From: Corynebacterium mycetoides
GTDB taxonomy: Bacteria > Actinomycetota > Actinomycetes > Mycobacteriales > Mycobacteriaceae
NCBI RefSeq assembly: GCF_900103625.1
Contig: NZ_LT629700.1
Coordinates: forward strand, 1,736,001-1,800,000
Direction of reading: 5' to 3'
Length of the DNA: 64,000 bases
Part shown: positions 1 to 64,000 of the stretch, piece after piece
How positions within the stretch are numbered: position 1 is the stretch's first letter
How the letters are laid out: each line of letters begins with the position of its first letter
The notes under the pieces: model-generated
What the model saw: the letters and a program-made list of their open reading frames with translations, nothing else
What the model was told of the DNA's origin: nothing
Databases searched by the model: none
Program-made: the position numbers and the translations under genes

Positions 1-386
1 AACTCCCGGGCCCTGGGGGAGCGCGGGCCGCAGGCCACGACCCACACGCCCGTCGGATGGGGCGGGCGAAACAGCGGCCCGAACTCGGTCGATTCCACTT
101 CGATCTCGTCCACGAAAGCAACCCCCGGCATCGTGTGGTCCACCGCGGAACCCAGCATCAGCATCGCCGCGTGCGTCAGGCGGTCCGGCAGCAGCGCCAG
201 GTAGCGGTCCAAGTCTTCCGTCTCGCTCGGGCGCGGGTACGTGGCGTCCATGTACGAGGAGATCTGCTCGAACTGGAGCTCGTCGGGCAGGATGCGCTCG
301 ACGCCGCCGACGTTGAAGTCGGGGTCGGACTGGTCGTTGACGGGATAGTCGCCGTCGAGCGGACCCTGCTCGAGGGGTTTCCTCAC
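1..386 (-). CDS. N-terminal part of an uncharacterised protein (cut by window start)
   Basis: This gene runs off the left edge, so only about 128 N-terminal residues are visible, in one open frame. I place the start at a GTG that overlaps the stop of the upstream M13 peptidase gene by four bases (GTGA), which suggests translational coupling. The visible protein starts VRKPLEQGPLDGDY, is acidic and has no signal peptide. Near the cut it reads GVWVVACGPRSPRARE. I do not recognise a motif. A hydrolase or esterase is possible but is only a guess. Confidence 0.55.
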   Translation of the reverse strand, partial: MRKPLEQGPLDGDYPVNDQSDPDFNVGGVERILPDELQFEQISSYMDATYPRPSETEDLDRYLALLPDRLTHAAMLMLGSAVDHTMPGVAFVDEIEVESTEFGPLFRPPHPTGVWVVACGPRSPRARE

Positions 387-2290
387 CAAATCCGCACCCG
401 GTCTTCCGGGGCGACCCACATCGGGGAATCCTTCGGAATGTCGAAGGCCTCGTAGAACTCCGCGACGTTGCCCGCGATGACGTTGCAGCGGAACTCGTTG
501 GGGGAGTGCGGGTCAATCGCGAGCAGCTGCGCCGCCATCTCCGGCCGCGACTTCGAGCGCCACACGCGCGCCCAGGAGAGGAACAGCCGCTGGAACCCCG
601 TGTACTGACCGGGGAGGTCGTCGAAGGGCAGGGCGGGGCCGTCGTCAAGCCCATGCTCGGCGAGGTAGAGCTTGTAGGCCACGACGGCGATGCCGAGCCC
701 GCCCAAGTCGCCGATGTTCTCGCCGAGGGTGAACTCGCCCTGCACGCCCTCGATTCCCTCCCGGCCCAGGAGGACGGACGGGATGAGGCCGTCGAACTGG
801 TCGACGAGCTTCGCGGTGAGCGCGTCGAAACGCTCGCGGTCTTCGTCGGTCCACCACGAGTTGAGGTTGCCGAGCCCGTCGTACCGCGAGCCCTGGTCGT
901 CGAAGCCGTGCCCGATCTCGTGTCCAATGACCGCCCCGATCGCCCCGAAATTCTCCGCGTCGTCCGCGTGCGGGTTGAAGAACGGAGGCTGCAGGATTGC
1001 GGCCGGGAAGGTGATGTCGTTGACAACCGGGTTGTAGAACGCGTTGACCGTCTGCGGCGTGGTGACCCACTCGGCGCGGTTGACCGGCTTGCCCAGCTTG
1101 GACAGCTGGTAGTCGTGCTCGAAGGCGGCGCCCCGGCGGACGTTGTCCAGCAGATGCTCCCCGCTCGGGTCGAACTCGAGGCCCTCGAAGCTGCGCCAGT
1201 GGTCCGGGTAGCCGATCTTGGCGTTGAACTGCGCGAGCTTTTCCTCGGCGCGGCCGCGGGTGGCCTCAGTCATCCACTCCAGCTTGTCAATGCGCTGGCG
1301 GTACGCCTGGATGAGGTAGTTGACCAGCTCCAGCATTTTGTCCTTGTACTCGGCAGGGAAATGCTCGGCCACGTACGCCTCGCCGATCTCCTCGCCGACG
1401 ACCGACTCCGCGAGGCTCACGCCGCGCTTCCAGCGGTCCCGCTGCTCCGTCGCGCCGGACAGCCTGGTGCCGTAGAACTCGAAGTTGGCCAGCGCGATGT
1501 CCTCGCTCAGCAGCCCGGCGCGCGAACGCAGGATGTTCCACGCACCCCACAGCTGCCAGTCCGCCAGGGTCTCCGGGCGCAGCATCTCCCCGAGCGCCCG
1601 CGTGTAGGAGGGCATCATGTCGATAACGGTGTCCACCTCGATGCCGGCCCCGCCCAGGATGGTCTGCACCACCGGGGGCAGCGCGCTGAACTCGGTGGGG
1701 TTGTAGGTGGCGATGGCGTCGCGCGCCCGGACCACGTCCCAGTGGCTCGCCGCCACCTGAATCTCCATGTTGACGATGCGCTCCGCCGCCACCTCCGGCG
1801 AGAGCCCGAGGAGGTGCTCGGAGCCCAGGAACCCGAGCATTTTTGTCACATGGCCGCGGTATGCGGAGAGCGTCTCGGCGTGCTGGGCTTCGCGATAGTA
1901 CGCCTCGTCGGGCAGCCCGAGGCCGCTTTGCACCAGGTAGATCACCGCGTCCTCGCCGTCGGAGTCCTTTTCCACCCAGAACGTGACCGGTCCGCTGATG
2001 CCTTCGCGCTCTAGAGCCCCGAGGTTGGCGGCGAACTCCTCGATATCCGCCACGGCTAGCCTGTCCAGGTCGGCCTCAAGCGGGTCGGTGCCGGCCGCGT
2101 TGATCGCGTCGACGTCCATGAAGGAGGCGAAGATATCGCCGCCGCGGCCCGTGCGCTGCGCCAGGATTGCCCGCACGTCCTCCTCGGACTTGTCGCGCAG
2201 GGCGTAGAAGGCGCCGTCGATGCCGCGGTCGGCGGGGATCTCGTGGTTTGCCACCCACTCGCCGTTGACTAGTTCAAACAGGTCATTCAT
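383..2290 (-). CDS. M13 (neprilysin/PepO) family zinc metallopeptidase
   Basis: This is a 635-residue M13 metalloendopeptidase, which cleaves short peptides. The start is the ATG encoding MNDLFELVNGEW; the open frame continues upstream but without family homology. Diagnostic elements are NAFYNP (substrate binding), the zinc site HEIGHGFDDQGSRYD with the HExxH histidines and catalytic Glu, and GENIGDLGG carrying the third zinc ligand Glu. The C-terminal end runs CNV...PMWVAPEDRVRIW. There is no signal peptide or membrane anchor, so a cytoplasmic enzyme is expected, as for many actinobacterial M13 proteins. It lies 10 bp downstream of the broken cutinase gene and overlaps the next gene by four bases. 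Confidence 0.93.
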   Translation of the reverse strand: MNDLFELVNGEWVANHEIPADRGIDGAFYALRDKSEEDVRAILAQRTGRGGDIFASFMDVDAINAAGTDPLEADLDRLAVADIEEFAANLGALEREGISGPVTFWVEKDSDGEDAVIYLVQSGLGLPDEAYYREAQHAETLSAYRGHVTKMLGFLGSEHLLGLSPEVAAERIVNMEIQVAASHWDVVRARDAIATYNPTEFSALPPVVQTILGGAGIEVDTVIDMMPSYTRALGEMLRPETLADWQLWGAWNILRSRAGLLSEDIALANFEFYGTRLSGATEQRDRWKRGVSLAESVVGEEIGEAYVAEHFPAEYKDKMLELVNYLIQAYRQRIDKLEWMTEATRGRAEEKLAQFNAKIGYPDHWRSFEGLEFDPSGEHLLDNVRRGAAFEHDYQLSKLGKPVNRAEWVTTPQTVNAFYNPVVNDITFPAAILQPPFFNPHADDAENFGAIGAVIGHEIGHGFDDQGSRYDGLGNLNSWWTDEDRERFDALTAKLVDQFDGLIPSVLLGREGIEGVQGEFTLGENIGDLGGLGIAVVAYKLYLAEHGLDDGPALPFDDLPGQYTGFQRLFLSWARVWRSKSRPEMAAQLLAIDPHSPNEFRCNVIAGNVAEFYEAFDIPKDSPMWVAPEDRVRIW

Positions 2291-2300
2291 GGCATCAACT

Positions 2301-3030
2301 CTACGCGTGCGCCACGATCCAGTCCGCCGCTTCTCGACGCTCCGCGTAACCGTAACGCGCGTGGGCGTTGACACCCGCCACGATCCCCAGCGAATCCACC
2401 CCGAGGCCGTTGACGAGATCCCGGAATTGGGTGGAGGGGATTTGGCCCGCGAGCACATTCGTGGACATGGCGGGACCGACCAGTCCGCGGTAGCGCTCCG
2501 GCATGGAGCACACCAGATCGTCGGGGTAGCAGATTTCAAGCACGCGCGGCCCGAGGCTGCCGTAGCCCTCCGGCAGCTGGCCCAGTGCGCCGCGGGAGGA
2601 GGGGTCGGTGATCGAGGCGGGCACCGCGCCGTTATCGCCGTGGTACGGGTTGGCGAACAACGTGACGGCGCCCACACGATCCGCCGGAATCGGGCCTCGG
2701 CCGTGGGCGATGTCGCTGGTCATTCGCGCGACGATGTCCGCACCGAGCGAATAGCCGGTGAAGCTGAAGTCCGCCTGCCACGAAGGGATTCGACCTGTAG
2801 GAGACCCAGACGGGGCGGATTGCCCCACCCGATTCGGCCTCGGCGAGCAAGCCGGTGGTAAACACGTTTCCCCCGTGGGGCACCGACGACGGGAGACCGG
2901 CCACGGTATTCGCGCCTCCCGGAACGGCCACCACGTAGTGAGCCGCGCACGTGGACGCCTGGGCGGCTGGCGCGACGAGCAGCGCCAGCGCGGCGGTGAG
3001 CGCCGCCGCGAGGCCGGCCAGTTTCTTCAT
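2301..3030 (-). pseudogene. cutinase-family esterase, broken by an internal out-of-frame deletion
   Basis: The N-terminal frame (start ATG at 3030) has a clear Sec signal peptide (MKKLAGLAAALTAALALLVAPAAQAS, positions 1-26) and the start of a cutinase fold ending PVWVSYRSNPFVA. The C-terminal frame picks up at DFSFTGYSLGADI, which carries the nucleophile elbow GYSLG, and runs to a stop at 2301. The two frames meet around 2770-2790. In intact cutinases roughly 30-45 residues separate the YxVxYP-like strand from the serine elbow. Here almost none do, so a deletion of about 100 bases that also changed frame fits better than a one-base error. Related corynebacterial cutinases act as secreted esterases or mycolate hydrolases. 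The gene sits 3 bp after emb. Confidence 0.8.
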
Positions 3031-3032
3031 GC

Positions 3033-6000
3033 TTAGTCCCTATTCTCGTCTGGGTCGCGGATCTTCATCGGTCCGGGGCTCCACCACCCCCACCGGGAGA
3101 CGGTGGTGTGGTCGACGTCGGCGATCGCGGGGGTGCGGCCCCGCGAATCGGTCCGGGGCTCGTACTTGGCCACGGAACCCCAGTCGCGTGTCCAGTCATC
3201 AGCGAGATACCCAGGAATATCGTAGGAGTAATTCACGGCTTCCGCAGTGGCAAGGGCGCCGCCGCCGAGGAAGTCCATGAACCCGGACAGCTGCGCCTTC
3301 CCCGGCGCGTCGGGCATGATGCGGAACTGCGGGATCTCCGCCACGCCGGCGTAGTGGTTGAACGGGCGCTGGCACGGGTACTGCAGGGCAACCGACCAGT
3401 CCAGAAGCCCCGGGGTGTCCGCGTCGAACACGTCGCCCAGCGGCGCGAGCGTGGGCACGCGCAGCGGGGTCACCGCCATCCAGTCCTTCTCCGCCAGCGA
3501 TGTGTCGTCGCCGACGAGGCGCACCGCGTTCGCCTCCTCCGGCAGGTCCGCGATGGGGTAGCGGAGGTTGCGCCAGGCCTGCTTCGGGCCCTGGTCGAGC
3601 ATGACGACGTCCCCGAGAACGTCCACGCTGCCGTCGTCACGCGCGGTGCCGTACTCGAGCACGAGATCCGTGCCGTCCTGCTCCACGCCGTTGATGTCCT
3701 TGTGGGCGATCCGGCCGGCCACGGAGGTGACCAGCAGCGGGGACTCCTCGGTGGCCTCGGGCAGCGCGTACCACGCGGTTTCGATGTGCGCGGAGCCCGT
3801 GGGATCTTGCGTGTAGGAGCCGAGGACGGGGACCGTGGTGAAGTCCAGGTTGAAGGGCAGGCGAACGGTGGACCCGTTGACGCCGCGCAGCTCCTGGGGA
3901 CGATTGCCCTGCGTGTTGGTACGGGTGGTCGACTGCTCCTGATCGCTCGCCGGGTCCTGGCTCGTCTGGCCAGTTTGGGTGGTCTGCGCGGGCTGGGCGT
4001 TCTGCGTGTCGTTCGCGTCGGGCCGCGCGTCCGTGTTCGCCGCGTTGGCGTTTTCCGGAACGATGGACGACGGCACGCCCTCGGGGTCGAAACCGTAGGT
4101 CTCGCCCGCGTCCAGCGACGCGCCGAGCGGCACGCCGCGCACCGGAGTGAGGAAGGAATCATTCGTATCGGTCTCAAGCAGGACGTCCGCGCCCAGGGCG
4201 CAATGGTTGCCGACGAAGGTGCGCACGTTGCCCATCCCGACCGAGTATGCGGGGGCCTGGTCGAGGAAGGCCTTGACAAACGTCAGGCACGAAAACGCCA
4301 CCATGAGCACCGCGAAAATCGCGATGGGGGCCGACATCACGCCGTCCCAGCGCACGCTGGACGCCCGCGGCGCAAACGACTGGAAAATGCCGAACAGGAA
4401 CACCGCCAGGGTGAGCACGAGCATGACGGTGTTGGCCTCGATCCCCTTGAGCTGAACCGTCTTGTCCCACCACGGCACCCCGAAGGAGGAGACGTACCAC
4501 CAGGCGTTCCAGCCGGCGAGCGTGAGCGACATGATGAACATGACCGCGGCGATCGCCAGCGTCCGGTTGCGCGCCGAGCGCATCGCGATCTGCGACAGCA
4601 CCACCGCGCCGAGGGCGGCGGCCGCGCCGCCGATGCCCGCGTAGATGCCGAAGTGGTGGGTCCACTTCGTCGGCGTGAACATGAGGAAGAAGGTGGACAG
4701 GCCCACGATGAGCAGCAGTCGCTGCGTCGGGCCGGCGGCGGCCCCCGGGATTTTGTTGAAGCGGAACAGCGCCCACAGAATCAGCCCGATGCTGAACAGG
4801 AAGATGAAGGTGGGGAACCGGCGCGTCATGGAGCCGTCGACGGTCTGCTCGAACAGCGTCGCGTAACGCACCCACTCGGAGTACCACTCAAGCGCCGGGC
4901 CCACTTTCGAGCGCACCGCGGTGGCCTCGAGCACCGTGGCCAGCGTCTGGTCGTTGAACACCGGGACCATCACAGCGAAGCCCGCGCCGAGGAACGGGGC
5001 GATGTAGGCCAGGCGGGGCGCGACATCGAGGCGGCGGTTCATGATGCGGAACATCGACGGCAGCGACACTAGGAACACGCCCACCGCCGCGAGGCCCGTC
5101 GGGCCGCAGGCGAGCGTAAAGGCGGCGAGGATGGTGCCCACGGCCGCGGGGAACAGGCGCTGGGTGTCGATCGCTCGCTCGAACGACGCCCAGGTTGCGA
5201 CGAGGCCCACGGCAATGATCGGCTCCGGGCGCGTGCCGTTGTTGTAGGGCAGCCAGAAAGCGAGAAAGATAAACGCGGCCGTCCAGTACGCGACGCGCCG
5301 CTTGGCGACGACCTCCCCCAGGCGCGGCAGGATCTCCCGCGAGAGGATCCACCAGGTCAGGATCCCTGCCAGCAGCGCCGGCAGACGCATCCACATCGAC
5401 GCGGTGGACACCTGCGCCAGGACCGAGAGCACGTCGTAGAACGGCGAGCCGAACGGCGACTCCGGGACGCCGTACCAGCGGTAATAGTTGGCCATGTAGT
5501 CCGACTCGCCCGCCACCCGAGCCATGGTCAGCAGGTAACCGTCGTCCGAGGTGTTGGCGCCGAAGACGTGCCAGAAGCCGAGGACCGCCAGAACAACCCC
5601 GTCGAGGGCGGTGAACGTGCGCCACTCGCTGCGGAAGAAGGGGACGTGTTTGCCGTCTTTGCCGTCGAGGCGCCACAGCGCCCACAGGGCAACCACCGTC
5701 GAGGCCAGGCCGAGCAGCATCGCGACGGTCTTGGCCATGGTCGGAGTCGAGGTGAAGCGCGAGTTGATGTCGACCTGGGCGCCAAGGCCGGCGTCGACAA
5801 GCTCCTGGGTGTCCCCCTCGAGCTCCGTGTACAGGCCGGTGACCTGGGGACGCAGATCGTCGTCGGTCTCCTCACCAACGGAGGTGCCGGGGATCTCGGC
5901 GACGGTACCGTCCGGGTCGGCCGAGACGACAAGCGTCGCACCGGAGGGCAGAGCCGAGACCTCCTCGGCGGTGAGCTCGAGGAGGACGTCGTTGAGGGAG

Positions 6001-6350
6001 GTGACCACCAGGCCGCCGTCATAGGAGGAAACGAACAACCCGCGGTCCGTCGCCTCGCTCGACGAGCTCGGCAGCGTGCCCAAGATGACGGACTGGCCGT
6101 CGCGCAACGCGTCGATCGACTCGGCGACAGGGACCGAAAATTCGAGCTCGTCCGGCGCCAGGGAAATGAGCGGGGCGTTGACGGAGTCGAGGGTCCCGTT
6201 CTGTGGCCAGGTGAGCTGCGACTGCACCTGGTTGACCGGGAGGAACGGCGTGAGCACGAAGCACACGAACGCCAACAGGCCCGAAACAATGGCGGTGCGG
6301 GAAAGGGTAGCTGTCTGTGTCACGTGCTTGGACTCTACTTCCTGTCTCAT
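3033..6350 (-). CDS. emb: arabinosyltransferase Emb (EmbC-type)
   Basis: A GT-C integral membrane glycosyltransferase of 1105 residues. It adds arabinofuranose from decaprenyl-phosphoarabinose to the arabinan of arabinogalactan; Corynebacterium has one emb where mycobacteria have three. The protein starts with a membrane helix (residues about 18-36), then an extracytoplasmic loop, then a multi-helix core. NTSDDGYLL at about residue 267 holds the conserved acidic pair of GT-C enzymes, and a large soluble C-terminal carbohydrate-binding part follows. A low-complexity Asn/Thr/Gln-rich linker lies near residues 755-800. The ATG start overlaps the aftA stop (ATGA), indicating coupling. A GTG nine codons in is an alternative start. 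Members of this family are the targets of ethambutol. Confidence 0.95.
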   Translation of the reverse strand: MRQEVESKHVTQTATLSRTAIVSGLLAFVCFVLTPFLPVNQVQSQLTWPQNGTLDSVNAPLISLAPDELEFSVPVAESIDALRDGQSVILGTLPSSSSEATDRGLFVSSYDGGLVVTSLNDVLLELTAEEVSALPSGATLVVSADPDGTVAEIPGTSVGEETDDDLRPQVTGLYTELEGDTQELVDAGLGAQVDINSRFTSTPTMAKTVAMLLGLASTVVALWALWRLDGKDGKHVPFFRSEWRTFTALDGVVLAVLGFWHVFGANTSDDGYLLTMARVAGESDYMANYYRWYGVPESPFGSPFYDVLSVLAQVSTASMWMRLPALLAGILTWWILSREILPRLGEVVAKRRVAYWTAAFIFLAFWLPYNNGTRPEPIIAVGLVATWASFERAIDTQRLFPAAVGTILAAFTLACGPTGLAAVGVFLVSLPSMFRIMNRRLDVAPRLAYIAPFLGAGFAVMVPVFNDQTLATVLEATAVRSKVGPALEWYSEWVRYATLFEQTVDGSMTRRFPTFIFLFSIGLILWALFRFNKIPGAAAGPTQRLLLIVGLSTFFLMFTPTKWTHHFGIYAGIGGAAAALGAVVLSQIAMRSARNRTLAIAAVMFIMSLTLAGWNAWWYVSSFGVPWWDKTVQLKGIEANTVMLVLTLAVFLFGIFQSFAPRASSVRWDGVMSAPIAIFAVLMVAFSCLTFVKAFLDQAPAYSVGMGNVRTFVGNHCALGADVLLETDTNDSFLTPVRGVPLGASLDAGETYGFDPEGVPSSIVPENANAANTDARPDANDTQNAQPAQTTQTGQTSQDPASDQEQSTTRTNTQGNRPQELRGVNGSTVRLPFNLDFTTVPVLGSYTQDPTGSAHIETAWYALPEATEESPLLVTSVAGRIAHKDINGVEQDGTDLVLEYGTARDDGSVDVLGDVVMLDQGPKQAWRNLRYPIADLPEEANAVRLVGDDTSLAEKDWMAVTPLRVPTLAPLGDVFDADTPGLLDWSVALQYPCQRPFNHYAGVAEIPQFRIMPDAPGKAQLSGFMDFLGGGALATAEAVNYSYDIPGYLADDWTRDWGSVAKYEPRTDSRGRTPAIADVDHTTVSRWGWWSPGPMKIRDPDENRD

Positions 6351-8194
6351 CGGTTTCGGACAACCACCACGAACGGGCCGATCTGCTCGGTGGACCAGGC
6401 GGGGGAATCGAAGGCGGCGGGATTGAAGAACAGGCGCTCATAACGCATGTTGGGCTCGTTGGGGAAGATGTCGTGCCCCACGTGGGTCTTGAACGGTTCC
6501 TCCGGGTCCTCCAAATTGCCGCGGAACACGAACACGTCGGGGGCGCGCCAGCGGGAGGAGTCGAGCTCGGCGAGCAGCGCGTCCGGGTCCTCCAGGTCCT
6601 CGTACGACCCCTCCGCCCACGATTCCAGCTCCTCGACGCGCAGGTCGTATTCCCCGAGGGGGTTGGCGTAGTGGCTGGTAAACGCGTTGAAACCGTAGTA
6701 TGGGTTCATGGCCATGAAGTTGATCTCGTCGGTTTGCACGACCGCGTCCGTCGGCTCGTACCCGCGGGAGGAGATGAACTCCCGCACGTCGGCGTAGAAG
6801 CGCCCCGCGTCCGCGGGGAAGCGGTCGGCGCGCTCGCCGTTGCCGTCGGTGTCCGCGTAGGCCTGGTCGATGTGCGCCTGGTTGTGCGCCGGAATCTGCT
6901 GGATGTAGACCAGGCCGGCCGCGGCGACGAGGATCACCGCCGCCGTGGTGGCAGCGGGCGTCAGCGGGGGGAACACGTCGGCGGCGTAGGCCAGCGCGAG
7001 GATGCCCGCGGTGGCGAACAACAGCAGGATGACCACCTCGAGGCGGAACCCCAGCATCGTGGTGCCCACCAGCGGGGTGACCATCGAGGCCACCGCCCAC
7101 GCGTAGCTCACCGCCAGGGTGACGGCGATCCCGGTGGCCTCGCGCGCGCGGATCCGGGCGCACAGGAAGAACAGGCCCAGCAGGCTGAGAAGGCCGAGGA
7201 CGGAAAACGAGAAGAAGGGGATGGGGATGCGCGCCCCCTCCACGGGCAGGAAGTGGTTCGCGGTGGAGCGGGCCTCGTAGTCGCCGAACAGCCTGTGATA
7301 GAGGTAGGGGCCCCACGCCACCAGCGCGATGAGAATCGAGGAGACCCCGATGACCAGGAGGTGTTTCACCGGAACCAGGCTGCGGCCCCGCGCGAAGAAG
7401 TACACGCCGGCCAGCACCACCACCGACAGGGCGGTAATCGCCGTGAACAGGGTGTAGAAGCTGGCCGATAACCCCAGGTAGACCGCCAGGGCCGCCGTGG
7501 CACCCCACGAGCCGTTCAGGGCCTTTCCCGCGGCCACCGTCGCTGCCGGGACAAACATGGCAACGATGGCGGCGTAGGGCTCATCCGGGGTCTCGGTCAG
7601 CACGATGGCGGTGGTGACCACGGCAATAGCCGCGGAGGCGGGCAGCGAGCCGATCAGCGCGCGCCACACCGGGGTCAGCGCGGCCGCGGCCGCGGCCAGC
7701 GAGACCAGCGCCCACGGCTGGTACACCTCCCACCCGTCCATGTTCATCAGGTTGGCCATCCGGCCGCCGAGCCAGAACCAGCCGATGGGATAGAAGGTGG
7801 GCAGGCCGAAGTAGTTCATGTCCTGGTTGGACACGGTCTCCGTCATCCGGGTGAGAAACTGGGTGCGGAAACCCTGGTCCACCTGCACGCCGTCGAGGTA
7901 GAGCCTGGTGGCGCTCAGCGGGATACCGAGGGTGGTCACCACAAGCGCCGCCGGGGCGAGCGACGCGGCTATCTCCGTGAGCCCCGCGAGCCACCCCGTG
8001 CGCCTGCCGCGGATCCACGTCCACAGCAGGATCGCGACGGCGACGACGACCACCATGGAAAACGCTGTCGCCAGCGCGCGGGTGACCATGGAGGTGTTGA
8101 ACGCGGGCAGAGACGACGCCCGCAGGATCCACCAGGAGATGAAAGCGAGCGCCGCCCCGCCGACCGATGAGGCGGCGGCTCGTGAAACAATCAT
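6347..8194 (-). CDS. aftA: galactan 5-O-arabinofuranosyltransferase AftA
   Basis: A 615-residue polytopic GT-C enzyme that attaches the first arabinofuranose to the galactan. The sequence shows about 10-11 hydrophobic helices over residues 1-430, then a soluble C-terminal domain (DAGRFYADVREFISSRGYEP, then ...FNPAAFDSPAWS) typical of AftA. Its place between dprE2 and emb, with a four-base overlap into emb, is the order seen in mycobacteria (Rv3792-emb) and C. glutamicum. The ATG start (MIVSRAAASS) follows dprE2 by 52 bp. Confidence 0.93.
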   Translation of the reverse strand: MIVSRAAASSVGGAALAFISWWILRASSLPAFNTSMVTRALATAFSMVVVVAVAILLWTWIRGRRTGWLAGLTEIAASLAPAALVVTTLGIPLSATRLYLDGVQVDQGFRTQFLTRMTETVSNQDMNYFGLPTFYPIGWFWLGGRMANLMNMDGWEVYQPWALVSLAAAAAALTPVWRALIGSLPASAAIAVVTTAIVLTETPDEPYAAIVAMFVPAATVAAGKALNGSWGATAALAVYLGLSASFYTLFTAITALSVVVLAGVYFFARGRSLVPVKHLLVIGVSSILIALVAWGPYLYHRLFGDYEARSTANHFLPVEGARIPIPFFSFSVLGLLSLLGLFFLCARIRAREATGIAVTLAVSYAWAVASMVTPLVGTTMLGFRLEVVILLLFATAGILALAYAADVFPPLTPAATTAAVILVAAAGLVYIQQIPAHNQAHIDQAYADTDGNGERADRFPADAGRFYADVREFISSRGYEPTDAVVQTDEINFMAMNPYYGFNAFTSHYANPLGEYDLRVEELESWAEGSYEDLEDPDALLAELDSSRWRAPDVFVFRGNLEDPEEPFKTHVGHDIFPNEPNMRYERLFFNPAAFDSPAWSTEQIGPFVVVVRNR

Positions 8195-8246
8195 GCGTAA
8201 CAGTGTGTCACACGGGTCATCCCATGGTCAGCCCGCCGGAGGTGGT

Positions 8247-9011
8247 TTAGAAGTTCAGCCTCCGCATAATCGGCGCGGGGATGTGCTGCAGCGCGAACGA
8301 GATCGGCCCGAACGCCTTGTGCACGAACACGTAGCGCTGCTTGTTCAGGGCCGCATCCACGGCGGCCTCGGCGACGTCCTGCTTGTCCACCGTCAGCGGC
8401 GCCTCCTTCAGGCCCTCCGTCATCTTGGTGCGCACCTGGCCGGGGCGCACCACGGTCACATGCACTCCGTAGTCGCGCAGGGCCTCCCCGAGTTGCAGGT
8501 AAAAGTTGTCCACGCCCGCCTTCGAGGCGCCGTAGACGAAATTGGAGCGCCGCACCTTCTGGCCCGCCACCGAGCTCAGCGCGATGATGGTGCCGTGGCC
8601 CTGGGCGCGGAAGTACTGGCCCAGGAGCACGCCGACGGAGACGAACGCGGTGTAGTTGATCTGGACGGATTCCACGGCGGCGGCGTGGTCCTGCCAGAGC
8701 TGCTCCTGGTCGCCCAGGGTGCCGAAGGCCACGACTGCCACGTCGACGTCGCCGCCGGAGAACGCGGCGTCGATGACGGCGGGGTGCGAGTCGACGTCGA
8801 GCGCGTCGAAGTCCACCAGGCGAACCCGCTCGGCGCCGGCGGCCGTGACGTCGGCCACGGCGGCGTCGATACGCGGCGAGTCCTGGCGGGCTGCGAGGGT
8901 GACGGTGGGGCCGCCGCCGCGGGAGGCGAGCTCGGCCACGATGGCCAGGCCGATCTCGGAGGTGCCGCCGATGAGAAGAATGTGCTGTGCTTGTCCTACT
9001 GCGTTGAGCAT
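8247..9011 (-). CDS. dprE2: DprE2, decaprenylphospho-ribofuranose 2-epimerase reductase subunit
   Basis: A 254-residue short-chain dehydrogenase that reduces the 2-keto intermediate made by DprE1 to decaprenyl-phosphoarabinose, the only arabinose donor for the wall. The Rossmann motif is GGTSEIG near residue 14; SSVAGQ and YGASK supply the catalytic Ser, Tyr and Lys. The frame is open further upstream, but the family start is MLNAVGQAQHILLIGG, preceded by a GGAGT ribosome site. It starts 13 bp after dprE1, in the same operon. Confidence 0.95.
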   Translation of the reverse strand: MLNAVGQAQHILLIGGTSEIGLAIVAELASRGGGPTVTLAARQDSPRIDAAVADVTAAGAERVRLVDFDALDVDSHPAVIDAAFSGGDVDVAVVAFGTLGDQEQLWQDHAAAVESVQINYTAFVSVGVLLGQYFRAQGHGTIIALSSVAGQKVRRSNFVYGASKAGVDNFYLQLGEALRDYGVHVTVVRPGQVRTKMTEGLKEAPLTVDKQDVAEAAVDAALNKQRYVFVHKAFGPISFALQHIPAPIMRRLNF

Positions 9012-9024
9012 GAGGGTGACTCCT

Positions 9025-10440
9025 TTAGTTGAGCTCGAGGCGGCGCGACATGTCGGACGCGAAGACGCCGGTCGGGTCGATGTCGCGGCGGGTCTCAAGC
9101 CAGCCGGCGATCCCGGGGTACATCGCGTGGAACTTCTCGGCCGAGGTGCGCGACTCCTTGGCCAGGTAAAGGCGGCCGCCGAACTCCATGACCTGCTCGT
9201 CGAGGCGATCGAGGAACTCGCCCAAGCCCTTGCGGATGGGGAAGTCCACGCACACGTTCCAGCCCTTCATCGGGTAGGACAGCGGCGCGCGGTTGCCCTC
9301 GCCGAACAGCTTGAACACGTTGAGCGCCGTGTAATGGCCCGACGCCTGGATCTGGTAGATGATGTCCTTGAACGGCTCCACCGCGTCCGTGGGCACCACG
9401 AACTGGTACTGCAGGAAGCCCTTGGAGCCGTACCCGCGGTTCCACTCGCCGATCAGATCCAGCGGCTGATAGAACTGCGTCAGATTCTTCACCTGGTTCT
9501 TCGCCGGCGCGCCCATGGCGTAGTAGGCCTCGCCGATGGCCATGAGCGAGAGCTTGTTCATGGTCCACGACGGGAAGATGTCCGGCACCGTCATCAGCTG
9601 CGGGGCGTTGAACTTCAGCGGGTCCTTCGCCAGCTTCGGCGCGAACTCCTCCAGCTGCGCCAGCGTGGCAAGCGACCCGCGGGAGATGGTGGAACGGCCC
9701 GTCTTCGGCGGAGCCGAAATCGCGTCGAACCACGCCGAAGAATAGGTGTAGTGGACCTCGGAGCCGTCCGAGTGCGCGGCGATCGTCTCATCCAGGGTAT
9801 CGGTGCGCACGGTGTCCGCTATGAAGTAGGCGGTTTCCGTGCGCGTCATCAGGATGCGCGCGCGCAGGATGATGCCGGTCAGTCCCATGCCGCCCACGGT
9901 GGCCCAGAACAGGGTGCCGTCCGGGTCGTCCACGGTGCCGTGCGGCTCGAGGTGCAGGACGCGGCCGTCCGCGACCAGCAGCTCGAGCGAGACAACGTGG
10001 TTGCCGAAGGAACCTGCCGAGTGGTGGTTCTTGCCGTGGATGTCCGGCCCAATCGCCCCGCCGATGGTGACCTGGCGGGTGCCCGGCAGCACGGGCACCC
10101 ACAGGCCGTAGGGCAGCGCGGCCTTCATCAGCTGGTCCAGGGTCACGCCGGCGTCGACGTCCACAATCGCGGTGCCGGGATCAATGGAGTGGATCTGGTT
10201 GAGCGGCTGCATATCCACCACGAGCCCGCCGCCGTTCTGGGCCGGATCCCCGTAGGAACGGCCCATGCCGCGGGCGATGACGCCGCGGCGCTGCTGCTCG
10301 GGCAGGGATGCGTTGTCCTCGGCCACCTGCGCGACGGCGCGCTTGATCACCTCAACGTCAGGGGTGGAAAGCACGTGGGCGGTCGACGGGGCGGTGCGTC
10401 CCCACCCGTAGAGCGATTCAACTTTCGTGTGTAGTTGCAT
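9025..10440 (-). CDS. dprE1: DprE1, FAD-dependent decaprenylphosphoryl-ribose oxidase
   Basis: A 471-residue FAD-binding oxidase of the VAO family and partner of DprE2. The N-terminal FAD domain has [17 protein letters not shown] and the flavin loop [16 protein letters not shown]. The substrate domain contains GWNVCVDFP with Cys397 and LYLAKESR with Lys428. Their 31-residue spacing equals that of M. tuberculosis Cys387 and Lys418, so Cys397 is the expected benzothiazinone attachment site. The first base of this operon lies near 10.44 kb, just downstream of a small hypothetical gene on the same strand. Confidence 0.96.
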
Positions 10441-10461
10441 GCGCCCCAGCCTAGTCGCCCC

Positions 10462-10698
10462 CTAGAGGTCCATGAGGTCACGAATCTCTGCGGGCAGCTC
10501 CTCTTGCGAGGTAATCACGGGTTTGCCCGCCGCCTTGTGTTCTCGCAGGATGTCGTAGACGCGGGTGCGTGAGGCGCTGTCCAAGAAGGGCAGCTCCTCG
10601 GCGAAGAGGCGCACCATGAAATCCGATAGCGGCGCCTCCACTCGCTGCGCGGCCTCGTGGATGGTGTCCGGGTCGTCGCCCTTGTAGTGCTTCCTCAT
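10462..10698 (-). CDS. small uncharacterised protein (78 aa)
   Basis: A short, helix-rich, charged protein starting MRKHYKGDDPDTIHEAAQRV and ending EELPAEIRDLMDL. The frame continues upstream to 10836, but that part is basic and low in structure, so I prefer the internal ATG at 10698. I recognise no family. Its end is 21 bp from the dprE1 start, so it may be co-transcribed with the arabinan operon. It could be a small regulatory or antitoxin-like protein, but nothing in the sequence shows this. Confidence 0.5.
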   Translation of the reverse strand: MRKHYKGDDPDTIHEAAQRVEAPLSDFMVRLFAEELPFLDSASRTRVYDILREHKAAGKPVITSQEELPAEIRDLMDL

Positions 10699-11003
10699 GG
10701 AGTTCCACAGTAGCCGGACGGGTCTGGGGGAGGGGTACACGACGGGGGTAAGGGCTGTATGTGGAACATGCGTATGCGTGAATTGTATGCAAATGGTCCT
10801 TCCCCGTCCTACCGGCGCAGATGCGTGACGCATCAACTATTAACAATGAGTGATATTTAGGTTAATTTAAATAGCCATTACTAAGTAGTTTTTCGCTTTT
10901 GGCCAGGGATTTCTAATGGTCTAGCGTTGCTGAAGTTCCGCTGGCAAACCACCCGGTGATGGCCACGTAGATACACTCCCCCTCCATTTTCGAAAGGACT
11001 ACC
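10699..11003 (+). promoter_or_regulatory. AT-rich promoter region of the pilus operon
   Basis: About 305 bases without a convincing gene. A perfect 6+1+6 palindrome, ATGCGTGACGCAT, lies at 10821-10833 and could be an operator. It is followed by a strongly AT-rich stretch (about 10834-10905, including TTAGGTTAATTTAAATAGCC), unlike the GC-rich surroundings. The major pilin ATG at 11004 is preceded by a GAAAGGA ribosome site. The same region must also drive the small minus-strand gene. No consensus promoter can be fixed with certainty. Confidence 0.45.
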
Positions 11004-12533
11004 ATGGCACGAGCCATTAACCGCACGGTCGCAGTTGCCCTCGCAACTGGCCTCGCATTCTCAGGTGCCGTAAGCACCACCGCTCTCATCTCTGCCCCGG
11101 CGTTCGCGCAGACCCAGCAGACCATCGGCACTGACGGCGGCACCCTGACCGTTCACAAGTTCCTCAACCCGGATAAAATCACCGACTCCACCCAGGGCCA
11201 GAAGGCAACCGACCTCCCCCAGGCCGGCGATCCCATGCCGGGCGCAATCTTCACCGCGACCCGCATCAACTTGGACCTGAAGAAACCGGAGGAGTTCGAG
11301 AAGGCCGCCACGCTCACCCCGGCACAGGCCGCATCGCTGCTGACCAGCGAGACCTACATCCAGACGACGGGCGATACCGGCCAGGCGGTCTTCGACCTCC
11401 CGCTCGGCGCCTACCTCATCCGCGAGACACCGACCGACGCGCAGCTCAACGCAGGCCTCGTGCCCGCCGCGCCGTTCATCGCCTACATGCCGATGACCAC
11501 TCCGGACGGCGACACCTGGAACCGCGACGTTCACGTCTACCCGAAGAACACCAAGCTGACCACCGACGAGCGTGTCGACGACGCGAACACCCACCCCGTG
11601 ATGGACGGCGAGGACGGCAAGGTGACCTACACGATCGACGCCACGGTCCCCGTGCTGCCGCAGGACCGCACGCTGACCTCGTTCAACATCGTCGATACCT
11701 TCAACAACGCCGAGCTGACCAACCCGAAGGTTGACTCCGTCAAGATCGGGGACACTGTCCTTATTGAGGGCGTGGACTACACCGTGACCACGGGCACGGT
11801 TACAGGCCCGGGGGACGCTAACGCCTCCCTGACCATCACTTTGACCCCGGAAGGCCTCAAAGAATTGACGGGGGGCCAGACAATTACCGTCACCCTGACC
11901 GGTGACGTTGCCCAGGTCGGCGAGAACGGGCTGAAGGACGGCGCCGTGACCAACAACTCCTACACCACCGGCACCACCGAGGTCACCGGCCAGCCGGGCG
12001 AGGCCACCACCTTCACCACCCCGCAGGACTCTGTCACCTCCTACTTCGGCCAGATACTGGTCAACAAGGTCGACGAGGCCACCGAACCGGTCAAGGGCAG
12101 CGCCGTGTTCGACCTGTACAAGGTCGCGGACCAGGGCGACGGCGTGTGCAACGACCTGACCGGCGCACAGTCCGTGGTCAAGGACTTCAAGGTTGTCGAC
12201 GGCACCGGCGTGATCAACGCCCTGCACGTCACTGACCTTCAGAACGACACCGCGGCCATCGCCGACACCTACTGCCTCATTGAGACCCAGGCACCGGCTG
12301 GCTACCTGCTGGATGAGACACCCCACGCGTTCACCCTCACCCAGGCGCAAGCTACCGCCCCGACCACCGCAGGAGATTACACGCTGATCAGCCAGCAGAT
12401 CACAGTGAAGAACCGGGTCCAGCCGCCGCTGACCCTGCCGAACACCGGTGGCATGGGCGTCGCGCTGCTCATCCTCGCCGGCATCCTGATCGTCGGCGGA
12501 GGCGCATACGCGGCACGCCGTAACGCCGCTTAA
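11004..12533 (+). CDS. SpaA-type major pilin (LPXTG shaft subunit)
   Basis: A 509-residue secreted backbone pilin. Features in order: signal peptide ending AFAQT (about residue 36); a pilin motif WNRDVHVYPK with the expected cross-linking Lys181; a middle CnaB-like domain; an E-box YCLIETQAPAGY with Glu427; and the sorting signal LPNTGG at 478-483 followed by a hydrophobic helix and ARRNAA tail. Class C sortase joins the Thr of LPNTG to Lys181 of the next subunit. It heads a four-gene operon and is separated from the sortase by 92 bp containing weak hairpins, which could lower downstream expression relative to the shaft protein. Confidence 0.94.
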   Translation: MARAINRTVAVALATGLAFSGAVSTTALISAPAFAQTQQTIGTDGGTLTVHKFLNPDKITDSTQGQKATDLPQAGDPMPGAIFTATRINLDLKKPEEFEKAATLTPAQAASLLTSETYIQTTGDTGQAVFDLPLGAYLIRETPTDAQLNAGLVPAAPFIAYMPMTTPDGDTWNRDVHVYPKNTKLTTDERVDDANTHPVMDGEDGKVTYTIDATVPVLPQDRTLTSFNIVDTFNNAELTNPKVDSVKIGDTVLIEGVDYTVTTGTVTGPGDANASLTITLTPEGLKELTGGQTITVTLTGDVAQVGENGLKDGAVTNNSYTTGTTEVTGQPGEATTFTTPQDSVTSYFGQILVNKVDEATEPVKGSAVFDLYKVADQGDGVCNDLTGAQSVVKDFKVVDGTGVINALHVTDLQNDTAAIADTYCLIETQAPAGYLLDETPHAFTLTQAQATAPTTAGDYTLISQQITVKNRVQPPLTLPNTGGMGVALLILAGILIVGGGAYAARRNAA

Positions 12534-12545
12534 GAGCATTTCCCA

Positions 12546-12585
12546 GGCTCCGAGCCAGTAGGCGCACCCACGTGGGGAGGCGTCG
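12546..12585 (+). terminator. possible read-through hairpins between major pilin and sortase
   Basis: Two small palindromes, GGCTCCGAGCC and CGCACCCACGTGGGGAGGCG, lie between the pilin stop and the sortase ribosome site. There is no T-run directly after them, so this is at most an attenuating structure. A step-down in expression after the shaft gene would suit pilus stoichiometry; that link is inference. Confidence 0.25.
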
Positions 12586-12625
12586 AAAAACAAAGTATCC
12601 CCACCCGTATTTTTGAGGAGAGAAC

Positions 12626-13519
12626 ATGTCCATAGCCGCCCCGCCATCCGCTGGAGCACACCGCGCCCCCAGTGGCCCGATGCGGCGCGTCATCATTCCG
12701 GCGCTGATCATGCTGCTGGGCATGGCCGTTCTCCTCTACCCCGTTGTGGCCACCCAGTGGAACAACTGGCTGCAGCAAAAGGCGGTGTCCGAGTACCAGG
12801 CCGACGCCCAGGAACTCGCCACCAACGACCCGGCCGCTGCATCCGCGGCCGTGGAATCGGCGAGGCGCTTCAACGAGGCGCATACAGACGGTCCGATCTT
12901 CGACCCGTGGCTGGCCCGCATCTCCGAGGACAACCCGGAGTACCAGTCCTACCTCGACGAGCTGTCGGGCCTGACCGCTATGTCACACGTGGCCATCCCG
13001 TCCATCAACTCGAGCCTTCCCGTCTACCACGGCACCTCCGCGGAGACGCTGCAAAAAGGCGTCGGTCACCTCTACGGGTCTGCGCTGCCGGTCGGCGGCG
13101 TGAACAACCACACCGTGCTGACCGGTCACACCGGGCTGATTAACGCGACGCTGTGGGACAACCTCGTTGACGTCGAGGTCGGCGACGCCATTTATGTGTC
13201 CACCTTCGGCGAGCGGCTCAAGTACGAGGTCCATGACATTGAGGTCGTGCTACCCGATGAGACGGACAGCCTGAAATCCGTCGCCCGGCAAGACCTGCTG
13301 ACGCTGATCACGTGCACGCCCTACGGCATCAACACCCACCGCCTGCTGATTCACGCCCACAGGGTGCCGATGGACCCGTCCGAGGCGGGGGTGTTTGACG
13401 AGTCGTCTCTGCACATGCAGTGGTGGATGTGGCCTGTTCTCGCGGTGGTCGCCGTGTCCTTGGCGGCAATGGCCAGGTGGATCTACATCCAGAACAAGCG
13501 GGCGAGGGAGCAGGCGTGA
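12626..13519 (+). CDS. class C (pilus) sortase
   Basis: A 297-residue membrane transpeptidase that polymerises the pilins encoded around it. It has an N-terminal membrane helix (about residues 20-45) and a C-terminal helix (about 268-288), the layout of class C sortases. The catalytic His168 is in TGHTGL and the nucleophile Cys230 in the TLITC motif, followed by a conserved Arg in THRLLIHAHR. The ATG follows a GAGGAGAG ribosome site. The stop overlaps the GTG start of the minor pilin. Confidence 0.95.
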   Translation: MSIAAPPSAGAHRAPSGPMRRVIIPALIMLLGMAVLLYPVVATQWNNWLQQKAVSEYQADAQELATNDPAAASAAVESARRFNEAHTDGPIFDPWLARISEDNPEYQSYLDELSGLTAMSHVAIPSINSSLPVYHGTSAETLQKGVGHLYGSALPVGGVNNHTVLTGHTGLINATLWDNLVDVEVGDAIYVSTFGERLKYEVHDIEVVLPDETDSLKSVARQDLLTLITCTPYGINTHRLLIHAHRVPMDPSEAGVFDESSLHMQWWMWPVLAVVAVSLAAMARWIYIQNKRAREQA

Positions 13520-14328
13520 AAAGGCTTATTGCGGCGATAAGTGCGGCAACGCTCCTAGGCGCTCTTCCTCTCACGGCTGAGTCCGCCCAGGCGCAGACGC
13601 GCGTAATCACGGGCAACGACCGGGCGGTACCTGCCGGCGGCGTGGACACCTCACGCGGTATCGACCTCGTCGTGCGGGAACTGCCGGTCAACCCCTACGA
13701 CGAGGTGCCCGAGGGGGCGTTGCCGTACGGCGGCATCGAAGGTCTGCGGTTCACCCTGTTCCGGGCCAACGGAGTCGACGTGACTACCCCAACGGGGCGT
13801 GCCGACGCCGCTCGGTCCCGGACCGAGGAAGAGTTCAACGCCCTGGAGGTCACCGAGGTGGCCTCCCGCCTGACAGACGGCACGGGCGAGGCCACGTTCG
13901 AGGGCCTGGCACCCGGCCTGTACCGCCTCGAGGAAACCGTGCCCGACGCCGAGCACAACTACCGCGTGACCACCCCCCGCTGGATGGTCCTGCCGTTCGT
14001 GTCCGCCACCGGAGACTCCTTCACCTACGAAAACGTCATCGTGGTCAAGGCGTCCGCTCCGGTTACGACGGGAGCGCCCAGGACGCCGGGTCCGTCTGGA
14101 ACGGCGGGGACGCCCGACACATCCGACACCCCAGAGACACCCGACACCCCGGGCACGCCGTCCACAACCTCGGCCGCACCCTCCACGGTTGTGCAGCACT
14201 CCCCGGAAGGCGCGCCGGGCCGGCTGCTGGCTTCGACCGGCGCCAACGTCCTGTGGCTCACAGCCGCTGGGTTCCTCCTAATCGCGATCGGCTTCTGGAT
14301 GAGCAGGGAGCGCGACGACCATGCGTAG
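13516..14328 (+). CDS. minor pilin (SpaB-like) with LASTG sorting signal
   Basis: A 270-residue secreted protein starting at a GTG (VKRLIAAISAATLLG) that overlaps the sortase stop (GTGA). Signal peptide ends near AQAQT. One CnaB-type domain follows (GLRFTLFRANGVDVT ... EATFEGLAPGLYRLEETVPD), then a Pro/Thr-rich stalk (about residues 180-235) suited to crossing the wall. A non-canonical sorting signal LLASTG (237-242), a hydrophobic helix and a short charged tail close the protein. This looks like the basal or decorating pilin that the housekeeping sortase would anchor to the wall. The motif deviates from LPXTG, so which sortase uses it is open. Confidence 0.86.
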   Translation: MKRLIAAISAATLLGALPLTAESAQAQTRVITGNDRAVPAGGVDTSRGIDLVVRELPVNPYDEVPEGALPYGGIEGLRFTLFRANGVDVTTPTGRADAARSRTEEEFNALEVTEVASRLTDGTGEATFEGLAPGLYRLEETVPDAEHNYRVTTPRWMVLPFVSATGDSFTYENVIVVKASAPVTTGAPRTPGPSGTAGTPDTSDTPETPDTPGTPSTTSAAPSTVVQHSPEGAPGRLLASTGANVLWLTAAGFLLIAIGFWMSRERDDHA

Positions 14329-17300
14329 AGCCACGACAGAACACGACACCAAGAAAGCGATTCCAATGAAACGCCGCAGGATCCGACACTCGGTGACCAA
14401 AGCAGCCGCCATGTGCGCAGCCGCCATCGGCGTCCTCTCTACCGCACCTGCCCCCGCGCAGGAGCCCTCCCCGGACTCCACCGGTGGACTCGTTGTGACC
14501 GATTCGCCGTGGACCGCCGTCACTTCCGACGGCTCCGTCGAGGCCGTGGACGGCGTCGTGCCTGAGCCTTCGACGGCACCTCCGACGGAACCTCCAACAG
14601 AGCAGCCCAACCCTCTCACCACGATGGACACCATGCTTGCGGAGCCGCAGGTGGTGGGCGACGTCTCCTTCGAATACACCGGACCCGCCCCCGACGGCAC
14701 GCAGGTCTACCAGCTCGAAGCCGATGTGATCTTCCCGCAGACCCCCGACGGCCAAGTTCTCGCCGACCCCGAGGTCTCCTTCGTCCGCGAAGAATCCGCC
14801 GTGCCGCTTGTCGACGTCTCCGATCCTGCCATCGACGGAGTCCCGGTTCCGGAGACTTCCGTAGATGTGTTTGCCTACCCCGCGCCCGACAGCGAGGCCG
14901 CGCTTCCGGAAGATGTCACAGGCGACCTCATTACCTTTGACACCCAGTCTTTGGAGCTGGAAGGCGCTACTACATTCAGCACTGAGGTGCACTTGGCGAG
15001 CGTGGAAGAAGATCCGGCGGCCTGGTCTCTCTACACCGGTGCAGCCACCGCCACCGCCCTCAACGCTGAGGTGACAGCTCTCGAGGCATCACCGATGCAG
15101 GCACCGAATTATGGTCAGGTGCCTGCTGACCGCGCCCGTCTCGTGGTGCAGGTCGGCGGCGATCGTTTGACCACGACCACCAATTCCGCGACAAATGTCA
15201 CGGGCCGCGTCAGCAACGTCTACAAGTACAAAGGCGAGCCAGGGGCAGTCCTGCAGCTATACCGCCCGCTGAACGACAACTCTTTTGGAAACGAAGACGC
15301 GAACAATCAACTCACTGCCAATGTGACTCCTGTTGCCATTAATCAGCCCTGGGCGACCTGTACATCCGACATCAATGGCGAGTGCGTCTTTGACATTCCC
15401 GTTTCCATCTTTGCGCCCGGAACCGAGAAATACTACTGGGTGGCCATGACAAAAGCGTCTCCGGGTTTCGAGGTGCAGAGTGTCATCAGGACCGGCGGCG
15501 GTGGTGGCGACGCCCCCGCTGGCGTTGACCTGCGCTACGCGTACGCAACTCCGTACATGCGGGATGCCGGCGGCCAGACGCTGTACTCGGGTGTTAGGTA
15601 CCGGCGGGACCCCACCTACATTCTCGGTCGGTGGGGATCCGATTGGGAGACGAGCGGCTCGGTAATCCCGACCTCGTTCATGAACGAGGCACCCTCTGCG
15701 GACTTCTATCGAACCGACTGGGGAAACTACCTTTACTATGGCATGCGGCAAGATCGAAGCGCGCTCGGTGTCTTCCAGCAGGTTCGCTCGAACCCCCCGC
15801 TGAGCAATCGCTGCGGGCTCAACGTCGGCTTCATCGTCGATACGTCGAACAGTGTGGGAACAAGCGGCATGAGCACGATCAAAGCCATCCTCAACGGCGG
15901 GCGAATAGGCGGTTGGTTGACTGGGAGAAATATTGCGGGAGTCCTCCCGAGCTTGAAGTCGACAGGCACGCGTGTTGGTTTGGTGAGCTTCGGTAACTCT
16001 TCTCCGGGATCATCCAGTCAGTCGAATCAGCTCACACCGCTCAGCCTCAATAACGCTACGCAGTTTGGGACCGCGACGAACTGGGTCAACGTCCTCAACT
16101 ACTCCGGGGGAACGAACTGGGAAGCCGGTCTCCGAAAATTCGTCGACCACAACGAGACGCAACTCTCTCAGGGCAGTAGGGGGGACGTCTACGACGTTGT
16201 GTTCATGATCACCGACGGCAACCCCACATTCCTGGATACCCGGACGCAGCCCGATAACGGAAGGATGGGGGAGTTCCGCCACGTAGAGGCGGCTATGGGC
16301 GTGGCAAACACCCTGAAGTCACAGGGCACCCGCGTAATCCCGGTGGGTATCCCGTCGGAATGGACAGGTTTCTTTGCGCCCGACGCTAATTCCCAGCTCA
16401 GCGTGTCTGACCCGAACCTGCAGGCGCTGTCCGGTGGTTCGAAGGGCGGGAGTGATTCTCGGAGCCTGCGCGCGACGGACTTCATTACCTTTACGGACGC
16501 CGAGGTCTTCCAGCAAGCACTGTTGAACACTCTCAATGAGTGCTCCGTCACCGTGGAGCGTCGCCTCTACGAGGGCAAGGACCCGAATGCCGTTGCCACC
16601 CCGTCTAACACCCGGGCCACCCTGCAGGAGTCGGCGTCGTGGAGCTTCGACGGCACCCTGGTTCCTATGACCGGGGCAACGACCACCCAGTCGGGGAAGC
16701 CGGTTGCTACCGCGGGCTCGGATAACCTCTTGGCCAAGTTCAACCTCAACGGAACCACCGGATACAAATCCATCACGGTGCGCGAGCCTTCATCCGGGGT
16801 TCCCGCAGACTGGTTGCGGATGGATGCCGCGGGCGGATATAACGCGCAGTGCACTGACTCCGCGGGCACACCCGTGAGCGTCACGGATGTTGATCCACGC
16901 GATCCAAACACGCCGACCAACGACTTCCAGCTCACCAACGTCCCGGTAACCGGCGGTATCCACTGCGTTGTCTACTACCGACTCGCCCCGACGGACTTTG
17001 ATCTGCGCCTGCATAAGGTGGACGCGGAGAATCGGGATGTTGGCCTCGACGGTGCCGCCTTCCAGCTGGCCAGGCTCGGGGTGACGGCCGCGGACGACGC
17101 GATCGTCCCGCCGACTGCTCAGGCCAGCGGCGGCGTCTTCGCGTGGGACAAGCTGGAACCGGGCCGGTACCGGCTGACGGAAACTCGCGCCGCCACCGGC
17201 GGGTACTCCCTGCTGCCGCAGCCGGTGTACTTCCGGGTGGCCCGGGAGAATGGCCAGCTCGCGCTGTACATGCTCAACGGACCCACCGATCAAACCGGCA

Positions 17301-17512
17301 CGCGCGTCAGCGCCAGCAACCAAATCCTCACCTTCCCCGTCGTGGGATTCGAGGCTGCCAATAACCAGGTGACCATGAAGGTGGCCAACGTCAGAGTCGG
17401 CGAGATGCCCGACACCGGCGGAATCGGAGTCGCACCATGGCTCGTGGCGGGGCTGACCATCAGCGCCCTCGGCGCAGCCTTCGCGGCACACGGTCGGCGC
17501 CGAGTGGCCTAG
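14321..17512 (+). CDS. tip pilin (SpaC-like) with von Willebrand A domain
   Basis: A 1063-residue surface protein, probably the adhesive tip. A signal peptide (after KRRRIRHSV...) ends near APAPAQE; the ATG at 14366 is a possible alternative start to the ATG at 14321, which overlaps the minor pilin stop. A VWA domain starts at GLNVGFIVDTSNS, where DTSNS (507-511) is the metal-site DxSxS motif. A CnaB-like domain (FDLRLHKVDAENRDVGLDG) lies near the C-terminus. The sorting signal is MPDTGG (1029-1034) with a helix and a GRRRVA tail. VWA tip pilins bind host or matrix ligands in related Gram-positives. Confidence 0.92.
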   Translation: MRRATTEHDTKKAIPMKRRRIRHSVTKAAAMCAAAIGVLSTAPAPAQEPSPDSTGGLVVTDSPWTAVTSDGSVEAVDGVVPEPSTAPPTEPPTEQPNPLTTMDTMLAEPQVVGDVSFEYTGPAPDGTQVYQLEADVIFPQTPDGQVLADPEVSFVREESAVPLVDVSDPAIDGVPVPETSVDVFAYPAPDSEAALPEDVTGDLITFDTQSLELEGATTFSTEVHLASVEEDPAAWSLYTGAATATALNAEVTALEASPMQAPNYGQVPADRARLVVQVGGDRLTTTTNSATNVTGRVSNVYKYKGEPGAVLQLYRPLNDNSFGNEDANNQLTANVTPVAINQPWATCTSDINGECVFDIPVSIFAPGTEKYYWVAMTKASPGFEVQSVIRTGGGGGDAPAGVDLRYAYATPYMRDAGGQTLYSGVRYRRDPTYILGRWGSDWETSGSVIPTSFMNEAPSADFYRTDWGNYLYYGMRQDRSALGVFQQVRSNPPLSNRCGLNVGFIVDTSNSVGTSGMSTIKAILNGGRIGGWLTGRNIAGVLPSLKSTGTRVGLVSFGNSSPGSSSQSNQLTPLSLNNATQFGTATNWVNVLNYSGGTNWEAGLRKFVDHNETQLSQGSRGDVYDVVFMITDGNPTFLDTRTQPDNGRMGEFRHVEAAMGVANTLKSQGTRVIPVGIPSEWTGFFAPDANSQLSVSDPNLQALSGGSKGGSDSRSLRATDFITFTDAEVFQQALLNTLNECSVTVERRLYEGKDPNAVATPSNTRATLQESASWSFDGTLVPMTGATTTQSGKPVATAGSDNLLAKFNLNGTTGYKSITVREPSSGVPADWLRMDAAGGYNAQCTDSAGTPVSVTDVDPRDPNTPTNDFQLTNVPVTGGIHCVVYYRLAPTDFDLRLHKVDAENRDVGLDGAAFQLARLGVTAADDAIVPPTAQASGGVFAWDKLEPGRYRLTETRAATGGYSLLPQPVYFRVARENGQLALYMLNGPTDQTGTRVSASNQILTFPVVGFEAANNQVTMKVANVRVGEMPDTGGIGVAPWLVAGLTISALGAAFAAHGRRRVA

Positions 17513-17531
17513 GCCACGTACGATTCAACCC

Positions 17532-17954
17532 ATGACGGACGCTATCGACTACAACGCCCTGGACGACACCCTCGCGGGCCAGCTCGCCCAGGGCGGGTTC
17601 ATCGCGGCGATGATCGCCGTGCCCGACCTCATCACCCGTCGCGGACCGCGGTTCGCGGCGTGGGCAGGTTTGGCGGCGCTGAATGTCGCGGCAGTCGGGG
17701 TACTCAACGCCACTGATGAGGACCCGCGCAACGATCTCACCGCGGCGATCGAGACCGCGCCGGGCGTTGCCTCCGGCCCGGTCGCAACCTGGGTGGCCAT
17801 CGGTGCGGCGGCGTCGGCGCTCGTGGGAATCGCCGCTGCCGGCAATCGCGCGTTCGCTGGGTGGCTGCGTGGGAGAGGCGTCGATAAGCCATATTGCGCG
17901 ATGGGACTGGGAGCTGGGCTCGCGTACGTCGCAGCGAAACAGGTGTCGGCGTAA
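17532..17954 (+). CDS. small membrane protein of unknown function
   Basis: A 140-residue protein with three or four likely membrane helices (around residues 20-35, 43-60, 80-102 and 122-138). It starts at an ATG 20 bp after the tip pilin gene. It contains no motif I recognise. The close spacing could make it part of the pilus transcript, but the same position next to gtrA may equally make it part of the older chromosomal neighbourhood. Confidence 0.65.
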   Translation: MTDAIDYNALDDTLAGQLAQGGFIAAMIAVPDLITRRGPRFAAWAGLAALNVAAVGVLNATDEDPRNDLTAAIETAPGVASGPVATWVAIGAAASALVGIAAAGNRAFAGWLRGRGVDKPYCAMGLGAGLAYVAAKQVSA

Positions 17955-17968
17955 CTATATTGGGCGCC

Positions 17969-18847
17969 ATGTCCACCACGGCGGGAATCGAACACCGGGC
18001 CACGGTGATCGACCTCGCCCTGGTACGCCCGTCTAACGGCAGGCGATCCACGCTCATGCTGCGCGTGTCCGCCATGAAAGGTGACGAGGAGGCGTACCGC
18101 TACATCGGCGTCGACGAAGCCATCTCGCTGCCGGATCTGGCGGGCGTCATCCGCATCGCCTTCCACCTCCCCGCCGGCGTCACCGCCCCGGCCGGGTTCT
18201 CCCGGGAGGCCGGTGAACCGCGCGCGGAGACCCTTATTACCCCGGAATCGACCCTTCGAGACGCCTTCCCCGCAGGGCGCACCACCATCTACTACAACTG
18301 GGGCCTGTGGCGCTTCGACATTGAGCTCGCCGAGGTCTACCCGCGCGACGAGTCCACCCCGCGGGCCGTCTGCGTCGCCGGATCCGGCGACTTCGGCACC
18401 GCGCCGCTCAACCTCGGCGACATCAACCGCGCGCTCATTGGCGACGACGCCGTAAGCGACGTCATGCGGCTGACCCGCCCGGAAGTGCGCGACGTTATCG
18501 GGCGCTCCAACATCTTCGACTTCGTCCTGCTGCTGAAGGCGATCGACCTGGCCCGGCCGACGGACGTGTCCCCACAGCAGCTTGAGGTGCTGGCGCAGCT
18601 GCCCCGCGAGCGCACCCGGCCAGGCCAAGACGCGTTCTGGTCGGTGGTGCTCGCGCTCGCTTGCCTTGCCGACGGTGACACCACCGACAGCGTCATCACC
18701 AGCACGTTCGAGGCCCTGGGACACGGTGCCGTGAGCGCGCGCGAGGTGCGGGGGATGTGCGCCGAGTCGCTCGCGCGTCTGTCCGAGGTGGAAGGCGCTT
18801 CGCCGGTTGCGCGTTTGGATGTCTATCGTGAGCTGCTTCGCGGGTAG
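17969..18847 (+). CDS. uncharacterised protein, possibly pRiA4b ORF-3-like domain
   Basis: A 292-residue soluble protein. The N-terminal half (AYRYIGVDEAISLPDLAGVIRIAF ... STLRDAF ... TTIYYNWGLWRFDIEL ... AVCVAGSG) follows the layout of the pRiA4b ORF-3-like domain: a start strand, DLxxVIxxAF, then a Y-[YD]-x-G-x-W strand. I base this on pattern only. The C-terminal half is helical with no motif. The start is the ATG at 17969, though the frame is open upstream. It lies 14 bp after the small membrane protein and 11 bp before gtrA, so it is probably in one transcript with both. Confidence 0.7.
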   Translation: MSTTAGIEHRATVIDLALVRPSNGRRSTLMLRVSAMKGDEEAYRYIGVDEAISLPDLAGVIRIAFHLPAGVTAPAGFSREAGEPRAETLITPESTLRDAFPAGRTTIYYNWGLWRFDIELAEVYPRDESTPRAVCVAGSGDFGTAPLNLGDINRALIGDDAVSDVMRLTRPEVRDVIGRSNIFDFVLLLKAIDLARPTDVSPQQLEVLAQLPRERTRPGQDAFWSVVLALACLADGDTTDSVITSTFEALGHGAVSAREVRGMCAESLARLSEVEGASPVARLDVYRELLRG

Positions 18848-18858
18848 GATGGTCGCCC

Positions 18859-19374
18859 GTGTCCCCGCAAGAAAACCGGTCAAGCTACGTCAACTCCGTG
18901 AAGAAGCAGCTCGTGCCCTTCATCATCATCGGTGTTGGCTGCGCGGTGATCGACTTCGGAATCACTCTGTCATTGACTGAGTTCACTGGCTTGTCGCGCG
19001 ACATGTCAAAGGTGATCGGGTGGTGCTTCGGCACGCTGATTGCCTACGTGCTGAACTCGCGCTTTGCCTTCCAGGCCGAAGTGAACGTGAAGAAGGCCGG
19101 GGCGGTGTTCCTGCTCTACGCGTCCACGTTCGCCGTGCAGGTGCTGCTGTACAACATCACCGAAGGCCCGCTTATTGCCCTGGGGTTTGAGAACCCGTGG
19201 AAGGACCTCACCTCCTTCATCATCGCCCAGGGCGTGGCCACCGTGACCAACTTCGTGCTGCAGCGCCGGGTGATTTTCAGCGAGGAAACGAAGATAGTCT
19301 CCTCCTCCGAGCCGCGCACCTACACGGTTAAGGGCGACGAAAATCCTCCCGTGCCCCCATCCGCAATAGCCTGA
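18859..19374 (+). CDS. GtrA-family membrane protein
   Basis: A 171-residue protein with four membrane helices (about residues 17-37, 47-66, 80-100 and 115-135), matching the GtrA family. The mycobacterial homologue Rv3789 lies next to dprE1 and has been linked to decaprenyl-phosphoarabinose translocation or to recruiting AftA; which is correct is disputed. It starts at a GTG. Its last 47 bases overlap the 3' end of glfT1 on the opposite strand. Confidence 0.88.
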   Translation: MSPQENRSSYVNSVKKQLVPFIIIGVGCAVIDFGITLSLTEFTGLSRDMSKVIGWCFGTLIAYVLNSRFAFQAEVNVKKAGAVFLLYASTFAVQVLLYNITEGPLIALGFENPWKDLTSFIIAQGVATVTNFVLQRRVIFSEETKIVSSSEPRTYTVKGDENPPVPPSAIA

Positions 19375-20227
19375 GCCAGCTCGCGAACTCCCGCGGCTTC
19401 TTGCGCTGGATGAGGAAGAACCACCCGAAACGCACAACCTCTTGCAGCTTCATCGCCCGCATCCCGCGCTGGTTGATGATGTAGCCGCGGTTGCGGTACG
19501 TGAAGTAGCGCTTCGTCTCGTTGTCCGGCCACTGCGCGTGCGCGCGGCCGCCCATGATCGGGTGGAATTCGCCCGATCCGTCGGGGTGCAGGTAGAACGC
19601 CGTCAGCGCGGTGCCGTACTTCAGGCCCGATTGAGCTAATCGACGGTGGTACTCCACCTCGTCACCGCGGATGAACAGCCGGTAGTCCGGCACGCCGATG
19701 CGCTCCATCGCTAGCGCGCTGATGAGCGCCCCGTTGAACAGGGAGGCGTACTGGGGCAGGAAATCGCCCTCCAGCTCGGCGACCTCCCGCTTCCACGTCA
19801 GGCCCTGGCGGAGCGGGAAGGCGAGCCTCTCGGGGTTATCCATGTTGGCGACGACCGGGCTGACCTCGTCGAGCCGGTGTTGCTGCGCCACGCGGTAGAG
19901 CTCCTCCAGCGTTGCTTCATCCGCCGGGCGGCCGTCGTCGTCGGCGCACCACACCGCGTCGGCGCCGAGGGCCAAGGCGTGCAAGAACCCGTAGGCGAAC
20001 CCGCCGGCGCCGCCCAGGTTGGTTTTCGACGCGAGGTAGACGGCCCGGTCGCCGGCGATCTCGTTGACCAGCCGTTTTACTTCTTCTTCTGCCCCGTTGT
20101 CCACCACGATGACCCAGTCCACCGGGTGAGCCTGTGTGGCCACCATCTGCAGCGAATGCCGCAGCAGGTCGACGCGCTTGTGGGTGACAATCACGGCGGC
20201 GGTGGTGCCGTGCGGGTTCAAAGTCAT
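19328..20227 (-). CDS. glfT1: galactofuranosyltransferase GlfT1
   Basis: A 299-residue GT2-family glycosyltransferase that adds the first galactofuranoses to the lipid-linked rhamnosyl-GlcNAc primer of galactan. The GT-A fold is shown by TAAVIVTHKR, the metal motif CADDDGRP, NGALIS and RGDEVEYHRRL, where the general base is expected. I use the ATG at 20227 (MTLNPHGTTAAVIV); a short open extension upstream has no homology. In mycobacteria GlfT1 lies between wzt and wzm; here the two ABC genes lie about 1.1 kb away, with a DUF559-like gene in between. Confidence 0.9.
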   Translation of the reverse strand: MTLNPHGTTAAVIVTHKRVDLLRHSLQMVATQAHPVDWVIVVDNGAEEEVKRLVNEIAGDRAVYLASKTNLGGAGGFAYGFLHALALGADAVWCADDDGRPADEATLEELYRVAQQHRLDEVSPVVANMDNPERLAFPLRQGLTWKREVAELEGDFLPQYASLFNGALISALAMERIGVPDYRLFIRGDEVEYHRRLAQSGLKYGTALTAFYLHPDGSGEFHPIMGGRAHAQWPDNETKRYFTYRNRGYIINQRGMRAMKLQEVVRFGWFFLIQRKKPREFASWLRLLRMGAREDFRRP

Positions 20228-20281
20228 GCATTCTATTGTGCCCGAGGGAACCTTGGTGGCCTGTTTCGACTCTAAGAAAGT

Positions 20282-21193
20282 ATGCATCTATTCAATTTCA
20301 TGACTATTTCCTGCTCCTGGCCCATCTCACGCGACCCCGCGCCTGATCGCGTGCGCCTGACTCAGCGGCGCTACCTTCCTATCTCGTGCCTTCAACCTGA
20401 ATGGGCTGTGGAGGTGCAAGCTCGCCACCACCCGCGGGCGCTGCGCTACCCAGCACCTGCTGCGGCGCGTGCCCTCGCCCATGCTGTGGAACGGCCCCGC
20501 GCTGTCCTCACCGGTTTTAGCGCTCTGGCGGTCTATGGCCTTCCGTATCTGGTGGAGGGCCACGACACCACCCTGAGCTGTCCGGTAGCTGCCAACTCCA
20601 ACGGCGGTGCACTCACACCCACCATCAGGCGCTCAACGCACAAACCGGAGGAGGTGTGGACCGTCAAGGTGCAGGGCTACCCGTTTAGGGTGGCCGCACC
20701 TGCCGTCGCCACGGTGCAGGCCCTGAAAACCAGCGGCTCCGACATACTCCGCGCCGTGCAACTTGTCGACTGCGTGCGCCGATACTTCAGCATCACCCCA
20801 GAAGCACTGCGTGAAGCGGGACATTACAGAATAAGAAAACCCTGGTTGGACAAGGTGGTGCGGCTATCAAGCGCGCTGGCGGACTCTCCCAAAGAAACGG
20901 AGATGCGCCTGATGGTGCAGGAGCTGAGCCACCGGTTCCATGTCAGTGTCAGAGAGCAGTATCCGGTCTTTCTCGGGTCGCGCCTGATCACTGTGTTCGA
21001 CCTCGCGCTGCTCGAACCGAAGATTGGGCTGATGTATGACGGCCAGCACCACTGGGACTTTCAGCAGCGGCAGAAGGATTCCCTAATCAACCTGGAAGTA
21101 ACAACCCAGGGATGGACCCCTCTCCGGTTTTCAGCGGGCACTCTGCCAGAGCTTCCACAGCGCCTCGGCCGCCTGCTCAGTGAAAAATGTTGA
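20282..21193 (+). CDS. uncharacterised protein with DUF559/Vsr-like C-terminal nuclease-type domain
   Basis: A 303-residue protein. The N-terminal part contains ERPRAVLTGFSALAVYGLPYL, resembling AbiEi-type antitoxin domains found in actinobacterial DUF559 proteins. The C-terminal part (FDLALLEPKIGLMYDGQHHWDFQQRQKDSLINLEVTTQGW) follows the PD-(D/E)XK-like DUF559 pattern: acid, then YDGxxHW, then a helix. The function is unknown. The gene splits glfT1 from wzt/wzm on the other strand, so it looks like an insertion into the galactan block. Its last 16 bases form the left arm of a long inverted repeat. Confidence 0.72.
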   Translation: MHLFNFMTISCSWPISRDPAPDRVRLTQRRYLPISCLQPEWAVEVQARHHPRALRYPAPAAARALAHAVERPRAVLTGFSALAVYGLPYLVEGHDTTLSCPVAANSNGGALTPTIRRSTHKPEEVWTVKVQGYPFRVAAPAVATVQALKTSGSDILRAVQLVDCVRRYFSITPEALREAGHYRIRKPWLDKVVRLSSALADSPKETEMRLMVQELSHRFHVSVREQYPVFLGSRLITVFDLALLEPKIGLMYDGQHHWDFQQRQKDSLINLEVTTQGWTPLRFSAGTLPELPQRLGRLLSEKC

Positions 21194-21316
21194 GCTCGGT
21201 CAAATCCGACCTGGGGAAAGTGAAAAATGTGGGGGTCGGACCGCAACATTTTTCACTGCGGCGCTGAAGGGGCGGCGCTGAAAGGGGCAGAAGGGGCAGC
21301 GCTGAAAGGGGCAGCG
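21178..21316. repeat. nested inverted repeat plus GCGCTGAAAGGGGC tandem repeats
   Basis: A perfect 15-bp inverted repeat CAGTGAAAAATGTTG (21178-21192) / CAACATTTTTCACTG (21244-21258) encloses an inner 7-bp pair TCCGACC (21205-21211) / GGTCGGA (21234-21240) and a second direct copy of AGTGAAAAATGT (21219-21230). Right after it come three imperfect copies of GCGCTGAAAGGGGC (about 21261-21316). The left arm encodes the C-terminus and stop of the DUF559-like gene. It lies between convergent genes, so part may act as a two-way terminator. Confidence 0.8.
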
Positions 21317-21331
21317 CCCCGGTGCAACCCG

Positions 21332-22129
21332 CTACACCGCCCCCTCCCCGTGGAACCGTGTGACCAGATCGGCAACATACCCGCCGGCCTCCGGGCCCTC
21401 GTAGGCCGCAACAACGTCGGACACCAGCCCGGCCTGCCGGATTTCCCCCTTGTCCACCCACAGGGCGGTGGTGCACAGCTGCGCCAGGAAATCGTTGGAA
21501 TGTGAGGCGAAGACCAGGATGCCGGAGCGGGCGACCATCTCGGCCAACTTCACCCGGGCCTTGGCCATGAAGGCGGCGTCGACGGCTCCGATGCCTTCGT
21601 CGAGAAGCAAAATTTCGGGCTCGATCGAGGTGACCACCCCCAGGGCCAGGCGCACCCTCATGCCCGTGGAGTAGGTGCGCAGCGGCATGTTCAGGTAGTC
21701 GCCGAGCTCGGAGAATTCGGCGATCTCGTCGATCTTCGCCTTCATCTGCTTGCGGGACTGGCCCAGGAACAGGCCCCGGATGATGATGTTCTCGTACCCG
21801 GAAATCTCCGGGTCCATGCCCACGCCCAGGTCGAAGACGGGCGCGACGCGGCCGCGCACGTCGGCGACACCCCTGGTCGGCTCGTAGATGCCGGACAACA
21901 GGCGCAGCAGGGTGGACTTGCCGGCTCCGTTGTGGCCGACGAGCCCCACGCGGTCGCCTTCGCGCAGGTGCAAGTTGATGTCTTTGAGCGCCTCCACGAC
22001 GACGGTGTTGGCGTCGTTTTTGCCGATGGCCCCTCCGGCGGAGGAAACCACGGCCTTTTTCAGGGAGCGGGATTTGGCGTCGAAGATGGGGAAGTCGACG
22101 CAGGCGTTGTAGGTGTCGATGGCAACCAC
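21332..22129 (-). CDS. wzt: Wzt-type ABC transporter ATPase (galactan export)
   Basis: A 265-residue nucleotide-binding subunit. Walker A is GHNGAGKST, the signature is YSTGMRVRLALG and Walker B is ILLLDEGIGAVD; an H-loop is in FASHSND. The N-terminus (SRSLKKAVV ... VVVEALKDINL) has the extension usual for polysaccharide-export ATPases. With the Wzm permease it should flip lipid-linked galactan across the membrane. It starts at an ATG 12 bp downstream of wzm. Confidence 0.93.
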   Translation of the reverse strand: MVAIDTYNACVDFPIFDAKSRSLKKAVVSSAGGAIGKNDANTVVVEALKDINLHLREGDRVGLVGHNGAGKSTLLRLLSGIYEPTRGVADVRGRVAPVFDLGVGMDPEISGYENIIIRGLFLGQSRKQMKAKIDEIAEFSELGDYLNMPLRTYSTGMRVRLALGVVTSIEPEILLLDEGIGAVDAAFMAKARVKLAEMVARSGILVFASHSNDFLAQLCTTALWVDKGEIRQAGLVSDVVAAYEGPEAGGYVADLVTRFHGEGAV

Positions 22130-22141
22130 GGTGAAACTCCT

Positions 22142-23050
22142 TTACACCCAGTACGGGACGCGGAAGCGCCACTGGCGCATGACGGCGAGGGCGAGCAGGA
22201 GCCCGGCGACGGTGAACGCGCCGACGATGCCCCAGTGGTACAGCGGGACGTCAACCCCGATGAGCGGCCCGCGGACGATTTCGAGGTAGTGGTACAGCGG
22301 GTTGATCTCGGCGATCCTGGCGCGCTGGGCCACCTCGCCGCCCTGCTCCCGCAGCGTCTGGGTGGTCCACACGATGGGGGTGACGTAGAAGAGCAGCTGC
22401 ACCAGGGCCTCAAGGAGCGGGGCGACGTCGCGGAACCGGGTGGCGATGATGCCGAACAGCATGGTCACCCACACCCCGTTGACCACGAGCAGAGCGAGCG
22501 CGGGGATGGCCAGCAGCGTGTGCCACGTAAGCGGGATGCGGAACACGGCCACCAGGATCACCCAGATGACCATGTTGTGGGCCAAAAACAGCAGCTGGCG
22601 CCACACCAGCCGGTAGACGTGCACGGACAGCGCGGACGGAAGCTGCTTGATCAAGCCCTCGTTCTCGATGAAGATCTGGGAGCCGTCCTTGATGCAGCCG
22701 GCGATGAAGCCCCAGATGATGAAGCCGACCGTGACGTGGGGGAGGAACTCGCGCACGGAGATCTGGAACAGCATGGAATACAGAAGGCCGAGGGCGAGCG
22801 CCATGACGCCGGTGGCGATCGTGATCCACAGCGGGCCCAGCGTGCTGCGGCGGTAGCGCTGCTTGATGTCCTGCCAGCCGAGCTGGAGCCACAGCTCGTG
22901 CTGCCGCCACCCGCTGACAAGATCCGCGAACGCCATCGAGAATGTTCTCGACCGCGACGCGGGGGTCGCGTCGTGGGTGTCGGTGGTCATACGTGAGACG
23001 TCGGCAAGCAATCGGTCCCGCATCTTCTGGTTGTCCTGCACACGAAACAC
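22142..23050 (-). CDS. wzm: Wzm-type ABC-2 permease (galactan export)
   Basis: A 302-residue permease of the ABC-2 polysaccharide exporter type. The motif ELWLQLGWQDIKQRYRRS at the amphipathic helix before the first membrane segment is typical, followed by six helices. I report the GTG at 23050; in-frame ATGs at 23023 and 22990 are also possible starts, and the conserved part begins after both. Partner of wzt just downstream. Confidence 0.9.
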   Translation of the reverse strand: MFRVQDNQKMRDRLLADVSRMTTDTHDATPASRSRTFSMAFADLVSGWRQHELWLQLGWQDIKQRYRRSTLGPLWITIATGVMALALGLLYSMLFQISVREFLPHVTVGFIIWGFIAGCIKDGSQIFIENEGLIKQLPSALSVHVYRLVWRQLLFLAHNMVIWVILVAVFRIPLTWHTLLAIPALALLVVNGVWVTMLFGIIATRFRDVAPLLEALVQLLFYVTPIVWTTQTLREQGGEVAQRARIAEINPLYHYLEIVRGPLIGVDVPLYHWGIVGAFTVAGLLLALAVMRQWRFRVPYWV

Positions 23051-23149
23051 CCTATCCCAGGGCCGTGAGGGCGAGTGTGCGCCCGGGGTGCGGCGCGTGC
23101 ATAATTGGTCTCATTGATCGGGGTGTGTTCGAAATCAGGAGGTTAGTTC

Positions 23150-24394
23150 GTGTCCTTCGACGTGGCGGGTGTGCGCGGTCTCTACACCTCGCTGTCTGAC
23201 GGCTGGATCTACCTCAACGCCCACGATTGCCCCCAAGTGCCCGAGCGGGTGTCGGCCGCGGTGTCGCGCTCGTTCCGCATGGCCACCGCCGTGTCGCGGC
23301 CGGAGCCGGCGGGCGGCACCCATTCCAAGCCGTCCTCGGGGTGCCCCGAGGGCCGGGCCCTGCTTGACGACGCCGCCGTGGCCGTCGCCGATCTCGTCGG
23401 CGCAACCCCGGAGCGCGTCGTCCTCGGCCCGGGCCTGCCCTACCTGTACGCCTCGCTGGTCACCGCGATGCACCCGCTTCTGCGCCGCACCTCCAACGTG
23501 GTGCTCAACAATGTCGACCGCCCCGAGCTCACGGCCGCCCTGCGCCGCGTCGAGGCCGGCGTGCGCTGGGCGGCGGCGGACCTGGCCACCGGCGAGCTGC
23601 CGGGTTGGCAGTACATGGATGTAGTCGACGGCGCCACGCGGCTGGTGTCGGTGCCCGCCGCGCACCCGCATCTGGGCACGGTGGCCCCCGTGGAAGAAAT
23701 CGTGGAGACGGTCCGCGCCGCCTCGCGGGCATGGGTGCTTGTCGACGCCTCCTCCTACGCCCCGTACCGCCCCATCGCATTCGATGAGTGGGGCGCCGAC
23801 ATCGTCGCCGTGGACCTGGGGGAGCTGGGCGGGCCGGAGATCTCCGCCCTGGTGTTCCGGGACGAGGCGATGCTCGGGCGTCTCGAGCCCGTGGGGGACC
23901 CAGCCGCGACCGGCGTGGCGCTGGTGGGTCTCGGGGTCTCCCCCGGGCTCGCGGGCGCGGTGGCGTCCACGGTTGACCACTATGCGTCGCTGAGCGACGC
24001 GCCCGCCGGGCGCGCCTCGCGCAGAACCCGGCTGGCCGCGTCGATGACGGAGGTGGCGCGCTACCTCAACGGGCTGCGCGACGAGCTAAACACCTCCCTG
24101 GGAGCTCTGCCCGCGGTGCACATCGTGGGCGTGTCGGGCGAGGCGGCGGCCGAGGCGGATTCGGACGTCGACCGCATTCCACGTTTGTCCTTCGGCGTGC
24201 GCGGGGTGCCCGCCGAAACGGTGCACCAGCGCCTGCTCTCGCACGGGATCGTGGCAACGCTGACCCCGCGGAGCACGCTGACGGACGAGATGGGAGTCGA
24301 CGAGCTCGGCGGGGCCGTCACGGTCTCGCTCGCGCCGTTCAACACCACGGCGGATATCGAGCAGCTCATCCGCACCGTGGCGTCTCTGGCCTAA
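23150..24394 (+). CDS. class V aminotransferase / cysteine-desulfurase-like protein lacking the usual PLP lysine
   Basis: A 414-residue fold-type I PLP-enzyme homologue of the cysteine desulfurase-like group, whose mycobacterial relative (Rv3778c) also lies near this locus. The PLP-phosphate region GPGLPYLYASLV, the VLVDASSYAPYRP strand and the C-terminal substrate domain are present. Where family members have S/G-x-H-K-x-x-G-P, this protein reads VDLGELGGPEISALVF, so the Schiff-base lysine is absent at the expected position. It may be non-catalytic or use another residue. Start is a GTG behind a strong AGGAGG site. Confidence 0.8.
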   Translation: MSFDVAGVRGLYTSLSDGWIYLNAHDCPQVPERVSAAVSRSFRMATAVSRPEPAGGTHSKPSSGCPEGRALLDDAAVAVADLVGATPERVVLGPGLPYLYASLVTAMHPLLRRTSNVVLNNVDRPELTAALRRVEAGVRWAAADLATGELPGWQYMDVVDGATRLVSVPAAHPHLGTVAPVEEIVETVRAASRAWVLVDASSYAPYRPIAFDEWGADIVAVDLGELGGPEISALVFRDEAMLGRLEPVGDPAATGVALVGLGVSPGLAGAVASTVDHYASLSDAPAGRASRRTRLAASMTEVARYLNGLRDELNTSLGALPAVHIVGVSGEAAAEADSDVDRIPRLSFGVRGVPAETVHQRLLSHGIVATLTPRSTLTDEMGVDELGGAVTVSLAPFNTTADIEQLIRTVASLA

Positions 24395-24405
24395 GGGCCT
24401 TGGCG

Positions 24406-25341
24406 CTACACCTCGAGCACGATCTTTCCGGTGTTCGCTCCGGAGTCGAGGTACTCGTGGGCGGCGGCGGCGTCGGCAAGCGGGAACGTCTTCGACACGT
24501 TGGCCTTGATCTGGCCGCTCTCGAGCAGGGGCCAGACGTTGCGGAAGGTGGACTCGACCACCGCGGCCTTCATCGGGCGGGGCCGGGCGCGCAGGGTGGT
24601 GGCGTGCACGGACTGGCGGCGGGTGAGCATCCTGCCCAAGTTGAGGGTGCCCTTGGTCCCGCCCTGCAGGGCGATGACCACCAGGCGGCCGTCGTTGGCG
24701 AGGCTGCGGACGTTGCGCTCCAGGTAGGACCCTCCCATGACGTCGAGAATGATGTCGCAGGAGCCCTCCAGCTCCTCGGCGAAATCCTGCTCGCGGTAGT
24801 TGATCGCGATGTCAGCGCCCAGCTCGCGGCAGTAGTCCAGCTTCTCCACGCTGCCCGCGGTGGTGGCCACCTCGCACCCCAGCGCCTTGCACAGTTGGAC
24901 GGCAAAGGAGCCGACGCCGCCGGCGCCGCCGTGGATGAGCACGCGGTCGCCCTCCTTCACGCCGGCGAGCATGCCCAGGTTGGCCCACGCGGTGTTGGCC
25001 ACCTCGATCACGCCGGCGGTGTCCACCAGGCTGAAGCCCTCCGGCGGGGTCATGAGCTGGCCCTTGGGCACGGCGACGTACTCGGCGTAGCCGCCGCCGG
25101 CGAGCAGGCAGCCGACTTCCTCGCCGGTGCCCTCGATGGTGCCCGCGCACTCCAGGCCGATGATCTCGGACTCGCCCTCCGGTGGTGGGTACATGCCCTG
25201 GGCCTGCATCAGGTCGCCGCGGTTCACGCCAGCCGCCGCGATCTTGACCAACACCTCGTCCTCCCGGGGCTCGGGGGTGGGCACGTCGACCAGTTCGAGG
25301 GAGCGGGGGTTTCCGGGGTCGGTAAGTTGGATAGCTTTCAT
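24406..25341 (-). CDS. NAD(P)H:quinone oxidoreductase, zinc-independent MDR family
   Basis: A 311-residue medium-chain dehydrogenase/reductase. The N-terminal GroES-like domain has VKIAAAGVNRGDLMQAQG; the nucleotide-binding motif is HGGAGGVGSFAVQL, the typical quinone-reductase/crotonyl-reductase variant. No zinc cysteine cluster is present. The start is MKAIQLTDPG; seven upstream codons are open but not conserved. It is convergent with the class V gene. Actual substrates cannot be told from the sequence. Confidence 0.88.
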   Translation of the reverse strand: MKAIQLTDPGNPRSLELVDVPTPEPREDEVLVKIAAAGVNRGDLMQAQGMYPPPEGESEIIGLECAGTIEGTGEEVGCLLAGGGYAEYVAVPKGQLMTPPEGFSLVDTAGVIEVANTAWANLGMLAGVKEGDRVLIHGGAGGVGSFAVQLCKALGCEVATTAGSVEKLDYCRELGADIAINYREQDFAEELEGSCDIILDVMGGSYLERNVRSLANDGRLVVIALQGGTKGTLNLGRMLTRRQSVHATTLRARPRPMKAAVVESTFRNVWPLLESGQIKANVSKTFPLADAAAAHEYLDSGANTGKIVLEV

Positions 25342-25404
25342 GCCGACCCATGGTAGGCCCACGTTGCCGGGACTGCCCGAGCCATGGGTTACAATCGCGT
25401 CACT

Positions 25405-25489
<85 letters not shown>

Positions 25490-25511
25490 CCCCCCTTTTT
25501 ATTCCCGCTTC

Positions 25512-26645
25512 TTACTTCCGGGCGGCGTCGAGGGCGTCGATAAGCCGCTTCGCGGCCGCCTGCGGGTCCTCCCACTTGTCCAGGCCGAACAGCCCGATGC
25601 GGAAGGTGGAAAAGCCCTCGCCCTCACCGATCTGGAGCGGCACGCCGGACGCGATCTGCACGCCCTGGGGTTTGAGCGCCGCGCCGGACTGCAGTTCGGG
25701 GGAATCGGCGTAGAGCACGACGACGGCGTTGGACTCGTAGCCCGCGGCGGCTACCGAGACGTAGCCGCGCTCGTACGCTGCCTCGCGCACGGCGCGGCCG
25801 AGCTCGACCTGGCGCTGGGCGAGCACGTCGAGGCCCACGGCGAGGGACTCCTTCATCACCTCGAGGTTGCGCACGATCGTGTCGGTCGGCAGGGTGGAGT
25901 GGTAGGCGGCCTTGCCGTCGCGGTAGCCCTCGAACAGCTCGAGCCACTTGGCCAGGTCGAGGGTGAACGACGTGGACTCGCTGGCGACGACGGCGTCGCG
26001 GGCGCGGTCGTTGAGCATGACGTAGCCGGTGGCGGGCGAGCCGGACCAGGACTTCTGCGGGGCGGAGATCAGCACGTCGACCTGGGCCGCGCGCATGTCG
26101 GTGAAGTCGGCACCGGCCGCGATGCAGTCGAGGACGAACAGGGCGTCGGCGGCGCGGGTGGCTTCGCCCAGCGCCGCGGTGTACTCCGCACCCAGGGTGG
26201 TGCCGGAGGCGGTTTCGGTGTGGGCGGTGATCACGAGGTCGGGGCCGAACTCGTCGATGGCGGCGCGGACGTCCTCGATCGCCGGGGGCGCGTAGGACGG
26301 GGTGTCCGAATCGTCGGTGGCAACCGCTTTGAGCACGCGGACCTGGTCGGTAATCGCCCCCTTCTCAATGATCTGGGTCCACCGGTAGGTGAAGTTGCCC
26401 TGCCGGATGATCAGCACCTTCTTGCCGGTGGCGAGCTGGCGCGCGACGGCCTCCATCGCCGCGGTGCCGCCGCCCGGGATGAGCGCGGCGGTATCGGCGT
26501 TGTAGGTGTCGGTGAGGATGCCGAGCAGCTCCTGGGTCGCGGAGATGAACTTCTGCGACATGTGGTTCAGGGAGCGGTCGGTGAACACCACCGAGTACTC
26601 GAGCAGGCCGTTCGGGTCGATGTCATTGTGCGGAAGGTGCGTCAT
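25512..26645 (-). CDS. class V aminotransferase (alanine-glyoxylate / serine-pyruvate type)
   Basis: A 377-residue PLP enzyme. ALIPGGGTAAMEAVARQL is the phosphate-binding turn and SAPQKSWSG carries the PLP lysine; DCIAAGADF is the pyridine-binding strand. The family moves amino groups from small amino acids such as alanine or serine to glyoxylate or pyruvate. The ATG at 26645 is chosen; an ATG four codons upstream overlaps the stop of the next gene as TAATG and is equally possible, and either way the two genes look coupled. Confidence 0.88.
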   Translation of the reverse strand: MTHLPHNDIDPNGLLEYSVVFTDRSLNHMSQKFISATQELLGILTDTYNADTAALIPGGGTAAMEAVARQLATGKKVLIIRQGNFTYRWTQIIEKGAITDQVRVLKAVATDDSDTPSYAPPAIEDVRAAIDEFGPDLVITAHTETASGTTLGAEYTAALGEATRAADALFVLDCIAAGADFTDMRAAQVDVLISAPQKSWSGSPATGYVMLNDRARDAVVASESTSFTLDLAKWLELFEGYRDGKAAYHSTLPTDTIVRNLEVMKESLAVGLDVLAQRQVELGRAVREAAYERGYVSVAAAGYESNAVVVLYADSPELQSGAALKPQGVQIASGVPLQIGEGEGFSTFRIGLFGLDKWEDPQAAAKRLIDALDAARK

Positions 26646-26656
26646 AGCACCCAACA

Positions 26657-27679
26657 TTAGCCCTGGATGGCGCTCCAGGCGCGCATAAAGCGCTCCGCTT
26701 CCTCCCTGTTGGTCACGGTGACGCGCAGCCCCTCTGCGAAGGCGCGCGTGAGCACGCCTTCGGCGGCGAGCTTCGCGCTTATCGACGCCGCGTCGACCCC
26801 CGGCAACCACACGGAGTTCGCCTGCGTGCGGGCGGCGCCGACGTGGTCGGCGACTTCGTCGCGCACGCCGACGGTCTCCTGCGTGCGCGCCCAGACCTCG
26901 TCCTGGGCCGCCAGCGAGGCGATCGCGCCGGCTTGAGCCACGGAGCTGACCTGGAAGGGGATGGCTACCTTGGTGATCGCCTCGATGATGTCTTTCGGCC
27001 CGTAGGCGTAGCCGACGCGCACCCCGGCCAGGCCGTAGGCCTTGGAAAACGTGCGCAGTGCAACCACGTTCGGGTACTTCCTGATCACTTCGGTGCCCAC
27101 CACGGCGTCCTCGTCGCGGTTGTACTCGAAGTAGGCCTCGTCGAGCGCCACGGTGACGTGCTCGGGCACCCGCGCCATGAACGCGTCGAACTCGGCGCGG
27201 GTGACCACCTGGCCCGAGGGGTTGTTGGGGGTGCAGACGAAGATCAGGGACGTGGAGGCGTCGATAAGCGAGGCCATGGCCGCAAGGTCGTGCTTGCCGT
27301 CGCGGTCGACGGGGACGGGGCGGGCCTCGGCGCCGACGACCTGGAGGAAAATGGGGTAGGCCTCGAAGCTGCGCCAGGCGTAGATGACGTTGTTGCCGGG
27401 CGTGCACGTGGCCTGCACCAGCTGCTGGAGCAGGGCGGAGGAGCCGTTGCCCACCGCGACCTCGTCCACGCCCACGCCGAGGTGCTCCGCCAGGGTCTCG
27501 CGCAGCTCGACCGCGAACATGTCCGGGTAGCGGTTCGCCCCGCTCGCGGCGGCCGCCATCGCCTCGGCCGCCGCGGGCAGCGGGGCCTCCGCGGACTCGT
27601 TGGAGCTGAGCTTGAGCGCGTCGTCGGCGCGGGTGCCGGGGACGTAGGGCGGGATGGCAGCGATGTCGGGGCGGATCAT
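26657..27679 (-). CDS. pat: histidinol-phosphate/aromatic aminotransferase (Pat/HisC-like)
   Basis: A 340-residue class II aminotransferase. Motifs are KLSSNESAEAPLP at the N-terminus, CTPNNPSGQ, DEAYFEYN and TFSKAYGLAGVRVGY with the PLP lysine. Corynebacteria have a hisC paralogue, Pat, that makes phenylalanine or tyrosine from the keto acids. The absence of his genes here and the general type favour Pat, but HisC activity is not excluded. The start is MIRPDIAAIPPYVPG. Confidence 0.86.
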   Translation of the reverse strand: MIRPDIAAIPPYVPGTRADDALKLSSNESAEAPLPAAAEAMAAAASGANRYPDMFAVELRETLAEHLGVGVDEVAVGNGSSALLQQLVQATCTPGNNVIYAWRSFEAYPIFLQVVGAEARPVPVDRDGKHDLAAMASLIDASTSLIFVCTPNNPSGQVVTRAEFDAFMARVPEHVTVALDEAYFEYNRDEDAVVGTEVIRKYPNVVALRTFSKAYGLAGVRVGYAYGPKDIIEAITKVAIPFQVSSVAQAGAIASLAAQDEVWARTQETVGVRDEVADHVGAARTQANSVWLPGVDAASISAKLAAEGVLTRAFAEGLRVTVTNREEAERFMRAWSAIQG

Positions 27680-27736
27680 GACAGCCAAGTCTATTTGGTG
27701 CCCGGGCTCGGCGTTGGGTAAGATGCGTGGAGGTCT

Positions 27737-27824
27737 GGAGACGTGCCAGAGTGGCCGAATGGGGCTCCCTGCTAAGGAGTTGCCCTCTTGACGAGGGCCG
27801 CAGGTTCAAATCCTGTCGTCTCCG
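27737..27824 (+). tRNA. tRNA-Ser(GCT)
   Basis: An 88-base class II tRNA with acceptor GGAGACG/CGTCTCC, anticodon loop CTGCTAA (GCT), a long variable arm and T loop GGTTCAAATC. CCA is encoded at 27825-27827. It shares its acceptor stem with tRNA-Ser(TGA) 2.3 kb upstream. Confidence 0.96.
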
Positions 27825-27908
27825 CCACATATCTTCTACCCCCATCCGTGAATCTGCGGGTGGGGATTTTCAATGCGCTGACCACAAACGGGTCTATGCT
27901 TTCCGCTC

Positions 27909-29276
27909 GTGGATAACACGCTCTCGCCCGCGTTCTGCGGGCCGGCGCGGCTGACCGCCGCCGTTTTCCTCGGCCTCATCCTCGCCGGGACACTCCTTCT
28001 CATGATGCCGTTTTCCACGGCCGGGCCGCAGCCCGGGTGGGCGCCGTTTTTGCCGTCGTTGTTCACAGCCACCTCCGCCGTGTCGCTGACGGGCCTGATC
28101 GTCGTGGACACCGGCACGTACTGGACCCCGGTGGGCCAGGCGATCATCCTCGCGCTCATCCAGCTCGGCGGCCTCGGCATCATGTCCCTGGCCTCCCTCT
28201 CCGGGCTGCTGATCACCGGCCGCATCAGCTTCAAGGCGCGCAAGACCGGCGCGGCCGAGGGCAGGCCGGTCACCTCCGGCGGCATCAAGCACGCGCTCAT
28301 CTTCACGGTGGCGTTCACGCTGCTGACCGAGGCGGTCGTGGCGGTCGTCGTGGCGCTGCGGCTCATGGTGCACTACGGCCACCCGCCCGCGCGGGCCGCC
28401 TGGGAGGGCGTGTTCCACGCCGTCTCCGCGTTCAACAACGCCGGGTTCAGCACCAACTCCGACAACCTCGTCCCCTTCGCCGCGGACGCGTGGATCCTGC
28501 TGCCGCTCGCGGCGGCGCTCATCAGCGGCGGGCTGGGATTCCCGGTGTGGGCGGAGCTCACGCGGCGGCTGCGGCTGAGGCGGCTGGGGAAAGCGCAGGC
28601 GCACCGCTTCTCCATCACCGCGCGCATCACGCTGGCGGCCACGGCGTTCCTCGTGGTCGCCGGCACCGTGTTCGTGGCCCTGGTGGAGTGGAACGGGTTT
28701 TTGGGCGGGATGCCGGTGTGGCAAAAGCTGCTCAACGCGTTCTTCGCCGGGGTCTCGCCGCGCACGGCCGGGTTCAACGCCGTGAACTACGCCGACGCGC
28801 ACCCGATCACCCTGATGGGCACCGACATCCTCATGTTCATCGGCGGCGGCTCCGCCGGCACGGCGGGCGGAGTGAAGGTGACCACCGTGTGCGTGCTTCT
28901 CGCGGCGATGGCGGCCGAGTTCCTCGGGCGCGAGGACACCTCCATCGGGCACCGCACGCTGCCGCGCTCCGCCACCCGCCAGGCGCTCGCCCTGACGTTC
29001 GCGGGCGTGGTCGTGGTCACCGCGGGCGTGGGCGCGCTGCGCCTCTTCGACCCGGAGTTCACCGGCGACCAGGTGTCCTTCGAAGTCATGTCGGCGTTCG
29101 CCACCGTGGGCCTGTCCACCGGGATTACGGCCGACCTCTCGGCACCGTCGCAGATTATCCTGTGCCTCATCATGTACCTGGGGCGCGTCGGCCCCACCAC
29201 ACTCATAGCGGCGCTGGCTGCCCGCGCGGTCAGCAGGCGCTTCCGTTACCCCGAGGAAAGGCCCTTCATTGGCTAA
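27909..29276 (+). CDS. TrkH/KtrB-family potassium transporter subunit
   Basis: A 455-residue channel-like K+ transporter with four repeated membrane-pore-membrane units. Filter-loop segments are SAVSLTGL, SAFNNAGFS, SPRTAGFN and SAFATVGLSTG, as expected for TrkH/KtrB. It begins with a GTG codon. The end overlaps the TTG start of the TrkA-type regulator by eight bases, so the pair is translated together as a Ktr/Trk uptake system. Confidence 0.94.
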   Translation: MDNTLSPAFCGPARLTAAVFLGLILAGTLLLMMPFSTAGPQPGWAPFLPSLFTATSAVSLTGLIVVDTGTYWTPVGQAIILALIQLGGLGIMSLASLSGLLITGRISFKARKTGAAEGRPVTSGGIKHALIFTVAFTLLTEAVVAVVVALRLMVHYGHPPARAAWEGVFHAVSAFNNAGFSTNSDNLVPFAADAWILLPLAAALISGGLGFPVWAELTRRLRLRRLGKAQAHRFSITARITLAATAFLVVAGTVFVALVEWNGFLGGMPVWQKLLNAFFAGVSPRTAGFNAVNYADAHPITLMGTDILMFIGGGSAGTAGGVKVTTVCVLLAAMAAEFLGREDTSIGHRTLPRSATRQALALTFAGVVVVTAGVGALRLFDPEFTGDQVSFEVMSAFATVGLSTGITADLSAPSQIILCLIMYLGRVGPTTLIAALAARAVSRRFRYPEERPFIG

Positions 29277-29955
29277 CTTGTTCAGGATGGGCGGCGCGAA
29301 GCCCACCATCGACATCCCGCCCGTCGTCGTCATCGGCCTGGGCCGCTTCGGCACCGCGCTCGCGCGCGAGCTCATGGTCCACGGCGTCGAGGTGCTCGGC
29401 ATCGACACCAACGAGAAGATCGTCACCGAGCAGGCGCCGTACCTTACCGAGGCCGTCACCGCCGACACGACCGATCCGGAGGCGCTGCGCCAGCTCGGGG
29501 TCGACGAGGTCGAGCGGGTGATCCTGGCGATCGGCTCCCACCTGGAATCCTCCATCCTCACCGCCTCTAACCTGGTGGAAATGGGGATCAAGGACATCTG
29601 GGCGAAGGCCGACTCGGAGGCGCACGCGCGCATCCTCACCCAGATCGGCGCGCACCACGTCATCCGCCCCGAGCGCGACACCGGCCGGCGCGTCGCCCAC
29701 CTGCTCGGCGGCCGCTTCCGCGACTTCGCCGAAATCGCCACCGACTACGGCGTCACCCAGCTCACGCCCCCGCCCTTCCTCGTCGGCCACCCGATCTCGC
29801 CCGACGAGCTGTGGCGCGCCCACCAGGTCCAGCTCGTGTCCGTGCGCCAGAGTGACGGGCACTGGACGCCGCTTGTCAGCGGCTCCACCCTCACGTCCAC
29901 CGACATCATCGTCGCCGCCGGAAGCCCCGGCGCCCTCGAGAAGTTTTCCAAGTAG
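29269..29955 (+). CDS. TrkA/KtrA-type RCK regulatory subunit
   Basis: A 228-residue cytoplasmic protein with an RCK_N Rossmann domain (VVVIGLGRFGTALARELMVHGVEVLGID) and an RCK_C (TrkA_C) domain from about residue 140. It gates the membrane partner in response to nucleotides; cyclic-di-AMP binding to the C-terminal domain is known in some relatives. The TTG start is supported by an AGGAAAGG site seven bases upstream; an ATG six codons later is an alternative. Confidence 0.93.
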   Translation: MANLFRMGGAKPTIDIPPVVVIGLGRFGTALARELMVHGVEVLGIDTNEKIVTEQAPYLTEAVTADTTDPEALRQLGVDEVERVILAIGSHLESSILTASNLVEMGIKDIWAKADSEAHARILTQIGAHHVIRPERDTGRRVAHLLGGRFRDFAEIATDYGVTQLTPPPFLVGHPISPDELWRAHQVQLVSVRQSDGHWTPLVSGSTLTSTDIIVAAGSPGALEKFSK

Positions 29956-29966
29956 AGGAGATTCAC

Positions 29967-31331
29967 GTGAAGATCTCTGACCCGCATGCCGTGCGCCTGC
30001 TGGAGAGGCGTTTGGGTGGGCGTCGACACGCGCTGGCGGAAGAGCTGGAGGAGATCAAGGACCAGCTCGAGACTTTAAGTTTCCGCGACATCACCGGCCT
30101 GGTGATGCGCACCAGCCCCGTGCGCGGAGCGAAGCTGCTGCGCCTGCTGCCTCCGGAGCGCTCGGCGGCCGTGTTCGACGCGCTCAACCCCGCCCACCAG
30201 GCCGACATCATCACCGCGATGGGCGACGAGCGGGTGGTTGACTACTTCGGGTCGATCGGCGCCGAGGACCGCGTAGCGCTGCTCGACCACCTGCCGGCCG
30301 AGATCGCCGACCGGCTCATCCGCGAACTCGACGAGGGCGACCAGGAAGTCACCAACGTCGTGCTCGGCTACGCCAAGGGCACGGTCGGGCGCCGGATGTC
30401 GCCGAAGGTCCCGGTGGTCACGCCCTCGATGACGGTCGACGAGGTCGTGGCCACGCTACGTGCCGACGTCGACAGGCTGGAGACCATCTACACCATCCCC
30501 GTCGTCGACGAGGATCGCCGAGTGTGCGGCGTGCTGCGCCTCCGCGCTCTGTTCGGGGCCGAGGGGACGGACACCGTCGCGGACGTGATGGAGCCGCCGT
30601 TCGTGTTCCGCGCCGGCGACGACCTCGAGGATTCGGCGCGCTGGCTGCTGTCTTCGGCACGCCTCGCCGCGCCCGTGGTCGACGACGACAACCGCCTGCT
30701 GGGCATCTTGACCTACGACGAGGCGCACGACGTGGTTGAGGGCGCCAACAGCGAGGACTCCGCGCGCATGGGTGGTTCCGAGGCGCTGCGCCAGCCCTAC
30801 CTGTCCACCCCCGTGATCCGGCTCGTGCGCAGCCGCATCGTGTGGCTGCTCGTGCTCGCCGTTTCCGCGATCCTGACGGTCAAGGTGCTCGACGTATTCG
30901 AGGAGACCCTGCACAAGGCCGTCGTGCTCTCCCTGTTCATCCCGCTGCTCACGGGCACCGGCGGCAACACGGGCAACCAGGCGGCTACCACGGTCACGCG
31001 CGCGCTCGCGCTTAACGACGTCCGCAAGTCCGACGCCTTAAAAGTCATGTGGCGCGAGCTGCGGGTGGGCATGACGCTCGGTGCGGTGCTGGGCGTGCTC
31101 GGCTTCGGCATCGCCACCGCCGTCTTCGGGCTGCCGATCGGCACCGTCATGGGTGCCACCCTCTTCCTCATCTGCACCATCTCGGCGACGGTCGGGGGCA
31201 TGATGCCGATCATCGCCAAGGCCGTCGGGGCCGACCCGGCCGTGTTCTCCAACCCCTTCATCTCGACCTTCTGCGACGCCACCGGCCTGATCATCTACTT
31301 CTTCATCGCGAAGGCGGTTCTTGGCATTTAA
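29967..31331 (+). CDS. mgtE: MgtE-family magnesium transporter
   Basis: A 454-residue Mg2+ channel/transporter. The N-terminal helical domain (LLRLLPPERSAAVFDAL) is followed by two CBS domains (about residues 140-265), then five membrane helices with TGTGGNTGNQA, the conserved pore and gating motif. It starts at a GTG behind a GAGGAG site, 11 bp after the TrkA-type gene, so K+ and Mg2+ uptake may share a transcript. Confidence 0.94.
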   Translation: MKISDPHAVRLLERRLGGRRHALAEELEEIKDQLETLSFRDITGLVMRTSPVRGAKLLRLLPPERSAAVFDALNPAHQADIITAMGDERVVDYFGSIGAEDRVALLDHLPAEIADRLIRELDEGDQEVTNVVLGYAKGTVGRRMSPKVPVVTPSMTVDEVVATLRADVDRLETIYTIPVVDEDRRVCGVLRLRALFGAEGTDTVADVMEPPFVFRAGDDLEDSARWLLSSARLAAPVVDDDNRLLGILTYDEAHDVVEGANSEDSARMGGSEALRQPYLSTPVIRLVRSRIVWLLVLAVSAILTVKVLDVFEETLHKAVVLSLFIPLLTGTGGNTGNQAATTVTRALALNDVRKSDALKVMWRELRVGMTLGAVLGVLGFGIATAVFGLPIGTVMGATLFLICTISATVGGMMPIIAKAVGADPAVFSNPFISTFCDATGLIIYFFIAKAVLGI

Positions 31332-31392
31332 ACGCGTGACCTGCCGTTTTGGCGGTCTACGGGGTGCGGTGTAATGTTCTATCTCGTTGCAA

Positions 31393-31465
31393 GCGCCCGT
31401 AGCTCAACGGATAGAGCATCTGACTACGGATCAGAAGGTTGGGGGTTCGAATCCCTCCGGGCGCA
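31393..31465 (+). tRNA. tRNA-Arg(ACG)
   Basis: A 73-base tRNA: acceptor GCGCCCG/CGGGCGC, anticodon loop CTACGGA (ACG, read as ICG after TadA editing), T loop GGTTCGAATC, discriminator A. Notably the tadA gene, whose product deaminates exactly this anticodon, lies 1.7 kb downstream. Confidence 0.97.
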
Positions 31466-31472
31466 CAACCTG

Positions 31473-31500
31473 AAACCCCGGGCCGAGCGGTCCGGGGTTT
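31473..31500 (+). terminator. intrinsic terminator after tRNA-Arg
   Basis: A nine-base-pair stem AAACCCCGG / CCGGGGTTT with a ten-base loop follows seven bases after the tRNA and is followed by CGTGTTTC. It fits a rho-independent terminator with a short T-rich tail. Confidence 0.75.
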
Positions 31501-31513
31501 CGTGTTTCACCTT

Positions 31514-31606
31514 CCCCCCTAAACCTTCCCCCTAAACTCGGACACCCCGAACTTGCCCCGGGTTTAGACGGAAGAGGGGGATGTTGCACGTTCCGGGTTT
31601 AGGGGG
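31514..31606. repeat. CCCCCTAAAC-type inverted repeat between tRNA-Arg and tyrA
   Basis: CCCCCTAAACTCGGAC (31528-31543) pairs with GTTCCGGGTTTAGGGGG (31590-31606); further copies of the core are CCCCCCTAAAC (31514-31524) and CCGGGTTTAG (31558-31567). The block lies downstream of both the tRNA and the convergent tyrA gene. It may terminate tyrA transcription, but the four-copy layout is more than a simple terminator. Confidence 0.65.
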
Positions 31607-31622
31607 AGCGGGACGCACCCCC

Positions 31623-32648
31623 TCAGAACACCTCCACGCGCCCGCCGAGGGCCTCGATCTGCTCGAGCTGGCGCACCCACCCGGGCGCGCCGGGGTGCAC
31701 CCGCATGACGGGGCGCGAGGAGATCTTCACCGGCGAGACGGATTCGTGCCGGGCCCCAGAGCGCGCGCCCATGCGCACGTAGGCGCGGTTGCCGGACTCC
31801 GCCAGCTGCTTCAAGGAGGGGGTGTTGGCGGACAGGGTGGCGCGGGCGTCGACAAGCAAGGCGATGAACTCGTCGAGCACCGGAACGAGCGCTTCTGCGT
31901 TGGTCTCGCACATGTTGCGGACGAGCGAGGGGTCGGTGTCGGCGACTCGGGTCGCGCCCTTGAACGAGCCCGCCGCCAGCGACTGCGCAAGCGTGCCGCC
32001 GTGGTCGCCCACGATGGCGAGCGACTCCGCGATCACGTGCGGCAGGTGCGAAACGCGCGCGACGGCCTCGTCGTGGCGGCTAACGGACACGGGCACGGCC
32101 TCCGCGCCCGTCACCGACGCCAGGGTGCAGACCTGCACAAACAGGGTCGACCACGACTCGGGCACGGGCGTGCCCGCGCCGTCGAGCTCGGCGGCGTAGT
32201 CGTAGGTCACCGCCCAGGCCGCGCGGTGGAACAACCCCTCAAGGGAGGCGCCCCAGCCGGAGTTCTCCGTGCCGGACATGGGGTGCCCGCCGACGTAACG
32301 GGACTGCAGCCCGTGGGAGCGGACGAGGTCGTAGACCGGCTTCTTCACGCTGACCACGTCGGTGATGCCGCAGTGCGGCGCATGTTCCGCGATCGCGGCG
32401 AGCACCTGGCCGACGGCCTCCATGGGCACGGCGATGACGATGAGCGCGCTGGCCTCTGCCGCGCGGCGCAGTGTGTCCGCGAGGTCGGTGGAGACGTCGA
32501 AGCCTTCCCTCTGGGCGGCGCGGGTGGCCGAGCGCGAACGGTTGTAGCCGAACACGTCGAGCTCGCGGGCGCTCAGGTCGCGCATGATGGAGCCCCCGAT
32601 GAGCCCGAGGCCGAGGATGCAGACAGGAGGGAGGTTGGCGGAAGTCAC
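31623..32648 (-). CDS. tyrA: prephenate dehydrogenase TyrA
   Basis: A 341-residue NAD(P)-dependent enzyme of tyrosine synthesis. The Rossmann motif is GLGLIGGSIMRDL; GGHPMSGTENSG and SRHDEAVARVSHLPHVIA contain the family His and substrate residues. It can act on prephenate or arogenate; corynebacteria favour arogenate. A GTG start is used. It is divergent from the TadA partner gene, with 39 bp in between that must hold both promoters. Confidence 0.93.
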   Translation of the reverse strand: MTSANLPPVCILGLGLIGGSIMRDLSARELDVFGYNRSRSATRAAQREGFDVSTDLADTLRRAAEASALIVIAVPMEAVGQVLAAIAEHAPHCGITDVVSVKKPVYDLVRSHGLQSRYVGGHPMSGTENSGWGASLEGLFHRAAWAVTYDYAAELDGAGTPVPESWSTLFVQVCTLASVTGAEAVPVSVSRHDEAVARVSHLPHVIAESLAIVGDHGGTLAQSLAAGSFKGATRVADTDPSLVRNMCETNAEALVPVLDEFIALLVDARATLSANTPSLKQLAESGNRAYVRMGARSGARHESVSPVKISSRPVMRVHPGAPGWVRQLEQIEALGGRVEVF

Positions 32649-32687
32649 GGCATCAAGTTTCTCACAACGCGACTACGCTGACTATCC

Positions 32688-33179
32688 ATGAGCCAGGATT
32701 TCGACGGGTATGAGGACGGCTACGCGGTTGTCGTCGCCAAGCAGGGCGGGGAATGGGTCGTGCGCGAGTTTGCCGATTCGTTCGAGTCCCTGGCCACGTC
32801 CGTCGCGGCGGTCCGCGGGATGCGCAGCGAGGGGGCGGCGTTCGCGATCCTCAACGTCGAGGAGGGCTACCTGGTGATCGTGCGGCCCGGGCCGTCGACA
32901 ATTCGCGTGCTCATCTCGGACGCGACGATGGCGGTGGACGATGACTTCGCCGCCGAGGTGCTCGCGGAGGCCGGCATCGAGGTCCCCGACATCGACGTCG
33001 ACGAGCTGGACATGGTCGACGGCTACCCGGACGGCGACTTCGACATCCTGGCGGACGTGGGGCTGCGCAGCGAGGTGCTCGAGGTGATGCTGGACTCGGA
33101 CGACGACCCGTACCTCATCATCGAGCGCATCGCCGATGAGCTGGGCTTTTCCGACGAGCTCGCGGACGCCCTTGACTGA
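32688..33179 (+). CDS. tRNA adenosine deaminase-associated protein
   Basis: A 163-residue acidic protein (EVPDIDVDELDMVDGYPDGDFD) of the actinobacterial family always found before tadA. Its role is not known beyond this linkage. ATG start. Its stop overlaps the TTG start of tadA, so the two are translated together. Confidence 0.88.
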   Translation: MSQDFDGYEDGYAVVVAKQGGEWVVREFADSFESLATSVAAVRGMRSEGAAFAILNVEEGYLVIVRPGPSTIRVLISDATMAVDDDFAAEVLAEAGIEVPDIDVDELDMVDGYPDGDFDILADVGLRSEVLEVMLDSDDDPYLIIERIADELGFSDELADALD

Positions 33180-33630
33180 TCTGCGGCTCGCGGAGGTACG
33201 CATGGGCCGGGCGATTCAGCTCGCCCGCCTCACGCCGCGTGGCGACGTCCCGGTGGGCGCCGTTGTCTTCTCACCTGACGGCCGCGAGGTGGGGCGCGGC
33301 GTCAACCGCAGGGAGGAGCTGCGCGACCCGACCGCGCACGCCGAGGTGGAGGCGCTGCGTGCCGCCGCTCGCACGCTGGGCACGTGGCGTCTCGACGGCT
33401 GCGAGCTCGTGGTCACCCTGGAACCGTGCACGATGTGCGCCGGCGCGATCCTGGGTGCGCGCGTGTCATCGCTGGTCTTCGGCGCCTTCGAGCCGAAGAC
33501 GGGGGCGGTGGGCTCGCTTTTCGACGCCCTGCGTGACCCCCGCCACCTGCACACCGTCGAAGTGCGCGGCGGGGTGCGCGAGGAGGAGAACGCGGCGCTT
33601 CTCAGCGAATTCTTTGGCCGCCTGCGGTAA
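33172..33630 (+). CDS. tadA: tRNA-specific adenosine deaminase TadA
   Basis: A 152-residue deaminase converting A34 to inosine in tRNA-Arg(ACG). The zinc site is HAEVEAL and PCTMCAGAI, with the catalytic Glu in HAE. The TTG start overlaps the stop of the partner gene and gives the normal N-terminal helix; an ATG at 33202 would remove most of that helix. Confidence 0.93.
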   Translation: MTDLRLAEVRMGRAIQLARLTPRGDVPVGAVVFSPDGREVGRGVNRREELRDPTAHAEVEALRAAARTLGTWRLDGCELVVTLEPCTMCAGAILGARVSSLVFGAFEPKTGAVGSLFDALRDPRHLHTVEVRGGVREEENAALLSEFFGRLR

Positions 33631-33719
33631 TCCGGGAGTGACTCGAGACACAATCGTTATCCCGGGCCTCCGGCGCCGCTGCTAGGTTGGTGTCACAGAC
33701 CAACAGAAAGGATCGCATC

Positions 33720-33926
33720 ATGGCATTCGAAGGTAAGGGCGACCAGCTCAAGGGCAACATCAAGGAGGGCCTCGGCGAGGCCGCCGGCGACAAGTCCCTC
33801 GAGAACGAGGGCAAGGCGGACAAGCTCGGCGGCGATATCCGCGAGAAGGCGTCCGAGGCCGGCGACGCCATCAAGGACTCCGTCAATGGGGCGGCCGCGA
33901 AGATCCAGGACGCGCGGGAGAACTAA
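33720..33926 (+). CDS. CsbD-family stress protein
   Basis: A 68-residue, highly charged, disordered-looking protein starting MAFEGKGDQLKGNIKEGLGEAAGD, the signature of the CsbD family. CsbD proteins rise under general stress; their molecular role is unknown. An AGAAAGGA site precedes the ATG. It is monocistronic, between tadA and tRNA-Ser(CGA). Confidence 0.92.
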   Translation: MAFEGKGDQLKGNIKEGLGEAAGDKSLENEGKADKLGGDIREKASEAGDAIKDSVNGAAAKIQDAREN

Positions 33927-33964
33927 TTTGGTCTCGCGGACACGCTACCGTTAATCTGTTTCAC

Positions 33965-34049
33965 GGTAGCGTGTCCGAGCGGCCGAAGGTGCTCGCCTCG
34001 AAAGCGAGTGTGGGTAAAACCACCGCGGGTTCAAATCCCGCCGCTACCG
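33965..34049 (+). tRNA. tRNA-Ser(CGA)
   Basis: An 85-base class II tRNA: acceptor GGTAGCG/CGCTACC, anticodon loop CTCGAAA (CGA), long variable arm, T loop GGTTCAAATC, discriminator G. CCA is encoded at 34050-34052. Confidence 0.96.
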
Positions 34050-34062
34050 CCAAATTCACGCT

Positions 34063-34094
34063 AAAGCCTCCGACCTTCACGGGTCGGGGGCTTT
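34063..34094 (+). terminator. intrinsic terminator after tRNA-Ser(CGA)
   Basis: An AAAGCCTCCGACC / GGGTCGGGGGCTTT stem with a TTCAC loop, ending in TTTGT, starts 11 bases after the encoded CCA of the tRNA. Confidence 0.8.
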
Positions 34095-34137
34095 GTCTGT
34101 AACGACCTCCATACCTCTTATGTAAGGACGCGCAAAA

Positions 34138-36519
34138 GTGGCGAAATTTTTGTTCAACGTGGGTCGCTGGTCCTACCTGCACAAGTGGCGGGTGATCGCG
34201 GCGTGGCTGCTGCTGCTGGCGGCCACGGCCGGCGCGGCGGCCACGTTGTCCAAGCCGTTCACCTCGGAGTTCGCCATTTCCGGCACACCGGCGATTGAGG
34301 CCTTGGGCACCCTGGACGAGAACTTCCCCGGCTCGGGCGACATCGCGACCGCCCCCACAGTGAACCTGGTGTTCGCCGCCCCCGAGGGGCAGCGACTGGA
34401 CATCCCGGAGAACATGGAGGTGATGGACCGCACCGTCGACTACATCGCCGACAACTTAGACGGAATCACCGCAACGGAACGGTTCGGTAACCCGGTCAGG
34501 GTGAACGAGGAGCTGGGCCGCACCATCGTCGAGCAGATGACGCAGATGGGTCTGCCGGAGGAAAACGCGCGGGCGGACGCGTACAACGTGCGCACGCTGT
34601 CCGACGACGCACGGATCGGGTTCACCTCCTTCAACTTCGGTGCCGACTCGGCGATGACGGTCACCCAAGAAGAGCGCGACGTGGTCAACGAGGCGATGGA
34701 GCTCGGCCGCGCCGCGGGGCTGACGGTGGAGGCGGGCGGCCCGGGCTTCGGCGAACCCATCGAGATCAAAACCACCAGCGAGCTGATCGGCCTGGCCGTG
34801 GCGTTCGTGGTCCTGCTGTTTACGTTCGGCTCCCTGGTCGCGGCGTCGATGCCGGTGATCACCGCCGTGATCGGCGTGGGCATCGGGGCGCTGCTCATCC
34901 TGGTGGCCACCCATTCCGTCGAGCTCAACGAGATCACCCCGGTGCTGGCGGTGATGATCGGCCTGGCCGTGGGCATCGACTACGCCCTGTTCATTCTTTC
35001 GCGCTACCGGCAGGAGCGCGCCCACCTCGCCGGGCCGGACGCCGCCGGCCTAGCCACGGGCACCGCCGGGTCCTCGGTGGTGTTCGCCGGGCTAACCGTG
35101 TTCACCGCGCTCATCGCGCTGGCGCTGGCGCAGATCGAGTTCCTCACCTGGATGGGCGTGGCCGCCGCCGTCACCGTCGCCGTGTCCGTGCTCATCGCGC
35201 TCACGCTGATCCCGGCCCTGCTCGGGGCGTGGGGCGAGAGGTCCTTCGCGGTGAAGATCCCGGGCGTGGCGGGCAACCCCGGCCCAGGCCGCAGGCCGGC
35301 CAAGAACCTGGCAGCCTCGTCGATGGGGCGCAGCTGGGTGCGGTTCGTGCGTCGGTTCCCCGCGGTGGTGATGGCGGTGGTTGTGCTCGGGCTGGGCGCG
35401 TTGTCCATCCCCGTGCTGGGGCTGCAGATGTCGCTGCCGTCGGACTCCACGTCGAACTACGACACCACCCAGCGCAAGGCGGCGGATCTGATGGCGAAGG
35501 GCTTCGGCCCGGGGGTCAACGGGCAGTTCCTCCTCGTCGTCGACGCCCACGACGTGAACCCGCACGCCGAGATCCTCCGTCCGTACATGGACGCGATGCC
35601 GGACGAGACCGTCGGGGACGCGCAGAAGGCGGCGCTGGCGTCCTTCCTGTACACGGTGGGGGAGGCCAAGAGCGTCAACGGTGTCCGCCACGCGCAGCTC
35701 GTCGCCGTCAACGAGGACCTGACGGCCGCACAGATCGCCGCGACACCGGTCACCGGCCCGGAGGAGGAGTTCACCCTGTCCGTGGCCCACGCACTGCGGG
35801 AGACGAGCGCCCGGGTGGAGGACGCCACCGGCGTGACCATTGGGCTCACGGGCCTGACGGCGGTGCAGATGGACATCACCGAGGAGCTGGCCAACGCGAT
35901 GCCGCTGTACCTGTCCATCGTCGTGGGCCTAGCCATCGTGCTGCTCATCCTGGTCTTCCGCTCGATCATGGTGCCGGTGGTCGCCGGCCTGGGCTTCCTC
36001 CTGTCCGTCGGCGCCGCCTTCGGCGTGACCATCGCCGTGTTCCAAATGGGCGCGTTCGGCCTGGTGGACACCCCGGCCCCGATCATTTCGTTCATGCCGA
36101 TCTTCCTCATCGGCGTCACCTTCGGCCTCGCGATGGACTACCAGGTGTTCCTGGTCACCCGCATCCGCGAGCACTACCTCAAGCATCGCGGCGGCCCGGG
36201 CGGGGAGCTGCGGGCCGTGGAGGAGTCGACGGTGGAGGGCTTCGCCCAGGGCGCGCGCGTGGTCACGGCCGCCGCGGTGATCATGATCGCGGTGTTCGTG
36301 GCGTTCGTGGACCAGCCGCTACCGTTTATCCAGATCTTCGGTTTCGCCCTGGCCGCGGCCGTGCTGTTCGACGCCTTCTTTATCCGCATGACCCTCGTCC
36401 CCGCCACCATGTTCATCCTCGGCCGCGCCACCTGGTGGATGCCACGGTGGCTGGATCGCATCCTGCCCGAGGTCGACGTCGAGGGCACAGAGCTGGAAAA
36501 GGAGTTCGAGCATGCATGA
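34138..36519 (+). CDS. MMPL-family RND transporter
   Basis: A 793-residue exporter of the MMPL type with two repeats, each a membrane helix, a periplasmic loop and five or six helices. GLAVGIDYALFILSRYRQE (first half) and GLAMDYQVFLVTRIRE (second half) hold the Asp-Tyr pairs that relay protons in MmpL3-type proteins. It is shorter than corynebacterial CmpL trehalose-mycolate exporters would suggest and lacks a large C-terminal domain, so the cargo is unknown; lipid export is likely. GTG start. Its stop overlaps the tgt start. Confidence 0.92.
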   Translation: MAKFLFNVGRWSYLHKWRVIAAWLLLLAATAGAAATLSKPFTSEFAISGTPAIEALGTLDENFPGSGDIATAPTVNLVFAAPEGQRLDIPENMEVMDRTVDYIADNLDGITATERFGNPVRVNEELGRTIVEQMTQMGLPEENARADAYNVRTLSDDARIGFTSFNFGADSAMTVTQEERDVVNEAMELGRAAGLTVEAGGPGFGEPIEIKTTSELIGLAVAFVVLLFTFGSLVAASMPVITAVIGVGIGALLILVATHSVELNEITPVLAVMIGLAVGIDYALFILSRYRQERAHLAGPDAAGLATGTAGSSVVFAGLTVFTALIALALAQIEFLTWMGVAAAVTVAVSVLIALTLIPALLGAWGERSFAVKIPGVAGNPGPGRRPAKNLAASSMGRSWVRFVRRFPAVVMAVVVLGLGALSIPVLGLQMSLPSDSTSNYDTTQRKAADLMAKGFGPGVNGQFLLVVDAHDVNPHAEILRPYMDAMPDETVGDAQKAALASFLYTVGEAKSVNGVRHAQLVAVNEDLTAAQIAATPVTGPEEEFTLSVAHALRETSARVEDATGVTIGLTGLTAVQMDITEELANAMPLYLSIVVGLAIVLLILVFRSIMVPVVAGLGFLLSVGAAFGVTIAVFQMGAFGLVDTPAPIISFMPIFLIGVTFGLAMDYQVFLVTRIREHYLKHRGGPGGELRAVEESTVEGFAQGARVVTAAAVIMIAVFVAFVDQPLPFIQIFGFALAAAVLFDAFFIRMTLVPATMFILGRATWWMPRWLDRILPEVDVEGTELEKEFEHA

Positions 36520-37774
36520 TCTGAGTTTCGAGGTGGGCGCGCAGCTTGACGACGCCCCCGGCAAGCACGGCCGCACCGGCACCATCCACACCCCCCACGG
36601 CGACATCGCCACGCCTGCGTTCATCCCGGTGGCCACCAAGGCGACGGTGAAGACGCTGACCCCGGAGCAGATTCGCCGGGTCGGCGCCCAGGCGATCTTG
36701 TCCAACGCCTACCACCTCTACCTGCAGCCCGGCCCCGACATCGTCGACGAAGCCGGGGGAGTGGCCGCGTTCGAGAACTGGCACGGCCCGACGTACACCG
36801 ACTCGGGCGGCTTCCAGGTGATGAGCCTGGGCGTGGGGTACAAGAAGGTACTGGCGATGGACACCCTCCACCACAACCGCAATGACATCCGCGCGGGTGA
36901 GAAGGAGCGCCTTGCCAAGGTGGACGAGGACGGCGTGGACTTCAAGAGCTTCATCGACGGCTCGGCGCACCGGTTCACCCCGGAGGTGTCGATGCAGATC
37001 CAGCACCAGCTGGGCGCGGACATCATCTTCGCCTTCGACGAGCTGACCACCCTGGCGGACACCCGCGCCTACCAGGAACACTCCGTGGAGCGCACCCGCC
37101 GCTGGGCGCAGCGCTGCCTCGACGAGCACGACCGGCTCACCCGGGAGAGGGCGGGCAAGCCGAAGCAGTCGCTGTGGGGCGTGGTGCAGGGCGCCCAGTA
37201 CGAGGACCTGCGTCGCCACGCCACCCGCGGGCTGCTCGACCTCGACGCCCGGGCGCGCGCCGAGGGGCGGCGCGGCTTCGGCGGCTTCGGCATCGGCGGC
37301 GCGCTGGAGAAGGAACACCTGGGCACGATCGTCGGCTGGGTCACCGACGAGCTGCCGGCGGACAAGCCGCGCCACTTGCTCGGCATCTCGGAGCCGGACG
37401 ACATTTTCGCCGCCGTGGAGGCGGGCGCGGACACCTTCGACTGTGTGGCCCCCACCCGCCTGGGCAGGCGGGGCGGGGTGTACACCTTGGACGGGCGGCT
37501 CAACCTCACCGGCGCGCGCTTCAAGCGCGACTTCACGGGCATTGACGAGGAGTTCGGCGGCTACGTCTCCGAGAACTACTCGCGTGCGTACATCCACCAC
37601 CTGCTCAAGGCGAAGGAGTTCCTCGCCGGCACGCTGTGCACGATGCACAACCTGGAGTTCATGATCCGGCTCGTGGATAACATCCGCGCCGCCATCCAGG
37701 ACGGGACCTACCCGGAGTTCAAGGCCGAGTTTCTGGGACGGTATTACGCTCCAGCCGCTTCACCCACGCAATGA
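36512..37774 (+). CDS. tgt: tRNA-guanine transglycosylase homologue (Tgt) lacking the zinc cysteines
   Basis: A 420-residue TIM-barrel Tgt. Tgt exchanges G34 of GUN-anticodon tRNAs for a 7-deazaguanine. Both catalytic acids are present: Asp97 in YTDSGGFQVMSL and the nucleophile Asp310 in FDCVAPTR. The zinc site is not: before NYSRAY the usual CxCxxC is FGGYVS (348-353), although the His of TMHN (379) remains. The base pocket also differs: the usual FDEC is FDEL, and GGLAVGE is GGALEKE (262-268). Its ATG overlaps the MMPL gene stop, and its last 56 bases overlap yhhQ on the other strand. Next to a queuosine-precursor transporter and gluQ it fits base salvage. Confidence 0.88.
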   Translation: MHDLSFEVGAQLDDAPGKHGRTGTIHTPHGDIATPAFIPVATKATVKTLTPEQIRRVGAQAILSNAYHLYLQPGPDIVDEAGGVAAFENWHGPTYTDSGGFQVMSLGVGYKKVLAMDTLHHNRNDIRAGEKERLAKVDEDGVDFKSFIDGSAHRFTPEVSMQIQHQLGADIIFAFDELTTLADTRAYQEHSVERTRRWAQRCLDEHDRLTRERAGKPKQSLWGVVQGAQYEDLRRHATRGLLDLDARARAEGRRGFGGFGIGGALEKEHLGTIVGWVTDELPADKPRHLLGISEPDDIFAAVEAGADTFDCVAPTRLGRRGGVYTLDGRLNLTGARFKRDFTGIDEEFGGYVSENYSRAYIHHLLKAKEFLAGTLCTMHNLEFMIRLVDNIRAAIQDGTYPEFKAEFLGRYYAPAASPTQ

Positions 37775-38378
37775 CCTGGTAGGTGACGGGCACGAGCACA
37801 GCCTCCATGAGCGTCTTCCACGCGAAGCCGACGACGACGTAGTTGATGAACTGCCCCGGTGTCTCAATGCCGATAACGCCGGCGGCGATCGCGCAGAAAA
37901 TGAGGGTGTCGAAGAACTCGCCGACGATCGTGGAGCCGATGAGGCGCGCCCACAGGTGGCTGGGCCCGAAGCGGTCTTTCATCTTCTGCAGCACCCACGC
38001 GTTGAGCAGCTGGCCGACAACGTAGCCCGCCAGCCCGGCGATGAGGATCCGGGGCAGCGTGCCCAAAATCGAGGCGAAGGTCTCCTGCGCCTCGTAGAAG
38101 GGCGCGGGAGGAAGGGCGATGGCGATGCTGAATGATGCCACCGCTAGCAGGGTGACACCAAACCCGATGAAGACGGTGCGACGCGCCGCCTTGAAGCCGT
38201 AGACTTCTGCGATGACGTCGCCGATGATGTAGGAGATCGGAAAGAGGAAGAAGGCTCCATCGGTGATCAGAGGCCCGAGCTGCACGCCCTTTTGCGCGGT
38301 GATGTTCGAGATGATGAACACCGCGCAAAACACGGCGACAAGAATGGGGTACGGGGAGCGGGTAGTGGGATGATTCAC
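37719..38378 (-). CDS. yhhQ: queuosine precursor transporter YhhQ (VUT family)
   Basis: A 219-residue membrane protein with about six helices. SNITAQKG, FPISYIIGDVIAEVYGF, FFDTLIFC and the C-terminal YQVIAWVKRLE match the YhhQ/VUT family, which imports preQ0/preQ1 or queuine. I choose the GTG that gives VNHPTTRSPYPILVAVF; the longer open frame upstream runs into gluQ. Divergent from gluQ with only 18 bp between start codons, so their control signals must overlap. Confidence 0.88.
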   Translation of the reverse strand: MNHPTTRSPYPILVAVFCAVFIISNITAQKGVQLGPLITDGAFFLFPISYIIGDVIAEVYGFKAARRTVFIGFGVTLLAVASFSIAIALPPAPFYEAQETFASILGTLPRILIAGLAGYVVGQLLNAWVLQKMKDRFGPSHLWARLIGSTIVGEFFDTLIFCAIAAGVIGIETPGQFINYVVVGFAWKTLMEAVLVPVTYQVIAWVKRLERNTVPETRP

Positions 38379-38396
38379 GCGTAATATCTTAAGGCC

Positions 38397-39290
38397 ATGA
38401 CGGCCGGACGCTATGCACCCTCCCCGAGCGGGGATTTGCATTTCGGCAACCTGCGCACCGCGGTGCTGGCGTGGTTGTTCGCGCGGCAAAGCGGCCGCGC
38501 CTTTTATTTGCGTGTCGAGGATATTGACTCGGAGCGGTCTTCCCCGGAGTCCGCGCGCCGGCAAATCGAGGATCTGCAGGCGATCGGCCTGGATTTCGAC
38601 CCGCCGGTTATCTACCAGTCGCAGCGCTCGGAGTTGTACGAGGCCGCGCTGTCTCGCCTGCCTGTCTACGAGTGCTACTGCACCCGCCGCGACATCCGCG
38701 AGGCGTCCGGCGCGCCCCACGTGATGCCCGGCATGTACCCGGGCACGTGCCGCGACCTCAGCGAGGATGAGCGCGCTTATCGACGCTCCCAGCTACGCGC
38801 CGAAAACCGCCTCCCGTCTCTGCGCCTGCGCGCGTCGGTAAGAGAATGGACAGTGCGGGATCTCTACCGCGGAGAGTACACCGGCGCCGTCGACGACGTC
38901 GTGTTGCGGCGCGGTGGCAACGTCAACCAGGCCCAAGCCGGCGACTGGGCGTACAACTTGGCCGTGGTCGTCGACGACGGCGAGCAGGGCGTCGACCAGG
39001 TCGTGCGCGGCGACGACCTGCTGGACTCCTCGTTCACCCAGGCGTACCTCGCGCACCTACTGGGCTTCCGTGAGCCCGAGTACGTGCACGTGCCGCTGGT
39101 GGTCAACCGGGAGGGGCGGCGCCTGGCCAAGCGCGACGGGGCGGTCACCCTGCGCGAGATGGGCCCGGTGGACGACGTCGTGGCCCGCATTTCGGAGTCC
39201 GTGGGGTGCGCGGGCGTCTCCTCGACGTCCGTGTTGCTTGAGGCCTTCGACCCGGCGGCGCTGCCGCGCGACCCGTGGGTGTGGTGCTAG
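38397..39290 (+). CDS. gluQ: glutamyl-Q tRNA(Asp) synthetase GluQ
   Basis: A 297-residue truncated glutamyl-tRNA synthetase lacking the anticodon-binding domain. It attaches glutamate to the cyclopentene ring of queuosine in tRNA-Asp. The HIGH-like motif is SGDLHFGNL, the KMSKS-like motif is LAKRDGAVT, and a zinc site is formed by ECYCTRR and YPGTC. A working GluQ needs queuosine in tRNA, which ties it to tgt and yhhQ next door. Confidence 0.94.
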
Positions 39291-39300
39291 AGGGAAGTAC

Positions 39301-40108
39301 CTACGCCCGGCAGTCCTCCGGGCCGGGCACCACTTCGTCCAACGGGCGCTCGAGCCCCCATTGGGTCAGCGCGATCATCGTTCGGTGCGTCGGCATGTAC
39401 GGGTGGGTGATCGGGATGGCGGGGGAGCAGGCGGCCTGCGCGTCGAGGTTCGCCACGTTCGCGCCGGGAACCGCCTCGAAGAAGGACGCGGAGTTGGGGG
39501 TGACCACCGTGTCCAAGCTGGACACCAGCGACGTGTACGTCACGCCCGCGGCGGTATCGGGGTAGGAGTTGGCCTCCACCATCGTGGGAGACCCGGCGAC
39601 CTGCTGGATTGCCGCAGGGGAGCTCACGAGCGAGGTGAACGTGGGCAGGAGGGTGGACCACAACAGCGAGAATACGGCCGTGCCGTTGAGGGTGGTGCCG
39701 TGCAGGTTCCCGCCCAGGGTGACGACGCGGCCGACCTCGTCCGCGTTGCCGAAGCGGGAGACGTAGTTCTTCGCATGCAGCGCGCCCTGGGAGTGGGCCA
39801 CAAGGTCCACCTTTTCCGCGCCGGTCTCCTCGAGGACGCTGTCGATAAAGGCGGCCACTTCTTGCGAGCTCTCCATCAGGTCGGCGGTGCCGTAGGGGCT
39901 CAGCGGCTCCCGGCCGTAGTTGACGGCGTAGATGCAGTAGCCCTGACCGCGCAGGTGAGAGGCCATTTGAGTGAACATCGATGCGTTGGCGTAGGTGCCG
40001 TGGATCAGTACGACGGGGTTGGGATGCTCAGGCGCCGGAACGCAGGACAGAAGCGGCTATCGCACATGCCAGTACGGCGGCCGCGCAGGAGCGAGCAAGT
40101 TTGATCAC
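39301..40108 (-). pseudogene. secreted lipase/esterase with a frameshift after the signal peptide
   Basis: The GTG at 40108 opens a signal peptide (VIKLARSCAAAVLACAIAASVL) that meets a stop at 40028-40030. One base on, the frame reads CVPAPEHPNPVVLIHGTYANAS and continues as a normal alpha/beta-hydrolase to 39301. The lipase has the oxyanion strand VVLIHG and the nucleophile elbow AHSQG, resembling corynebacterial triacylglycerol lipases. One extra base near 40041-40050 explains both frames. Either a true null allele or an assembly error; an internal ATG at 39978 would lack the oxyanion strand. Confidence 0.82.
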
Positions 40109-40195
40109 AGGTGGATACTAACGCTAACCCAGGCGGCGTGCTGGGCGGCAAGAGAACAGAGGGGCGAGAGCACCCACTCTCGGGGGCACGTAAGA

Positions 40196-40222
40196 AAACT
40201 CCCCCGCGTAAGCAGGGGAGTC
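40196..40222 (-). terminator. intrinsic terminator of tRNA-Ser(GGA)
   Basis: On the minus strand ACTCCCC pairs with GGGGAGT around a ten-base loop and is followed by TTTTCTT, seven bases after the tRNA 3' end. Confidence 0.75.
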
Positions 40223-40228
40223 GGAGGG

Positions 40229-40314
40229 CGGAGGATGTGGGATTTGAACCCACGAGGGTATTGCTACCCGCACGCGTTCCAGGCGTGTGACATAGGCCGC
40301 TAGTCGAATCCTCC
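40229..40314 (-). tRNA. tRNA-Ser(GGA)
   Basis: An 86-base class II tRNA on the minus strand: acceptor GGAGGAT/ATCCTCC, anticodon loop CTGGAAC (GGA), long variable arm and T loop GGTTCAAATC. CCA is not encoded. Confidence 0.96.
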
Positions 40315-40443
40315 AAAAAGCAACGCTCACGCGTCGGGGGATAACTTTAGCCGATGGGCATTTGCGGGCCAAAACGGCAGGTCACTTTGCGTCACTCGAG
40401 GGCTTTTGAGGTTGGCGTGTCCACCGGCTAAAGTGTGGCCCTA

Positions 40444-40530
40444 GGATCCCACGCGGTGCTTATCTTGTGAACTCCCCCAGGGCGGGAACGCAGCAAGGGT
40501 CAGCGAGCTCTGGCAGGTGCGTGGGGTCCC
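40444..40530 (+). ncRNA. ffs: signal recognition particle RNA (small bacterial 4.5S type)
   Basis: A single long hairpin: GGATCCCACGC (40444-40454) pairs with GCGTGGGGTCC at the 3' end. The apical part holds GGGCGGGAACGCAGCAAGGGTCAG-type SRP sequence, with the conserved asymmetric loop (GGGAACGCAGCAAGG) that binds Ffh. This matches small actinobacterial SRP RNAs. The usual neighbour dnaX lies just beyond aspT. Confidence 0.9.
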
Positions 40531-40562
40531 TTTATCGTGCCGTGGAGCCAAGCGCAATCCCT

Positions 40563-40707
40563 GTTCGACCGGAAGCGCCGTGAACCCCTCCTGAACAAAC
40601 CTGCAGCCCGTTCCGGTCGAACTCGCCCTGCCGGCCCAGAAGTACCTGTTCGACCGGAAGCGCTGAATGAGGCCTTCGCAGCCCCGGAATAACCGTTCCG
40701 GTCGAAC
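40563..40707. repeat. two tandem 60-bp hairpin units with arms GTTCGACCGGAA / TTCCGGTCGAAC
   Basis: Unit 1 has arms at 40563-40574 and 40611-40622; unit 2 at 40648-40659 and 40696-40707. In both, the 12-bp arms are perfect and the loop is exactly 36 bases, but the loops differ in sequence. Alternative pairing between the right arm of unit 1 and the left arm of unit 2 is possible. The block fills the 259-base gap between the SRP RNA and aspT, in which I see no gene. Confidence 0.85.
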
Positions 40708-40789
40708 ACGCAGTGCGCGAGGCCCTGGAGACACGCGCCGGCCACGTACCATGGGCACAGATTGTCCGCCGACGAAAGTGACGCACCCG

Positions 40790-42061
40790 ATGTCTCTCCT
40801 GGATCTTGAGAAGAACGAACTTGACCAGCTCGCCGCCGACGTCCGAGCACGCTACGAGGACCTGAAGGCCAAAGACCTGAAGCTGGACCTGACGCGCGGC
40901 AAGCCGTCGAGCGAGCAGCTCGATTTCAGCAACGAGCTGCTCAGCCTGCCCGGCGACGGGGACGTCACCGACGGGACCGGAGCCGACGTGCGCAACTACG
41001 GCAACCTGGCCGGCATCGCGGACATCCGCGAGCTGTGGGCCGACGTCCTCGGGGTCGACCACACAAACGTCATCGCGGGCGACGCGTCCTCACTCAACAT
41101 CATGTTTGACCTCATCTCCTACTCCTACGCGTTCGGCAACAACGACTCCGAGCGCCCGTGGAAGGACGAGGCGGACGTCAAGTGGGTGTGCCCGGTGCCG
41201 GGTTATGACCGCCACTTCACCATCACGGAGCAGTTTGGCTTCGAGATGGTCCAGGTCCCCATGTTGGAGGGCGGCCCGGACATCGACGCGATTGAGAAAC
41301 TGGTGCAGGACCCGCAGGTCAAGGGCATGTGGTCGGTGCCGATCTTCGGCAACCCCACCGGCATCTCGTACTCGCGCGACGTCATCGAGCGCCTCGCCGC
41401 GATGGAGACCGCGGCTCCCGACTTCCGCATCGTGTGGGACAACGCCTACGCCGTGCACACGCTGACCGGCGAGTTCCCGGACAACCCGGACGTCATCACG
41501 ATCGCGGCAAACCAGGGCAACCCGAACCGCTTCTGGTACATGAGCTCGACGTCGAAAATTACTTTCGCCGGCGCGGGCGTGTCCTTCTTCGCGTCGTCGA
41601 AGGAGAACCTGAACTGGTACTCCCGGATCGCAGGGACCCGCGGGATCGGCCCGAACAAGGTCAACCAGCTGGCGCACGCGCGGTTCTTCCACGACGCCGA
41701 GGGGGTGCGCGCCCTGATGCGCAAGCACGCCGGGTCGCTCGCGCCGAAGTTCGCCGCGGTGCTGGAGATCTTGGAGGAGCGCCTCGGCGAGCACAACGTG
41801 GCGACGTGGACGAAGCCGGAGGGCGGCTACTTTATCTCGCTGGACGTCATTGACGGCACGGCGGACCGCGTGTGGGAGCTGGCGAAGCAGGCCGGCATCA
41901 CCCTGACCAAGGCGGGCGCGTCCTTCCCGCACGGCAAGGATCCGCGCGGGCGCAACATCCGCCTCGCCCCGTCGCTTCCGCCGCTGGAGGAGGTCCGCGA
42001 GGCGATGGACGGCGTTGCTACGTGTGTCCTGCTCGCCGCCGTCGAAAAGCTTGGGGCATGA
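40790..42061 (+). CDS. aspT: aspartate aminotransferase AspT (subgroup Ic)
   Basis: A 423-residue PLP enzyme converting oxaloacetate and glutamate to aspartate, the entry to lysine and threonine synthesis. SSTSKITFAGAG holds the PLP lysine; VPIFGNPTG and VWDNAYAVH are pyridoxal-binding segments. It matches the corynebacterial MocR-like aspartate aminotransferase that precedes dnaX in C. glutamicum. The frame is open further upstream but through the hairpin repeats; the ATG (MSLLDLEKNEL) is the family start. Overlaps the next gene by four bases. Confidence 0.93.
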   Translation: MSLLDLEKNELDQLAADVRARYEDLKAKDLKLDLTRGKPSSEQLDFSNELLSLPGDGDVTDGTGADVRNYGNLAGIADIRELWADVLGVDHTNVIAGDASSLNIMFDLISYSYAFGNNDSERPWKDEADVKWVCPVPGYDRHFTITEQFGFEMVQVPMLEGGPDIDAIEKLVQDPQVKGMWSVPIFGNPTGISYSRDVIERLAAMETAAPDFRIVWDNAYAVHTLTGEFPDNPDVITIAANQGNPNRFWYMSSTSKITFAGAGVSFFASSKENLNWYSRIAGTRGIGPNKVNQLAHARFFHDAEGVRALMRKHAGSLAPKFAAVLEILEERLGEHNVATWTKPEGGYFISLDVIDGTADRVWELAKQAGITLTKAGASFPHGKDPRGRNIRLAPSLPPLEEVREAMDGVATCVLLAAVEKLGA

Positions 42062-42594
42062 CGGGCGACGAGGTCGCGGCCTGGCTCGCGGGGATTTTTC
42101 CCGACCTTCGCCTCTCGCTTACCGACGCCCGCCCCTACGCCACCGCGACCCTGGGCGGCCTCCCCGTCGCGGTGACGGTGGGGTTCTCGAGCGTGGACAC
42201 GGGCCTGGTGATGCAGGACGACGCGAACACGCAGGTGCGCTGCGAGATTGTGTGCCGCGCGGACGCGCAGCCGCAGGAGGTGGCCGAGGTGGTCGTGGCC
42301 GCCACGCGCATGATTGAGTCGCTGGGCGTGCCCGCGCAGCCCGGCACGCTGCTGGAGAATCTGCTGCCGAGCAACCACGTGCGCCACGGCTACCTGCGTG
42401 AGCCGGAACTGTTCGAGCGGGGCACGCCCCTGTTCAACGAGCCGGGCAGGATGACGCTGCTGCTGGAGCTCATCCTGCTCACCGACGACGAGCGAGACGT
42501 CTTGCGCGAGCGCGGCTATTCGGGGCTGGCCACGCGCCTGCGCCGCCGCGGCGTGCGGGTGGGGGACTGGCAGCGGGACGCTGACGAAGGCTAG
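42058..42594 (+). CDS. uncharacterised protein between aspT and dnaX
   Basis: A 178-residue soluble protein starting at an ATG that overlaps the aspT stop (ATGA). It resembles no family I can name with confidence; the layout (LRLSLTDARPYATATLGGLPVAVTVGFSS ... RCEIVC ... LLLELILLTDDERDVL) suggests an alpha/beta protein such as the suppressor-of-fused-like group. The same position holds a small gene in C. glutamicum. Confidence 0.75.
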   Translation: MTGDEVAAWLAGIFPDLRLSLTDARPYATATLGGLPVAVTVGFSSVDTGLVMQDDANTQVRCEIVCRADAQPQEVAEVVVAATRMIESLGVPAQPGTLLENLLPSNHVRHGYLREPELFERGTPLFNEPGRMTLLLELILLTDDERDVLRERGYSGLATRLRRRGVRVGDWQRDADEG

Positions 42595-42610
42595 GGCTAA
42601 GCTGGCTGCC

Positions 42611-44539
42611 GTGGCTTTGTACCGGAAATACCGTCCCGCGTCGTTCGGCGAGGTGATCGGCCAGGAACAGGTGACCAGGCCGCTGTCAACGGCGCTGGAC
42701 AACGGGCGGATCAACCATGCGTATCTGTTTTCCGGGCCGAGGGGGTGCGGGAAGACGTCGTCGGCACGCATTTTGGCGCGCTCCCTCAACTGCGTCCATG
42801 GCCCGACGTCGACGCCGTGCGGCAAGTGCGCGTCGTGCGTTTCGCTGGCGCCGGGCGGCCCCGGCAACCTGGACGTGATGGAGCTGGACGCCGCCTCCCA
42901 CGGCGGTGTGGAGGACATGCGCGAACTGCGCGAGCGCGCGCTGTTCGCGCCGGCGGAGTCGCGCTACCGCGTCTTCATCATCGACGAGGCCCACATGATC
43001 ACGAAAGAGGGCAACAACGCCCTGCTCAAGGTGGTGGAGGAGCCGCCGGAGCACCTGATTTTCATCTTCGCCACCACCGAGCCGGAGAAGATGCTGGGCA
43101 CGATCCGCTCCCGCACCCACAACTACCCGTTCCGGCTGCTCACGCCGCAGGCGATGCGCGAGCTGCTGGAGAAGGTGGTGCGCGAGGAGGGCGTGGTTGT
43201 CGAGGACGCCGTGTACCCGCTGGTCATCCAGGCAGGAGGCGGCTCGCCGCGCGACACCCTGTCCATCCTGGACCAGCTGCTTTCCGGCGCGGGTCCGGAC
43301 GGCCTGACGTACGACCTCGCCATCCCGCTGCTGGGGGTCACCGAGCTTTCGCTTGTCGACGCCACCGTCGACGCGCTGGCCGCCCGCGACGCGAGCGCCA
43401 TGTTCAGCACGATCGATGACGTCATCGAGGCCGGCCACGAACCGCGCCGCTTCGCCAGCGACCTGCTGGATCGCCTGCGCGACCTGATGCTCATCCGTAC
43501 CGTGCCCGACGCCTTCGGCCAGGGCCTGGTCAGCGCCCCGGCGGAGCGCGTGGAGGTGCTCACGGCCCAGGCGCAGCGGTTCTCGGGCAACGAGCTGGCG
43601 AACCTCGCCTCCGAGGTCAACGACCGCATGGCGTCCCTGCGTGGCGCCACCAGCCCGCGCCTGCTGCTCGAGGTGATGATGGCGCACCTGATCACCTCCC
43701 CGGAGGTATCTGCGCCGGTGCAGGTCCCGGGGCCGGATCTGCCGTCGCAGCCCGCGCAGCTGGCCCCGAACTCGCCCGCCCCGGTGACGCAGAACCGCTC
43801 CGGGGCCGCTGCCGCCGCGGCAGCAGCAGCGGCCGCGAGCGAACGCAGCACCCCGCGCACGACGTCCACGCCCGGCCCGCAGCGCGCGCCGAAGCCCGAC
43901 CCCGCACCCGTGGAAACCCCCGCCGCGCCGGATGAGGACCTCTTTGAGAAGGTCCGCGCCGACTGGACGCGCATGCGTCAGGCCGTGGGCGAGCGCAACA
44001 AGGTCGCCGAGATCATGCTCACCGAGGCCAAGCCGCTGAAGTTCGACGGCGACACCCTCGTCGTCGGGCACAACACCGGGGCCCTGGCGGAGCGCATCAA
44101 CGCCGAGAGCAACAACGCCGACATCGCCGCGGTGTTCTCCGAGCGCCTCGGGCGCGACGTGAAGGTGCGCTGCGTGGTGGGCACCACGGCGCCTTCAACC
44201 ACTGCAGCCCGGACCCCGCGTGCCGCCGAGGACCGGCCGGACCCCGAGCCCGAGGAGCCTGCCCCGGCCCCGGACGAGCGCGATTGGCGGGCGGCTGCCG
44301 AGGCCGCGAGCAGGCGGGCGTCGTCGCGCTCGCAGCGCGAGGAGATCCCGCTGCCGCCGGAACCAGAGGACCCGGAAGACACCGTAGAACCGGAGGAGCC
44401 CGCGCCCGACTACACGCGCGAGGACGAGGAGCGCGACATGGTGGTTCAGGCGCAGGAGGAAGGAGCGCGGGACCGCAGGGACGCGACCGCGGTGGCCATG
44501 GATCTGCTTGCCTCTGAGCTCGGGGCGCGCCCGCTGTAG
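42611..44539 (+). CDS. dnaX: DNA polymerase III subunit gamma/tau DnaX
   Basis: A 642-residue clamp-loader ATPase. Walker A GPRGCGKTSSARI, a four-cysteine zinc module (CVHGPTSTPCGKCASC), Walker B IIDEAH, sensor 1 TTEPEK and SRTHNYPFRLL follow in order within residues 35-160. Domain III ends near 365; the rest is an Ala/Pro-rich tau tail. I see no A-rich slippery site, so only the full-length form is expected. GTG start. Confidence 0.96.
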   Translation: MALYRKYRPASFGEVIGQEQVTRPLSTALDNGRINHAYLFSGPRGCGKTSSARILARSLNCVHGPTSTPCGKCASCVSLAPGGPGNLDVMELDAASHGGVEDMRELRERALFAPAESRYRVFIIDEAHMITKEGNNALLKVVEEPPEHLIFIFATTEPEKMLGTIRSRTHNYPFRLLTPQAMRELLEKVVREEGVVVEDAVYPLVIQAGGGSPRDTLSILDQLLSGAGPDGLTYDLAIPLLGVTELSLVDATVDALAARDASAMFSTIDDVIEAGHEPRRFASDLLDRLRDLMLIRTVPDAFGQGLVSAPAERVEVLTAQAQRFSGNELANLASEVNDRMASLRGATSPRLLLEVMMAHLITSPEVSAPVQVPGPDLPSQPAQLAPNSPAPVTQNRSGAAAAAAAAAAASERSTPRTTSTPGPQRAPKPDPAPVETPAAPDEDLFEKVRADWTRMRQAVGERNKVAEIMLTEAKPLKFDGDTLVVGHNTGALAERINAESNNADIAAVFSERLGRDVKVRCVVGTTAPSTTAARTPRAAEDRPDPEPEEPAPAPDERDWRAAAEAASRRASSRSQREEIPLPPEPEDPEDTVEPEEPAPDYTREDEERDMVVQAQEEGARDRRDATAVAMDLLASELGARPL

Positions 44540-44606
44540 GGCAGGTAGACTGACGGAGAAAATCACTCATTGACAACCCGACGAATCGAAAGGGTGCTAC
44601 CCCACC

Positions 44607-44963
44607 ATGACCCAGCCGAACATGCCCGCTGACATGCAGGAACTTATCCGCCAGGCCGCTGAGGTGCAGGCGCAGCTGCAGCGCGCCCAGGAGGAGCTGC
44701 TCAACACCACTGTCGAGGGCACCGCAGGCGGCGGCCTCGTGACCGTCACTATGACCGGCGGCGCCGAGATCAAGGATCTTTCCATCAAGTCCGAGGCCGT
44801 GGACCCGGAGGACGTGGAGACGCTGCAGGATCTCATCCTCGCCGCCTACCGCGACGCCCACAACAAGGCGGGACAGCTCGCCCAGGACAAGATCGGCCCC
44901 CTGACCAACCCGGCCGGCGCTCAGCAGGCCCCCGGCGAGATCCCCTTTGGCGGCATCATCTAA
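44607..44963 (+). CDS. YbaB/EbfC-family nucleoid-associated protein
   Basis: A 118-residue DNA-binding protein ([21 protein letters not shown] ... [25 protein letters not shown]) of the YbaB family. It is found between dnaX and recR in most bacteria and probably shares their transcript. Confidence 0.95.
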
Positions 44964-44974
44964 GATTCGCCTCC

Positions 44975-45601
44975 ATGTTTGAAGGACCGCTGCAAGATCT
45001 TATCGACGAGCTCTCGCGCCTGCCCGGCATCGGCCCGAAGAGCGCGCAGCGGATCGCCTTCCACCTGCTCAAGCAGGACCCCGATGACGTCGACCGCTTG
45101 GTCGGCGCCCTGAACGCTGTGCGTGACGGGGTGACGTTTTGCCGCATCTGCTCCAACGTCTCGCGCGAGGACGTCTGCCGCATCTGCGCAGATTCCGGCC
45201 GCGACGCAGGCCTGGTGTGCGTGGTCGAAGACGCCAAGGACATCCAGGTCATTGAGCGCACCGGGGAGTTCCGCGGCCGCTACCACGTGCTCGGCGGGGC
45301 GCTCGACCCTTTGTCCAACATCGGCCCCAAGGACCTGGCCATCGCGCCGCTGCTACAGCGCATTGGCGCCGTGTTGCCGGACGTGGACGGTGCGGAGCCG
45401 CCGAACGTGCACGAGGTGATCATCGCCACCGACCCGGACACTGAGGGGGAGGCCACGGCCTCCTACCTGGCGCGTCTGCTCAAAGATTTCCCCGACCTGG
45501 TGGTCTCCCGCCTCGCCTCGGGCATGCCGCTCGGCGGCGACCTGGAGTTCGTCGACGAGCTGACGCTCTCGCGCGCCCTGACCGGGCGGCTGACCCTCTA
45601 G
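44975..45601 (+). CDS. recR: recombination mediator RecR
   Basis: A 208-residue recombination protein: N-terminal helix-hairpin-helix ([17 protein letters not shown]), a C4 zinc finger ([18 protein letters not shown]), a Toprim domain ([28 protein letters not shown]) and a C-terminal Walker B-like part. It works with RecF and RecO at gaps. Its end overlaps the gatD gene on the other strand by four bases. Confidence 0.96.
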
Positions 45602-46314
45602 CGCAGGCGCTCGAGGCGCAGGCGGTCGACTTCCCCCAGCTCCAGGGGCTCCAGCTCAGCCAGCGTCACGCCCAGGGCGTTGGCCAGGAGCAGGTCGGCG
45701 AGCTGCGGGTTGCGCGCCAGCGCGGGGCCGTGCATGTAGGTGGCCACCACGCTGCCCTGAACAACGCCCTCAACGGAGCCGTCCGCGTTGCCCACTCCGC
45801 GTTTGACGGTCCCCAGCGCCGAGGCGTCCGGGCCCAGCACGGTGCCGCCCATGTGGTTCTCGAACCCCGTCAACGGCTCGGTTAGCGTAGCTGTGATACC
45901 CGCGCGGGTGGGGCTGGCGGACACTTCGCCGATCGCGCGCGTGGACATGGGGGACGTGGTGGCGTCGATAAGCCCGAGCCCGTCCACCTGCGTGCCGTGA
46001 GCGGTAAACGTGCGGCCGAGCACCTGCATGCCGGCGCACACGGCGAAGATCGGGCGGCCGTCGGCGGCGGCGGAGGCCAGCCCCGGCGAGGCGGCCAGCT
46101 TTGCTGCGGCGATGACCTGCGCGGAGTCCTCGCCGCCGCCGATGGTGTAGATGTCGCAGTTGTCGGGGACGGTGCCGTCAAGCAGGATGCGCTCGATCTC
46201 TGCCGGGATGCCGCGCATCCGCGCGCGCTGGCGCAGGACGAGCGCGTTGCCGTCGTCGCCGTAGGTGCCCAGCACGTCCGGCAGAACGAGGCCGATGCGC
46301 AGATGCTTAGCCAC
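45598..46314 (-). CDS. gatD: lipid II isoglutaminyl synthase glutamine amidotransferase subunit GatD
   Basis: A 238-residue class I CobB/CobQ-like glutaminase that supplies ammonia to MurT for amidating D-Glu of the peptidoglycan stem. The nucleophile is Cys in [11 protein letters not shown] and the partner His in [20 protein letters not shown] is the oxyanion and substrate region. A GTG start; it overlaps murT by eight bases. Confidence 0.94.
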
Positions 46315-47578
46315 GATAATCCTCCTGCTTGGTCAGATCCTTCTTCAGGTCGCGGAACGCGGTGTAGTTGGCCAGCACCTCCACGCGGCCCGGGGGGCAG
46401 GCGCGGATCGCCTCAACCGGATCGTGGATCAGGGAGTGTTCGATGTCGGCGTAGAGCAGGCGCACGGCGAGGTCCGTGCCGCGCTCGCCGGCGGCGACGA
46501 CCTTGACCCCCTCGAAGTCCTCGAACTTCACGTCCCACAACCACGACAGGTCCTCGCCGTCGGCGACCTGGCCGTTGGTGGCGATGACCAGGCCGTCCGC
46601 GCCGCGGTCGACCATGCTCAGCGCCTCCTGCCACCCGGCCGGGTTCTTCGCCAGCAACAGATGCACCTCGCGCTCGCCGAGCGTGACGGTGGAGTAGCGG
46701 CCCGCGACGTTGTCCACCTTCTCCGTGGCGCGCACCGCCTGCTCGAGGTCGACGCCGAACGCCTCGACCGCGGCGGCAATCGCCTGGGCGGCGTTGCCCA
46801 GGTTCGCGCGCCCGGGAAGTTTCAGGTTCAGCTCGCGGGCGCCGTGCGGGGTGTGCAGCGTCTGCCCCTCGAGCCAGTAGGCGGGGGTGGGGCGGCGGAA
46901 CTCGCGGCCGTCGGCAAGCGGTTCGACCCCGTACCAGTCGCCCTCGGTTTGGACCACGTGGCCGCCAGAGCGCGGATTGGTCACCGAATCTCCCAGCCAC
47001 CCCGCACCCGCGGCGACCCACACCACGTTGGGGTGGTCGAACGCGACCGAGGAGATGAGCACGTCGTCGCAGTTGGCGATGACCTTCATCTCCGGGTGCG
47101 CTTCCACGGCCGAGCGCAGGGCGCGCTCGATTTTGTTGATCTCGCCGACGCGGTCGAGCTGGTCGCGCGAGAGGTTGAGCAGCACCAGCGCCTGCGGTCT
47201 AAGCCGCTCGGCCACCGCCGGCACGTGGAGTTCGTCCACCTCGAGGGCGATGTGCGAGGCATCCCTGCCCGCCAGGAGCGCGGAGACGATGCCCGCGTCC
47301 ATGTTGTCGCCGCCGTCGTTGGTGGCCACGGTGTATCGCGCGCCCAGCGCGCCGGCGAGCATCCGGGTCGTGGTGGATTTGCCGTTCGTTCCCGTGACCA
47401 GCACCGCGGGGCGGCCGCGGCCGAGCGACTCCATGATGGTGGGGTCGATCACGCCCGCGACCAGGCCGCCGATCATTCCGCCCGCGCCGCGCCCGGTGGC
47501 CCGAGACGCGGTGGTGGCCACCCGTGCCGCCGCGACCGCCGCGCGGGAGCGCAACCGGGAAAGAGGACTATTTTTCAT
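46307..47578 (-). CDS. murT: lipid II isoglutaminyl synthase Mur-ligase subunit MurT
   Basis: A 423-residue Mur-ligase homologue; VTGTNGKSTTTRM is the P-loop, followed by the Mur central domain (NLSRDQLDR), then the DUF1727 C-terminal domain that binds GatD (VEVLANYTAFRDLKKDL). The middle insert that carries a Cys4 zinc ribbon in S. aureus MurT lacks cysteines here (WLGDSVTNPRSGGHVVQTEGD...RRPTPAYWLEG). ATG start chosen over an upstream GTG pair. Confidence 0.94.
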   Translation of the reverse strand: MKNSPLSRLRSRAAVAAARVATTASRATGRGAGGMIGGLVAGVIDPTIMESLGRGRPAVLVTGTNGKSTTTRMLAGALGARYTVATNDGGDNMDAGIVSALLAGRDASHIALEVDELHVPAVAERLRPQALVLLNLSRDQLDRVGEINKIERALRSAVEAHPEMKVIANCDDVLISSVAFDHPNVVWVAAGAGWLGDSVTNPRSGGHVVQTEGDWYGVEPLADGREFRRPTPAYWLEGQTLHTPHGARELNLKLPGRANLGNAAQAIAAAVEAFGVDLEQAVRATEKVDNVAGRYSTVTLGEREVHLLLAKNPAGWQEALSMVDRGADGLVIATNGQVADGEDLSWLWDVKFEDFEGVKVVAAGERGTDLAVRLLYADIEHSLIHDPVEAIRACPPGRVEVLANYTAFRDLKKDLTKQEDYRG

Positions 47579-47605
47579 GCGCACCACACTACGCCTACGG
47601 CCCCT

Positions 47606-48589
47606 CTAACCACGTCGTGCCACGGCGGTTTCAAACTCCTCGGCGGACAGCACGGGGATGCCCTTGCGCGCGGCGTGCATGGCCTTGCCGCGCAGCTCCA
47701 CGCCGCGGGCGGGGGCGTCGGAGACCACCAGCGACGTCTGGCGCGTGAGCTTCTCCGCGTAATTGAGCCCGTGCTCCACCGCGGCGGCGATGATCGCGTC
47801 GGGGTCGGCGGCGATGTCGTCGGTGACCACGATCTCCATCCCGTCGCGCAGGCCGGTCTCCGCTGAATACACGCCGGGGTTGTCCACGTCCAAGGTGTCG
47901 TTCTCCGCGTCGACGCGCACGACGGAGCGCTGCAGCCCGAAGCGGTCCGGGGCCAGGTCCTCCGGCGCCGCGGCAGCTAACTCACCCCCGCGCAGGGCGA
48001 AGAACAGGTCCTTGACCAGCATCGTCTGCTCCCGGGACGTGTCCTCCTCGGCGCGCTGGGCGCGCTCCACGCTCGCGGTGGGGTCGGGTGCGTCGAGGCC
48101 GAGCAGCCGCGCCACCGCGCCCGGGCGGGTATCCAGCGGGATAACCCCCTGCAGCCGCGCGCTGGCGAGCGTGTCCACGATCAGCTCCGGGCGCGGGACG
48201 TGCCCCACGCGCTGGCGCCTGCGCCCGTTGCGCTTCGCCCGGGAGCGGTTCGCGCGCGCCGCCGCGTTCATCGCCCGCCGGGCCTCCGAGACGATGAATC
48301 CCCACGTCACGGGGGCGTCGTGAAGCACGAGCGTGCGCTTGTCGACGATGCGGTCCAGCGTCTTGAGGTGCCGCGCGAAACGCGGGGCCTGCGCGAAATC
48401 CCCCGGCGCGAGGCCGTGGTTGTGGCACGGGCCGGCGTCCGCCCCGGTGCTGAACACGGAGTGGAACTCCTCGCCGATTGCGCCGGTGTCGTCGAACGTG
48501 ACCGCGTCGAGTGTGACCATCCGGCCCGTTGACGGGTGGATCCCCGTGGCCTGGATGCTCACCGCAACAAACGGGTACTGCTCCTCCAC
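47606..48589 (-). CDS. DnaQ-like exonuclease homologue with BRCT domain, catalytic acids missing
   Basis: A 327-residue protein of the DNA polymerase III epsilon-like type found after leuA in corynebacteria. The N-terminal fold is RNase H-like, but the first motif reads VSIQATGIHPSTG where active exonucleases have DxExT, so the metal-binding acids are absent. The C-terminal part (GMEIVVTDDIAADPDAIIAAAVEHGLNYAEKLTRQTSLVVSD) resembles a BRCT domain. A binding rather than a nuclease role is likely. GTG start, four bases after leuA. Confidence 0.82.
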   Translation of the reverse strand: MEEQYPFVAVSIQATGIHPSTGRMVTLDAVTFDDTGAIGEEFHSVFSTGADAGPCHNHGLAPGDFAQAPRFARHLKTLDRIVDKRTLVLHDAPVTWGFIVSEARRAMNAAARANRSRAKRNGRRRQRVGHVPRPELIVDTLASARLQGVIPLDTRPGAVARLLGLDAPDPTASVERAQRAEEDTSREQTMLVKDLFFALRGGELAAAAPEDLAPDRFGLQRSVVRVDAENDTLDVDNPGVYSAETGLRDGMEIVVTDDIAADPDAIIAAAVEHGLNYAEKLTRQTSLVVSDAPARGVELRGKAMHAARKGIPVLSAEEFETAVARRG

Positions 48590-48593
48590 AGGC

Positions 48594-51462
<2,869 letters not shown>

Positions 51463-51543
51463 CCACAGTAGAGGGCCAACCCGGCGACAGGTAATATTGG
51501 GACGCGCATTCCAAAAACTGCGACCGGAAGGTGACTCACAGGC

Positions 51544-52809
51544 ATGGCTCTGATCGTCCAGAAGTACGGGGGGTCCTCCCTCGAGAGTGCCGAGCGCATC
51601 CGCGCCGTCGCCGAGCGCATCGTGGCCACCCGCAGGGCAGGGAACGATGTCGTCGTCGTGTGCTCCGCCATGGGTGATACCACCGACGAGTTGCTCGACC
51701 TGGCCGCCCAGGTCAACCCCACCCCGCCCCTGCGCGAGATGGACATGCTGCTCACGGCTGGGGAGCGCATCTCCAACTCCCTGGTGGCCATGGCCGTTGC
51801 CGCCCACGGGGAGGACGTGCAGTCCTTCACAGGTTCCCAAGCCGGGGTGATCACCACGGAGCGCCACGGAAACGCCCGCATCGTCGAGGTCACCCCCGGC
51901 CGCGTCCAGGACGCCGTGGAGCAGGGAAAGATTGCCATCGTCGCCGGGTTCCAGGGGGTCAACCGCGACACCCGCGACATCACCACGCTGGGCCGCGGCG
52001 GCTCCGACACCACGGCGGTGGCGCTGGCGGCGGCCATGGGAGCCGACGAGTGCGAGATTTACTCCGACGTGGACGGCGTCTACACCGCTGACCCGCGCAT
52101 CGTGCCGGACGCGCGCAAGCTGGACCAGCTCTGCTTCGAGGAGATGCTGGAACTGGCGGCGAGCGGCTCGAAGATTCTCGTGCTGCGCAGCGTCGAATAT
52201 GCCCGCGCGTTCAACGTGCCCCTGCGGGTACGCTCGTCATACAGCAACGACACCGGCACCCTGGTCGCCGGAGCATTGGAGGATATCCCCGTGGAAGAAG
52301 CAGTCCTGTCCGGCGTGGCCACCGACGACTCGGAGGCCAAGATCACCATCCTCGGCATCCCCGACAACCCGGGTGAGGCGGCCAAGGTGTTCCGCGCGTT
52401 GGCGGACGCCGAAATCAACATCGACATGGTGCTGCAAAACATCTCCTCGGCCGAGGACAACAAGACCGACATCACCTTCACCCTCCCGGTCGCCGACGGC
52501 GTCCGGGGTGTGGAGCTGCTGAGCGCGCTGAAGGACGCCGAGGGCTGGGACGATCTGGCCTACAACGACAGCATCGGCAAGGTCTCGCTCGTCGGCGCCG
52601 GCATGAAATCGCACCCGGGTGTCACCGCCGACTTCACCGAGGCGCTGCGCGACGCGGGCATCAACATCGAAATGATCACCACCTCCGAAATCCGCATCAC
52701 GGCCGTGGTGCGCCAGGGCGACCTCGCCGAGGCCGCGCGCGCCATCCACTCGAAGTTCGACCTCGGTGGCGAGGAGCCCGCCGTGGTCTACGCGGGCACG
52801 GGGCGCTAA
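51544..52809 (+). CDS. lysC: aspartokinase LysC (alpha subunit, with internal beta start)
   Basis: A 421-residue aspartate kinase. The kinase domain starts [15 protein letters not shown] and contains [12 protein letters not shown]; two ACT domains for lysine/threonine feedback follow from about residue 260. An in-frame GTG at 52291, eight bases after GGAGG, would start a 172-residue beta subunit, the same length as the known C. glutamicum LysC-beta made from within lysC. So alpha2beta2 enzyme is expected. It is followed 36 bp later by asd. Confidence 0.97.
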
Positions 52810-52830
52810 CCAGCAGCTAACGACACGTAG

Positions 52831-53889
<1,059 letters not shown>

Positions 53890-53954
53890 TTTCAGTCTGG
53901 TAAAGAAGCGCCGAATGACTTGCGTTAGACGTTGATACGACGACAATTGACCCA

Positions 53955-54437
53955 ATGATGTTCTCTCTCCGCCAACGCATGTGCGCCACAGCGCTCGCCG
54001 CCGCGGTGGCGCTGTCCGCCCATGGAGTGGCGGGCGCTGCCCCCGCGGGCTCTCCCGCGCCCGCGGTCGGCGGTGTCACGGCGGGATCGGACGATGACAT
54101 CCGCATCGAGCCCGGCCAGTCCTTGGCGCTCGAGTCCGGTCAGCCCGCGGGCGTGACGTACCAGATCGAAGAGGGGCCAGAGTCCACGCTGCCCGCGGGG
54201 TGGAGCGTGCTCACCAGCCCCACGGGGTTGCGCATCACGGCCTCCGCCACCGCCGCCGACGGGGAGTTCGCCACCGTGAAGGCCACCGGCCCGGAGGGCG
54301 ATGCGCACACGCTGCGGGTCGTCGTCGCCGGCGCGGCCGATACCGCCGCGCCCACCCCAACGGGCCACAGAAATTCGAGCTCGTCGAGCTGGGTCAGCGA
54401 GCTCGTGGGCAAGCTCGCCCTATTCTTCGCGTCCTAA
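53955..54437 (+). CDS. small secreted protein of unknown function
   Basis: A 160-residue protein with a signal peptide (MMFSLRQRMCATALAAAVALSAHGVAGAAP) and a Ser-rich segment and a short C-terminal hydrophobic helix (ELVGKLALFFAS). In C. glutamicum a gene for a membrane or exported protein occupies this place between asd and sigC. It overlaps the sigC end by four bases. Confidence 0.72.
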   Translation: MMFSLRQRMCATALAAAVALSAHGVAGAAPAGSPAPAVGGVTAGSDDDIRIEPGQSLALESGQPAGVTYQIEEGPESTLPAGWSVLTSPTGLRITASATAADGEFATVKATGPEGDAHTLRVVVAGAADTAAPTPTGHRNSSSSSWVSELVGKLALFFAS

Positions 54438-54967
54438 GAGCCTTCGATGAGGTCCCGGCGGGCCCGCGCCACGCGGGAGCGGATGGTGCCCACCCGAACG
54501 CCGGAGATCCTCGCGGCCTCCTCGTAGGTGTAGCCGAGGACCTGCGTGAGCACGAGGGCTTCGCGCCGCTCGGCCGGGAGGGCGTCGAGAAGCGTGCGCG
54601 CGTCGATCACCTCCGACCAGGTGTTGGGGTTGTCGGGGCTGGGGGAGCCGGCCGCGACGTCGTCGTACTCCGCGGCGGACTTGCGGGGACGGGCCATGTC
54701 GTGGCGCACGGAGTCAATCCACACCCGCCGCGCCAGTGTGAGCAGCCACGTGCGTGCCGACGACCGCCCGGCGAAACGCGGCAGCGACCCGAGGACGCGG
54801 AGGTACGTCTCCTGCGTCAGGTCGTCGGCGTACTCTCGGCCCGCCAAGTGGGCGAGGAACCGCCACACGTCATCCTGGGTGTGTTCGATGAATTCCGTCA
54901 GCGCGCCCCGATCGCCCCGGCCCGCACGGAGGGCCAGCTGGGTGACGTAGTCGTCGCTGCTGCTCAC
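54434..54967 (-). CDS. sigC: ECF sigma factor SigC
   Basis: A 177-residue group IV sigma factor. Region 2 is EFIEHTQDDVWRFLAHLAGREYADDLTQETYLRVLGSLPRF and region 4 is LPAERREALVLTQVLGYTYEEAARISGVRVGTIRSRVARAR. The gene order asd-x-sigC-katA matches C. glutamicum SigC, linked there to cytochrome bd and copper or respiratory stress. GTG start chosen because the frame upstream has no homology. Confidence 0.88.
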   Translation of the reverse strand: MSSSDDYVTQLALRAGRGDRGALTEFIEHTQDDVWRFLAHLAGREYADDLTQETYLRVLGSLPRFAGRSSARTWLLTLARRVWIDSVRHDMARPRKSAAEYDDVAAGSPSPDNPNTWSEVIDARTLLDALPAERREALVLTQVLGYTYEEAARISGVRVGTIRSRVARARRDLIEGS

Positions 54968-55060
54968 AGGTGGAAACCCTACCAGCGGGCCAATTACCGG
55001 GAAATTACGTCCGGACAGTATCGCAACTACCCCAGAACACCCCCCAGCCCCCGAAATCCG

Positions 55061-55089
55061 TTGCCGACCGCGGGGCCGCCACGTACTAT
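55061..55089 (+). promoter_or_regulatory. sigma-A type promoter of katA
   Basis: TTGCCG (55061-55066) and TACTAT (55084-55089) are spaced by exactly 17 bases, 66 bases before the katA ATG. Confidence 0.6.
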
Positions 55090-55155
55090 GAACAGTGGAT
55101 ATCAAATGTCCGCCATTTATAGCTTTACCGAATGAAGCCGAGGAGGCCTACTACC

Positions 55156-56751
55156 ATGGCAGACCAGTCGAAGGCAGAGGACATCGTCGCACGCGGCGAA
55201 CGTCCCGCTGGCAAAGGCACGACCACCCGCCCGAGCGGCCAGCCGGTCGCATCGGAGAACATCTCCATCACCGCCGGCCCGCAGGGCCCGAATGTCCTCA
55301 ACGACATTCACCTGATTGAGAAGCTCGCCCACTTCAACCGCGAGAACGTTCCGGAGCGCATCCCGCACGCCAAGGGTCACGGCGCCTTCGGCGAGCTGCA
55401 CGTCACCGAGGATGTGTCCCAGTACACCAAGGCCAAGCTCTTCCAGCCGGGCACCGTCACCCCGATGGCGATCCGTTTCTCCACCGTCGCTGGCGAGGCC
55501 GGCTCCCCCGACACGTGGCGCGACGTGCACGGCTTCGCGCTGCGCTTCTACACCGAGGACGGCAACTACGACATCGTGGGCAACAACACCCCGACGTTCT
55601 TCCTCCGCGACGGCATGAAGTTCGCCGACTTCATCCACTCCCAGAAGCGCCAGCCCCACACCGGCCTGCGCGACGACGAGATGCAGTGGGATTTCTGGTC
55701 CCGCACCCCGGAGTCCGCTCACCAGGTGACCTACCTGATGGGGGACCGCGGCACCCCGAAGACCTCCCGCCACCAGGACGGCTTCGGCTCCCACACCTTC
55801 CAGTGGGTCAACGAAGAGGGCAAGGCCGTGTGGATCAAGTACCACTTCAAGACCCGCCAGGGCTGGGAGACCTTCACCGACGAGGAGGCCACGGAGATGG
55901 CCGGCAAGAACGCCGACCACCACCGCCAGGACCTGTTCGACGCCATCGAGCGCGGCGACTACCCGATCTGGGATGTCAAGGTGCAGATCATGCCGTTCGA
56001 GGACGCGGAGAACTACCGCTTCAACCCGTTCGACCTCACCAAGACCTGGTCCCAGAAGGACTACCCGCTCGTCGACGTGGGCTACTTCGTGCTCAACCGC
56101 AACCCGAAGAACTTCCACGCACAGATCGAGCAGATCGCCCTCGACCCGGGCAACCTCGTCCCGGGCATCGGCCTGTCCCCGGACCGCATGCTGCAGGCCC
56201 GTGTCTGGGCGTACGCGGACCAGCACCGCTACCGCATCGGGCCGAACTACAAGGACCTGCCGGTCAACCGCCCGGTCAACGAGGTCAACTCCTACCAGGA
56301 GCGCGGCCCGATGGCGTACTTCTTCAACAACGAGGGTGAGCACAACTACACCCCGAACAACACGGAGAAGGGCGCAGGCTACCTGGACAACAACGAGGAC
56401 TCCTCCTCGAACCACACCACCTACGGCCAGGCCAGCGACCTCTACGTCAACCCGGACCCGCACGGCACCGACCTGACCCGCGCAGCGTACGTCAAGCACG
56501 CTGAGGACGACGACTTCGGTCAGGCGCGCACCCTCTACACCGAGGTGTTCGACGACGCTCAGCGTGAGCGCTTCGTGCACAACGTCTCCAACAAGATGCT
56601 CCCGATCAAGAACAAGGACATTGAGGAGCGCACCTTCGCCTACTGGGGCAACGTGGACGCCGACCTGGAGCAGAAGCTCCGCGCCGAGGTTGCGCGTAAG
56701 CGCCAGGAGGCAGGCTACGACCACAAGGAAGATCAGTCTTCCGTGTTCTAA
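55156..56751 (+). CDS. katA: catalase KatA (monofunctional haem catalase)
   Basis: A 531-residue clade-type haem catalase that removes hydrogen peroxide. The active site RIPHAKGHGAFGEL has the catalytic His, FSTVAGEAGSPDTWRDVHGFA follows, and the haem-ligand motif RVWAYADQHRYRIG has the proximal Tyr. The ATG (MADQSKAEDI) follows GAGGAG. It ends 35 bp before the IS3 element. Confidence 0.97.
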   Translation: MADQSKAEDIVARGERPAGKGTTTRPSGQPVASENISITAGPQGPNVLNDIHLIEKLAHFNRENVPERIPHAKGHGAFGELHVTEDVSQYTKAKLFQPGTVTPMAIRFSTVAGEAGSPDTWRDVHGFALRFYTEDGNYDIVGNNTPTFFLRDGMKFADFIHSQKRQPHTGLRDDEMQWDFWSRTPESAHQVTYLMGDRGTPKTSRHQDGFGSHTFQWVNEEGKAVWIKYHFKTRQGWETFTDEEATEMAGKNADHHRQDLFDAIERGDYPIWDVKVQIMPFEDAENYRFNPFDLTKTWSQKDYPLVDVGYFVLNRNPKNFHAQIEQIALDPGNLVPGIGLSPDRMLQARVWAYADQHRYRIGPNYKDLPVNRPVNEVNSYQERGPMAYFFNNEGEHNYTPNNTEKGAGYLDNNEDSSSNHTTYGQASDLYVNPDPHGTDLTRAAYVKHAEDDDFGQARTLYTEVFDDAQRERFVHNVSNKMLPIKNKDIEERTFAYWGNVDADLEQKLRAEVARKRQEAGYDHKEDQSSVF

Positions 56752-56819
56752 GACGCTCTAGCTAAAAACCCGCCCCCGTCCGCACTGAACTGGCCCCCGA
56801 AAGTTGGACTGGTTTAATT

Positions 56820-57711
56820 CTAGGCGGTTAGGGCTTCAAGGGTCTGATTTCGATATTGCATCGGGGTCAGGCCCTTGAGTCGTTGTTGGATGCGTTCGGT
56901 GTTGTACCACTGGATGTACTCGTCGATCGCCTGGTTGAAATCTGCGACGGTGTCGAAGACTTCTCCGTGGTACATCTCGGTTTTCAAGTGCCCGAAGAAG
57001 TTCTCCATGACCGCGTTGTCGTAGCAGTTGCCTTTATGTGACATTGACTGAACACCACCGTTGTCATGAATCAGGTTGCGCCAGGATGAATGCTGGTACT
57101 GGAAACCTTGATCGGTGTGCATCATCCAGCCCGGTTCAGGTGCACACGTTTCGATCGCCTGCGCCAACGAAACCGAGGTCAACGCTGTCGACGGCGATGT
57201 AGCCACGGTGTGGGCGACGATTGAACGGTCGAACAGGTCCATCACCGGGGACAGGTAGACCTTGCGGCCTGCGACCCTGAACTCGGTGACGTCGCTGACA
57301 AAGACGGCATTTGGCTTATCTGGGGTGAAGTTGCGATCAAGTGTGTTGTCGGCGATGTGGCTGATCGTCCCGCTGTAGGAAACATAGGGCCTGCGCTGGC
57401 GTACCTTGGCTCGAAGCCCCATCTCGCACATGAGTTTGTAGACGAGCTTGTGGTTGACCACCCACCCCTGGTTGCGCAGGTCAAGGAGCACTCGTCGGTA
57501 GCCGTAGCGATGCTTGTTGCGCTCGAAACTTTCCCGGATCGGTCTTTGAGCGCAGCGTGCTTATCTGGCTCGCTGAGTCGTTTTTGGTGGTAGAAGAATG
57601 TCGACCGTGCCATGCCGGCCGCATCCAGGAGGTACTCCAAGCGGTGGTGTGACTTGAGGATGACGATCGCCTGGGCTTTTAGGCGTGTCCCTGGTTCCTC
57701 AAGTCCCGCAA
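56820..57711 (-). pseudogene. IS3 OrfB transposase, frameshifted
   Basis: From the A7 slippery site the minus one frame reads IAGLEEPGTRLKAQAIVILK ... MARSTFFYHQKRLSEPDKHAALKD and then loses frame around 57535-57545. It continues after one missing base as IRESFERNKHRYGYRR and LLDLRNQGWVVN to 56820. The DDE residues are all present (FVSDVTEF, HTDQGFQY, NCYDNAVMENFFGHLKTE). So the transposase is dead from the indel, independently of the IS256 insertion. Confidence 0.88.
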
Positions 57712-57843
57712 TTTTTTTAAGTAGGCGTTTTCTGCTTCCAGTCGCGCAACCTGGCGGCGCAGCCGCTCCTCTTCCGTGAGACGTGTCGGTGCAGCCGAGC
57801 CTTTGGGCCTGCCTTTCGGCTTCGGTTTTAGTGCCTCATCGCC

Positions 57844-59282
57844 GAGGGTGTCAGATGGTTTGTGTGTGAGGGATTCCCCTCATACCAAGGAGATGAACCA
57901 GAATGACTACCGTGGCACGACGAAACCCAGAGGACTCCGCAAAGATCAAAGCGATCGAGGAAAAGCTCCTCGCCAATCCTGAGATGGCGAAGCTGATCGA
58001 CGAGCTCGGCACCTCCACCACGGATGCCAACGATCTCGTCCGGGGCCTGCTCCAGGCCTCGATCAACCGGGGCCTCAACGCCGAGATGGATGCCCACCTC
58101 GGCTACCAGCACGGCGACCGGAACAGCAAGGAAGCCGCTGGTCAGAACAATTCCCGTAACGGTTCCTACCCCAAGCGGGTCGATTCGAACTACGGACCGG
58201 TCGATGTCGCTGTTCCCCGGGACCGTGACGGATCCTTCCTGCCGACAATGGTGCCCAAAGGATCCCGCCGGCTGACCGACGTCGACGACATGATCATCAG
58301 TCTCTATGCCGGTGGCATGACCGTCCGAGACATCCAGCACCACATGGCCACCGCCATGGGCGTGGACATCTCCCATGAAACAATCTCCGCGATCACCGAT
58401 GCGGTCCTCGAGGAGGTCATGATCTGGCAGAACCGCCAACTTGATGAGTTCTACCCCGTGGTCTTCCTCGATGCGTTACGGATCAAAGTCCGTGACGGGG
58501 GCCGGGTGGTCAACAAATCCGCGTACCTGGCTATCGGGGTGGACATGGAGGGGATCAAACACATCCTGGGTATCTGGCTGGCTAAAGAGGAAGGAGCCTC
58601 GTTCTGGGCGCAGGTGTGTGCCAACCTCGCTACCCGCGGAGTGCACGATGTGTTCATCGTGTGCTGTGACGGGCTCAAGGGTCTGCCGGAGGCTGTGGAA
58701 GCCACCTGGCCGGATTCGATGGTCCAGACCTGTGTCGTCCACCTGATCAGGGCAGCAAACCGGTGGGTGGCCTATGGAGATCGTAAGGCGGTGTCCGCCG
58801 AGTTGAAGAAGATCTACACCGCCCCCACCGAGCAAACCGCTCTGGCGGCGTTGACGGAGTTCGAGGCCTCCGAGCTGGGGGAAAAGTATCCGCAGTCAGT
58901 CAAGGTGTGGCGCGATGCGTGGGACCGGTTCATCCCGTTCCTGGAGTTCCCACCGATGGCTAGGAAGGTGATCTACACCACGAACTCGATTGAGTCGATG
59001 AACAACGAGCTGCGTAAAGCCACCCGGAATCGGGTGCAGTTCACCAACGATGAGTCTGCGATCAAAACCTTGTGGTTGATGATCTGCAACATTGAGGACA
59101 AACGGGCCGCCAAGCGTGCTAAGCAGGGCAAACGGGTCGCGGCGACCAGCGGCCGGCTGATCGAGGGCAGGCGGGTGACGAACTGGAAGCAGGCCATCAA
59201 CCAGATGTCTGTGGCTTACCCTGACCGCTTCGAGCCCTACCTCTAATAATCACGCCCCACACACAAACAACTTGACACGCTC
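57844..59282 (+). mobile_element. IS256-family (Mutator) insertion sequence
   Basis: Inverted ends are GAGGGTGTCAGATGGTTTGT (left) and, on the minus strand, GAGCGTGTCAAGTTGTTTGT (right). It is flanked by perfect 8-bp target duplications TCATCGCC (57836-57843 and 59283-59290), the size expected for IS256 relatives. About 1.44 kb with one intact transposase gene, so it inserted fairly recently into orfA of the IS3 element. Confidence 0.95.
57903..59246 (+). CDS. IS256-family transposase
   Basis: A 447-residue Mutator-type DDE transposase with no disruption. The acids are in FLDALRIKVRD, CCDGLKGLPEAVEATWPD and TNSIESMNNELRK; the motif TCVVHLIRAANRWV is typical of the family. ATG after an AAGGAGAT site. 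Confidence 0.96.
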   Translation: MTTVARRNPEDSAKIKAIEEKLLANPEMAKLIDELGTSTTDANDLVRGLLQASINRGLNAEMDAHLGYQHGDRNSKEAAGQNNSRNGSYPKRVDSNYGPVDVAVPRDRDGSFLPTMVPKGSRRLTDVDDMIISLYAGGMTVRDIQHHMATAMGVDISHETISAITDAVLEEVMIWQNRQLDEFYPVVFLDALRIKVRDGGRVVNKSAYLAIGVDMEGIKHILGIWLAKEEGASFWAQVCANLATRGVHDVFIVCCDGLKGLPEAVEATWPDSMVQTCVVHLIRAANRWVAYGDRKAVSAELKKIYTAPTEQTALAALTEFEASELGEKYPQSVKVWRDAWDRFIPFLEFPPMARKVIYTTNSIESMNNELRKATRNRVQFTNDESAIKTLWLMICNIEDKRAAKRAKQGKRVAATSGRLIEGRRVTNWKQAINQMSVAYPDRFEPYL

Positions 59283-59708
59283 TCATCGCCACCTTTACGC
59301 CATTTCCACGACCACCCTTTAACTAGCTGGTCTGATGACAGGCCAAATTCGCGCGCAAGATCCATCGCTGTCTCACCAGCAAGGTGGCGTTGGACAACTT
59401 CCTTCTTGAAGTCGAACGAATACTGCTGCTCAGTCGGTTTCTCCACAAGACATAGCCTGCCATGCAGCGTGAACCGACGATAGAGCATACGGGCGCCGTC
59501 TTTGGAGACACCAAGAGCATTGGCAGCGGCTTTATAACCCATGCCTTGCTCAAATAGTTCAACTAACCGCTCGCGCTGATGCTCACTCAGCGAACTTCGT
59601 GATCTCAATGAAAACTGCTCCCCACTAGTCGGTAACTGATTTCTCAGTCCAACTAATGGGGAGCAGTTCACACGGACAGGCATGCGGGTTTTTGCTTTTG
59701 CGTCCTGC

Positions 59709-59946
59709 TACGATGGTTGCGTGATTTCTCCCACACGCCAGAGCAATGCCACCTCCGGGTGGCTGGCTGCGCCTGGGACGAACGGGTACACCACGTCGTG
59801 GGGTCCGCATCTTTCCGGACCCGGCCACGGCAAGAGTAGTGTTTAGTGTGTCTATTCCTATCCAACTACCGATAGGCGCGGTGGTGTAGACGTGGCCTAC
59901 CCGTAAGCTGCGGCTGCTCTCAACCTCGGCGTCAAACGAGGGACCT
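59709..59946 (+). promoter_or_regulatory. promoter and long structured leader of the mrp operon (candidate ion riboswitch)
   Basis: An extended -10 TGCTACGAT (box TACGAT at 59709-59714) gives a start near 59721 and a leader of about 226 bases. It holds a hairpin CCACC-TCCG-GGTGG (59749-59762), then CGCCTGGGACGAACGGGT (about 59770-59787), then a perfect 7-bp stem GGGTCCG/CGGACCC (59801-59822). The segment around CCTGGGACGAAC resembles, from memory, the conserved part of the nhaA-I (lithium/sodium-antiporter-linked) riboswitch class; I cannot verify this here. Confidence 0.45.
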
Positions 59947-62811
59947 ATGTTACTTCTTCTCCTCGCAGTACTCGGCGCAACCGTCGTCCTCGCGCCCTTT
60001 GTGGGGCGCCTCCTTGGACGGGACGCAGGTTGGCTGCTGGCTTTGCCCCTCATCGGAGCGGCCGTTCTGGGAGCCTCTGCCTACGTCTCACCGAGCACAG
60101 GCGACGTACATACAGAGCAAATTCCATGGATCCCGTCCCTGGGCGTGGATTTCGCACTGCGCATCGACGGACTCTCGATAGTCTTTCTCATGCTGGTGCT
60201 GCTTATCGGCGCAGGCGTGCTCGCCTACTCAACCCGGTACCTGCATCAAAGCAAGCCATCTTTCTACCTTCTCATGTGCGGCTTCGCCGCGGCGATGAGT
60301 ACACTCGTTATCACCGACAACCTCGTTGTGTTCTACATCGCGTGGGAGATGACCACGCTCTGTTCCTTCTTCCTCATCGCAAACGGGGGAGAAAAGGGCT
60401 ACGCGCCCGCGATCCGCACGCTGCTGGTCACAGTAGGAGGCGGGCTTTTACTGCTCACCGCCACGGTGATCATGTGCGTCACCACTGGAAGCACTCAGCT
60501 TTCCGTCGTGCTCGCCCATGAGACGTGGGCCCAGCGGCCCGGGTTGACCACACTCGTGGCGCTCTTGGTAGCCGGTGCGGCGTTTACCAAATCAGCGCAA
60601 TTTCCCTTCCAGGCCTGGCTGCCCGACTCCATGGTCGCTATCGCCCCAGTCTCCGCGTACCTCCACGCTGCGGCGATGGTCAAAGCCGGAATCTACTTGA
60701 TCCTGCGCTACTCACCCATGTTCGCGGGCGTGGATGCATGGCACATCGCGCTGGTCACGGCGGGCCTCATTACGTCGTTGTTCGGCGCGGTCACGGCCGT
60801 GAAACAAACAGACCTCAAAGCGCTTCTGGCGTACTCAACCATGTCGCAGCTCGGCCTCCTTGTCACGGTCGTCGGCATTGGCACGCAGCAAGCACTCACC
60901 GCGGCCATCGTTCACACCATCGCCCACGCCGTGTTCAAGGCAGCGCTGTTTATGTCGATCGGCATCGTTGAGCACGAAACGGGAACGCGCAACTTCCACG
61001 AGCTGCGCAACATTCGCGTGCGCATGCCCGTCACCCAGGCAATCGTGGTCATCTCCGCCGCCTCAATGGCGGGCATCCCCCCGCTGGCAGGCTTCGTATC
61101 CAAAGAAATGCTTCTTACCGCGGGGCTCTCCGTTCCGCACGAGGAGGCTCTGGTGACGCTGATTACAGGTGGGATCGTGGTCACCTCGATTTTCACCTTC
61201 GCTTACTCTTACCGCTACGTGCTCGGGGTGCTGGGCGATCGCCGGAAGAAGCTGTCGGGCACGACCACAACGGTGAGGGAGGCGTCGCCAAGCTACATTG
61301 CGGTGCCCGCGATCCTGGCGACCGCGACGGTCGCGATTGGCCTCTACCCGCAGATGCTCAATGACGCGGTTGCCGGCGCTGGGCTCGCAACCACCGGCGA
61401 CTACGAAGACCCGCACCTTGCGCTGTGGCACGGCTTCAACCTGCCCCTCGCGCTCTCGGCGCTGGTCATCGCGTGCGGGGCGGTGCTTGCGTGGCGACGT
61501 AGGGCCGTCAGCGCTTTCCTCGACGACTTCCGCGCGCCGATCACCGGAGTCGAAGTAGTCGAATCCTTCCGTACTGGCACAATCGCGCTCGGCGAGCGTT
61601 TCACCGCGGCCACCGGAACCACATCCCAGCGTCGCCACCTCGCGGCCCCACTGTTGGGACTCGTCGTCATTGGTGTCGTGGGACTGTTTACGCTCGGCGG
61701 CGTCCCGGAGGTGGTCGGCGACCGCTACGACCCGGTGGATTGGATGTTGTTGTTCCTTGTCACCATCGGCACCGCCTCGGCGATGAAGGCACGTTCGCGC
61801 GTCACCGTGGCAATCGTCGTGGGCACTGTCGGTTTCGGCGTGACGCTGTGGTTTTACCAACTCGGTGCCGCCGATGTCGCAACGACGCAGCTCATGGTCG
61901 AAATCCTCACCGCCGTGGTCATCGTGATGATCCTGAACCGGTTGCCCGACCGTTTCCCCCGCGAGAAGCGCTCCAACATCCTGTCCTCTGGTGTGCTCGC
62001 CATCGCTGTAGGAGTCTTCTCCACCCTCGGTGTTCTGGCGCTGACAGGGCGGCGCGAAAAATCGGAGGCAGCGGAATGGTTTCTGCGCGAAGGGCCAATC
62101 GCCACCGGTGGCGACAACATCGTCAATGTCATCCTGGTGGAGTTCCGTGCCTTCGACACCCTCGGTGAGCTCACCGTGCTCGGCGTCGCCGGCATCACCG
62201 TGGCGGTCATGTTGCGCTCCCGCCCGCTTCAGCCGCGGGGCAACGCACGGCTGAACAAGCTATCGCCAGTTTCGGACCCGGAGAACAACGTGGTCTTCCT
62301 GCGCGCGGCAGCGCGTGTGATCCTGCCGCTTATCGCGATCATCTCTGTGGTGCTGTTCTTCCGCGGTCACAACTCATCGGGTGGTGGATTCGTTGCCGCA
62401 CTCGTCGGGGCAGGCGGGTTCGCGCTGCTCTACCTCATGGCGCCCACTGACCAGGCCGCCAAAGTGCGGTGGCCGTACATGACCCTCATCGGCGCTGGCA
62501 TTACCATCGGCGCCGCCACCGGTCTGCTCGGCTACTTCGAGGGGTCCTACCTGACCCCGCTACACGCCTACGTCTTCGGCATCCACCTGACCACCGCGCT
62601 CATCTTCGATCTCGGTGTCTACCTCGCCGTCCTCGGTGTCATCCTTGCAGCGATCAATCTCGCTGGCATTCCCGCAGATGACCCAGGGGAACCAGATGAC
62701 GGGGTTCCCGAGGCCGGCCAGGGTGACGTCGGGCTCATCGTCGATGGAGAACAACTGCCGATACCCGCCGGCGCTCACCCCGCCGCAGAGGACGAAAGGA
62801 CAAACGCATGA
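59947..62811 (+). CDS. mrpA: Mrp Na+/H+ antiporter subunit A (fused MrpA-MrpB type)
   Basis: A 954-residue subunit related to complex I NuoL. It begins with many helices and the proton-path motifs FYIAWEMTTLCSFFLI, FPFQAWLPDSMVAIAPVSAYLHAAAMVKAGIYL and HTIAHAVFKAALFM. The C-terminal part (RAAARVILPLIAIISVVLFFRGHNSSGGGF) is an MnhB domain, so a separate mrpB is not needed. ATG; ends in an ATGA overlap with mrpC. The complex exports Na+ for pH and salt tolerance. Confidence 0.95.
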   Translation: MLLLLLAVLGATVVLAPFVGRLLGRDAGWLLALPLIGAAVLGASAYVSPSTGDVHTEQIPWIPSLGVDFALRIDGLSIVFLMLVLLIGAGVLAYSTRYLHQSKPSFYLLMCGFAAAMSTLVITDNLVVFYIAWEMTTLCSFFLIANGGEKGYAPAIRTLLVTVGGGLLLLTATVIMCVTTGSTQLSVVLAHETWAQRPGLTTLVALLVAGAAFTKSAQFPFQAWLPDSMVAIAPVSAYLHAAAMVKAGIYLILRYSPMFAGVDAWHIALVTAGLITSLFGAVTAVKQTDLKALLAYSTMSQLGLLVTVVGIGTQQALTAAIVHTIAHAVFKAALFMSIGIVEHETGTRNFHELRNIRVRMPVTQAIVVISAASMAGIPPLAGFVSKEMLLTAGLSVPHEEALVTLITGGIVVTSIFTFAYSYRYVLGVLGDRRKKLSGTTTTVREASPSYIAVPAILATATVAIGLYPQMLNDAVAGAGLATTGDYEDPHLALWHGFNLPLALSALVIACGAVLAWRRRAVSAFLDDFRAPITGVEVVESFRTGTIALGERFTAATGTTSQRRHLAAPLLGLVVIGVVGLFTLGGVPEVVGDRYDPVDWMLLFLVTIGTASAMKARSRVTVAIVVGTVGFGVTLWFYQLGAADVATTQLMVEILTAVVIVMILNRLPDRFPREKRSNILSSGVLAIAVGVFSTLGVLALTGRREKSEAAEWFLREGPIATGGDNIVNVILVEFRAFDTLGELTVLGVAGITVAVMLRSRPLQPRGNARLNKLSPVSDPENNVVFLRAAARVILPLIAIISVVLFFRGHNSSGGGFVAALVGAGGFALLYLMAPTDQAAKVRWPYMTLIGAGITIGAATGLLGYFEGSYLTPLHAYVFGIHLTTALIFDLGVYLAVLGVILAAINLAGIPADDPGEPDDGVPEAGQGDVGLIVDGEQLPIPAGAHPAAEDERTNA

Positions 62812-63230
62812 TCCTCGCACTATCAGTGGGCATACTCATGGCGGGTGCCGTGTACCTCATGATGCGGCCCGACATGTTCCGCATCACCATCGGTTTCGTC
62901 ATGCTCAGCCACGCCGCCAACCTGGTGATCATGTCGGCGGGAGGTGTGTCGTGGCGGGGCGAGCCTTTCGGCGCACACGACGACACAACCGGTGCTGCCG
63001 ACCCGCTGCCCCAGGCCTTTGTGCTCACCGCGATCGTCATTTCCTTTTCCATCACCATCGTCATGCTCGTGTCATCCGTGATCGGCAAACCGGGTGACGC
63101 CACCCGAGCGGACGACGACGTCTCCCGCGAATCGCCCCGGCGCCCAGATGCGGACGATGTCGATGAGCTTTACCACGAGCTCGCGCCCGACGCCCGTGCG
63201 ACACCCGAGGTAGGGGACAAGACGCGATGA
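62808..63230 (+). CDS. mrpC: Mrp antiporter subunit C
   Basis: A 140-residue NuoK-like subunit with three helices (LILALSVGILMAGAVYLMMRPDM; FRITIGFVMLSHAANLVIMSAGG; ALPQAFVLTAIVISFSITIVML-type). It has a hydrophilic C-terminal tail of about 45 residues beyond the usual core. Overlaps mrpA by four bases and mrpD by four. Confidence 0.94.
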   Translation: MILALSVGILMAGAVYLMMRPDMFRITIGFVMLSHAANLVIMSAGGVSWRGEPFGAHDDTTGAADPLPQAFVLTAIVISFSITIVMLVSSVIGKPGDATRADDDVSRESPRRPDADDVDELYHELAPDARATPEVGDKTR

Positions 63231-64000
63231 TGTTTACCTACGACTTCGTGAGTACTTACCTGGCTCTCTTCGTCGCCATTCCCCTCATCTGTGCCGGAGT
63301 GCTGGTTATCGCTGCACGAGTGCAGTGGCTGCAGTACGTCGTCATGTTTGCCACGCTGGCGCTGAGCCTACTGGCCTCGGGTGGGTTAATCGCCGGCACC
63401 GCAGACGGCACCACGTATGCCAAGGGCACGGGAAGCTGGCCGTTCGGTATCGCGATCCCGTTCGCTGCCGACATGTTTTCCGCGCTCATGCTGACGACAA
63501 CGGGCATCCTGGCGATCGTGTGCGCCTGGTTCGCGGTCGCGAGCGGGTACGCCCGAGAGCGCTACTTCGCCCCGCTTGTGCTGGTGCTCATGACGGGTGT
63601 CAACGGCGCGATCCTGACCGCGGATATCTTCAACTTCTTCGTTTTCCTCGAAGTGATGCTCTTGCCTTCCTACGGGTTGTACGTCTACACAATTCACCGC
63701 CGTGGCGGCAACATCATGGTTGGTGGAGTGCGGCTGTTCATTACCGCCAACCTGTTGGCATCAACCATGTTCCTCACCGGCGTGGCGCTGATCTACGGAA
63801 CGGCCGGGTCCGTCAACCTCGCGCAGTTGCAGGGCGCCGCGGCGCAAGACCCCGCGGTGGCGATTGCGACCAGCGTGGTCATGCTCTCCATGTTGACCAA
63901 AGCGTCGGTTGTCCCGGTTCACTCCTGGCTCGCACGCTCCTACCCGTACACGTCGCCGGCGGTGACAGCGCTGTTCTCCGGCTTGCACACTAAGGTTGCC
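63227..64000 (+). CDS. mrpD: Mrp antiporter subunit D (cut by window end)
   Basis: The first 258 residues of a NuoM-like antiporter subunit, open to the window edge. It starts at tandem ATGATG overlapping the mrpC stop. TADIFNFFVFLEVMLLPSYGLYVY and SMLTKASVVPVHSWLARSYPYTSP contain the conserved Glu and Lys of the family. Downstream mrpE, F and G would be expected outside the window. Confidence 0.93.
   Translation, partial: MMFTYDFVSTYLALFVAIPLICAGVLVIAARVQWLQYVVMFATLALSLLASGGLIAGTADGTTYAKGTGSWPFGIAIPFAADMFSALMLTTTGILAIVCAWFAVASGYARERYFAPLVLVLMTGVNGAILTADIFNFFVFLEVMLLPSYGLYVYTIHRRGGNIMVGGVRLFITANLLASTMFLTGVALIYGTAGSVNLAQLQGAAAQDPAVAIATSVVMLSMLTKASVVPVHSWLARSYPYTSPAVTALFSGLHTKVA

Follow-up and report, generated by a model that had tools for sequence, protein, structure and literature searches.

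Zinc is stated in the available part of PMC9508795 (citing Chong 1995) to be needed for the activity of tRNA-guanine transglycosylase (TGT), and in excerpts of PMC9508795 and PMC6165067 the zinc domain counts as a defining mark, or hallmark, of TGTs. The locus described here raises the question of whether a TGT that lacks the zinc cysteines can be a working enzyme, and which base it would insert. The locus lies in a window of 64,000 nt from Corynebacterium mycetoides (contig NZ_LT629700.1, 1,736,001 to 1,800,000), and all coordinates below are positions in this window. The genus sample comprised 121 Corynebacterium genomes, that of the window included, and 14 control genomes were searched beside them.

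The tgt gene (36512..37774, plus strand) encodes a zinc-less tRNA-guanine(34) transglycosylase of 420 aa. Next to it lie the gene of a QPTR/YhhQ queuosine-precursor transporter (37719..38378, minus strand; PF02592; TIGR00697, 116.3 bits against a cut-off of 50.95) and gluQ, the gene of a glutamyl-Q tRNA(Asp) synthetase (GluQRS; 38397..39290, plus strand). The GluQRS scored 286.3 bits with NF004315 (cut-off 250) and 267.1 bits with TIGR03838, just under the cut-off of 276.7. The first-pass annotation had described tgt, yhhQ, and gluQ as adjacent, and the open reading frames (ORFs) and profile matches agree. Although adjacent, the three genes do not form one operon, as QPTR is encoded on the minus strand. 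The 3' end of QPTR overlaps that of tgt, tail to tail, by 56 nt; its presumed start is a GTG, and the ORF continues further upstream. gluQ starts just past QPTR on the plus strand. A search of 33900-39600 revealed no promoter-like site, which says little for Corynebacterium.

The start of tgt overlaps by 8 nt the 3' end of an MmpL-family transporter gene (34138..36519, plus strand), identified as an ORF. Its closest PDB relative is MmpL3, which exports trehalose monomycolate; the match scored 148.8 bits, although the protein falls far below the MmpL3 equivalog cut-off. Its place beside tgt may therefore be unrelated to queuosine. An MMPL protein of Corynebacterium propinquum was assayed as a Q-precursor importer; the accessible part of PMC11130926 reports no complementation, with expression problems not ruled out. 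The MmpL gene is a neighbour of tgt, with at most a putative role in queuosine salvage. Within the 19.5-kb stretch around tgt, matches to MmpL, GluQ, and QPTR were found in 38, 33, and 26 of 40 Corynebacterium stretches, respectively; a gene missing from a stretch is not necessarily missing from the genome. In the genus g325 (L238), the tgt matches listed belong to open frames some 1370-1610 aa long, in agreement with the Tsukamurella MMPL-TGT fusion described in the same part of PMC11130926.

The window's Tgt scored 408.7 bits with the bacterial TGT (bTGT) profile TIGR00430 (cut-off 306.75), and its predicted model matches the TIM-barrel fold of Zymomonas TGT. Residue correspondences were taken from the alignment with the Zymomonas enzyme. 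The two catalytic aspartates that had been noted earlier are indeed present: Asp97 (36800..36802, plus strand; D102 of Zymomonas) and the nucleophile Asp310 (37439..37441, plus strand; D280). D97, D176, D310, and H379 are all kept in 121/121 Corynebacterium genomes. By score, fold, and catalytic residues, the protein as aligned is a bTGT, but it has neither the zinc hallmark nor either of the two pocket motifs described in print. Its closest named relative is that of Corynebacterium sanguinis (91%). L110 (G489) encodes a divergent TGT-like protein with 35% identity to the window's Tgt and the loop NGVLERE; its CxCxxC motif is present but shifted by an insertion.

At the place of the zinc ligands C318, C320, and C323 of Zymomonas, the window's Tgt has FGGYVS (residues 348-353; 37553..37570, plus strand), with F348, G350, and S353 at the three cysteine positions. 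All three cysteines are thus missing, as first reported from the sequence. The fourth ligand, H349, is kept as His379 (37646..37648, plus strand), here and throughout the genus sample. The alignment over Corynebacterium genomes that had been proposed as a check was run, and CxCxxC was absent in 121/121; residues 346-357 contain no Cys in 118 genomes and one Cys in three. Among 391 actinomycete-type Tgt rows, some of which are the same gene, 252 had none of the three cysteines and 139 had all three; the three single-Cys Corynebacterium genes were added only later and stand outside the 391. The replacement loop is conserved in its turn, with G350 in 100% and S353 in 97% of the Corynebacterium rows, and N350 in 90% and S353 in 83% of the other zinc-less rows. 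The reading of the window as a sequencing or assembly error is refuted, with practically no probability left to it, by the same loss in 121/121 Corynebacterium genomes and in sequences from six other genera.

Zinc-less Tgt was found in named proteins or genomes of Gordonia, Williamsia, Jongsikchunia, Tsukamurella, Lawsonella, and Dietzia, and in the Dietzia-like genomes L221-L223. Zinc-containing Tgt was found in Mycobacterium/Mycolicibacterium, Rhodococcus, Nocardia, Aldersonia, Brevibacterium, Sediminivirga, and Microlunatus, and also in Kocuria, Rothia, Micrococcus, Nakamurella, Propionibacteriaceae, and Nanopelagicales. The zinc site had been called near invariant, which is not the case in this lineage. 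Of the 30 TGTs with the best scores in the phylum sample (L031-L060), nine showed a milder variation, with His in place of the first zinc Cys (HxCxxC): L032, L033, L035, L036, and L038-L042. A viral source of Tgt was rejected; 12 pattern matches turned up among the viral contigs scanned, and not one of them codes for a relative.

In a 66-row tree built without the zinc columns, the 36 zinc-less rows formed one side of a branch (support 100/98), and this split was recovered in 200/200 bootstrap trees. This tree contains no far outgroup; with the root placed by hand on six actinomycete rows, it gives one change. A 72-row tree with six far outgroups kept 33 zinc-less rows together (100/97) and also gave one change, as did an 82-row tree with the zinc columns kept in. 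One tree of 67 rows, with Dietzia added and three far outgroups, counts against a single loss: the root fell inside the zinc-less group, which makes two changes, and one change was seen in 0/200 bootstrap trees. The outgroup joins this tree on a branch of 2.75. From these alignments the split of the zinc-less rows within the ingroup appears firm. The direction of the change was likely loss, because regaining a matching CDCYTC seems implausible. Most simply, there would have been one loss.

The tgt gene was found in all 121 Corynebacterium genomes and in 190/201 genomes of the wider family. Its median dN/dS was 0.042 for 38 zinc-less pairs and 0.050 for 34 zinc-containing pairs; the window's own pair had the highest value of the 38, 0.105. 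The zinc-less tgt is under purifying selection. A decaying or moonlighting enzyme that has given up base exchange would agree with the stated need for zinc (PMC9508795, in part) and with the tgt genes split into two pieces or frames in 2/121 genomes (L343 of G102 and L344 of G077, by decay or assembly error); the low dN/dS, the catalytic aspartates conserved across the genus, and the near-universal presence of the gene make it very improbable. We regard the loss of the zinc site from TGT as real, clade-wide, and maintained by selection.

It had been suggested that the altered Tgt needs a partner protein for stability. The window's genome has one tgt, the sampled genomes carry one as a rule, and the dimer hot-spot positions are kept; judged from these, there is no sign of a partner. 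A pair in the dimer of TGT is formed by K52 and E339, as PDB titles indicate. In 38 aligned rows, the dimer-contact positions K47, F87, Y356, Y360, and E369 were invariant and H363 nearly so. An aromatic hot spot of the TGT dimer is described in an excerpt of PMC5395182.

A different view of the zinc site is that of a metal switch, in which His379 and the newly conserved D345, E347, and S353 still bind a metal, so that the enzyme would not be metal-free. E347 is present in 42% of the zinc-containing rows but in 99% of those of Corynebacterium and 92% of the remaining zinc-less ones, and for D345 the shares are 86%, 100%, and 95%, respectively; with His379 invariant, another ligand set at the metal site is possible. 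However, the loop is highly variable in Dietzia, where several sequences have no E347 or no S353. All rows compared, those with zinc included, have His379-Asn380, which may have a different function. Moreover, the loop is predicted to be ordered without the cysteines and without a metal, with pLDDT values of 93 (residues 341-350) and 95 (residues 351-360). We consider the metal switch improbable. Positions 48, 222, 257, 370, and 381 were among those differing most between the zinc-less and the zinc-containing sets; for such co-variation, shared ancestry is a confounding factor. A general sparing of zinc across the pathway is not supported. In GluQRS, C93, C95, Y114, and C118, the zinc ligands as in the E. 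coli enzyme, are kept in 111/111 loci with a match of at least 200 bits; these loci come from zinc-less and zinc-containing Tgt lineages together, and some genomes are represented twice.

The base pocket is altered too. Its loop is GGALEKE (residues 262-268; 37295..37315, plus strand), and FDEL (residues 175-178; 37034..37045, plus strand) places L178 at C158 of Zymomonas. The first-pass annotation was right that the pocket is altered to GGALEKE and FDEL; it was not right in treating the loop as a letter-for-letter exchange of GGLAVGE, as the loop is also three residues shorter than in six outgroup rows. An actinomycete-type insert of about 25 residues, which had gone unmentioned, lies behind the D97 loop within residues 107-133 (36830..36910, plus strand), after TDSGGFQVMSL. 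It is found in 60 actinomycete-type rows and is missing from 30 others in the same alignment; its residues 107-117 are predicted with pLDDT below 50. The earlier link between the pocket change and the zinc loss was not borne out. Leu178 is present in 75% of the zinc-containing and 100% of the zinc-less rows, and A264 and K267 in 100% of the zinc-containing rows as well. Because zinc-containing actinomycete TGTs, such as those of Mycobacterium, Nocardia, and Rhodococcus, share the GGALEK pocket, the pocket change and the zinc loss are separate features, and zinc loss as the cause or consequence of the pocket change is not supported.

According to the available part of PMC10723273, bTGTs that use queuine have GG[LS][AS]G and those that use preQ1 have GGLAVG; the window's Tgt has GGALEK in place of either. 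An excerpt of PMC6165067 states that V233 would obstruct queuine in Zymomonas TGT. With the loop shortened as aligned, the V233 position may be missing. The Glu and Lys that the loop carries could interfere with queuine. Like the queuine-binding human QTRT1 described in that excerpt, the window's Tgt has Phe (F101) at the position of Y106 and lacks a Cys at that of C158. The GGALEK pocket may stand in Table S2 of PMC10723273 or in the supplements of PMC11130926.

None of the 121 Corynebacterium genomes had a match to QueA (9/14 controls), QueG (7/14), QueH (2/14), QueF (8/14), or QueT (only 1/14). QPTR was found in 95/121 genomes (9/14 controls). The other 26 have tgt and no QPTR or QueT match; another importer is therefore possible there. 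GluQRS is kept in at least 117/121 genomes: 114 scored above the level of GltX-like proteins by profile, G076 only just but beside tgt, and in G033, G054, and G065 tblastn located a GluQ-like stretch close to tgt, with 280-315 bits. G028, G046, G075, and G078 stand outside the 117. The search for QueC gave a match in 120/121 genomes, but, apart from G118, no genome had a best match with an E value below 1.3e-7; among the matches listed, those outside G118 are N-terminal pieces of about 50-120 residues, and these partial matches were taken for other ATP pyrophosphatases. L241 of G118, a 53%-complete genome, holds the one full-length QueC-like match among the genus-sample matches listed.

The locus had been read as a queuosine-salvage set without synthesis genes, and the absence of QueA, QueG, QueH, and QueF from the whole sample upholds this. 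The proposed search for synthesis genes came out as expected for QueA, QueG, and QueF and less cleanly for QueC, with its short partial matches and the exception of G118. The window's genome has neither a second canonical tgt nor a full queuosine pathway. The presence of tgt in the absence of QueA and QueG/QueH is the gene pattern of direct queuine salvage. GluQRS acts on Q34. Because QueA, QueG, QueH, and QueF are absent and GluQRS is kept, direct queuine salvage is the likeliest reading, and queuine would be the likeliest salvaged base. Of the earlier proposal that Tgt takes a different 7-deazaguanine, possibly salvaged queuine, the queuine part thus stands as the likeliest reading, supported by the missing genes.

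The pocket, which lies outside both published rules, counts against the queuine explanation. It could instead insert preQ1, preQ0, or another 7-deazaguanine, as Bartonella, which inserts preQ1 with tgt as its only gene of the pathway and so shows that such a genome need not use queuine (PMC10723273, in part). The short loop bearing Glu and Lys would suit this reading. There is, however, no QueF to make preQ1 and no QueA, QueG, or QueH to finish it, and the widely kept GluQRS has no known use without Q. Another substrate is unlikely, though less so than a metal switch.

The explanation we favour, and hold to be probable, is that this is a working Tgt whose zinc subdomain folds without zinc. The three cysteines would have been replaced, most simply once, in the ancestor of Corynebacterium, Dietzia, Lawsonella, Gordonia, Williamsia, Jongsikchunia, and Tsukamurella. 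The loop and its neighbouring residues would have been repacked, while the catalytic and dimer-contact residues stayed. QPTR would import queuine, and Tgt would take it directly and swap it for G34 of GUN tRNAs; GluQRS would then glutamylate Q34 of tRNA-Asp, with glutamyl-Q as the presumed end product. The stated need for zinc (PMC9508795, in part) counts against activity without it, and the 26 genomes with no QPTR or QueT match count against the explanation too. The more specific version, a zinc-free, queuine-inserting homodimer that arose by one-step loss and has a third kind of pocket (short GGALEK loop plus insert) outside both published rules, has in our judgement about an even chance of being correct.

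Compared with the bTGTs of Zymomonas mobilis and E. coli, the window's Tgt lacks the zinc cysteines, has the shorter GGALEK loop, and carries the insert of about 25 residues. The zinc-containing actinomycete TGTs (Mycobacterium, Nocardia, Rhodococcus, Brevibacterium), with about 59-70% identity to the window's Tgt, share the GGALEK-type pocket and the insert but keep CDCYTC or a close form. Chlamydia trachomatis, described as a direct queuine salvager in the available part of PMC10723273, similarly has tgt and QPTR without QueF, QueA, QueG, and QueH; Corynebacterium differs from it in keeping GluQRS, in a pocket other than GG[LS][AS]G, and in the loss of the zinc site. Eukaryotic QTRT1 and QTRT2 form an enzyme of two subunits, whereas here there is one tgt gene as a rule, and both subunits keep the zinc domain according to the excerpt of PMC6165067.

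The queuine-salvage reading itself is already known, since the accessible part of PMC11130926 predicts it for most Actinomycetota of a gut set, which lack QueA and QueG/QueH. No title among the matches listed from the open-licence PubMed Central literature concerned a TGT that lacks its zinc ligands. In the part of the literature covered by that search, neither the zinc loss nor its extent came up, nor the fact that it is separate from the pocket change. New, it seems, is that the TGT zinc site has been lost across a whole clade, under selection, next to a GluQRS whose own zinc ligands are kept. A natural lineage of TGTs that is conserved and yet lacks the ligands offers a direct test of the role of zinc; if our explanation is true, TGT does not need its zinc site. 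The results also suggest that the actinomycete enzymes fall outside the pocket-motif rule for queuine and preQ1 users, and that queuine from other organisms is probably what Corynebacterium and its relatives rely on.

Around the locus, positions 25404-40315 of the window hold four tRNA-Ser genes and one tRNA-Arg(ACG) gene inside 15 kb. Among them lies a tadA-like gene (33136-33630), which scored 132.7 bits, below the cut-off of 150.
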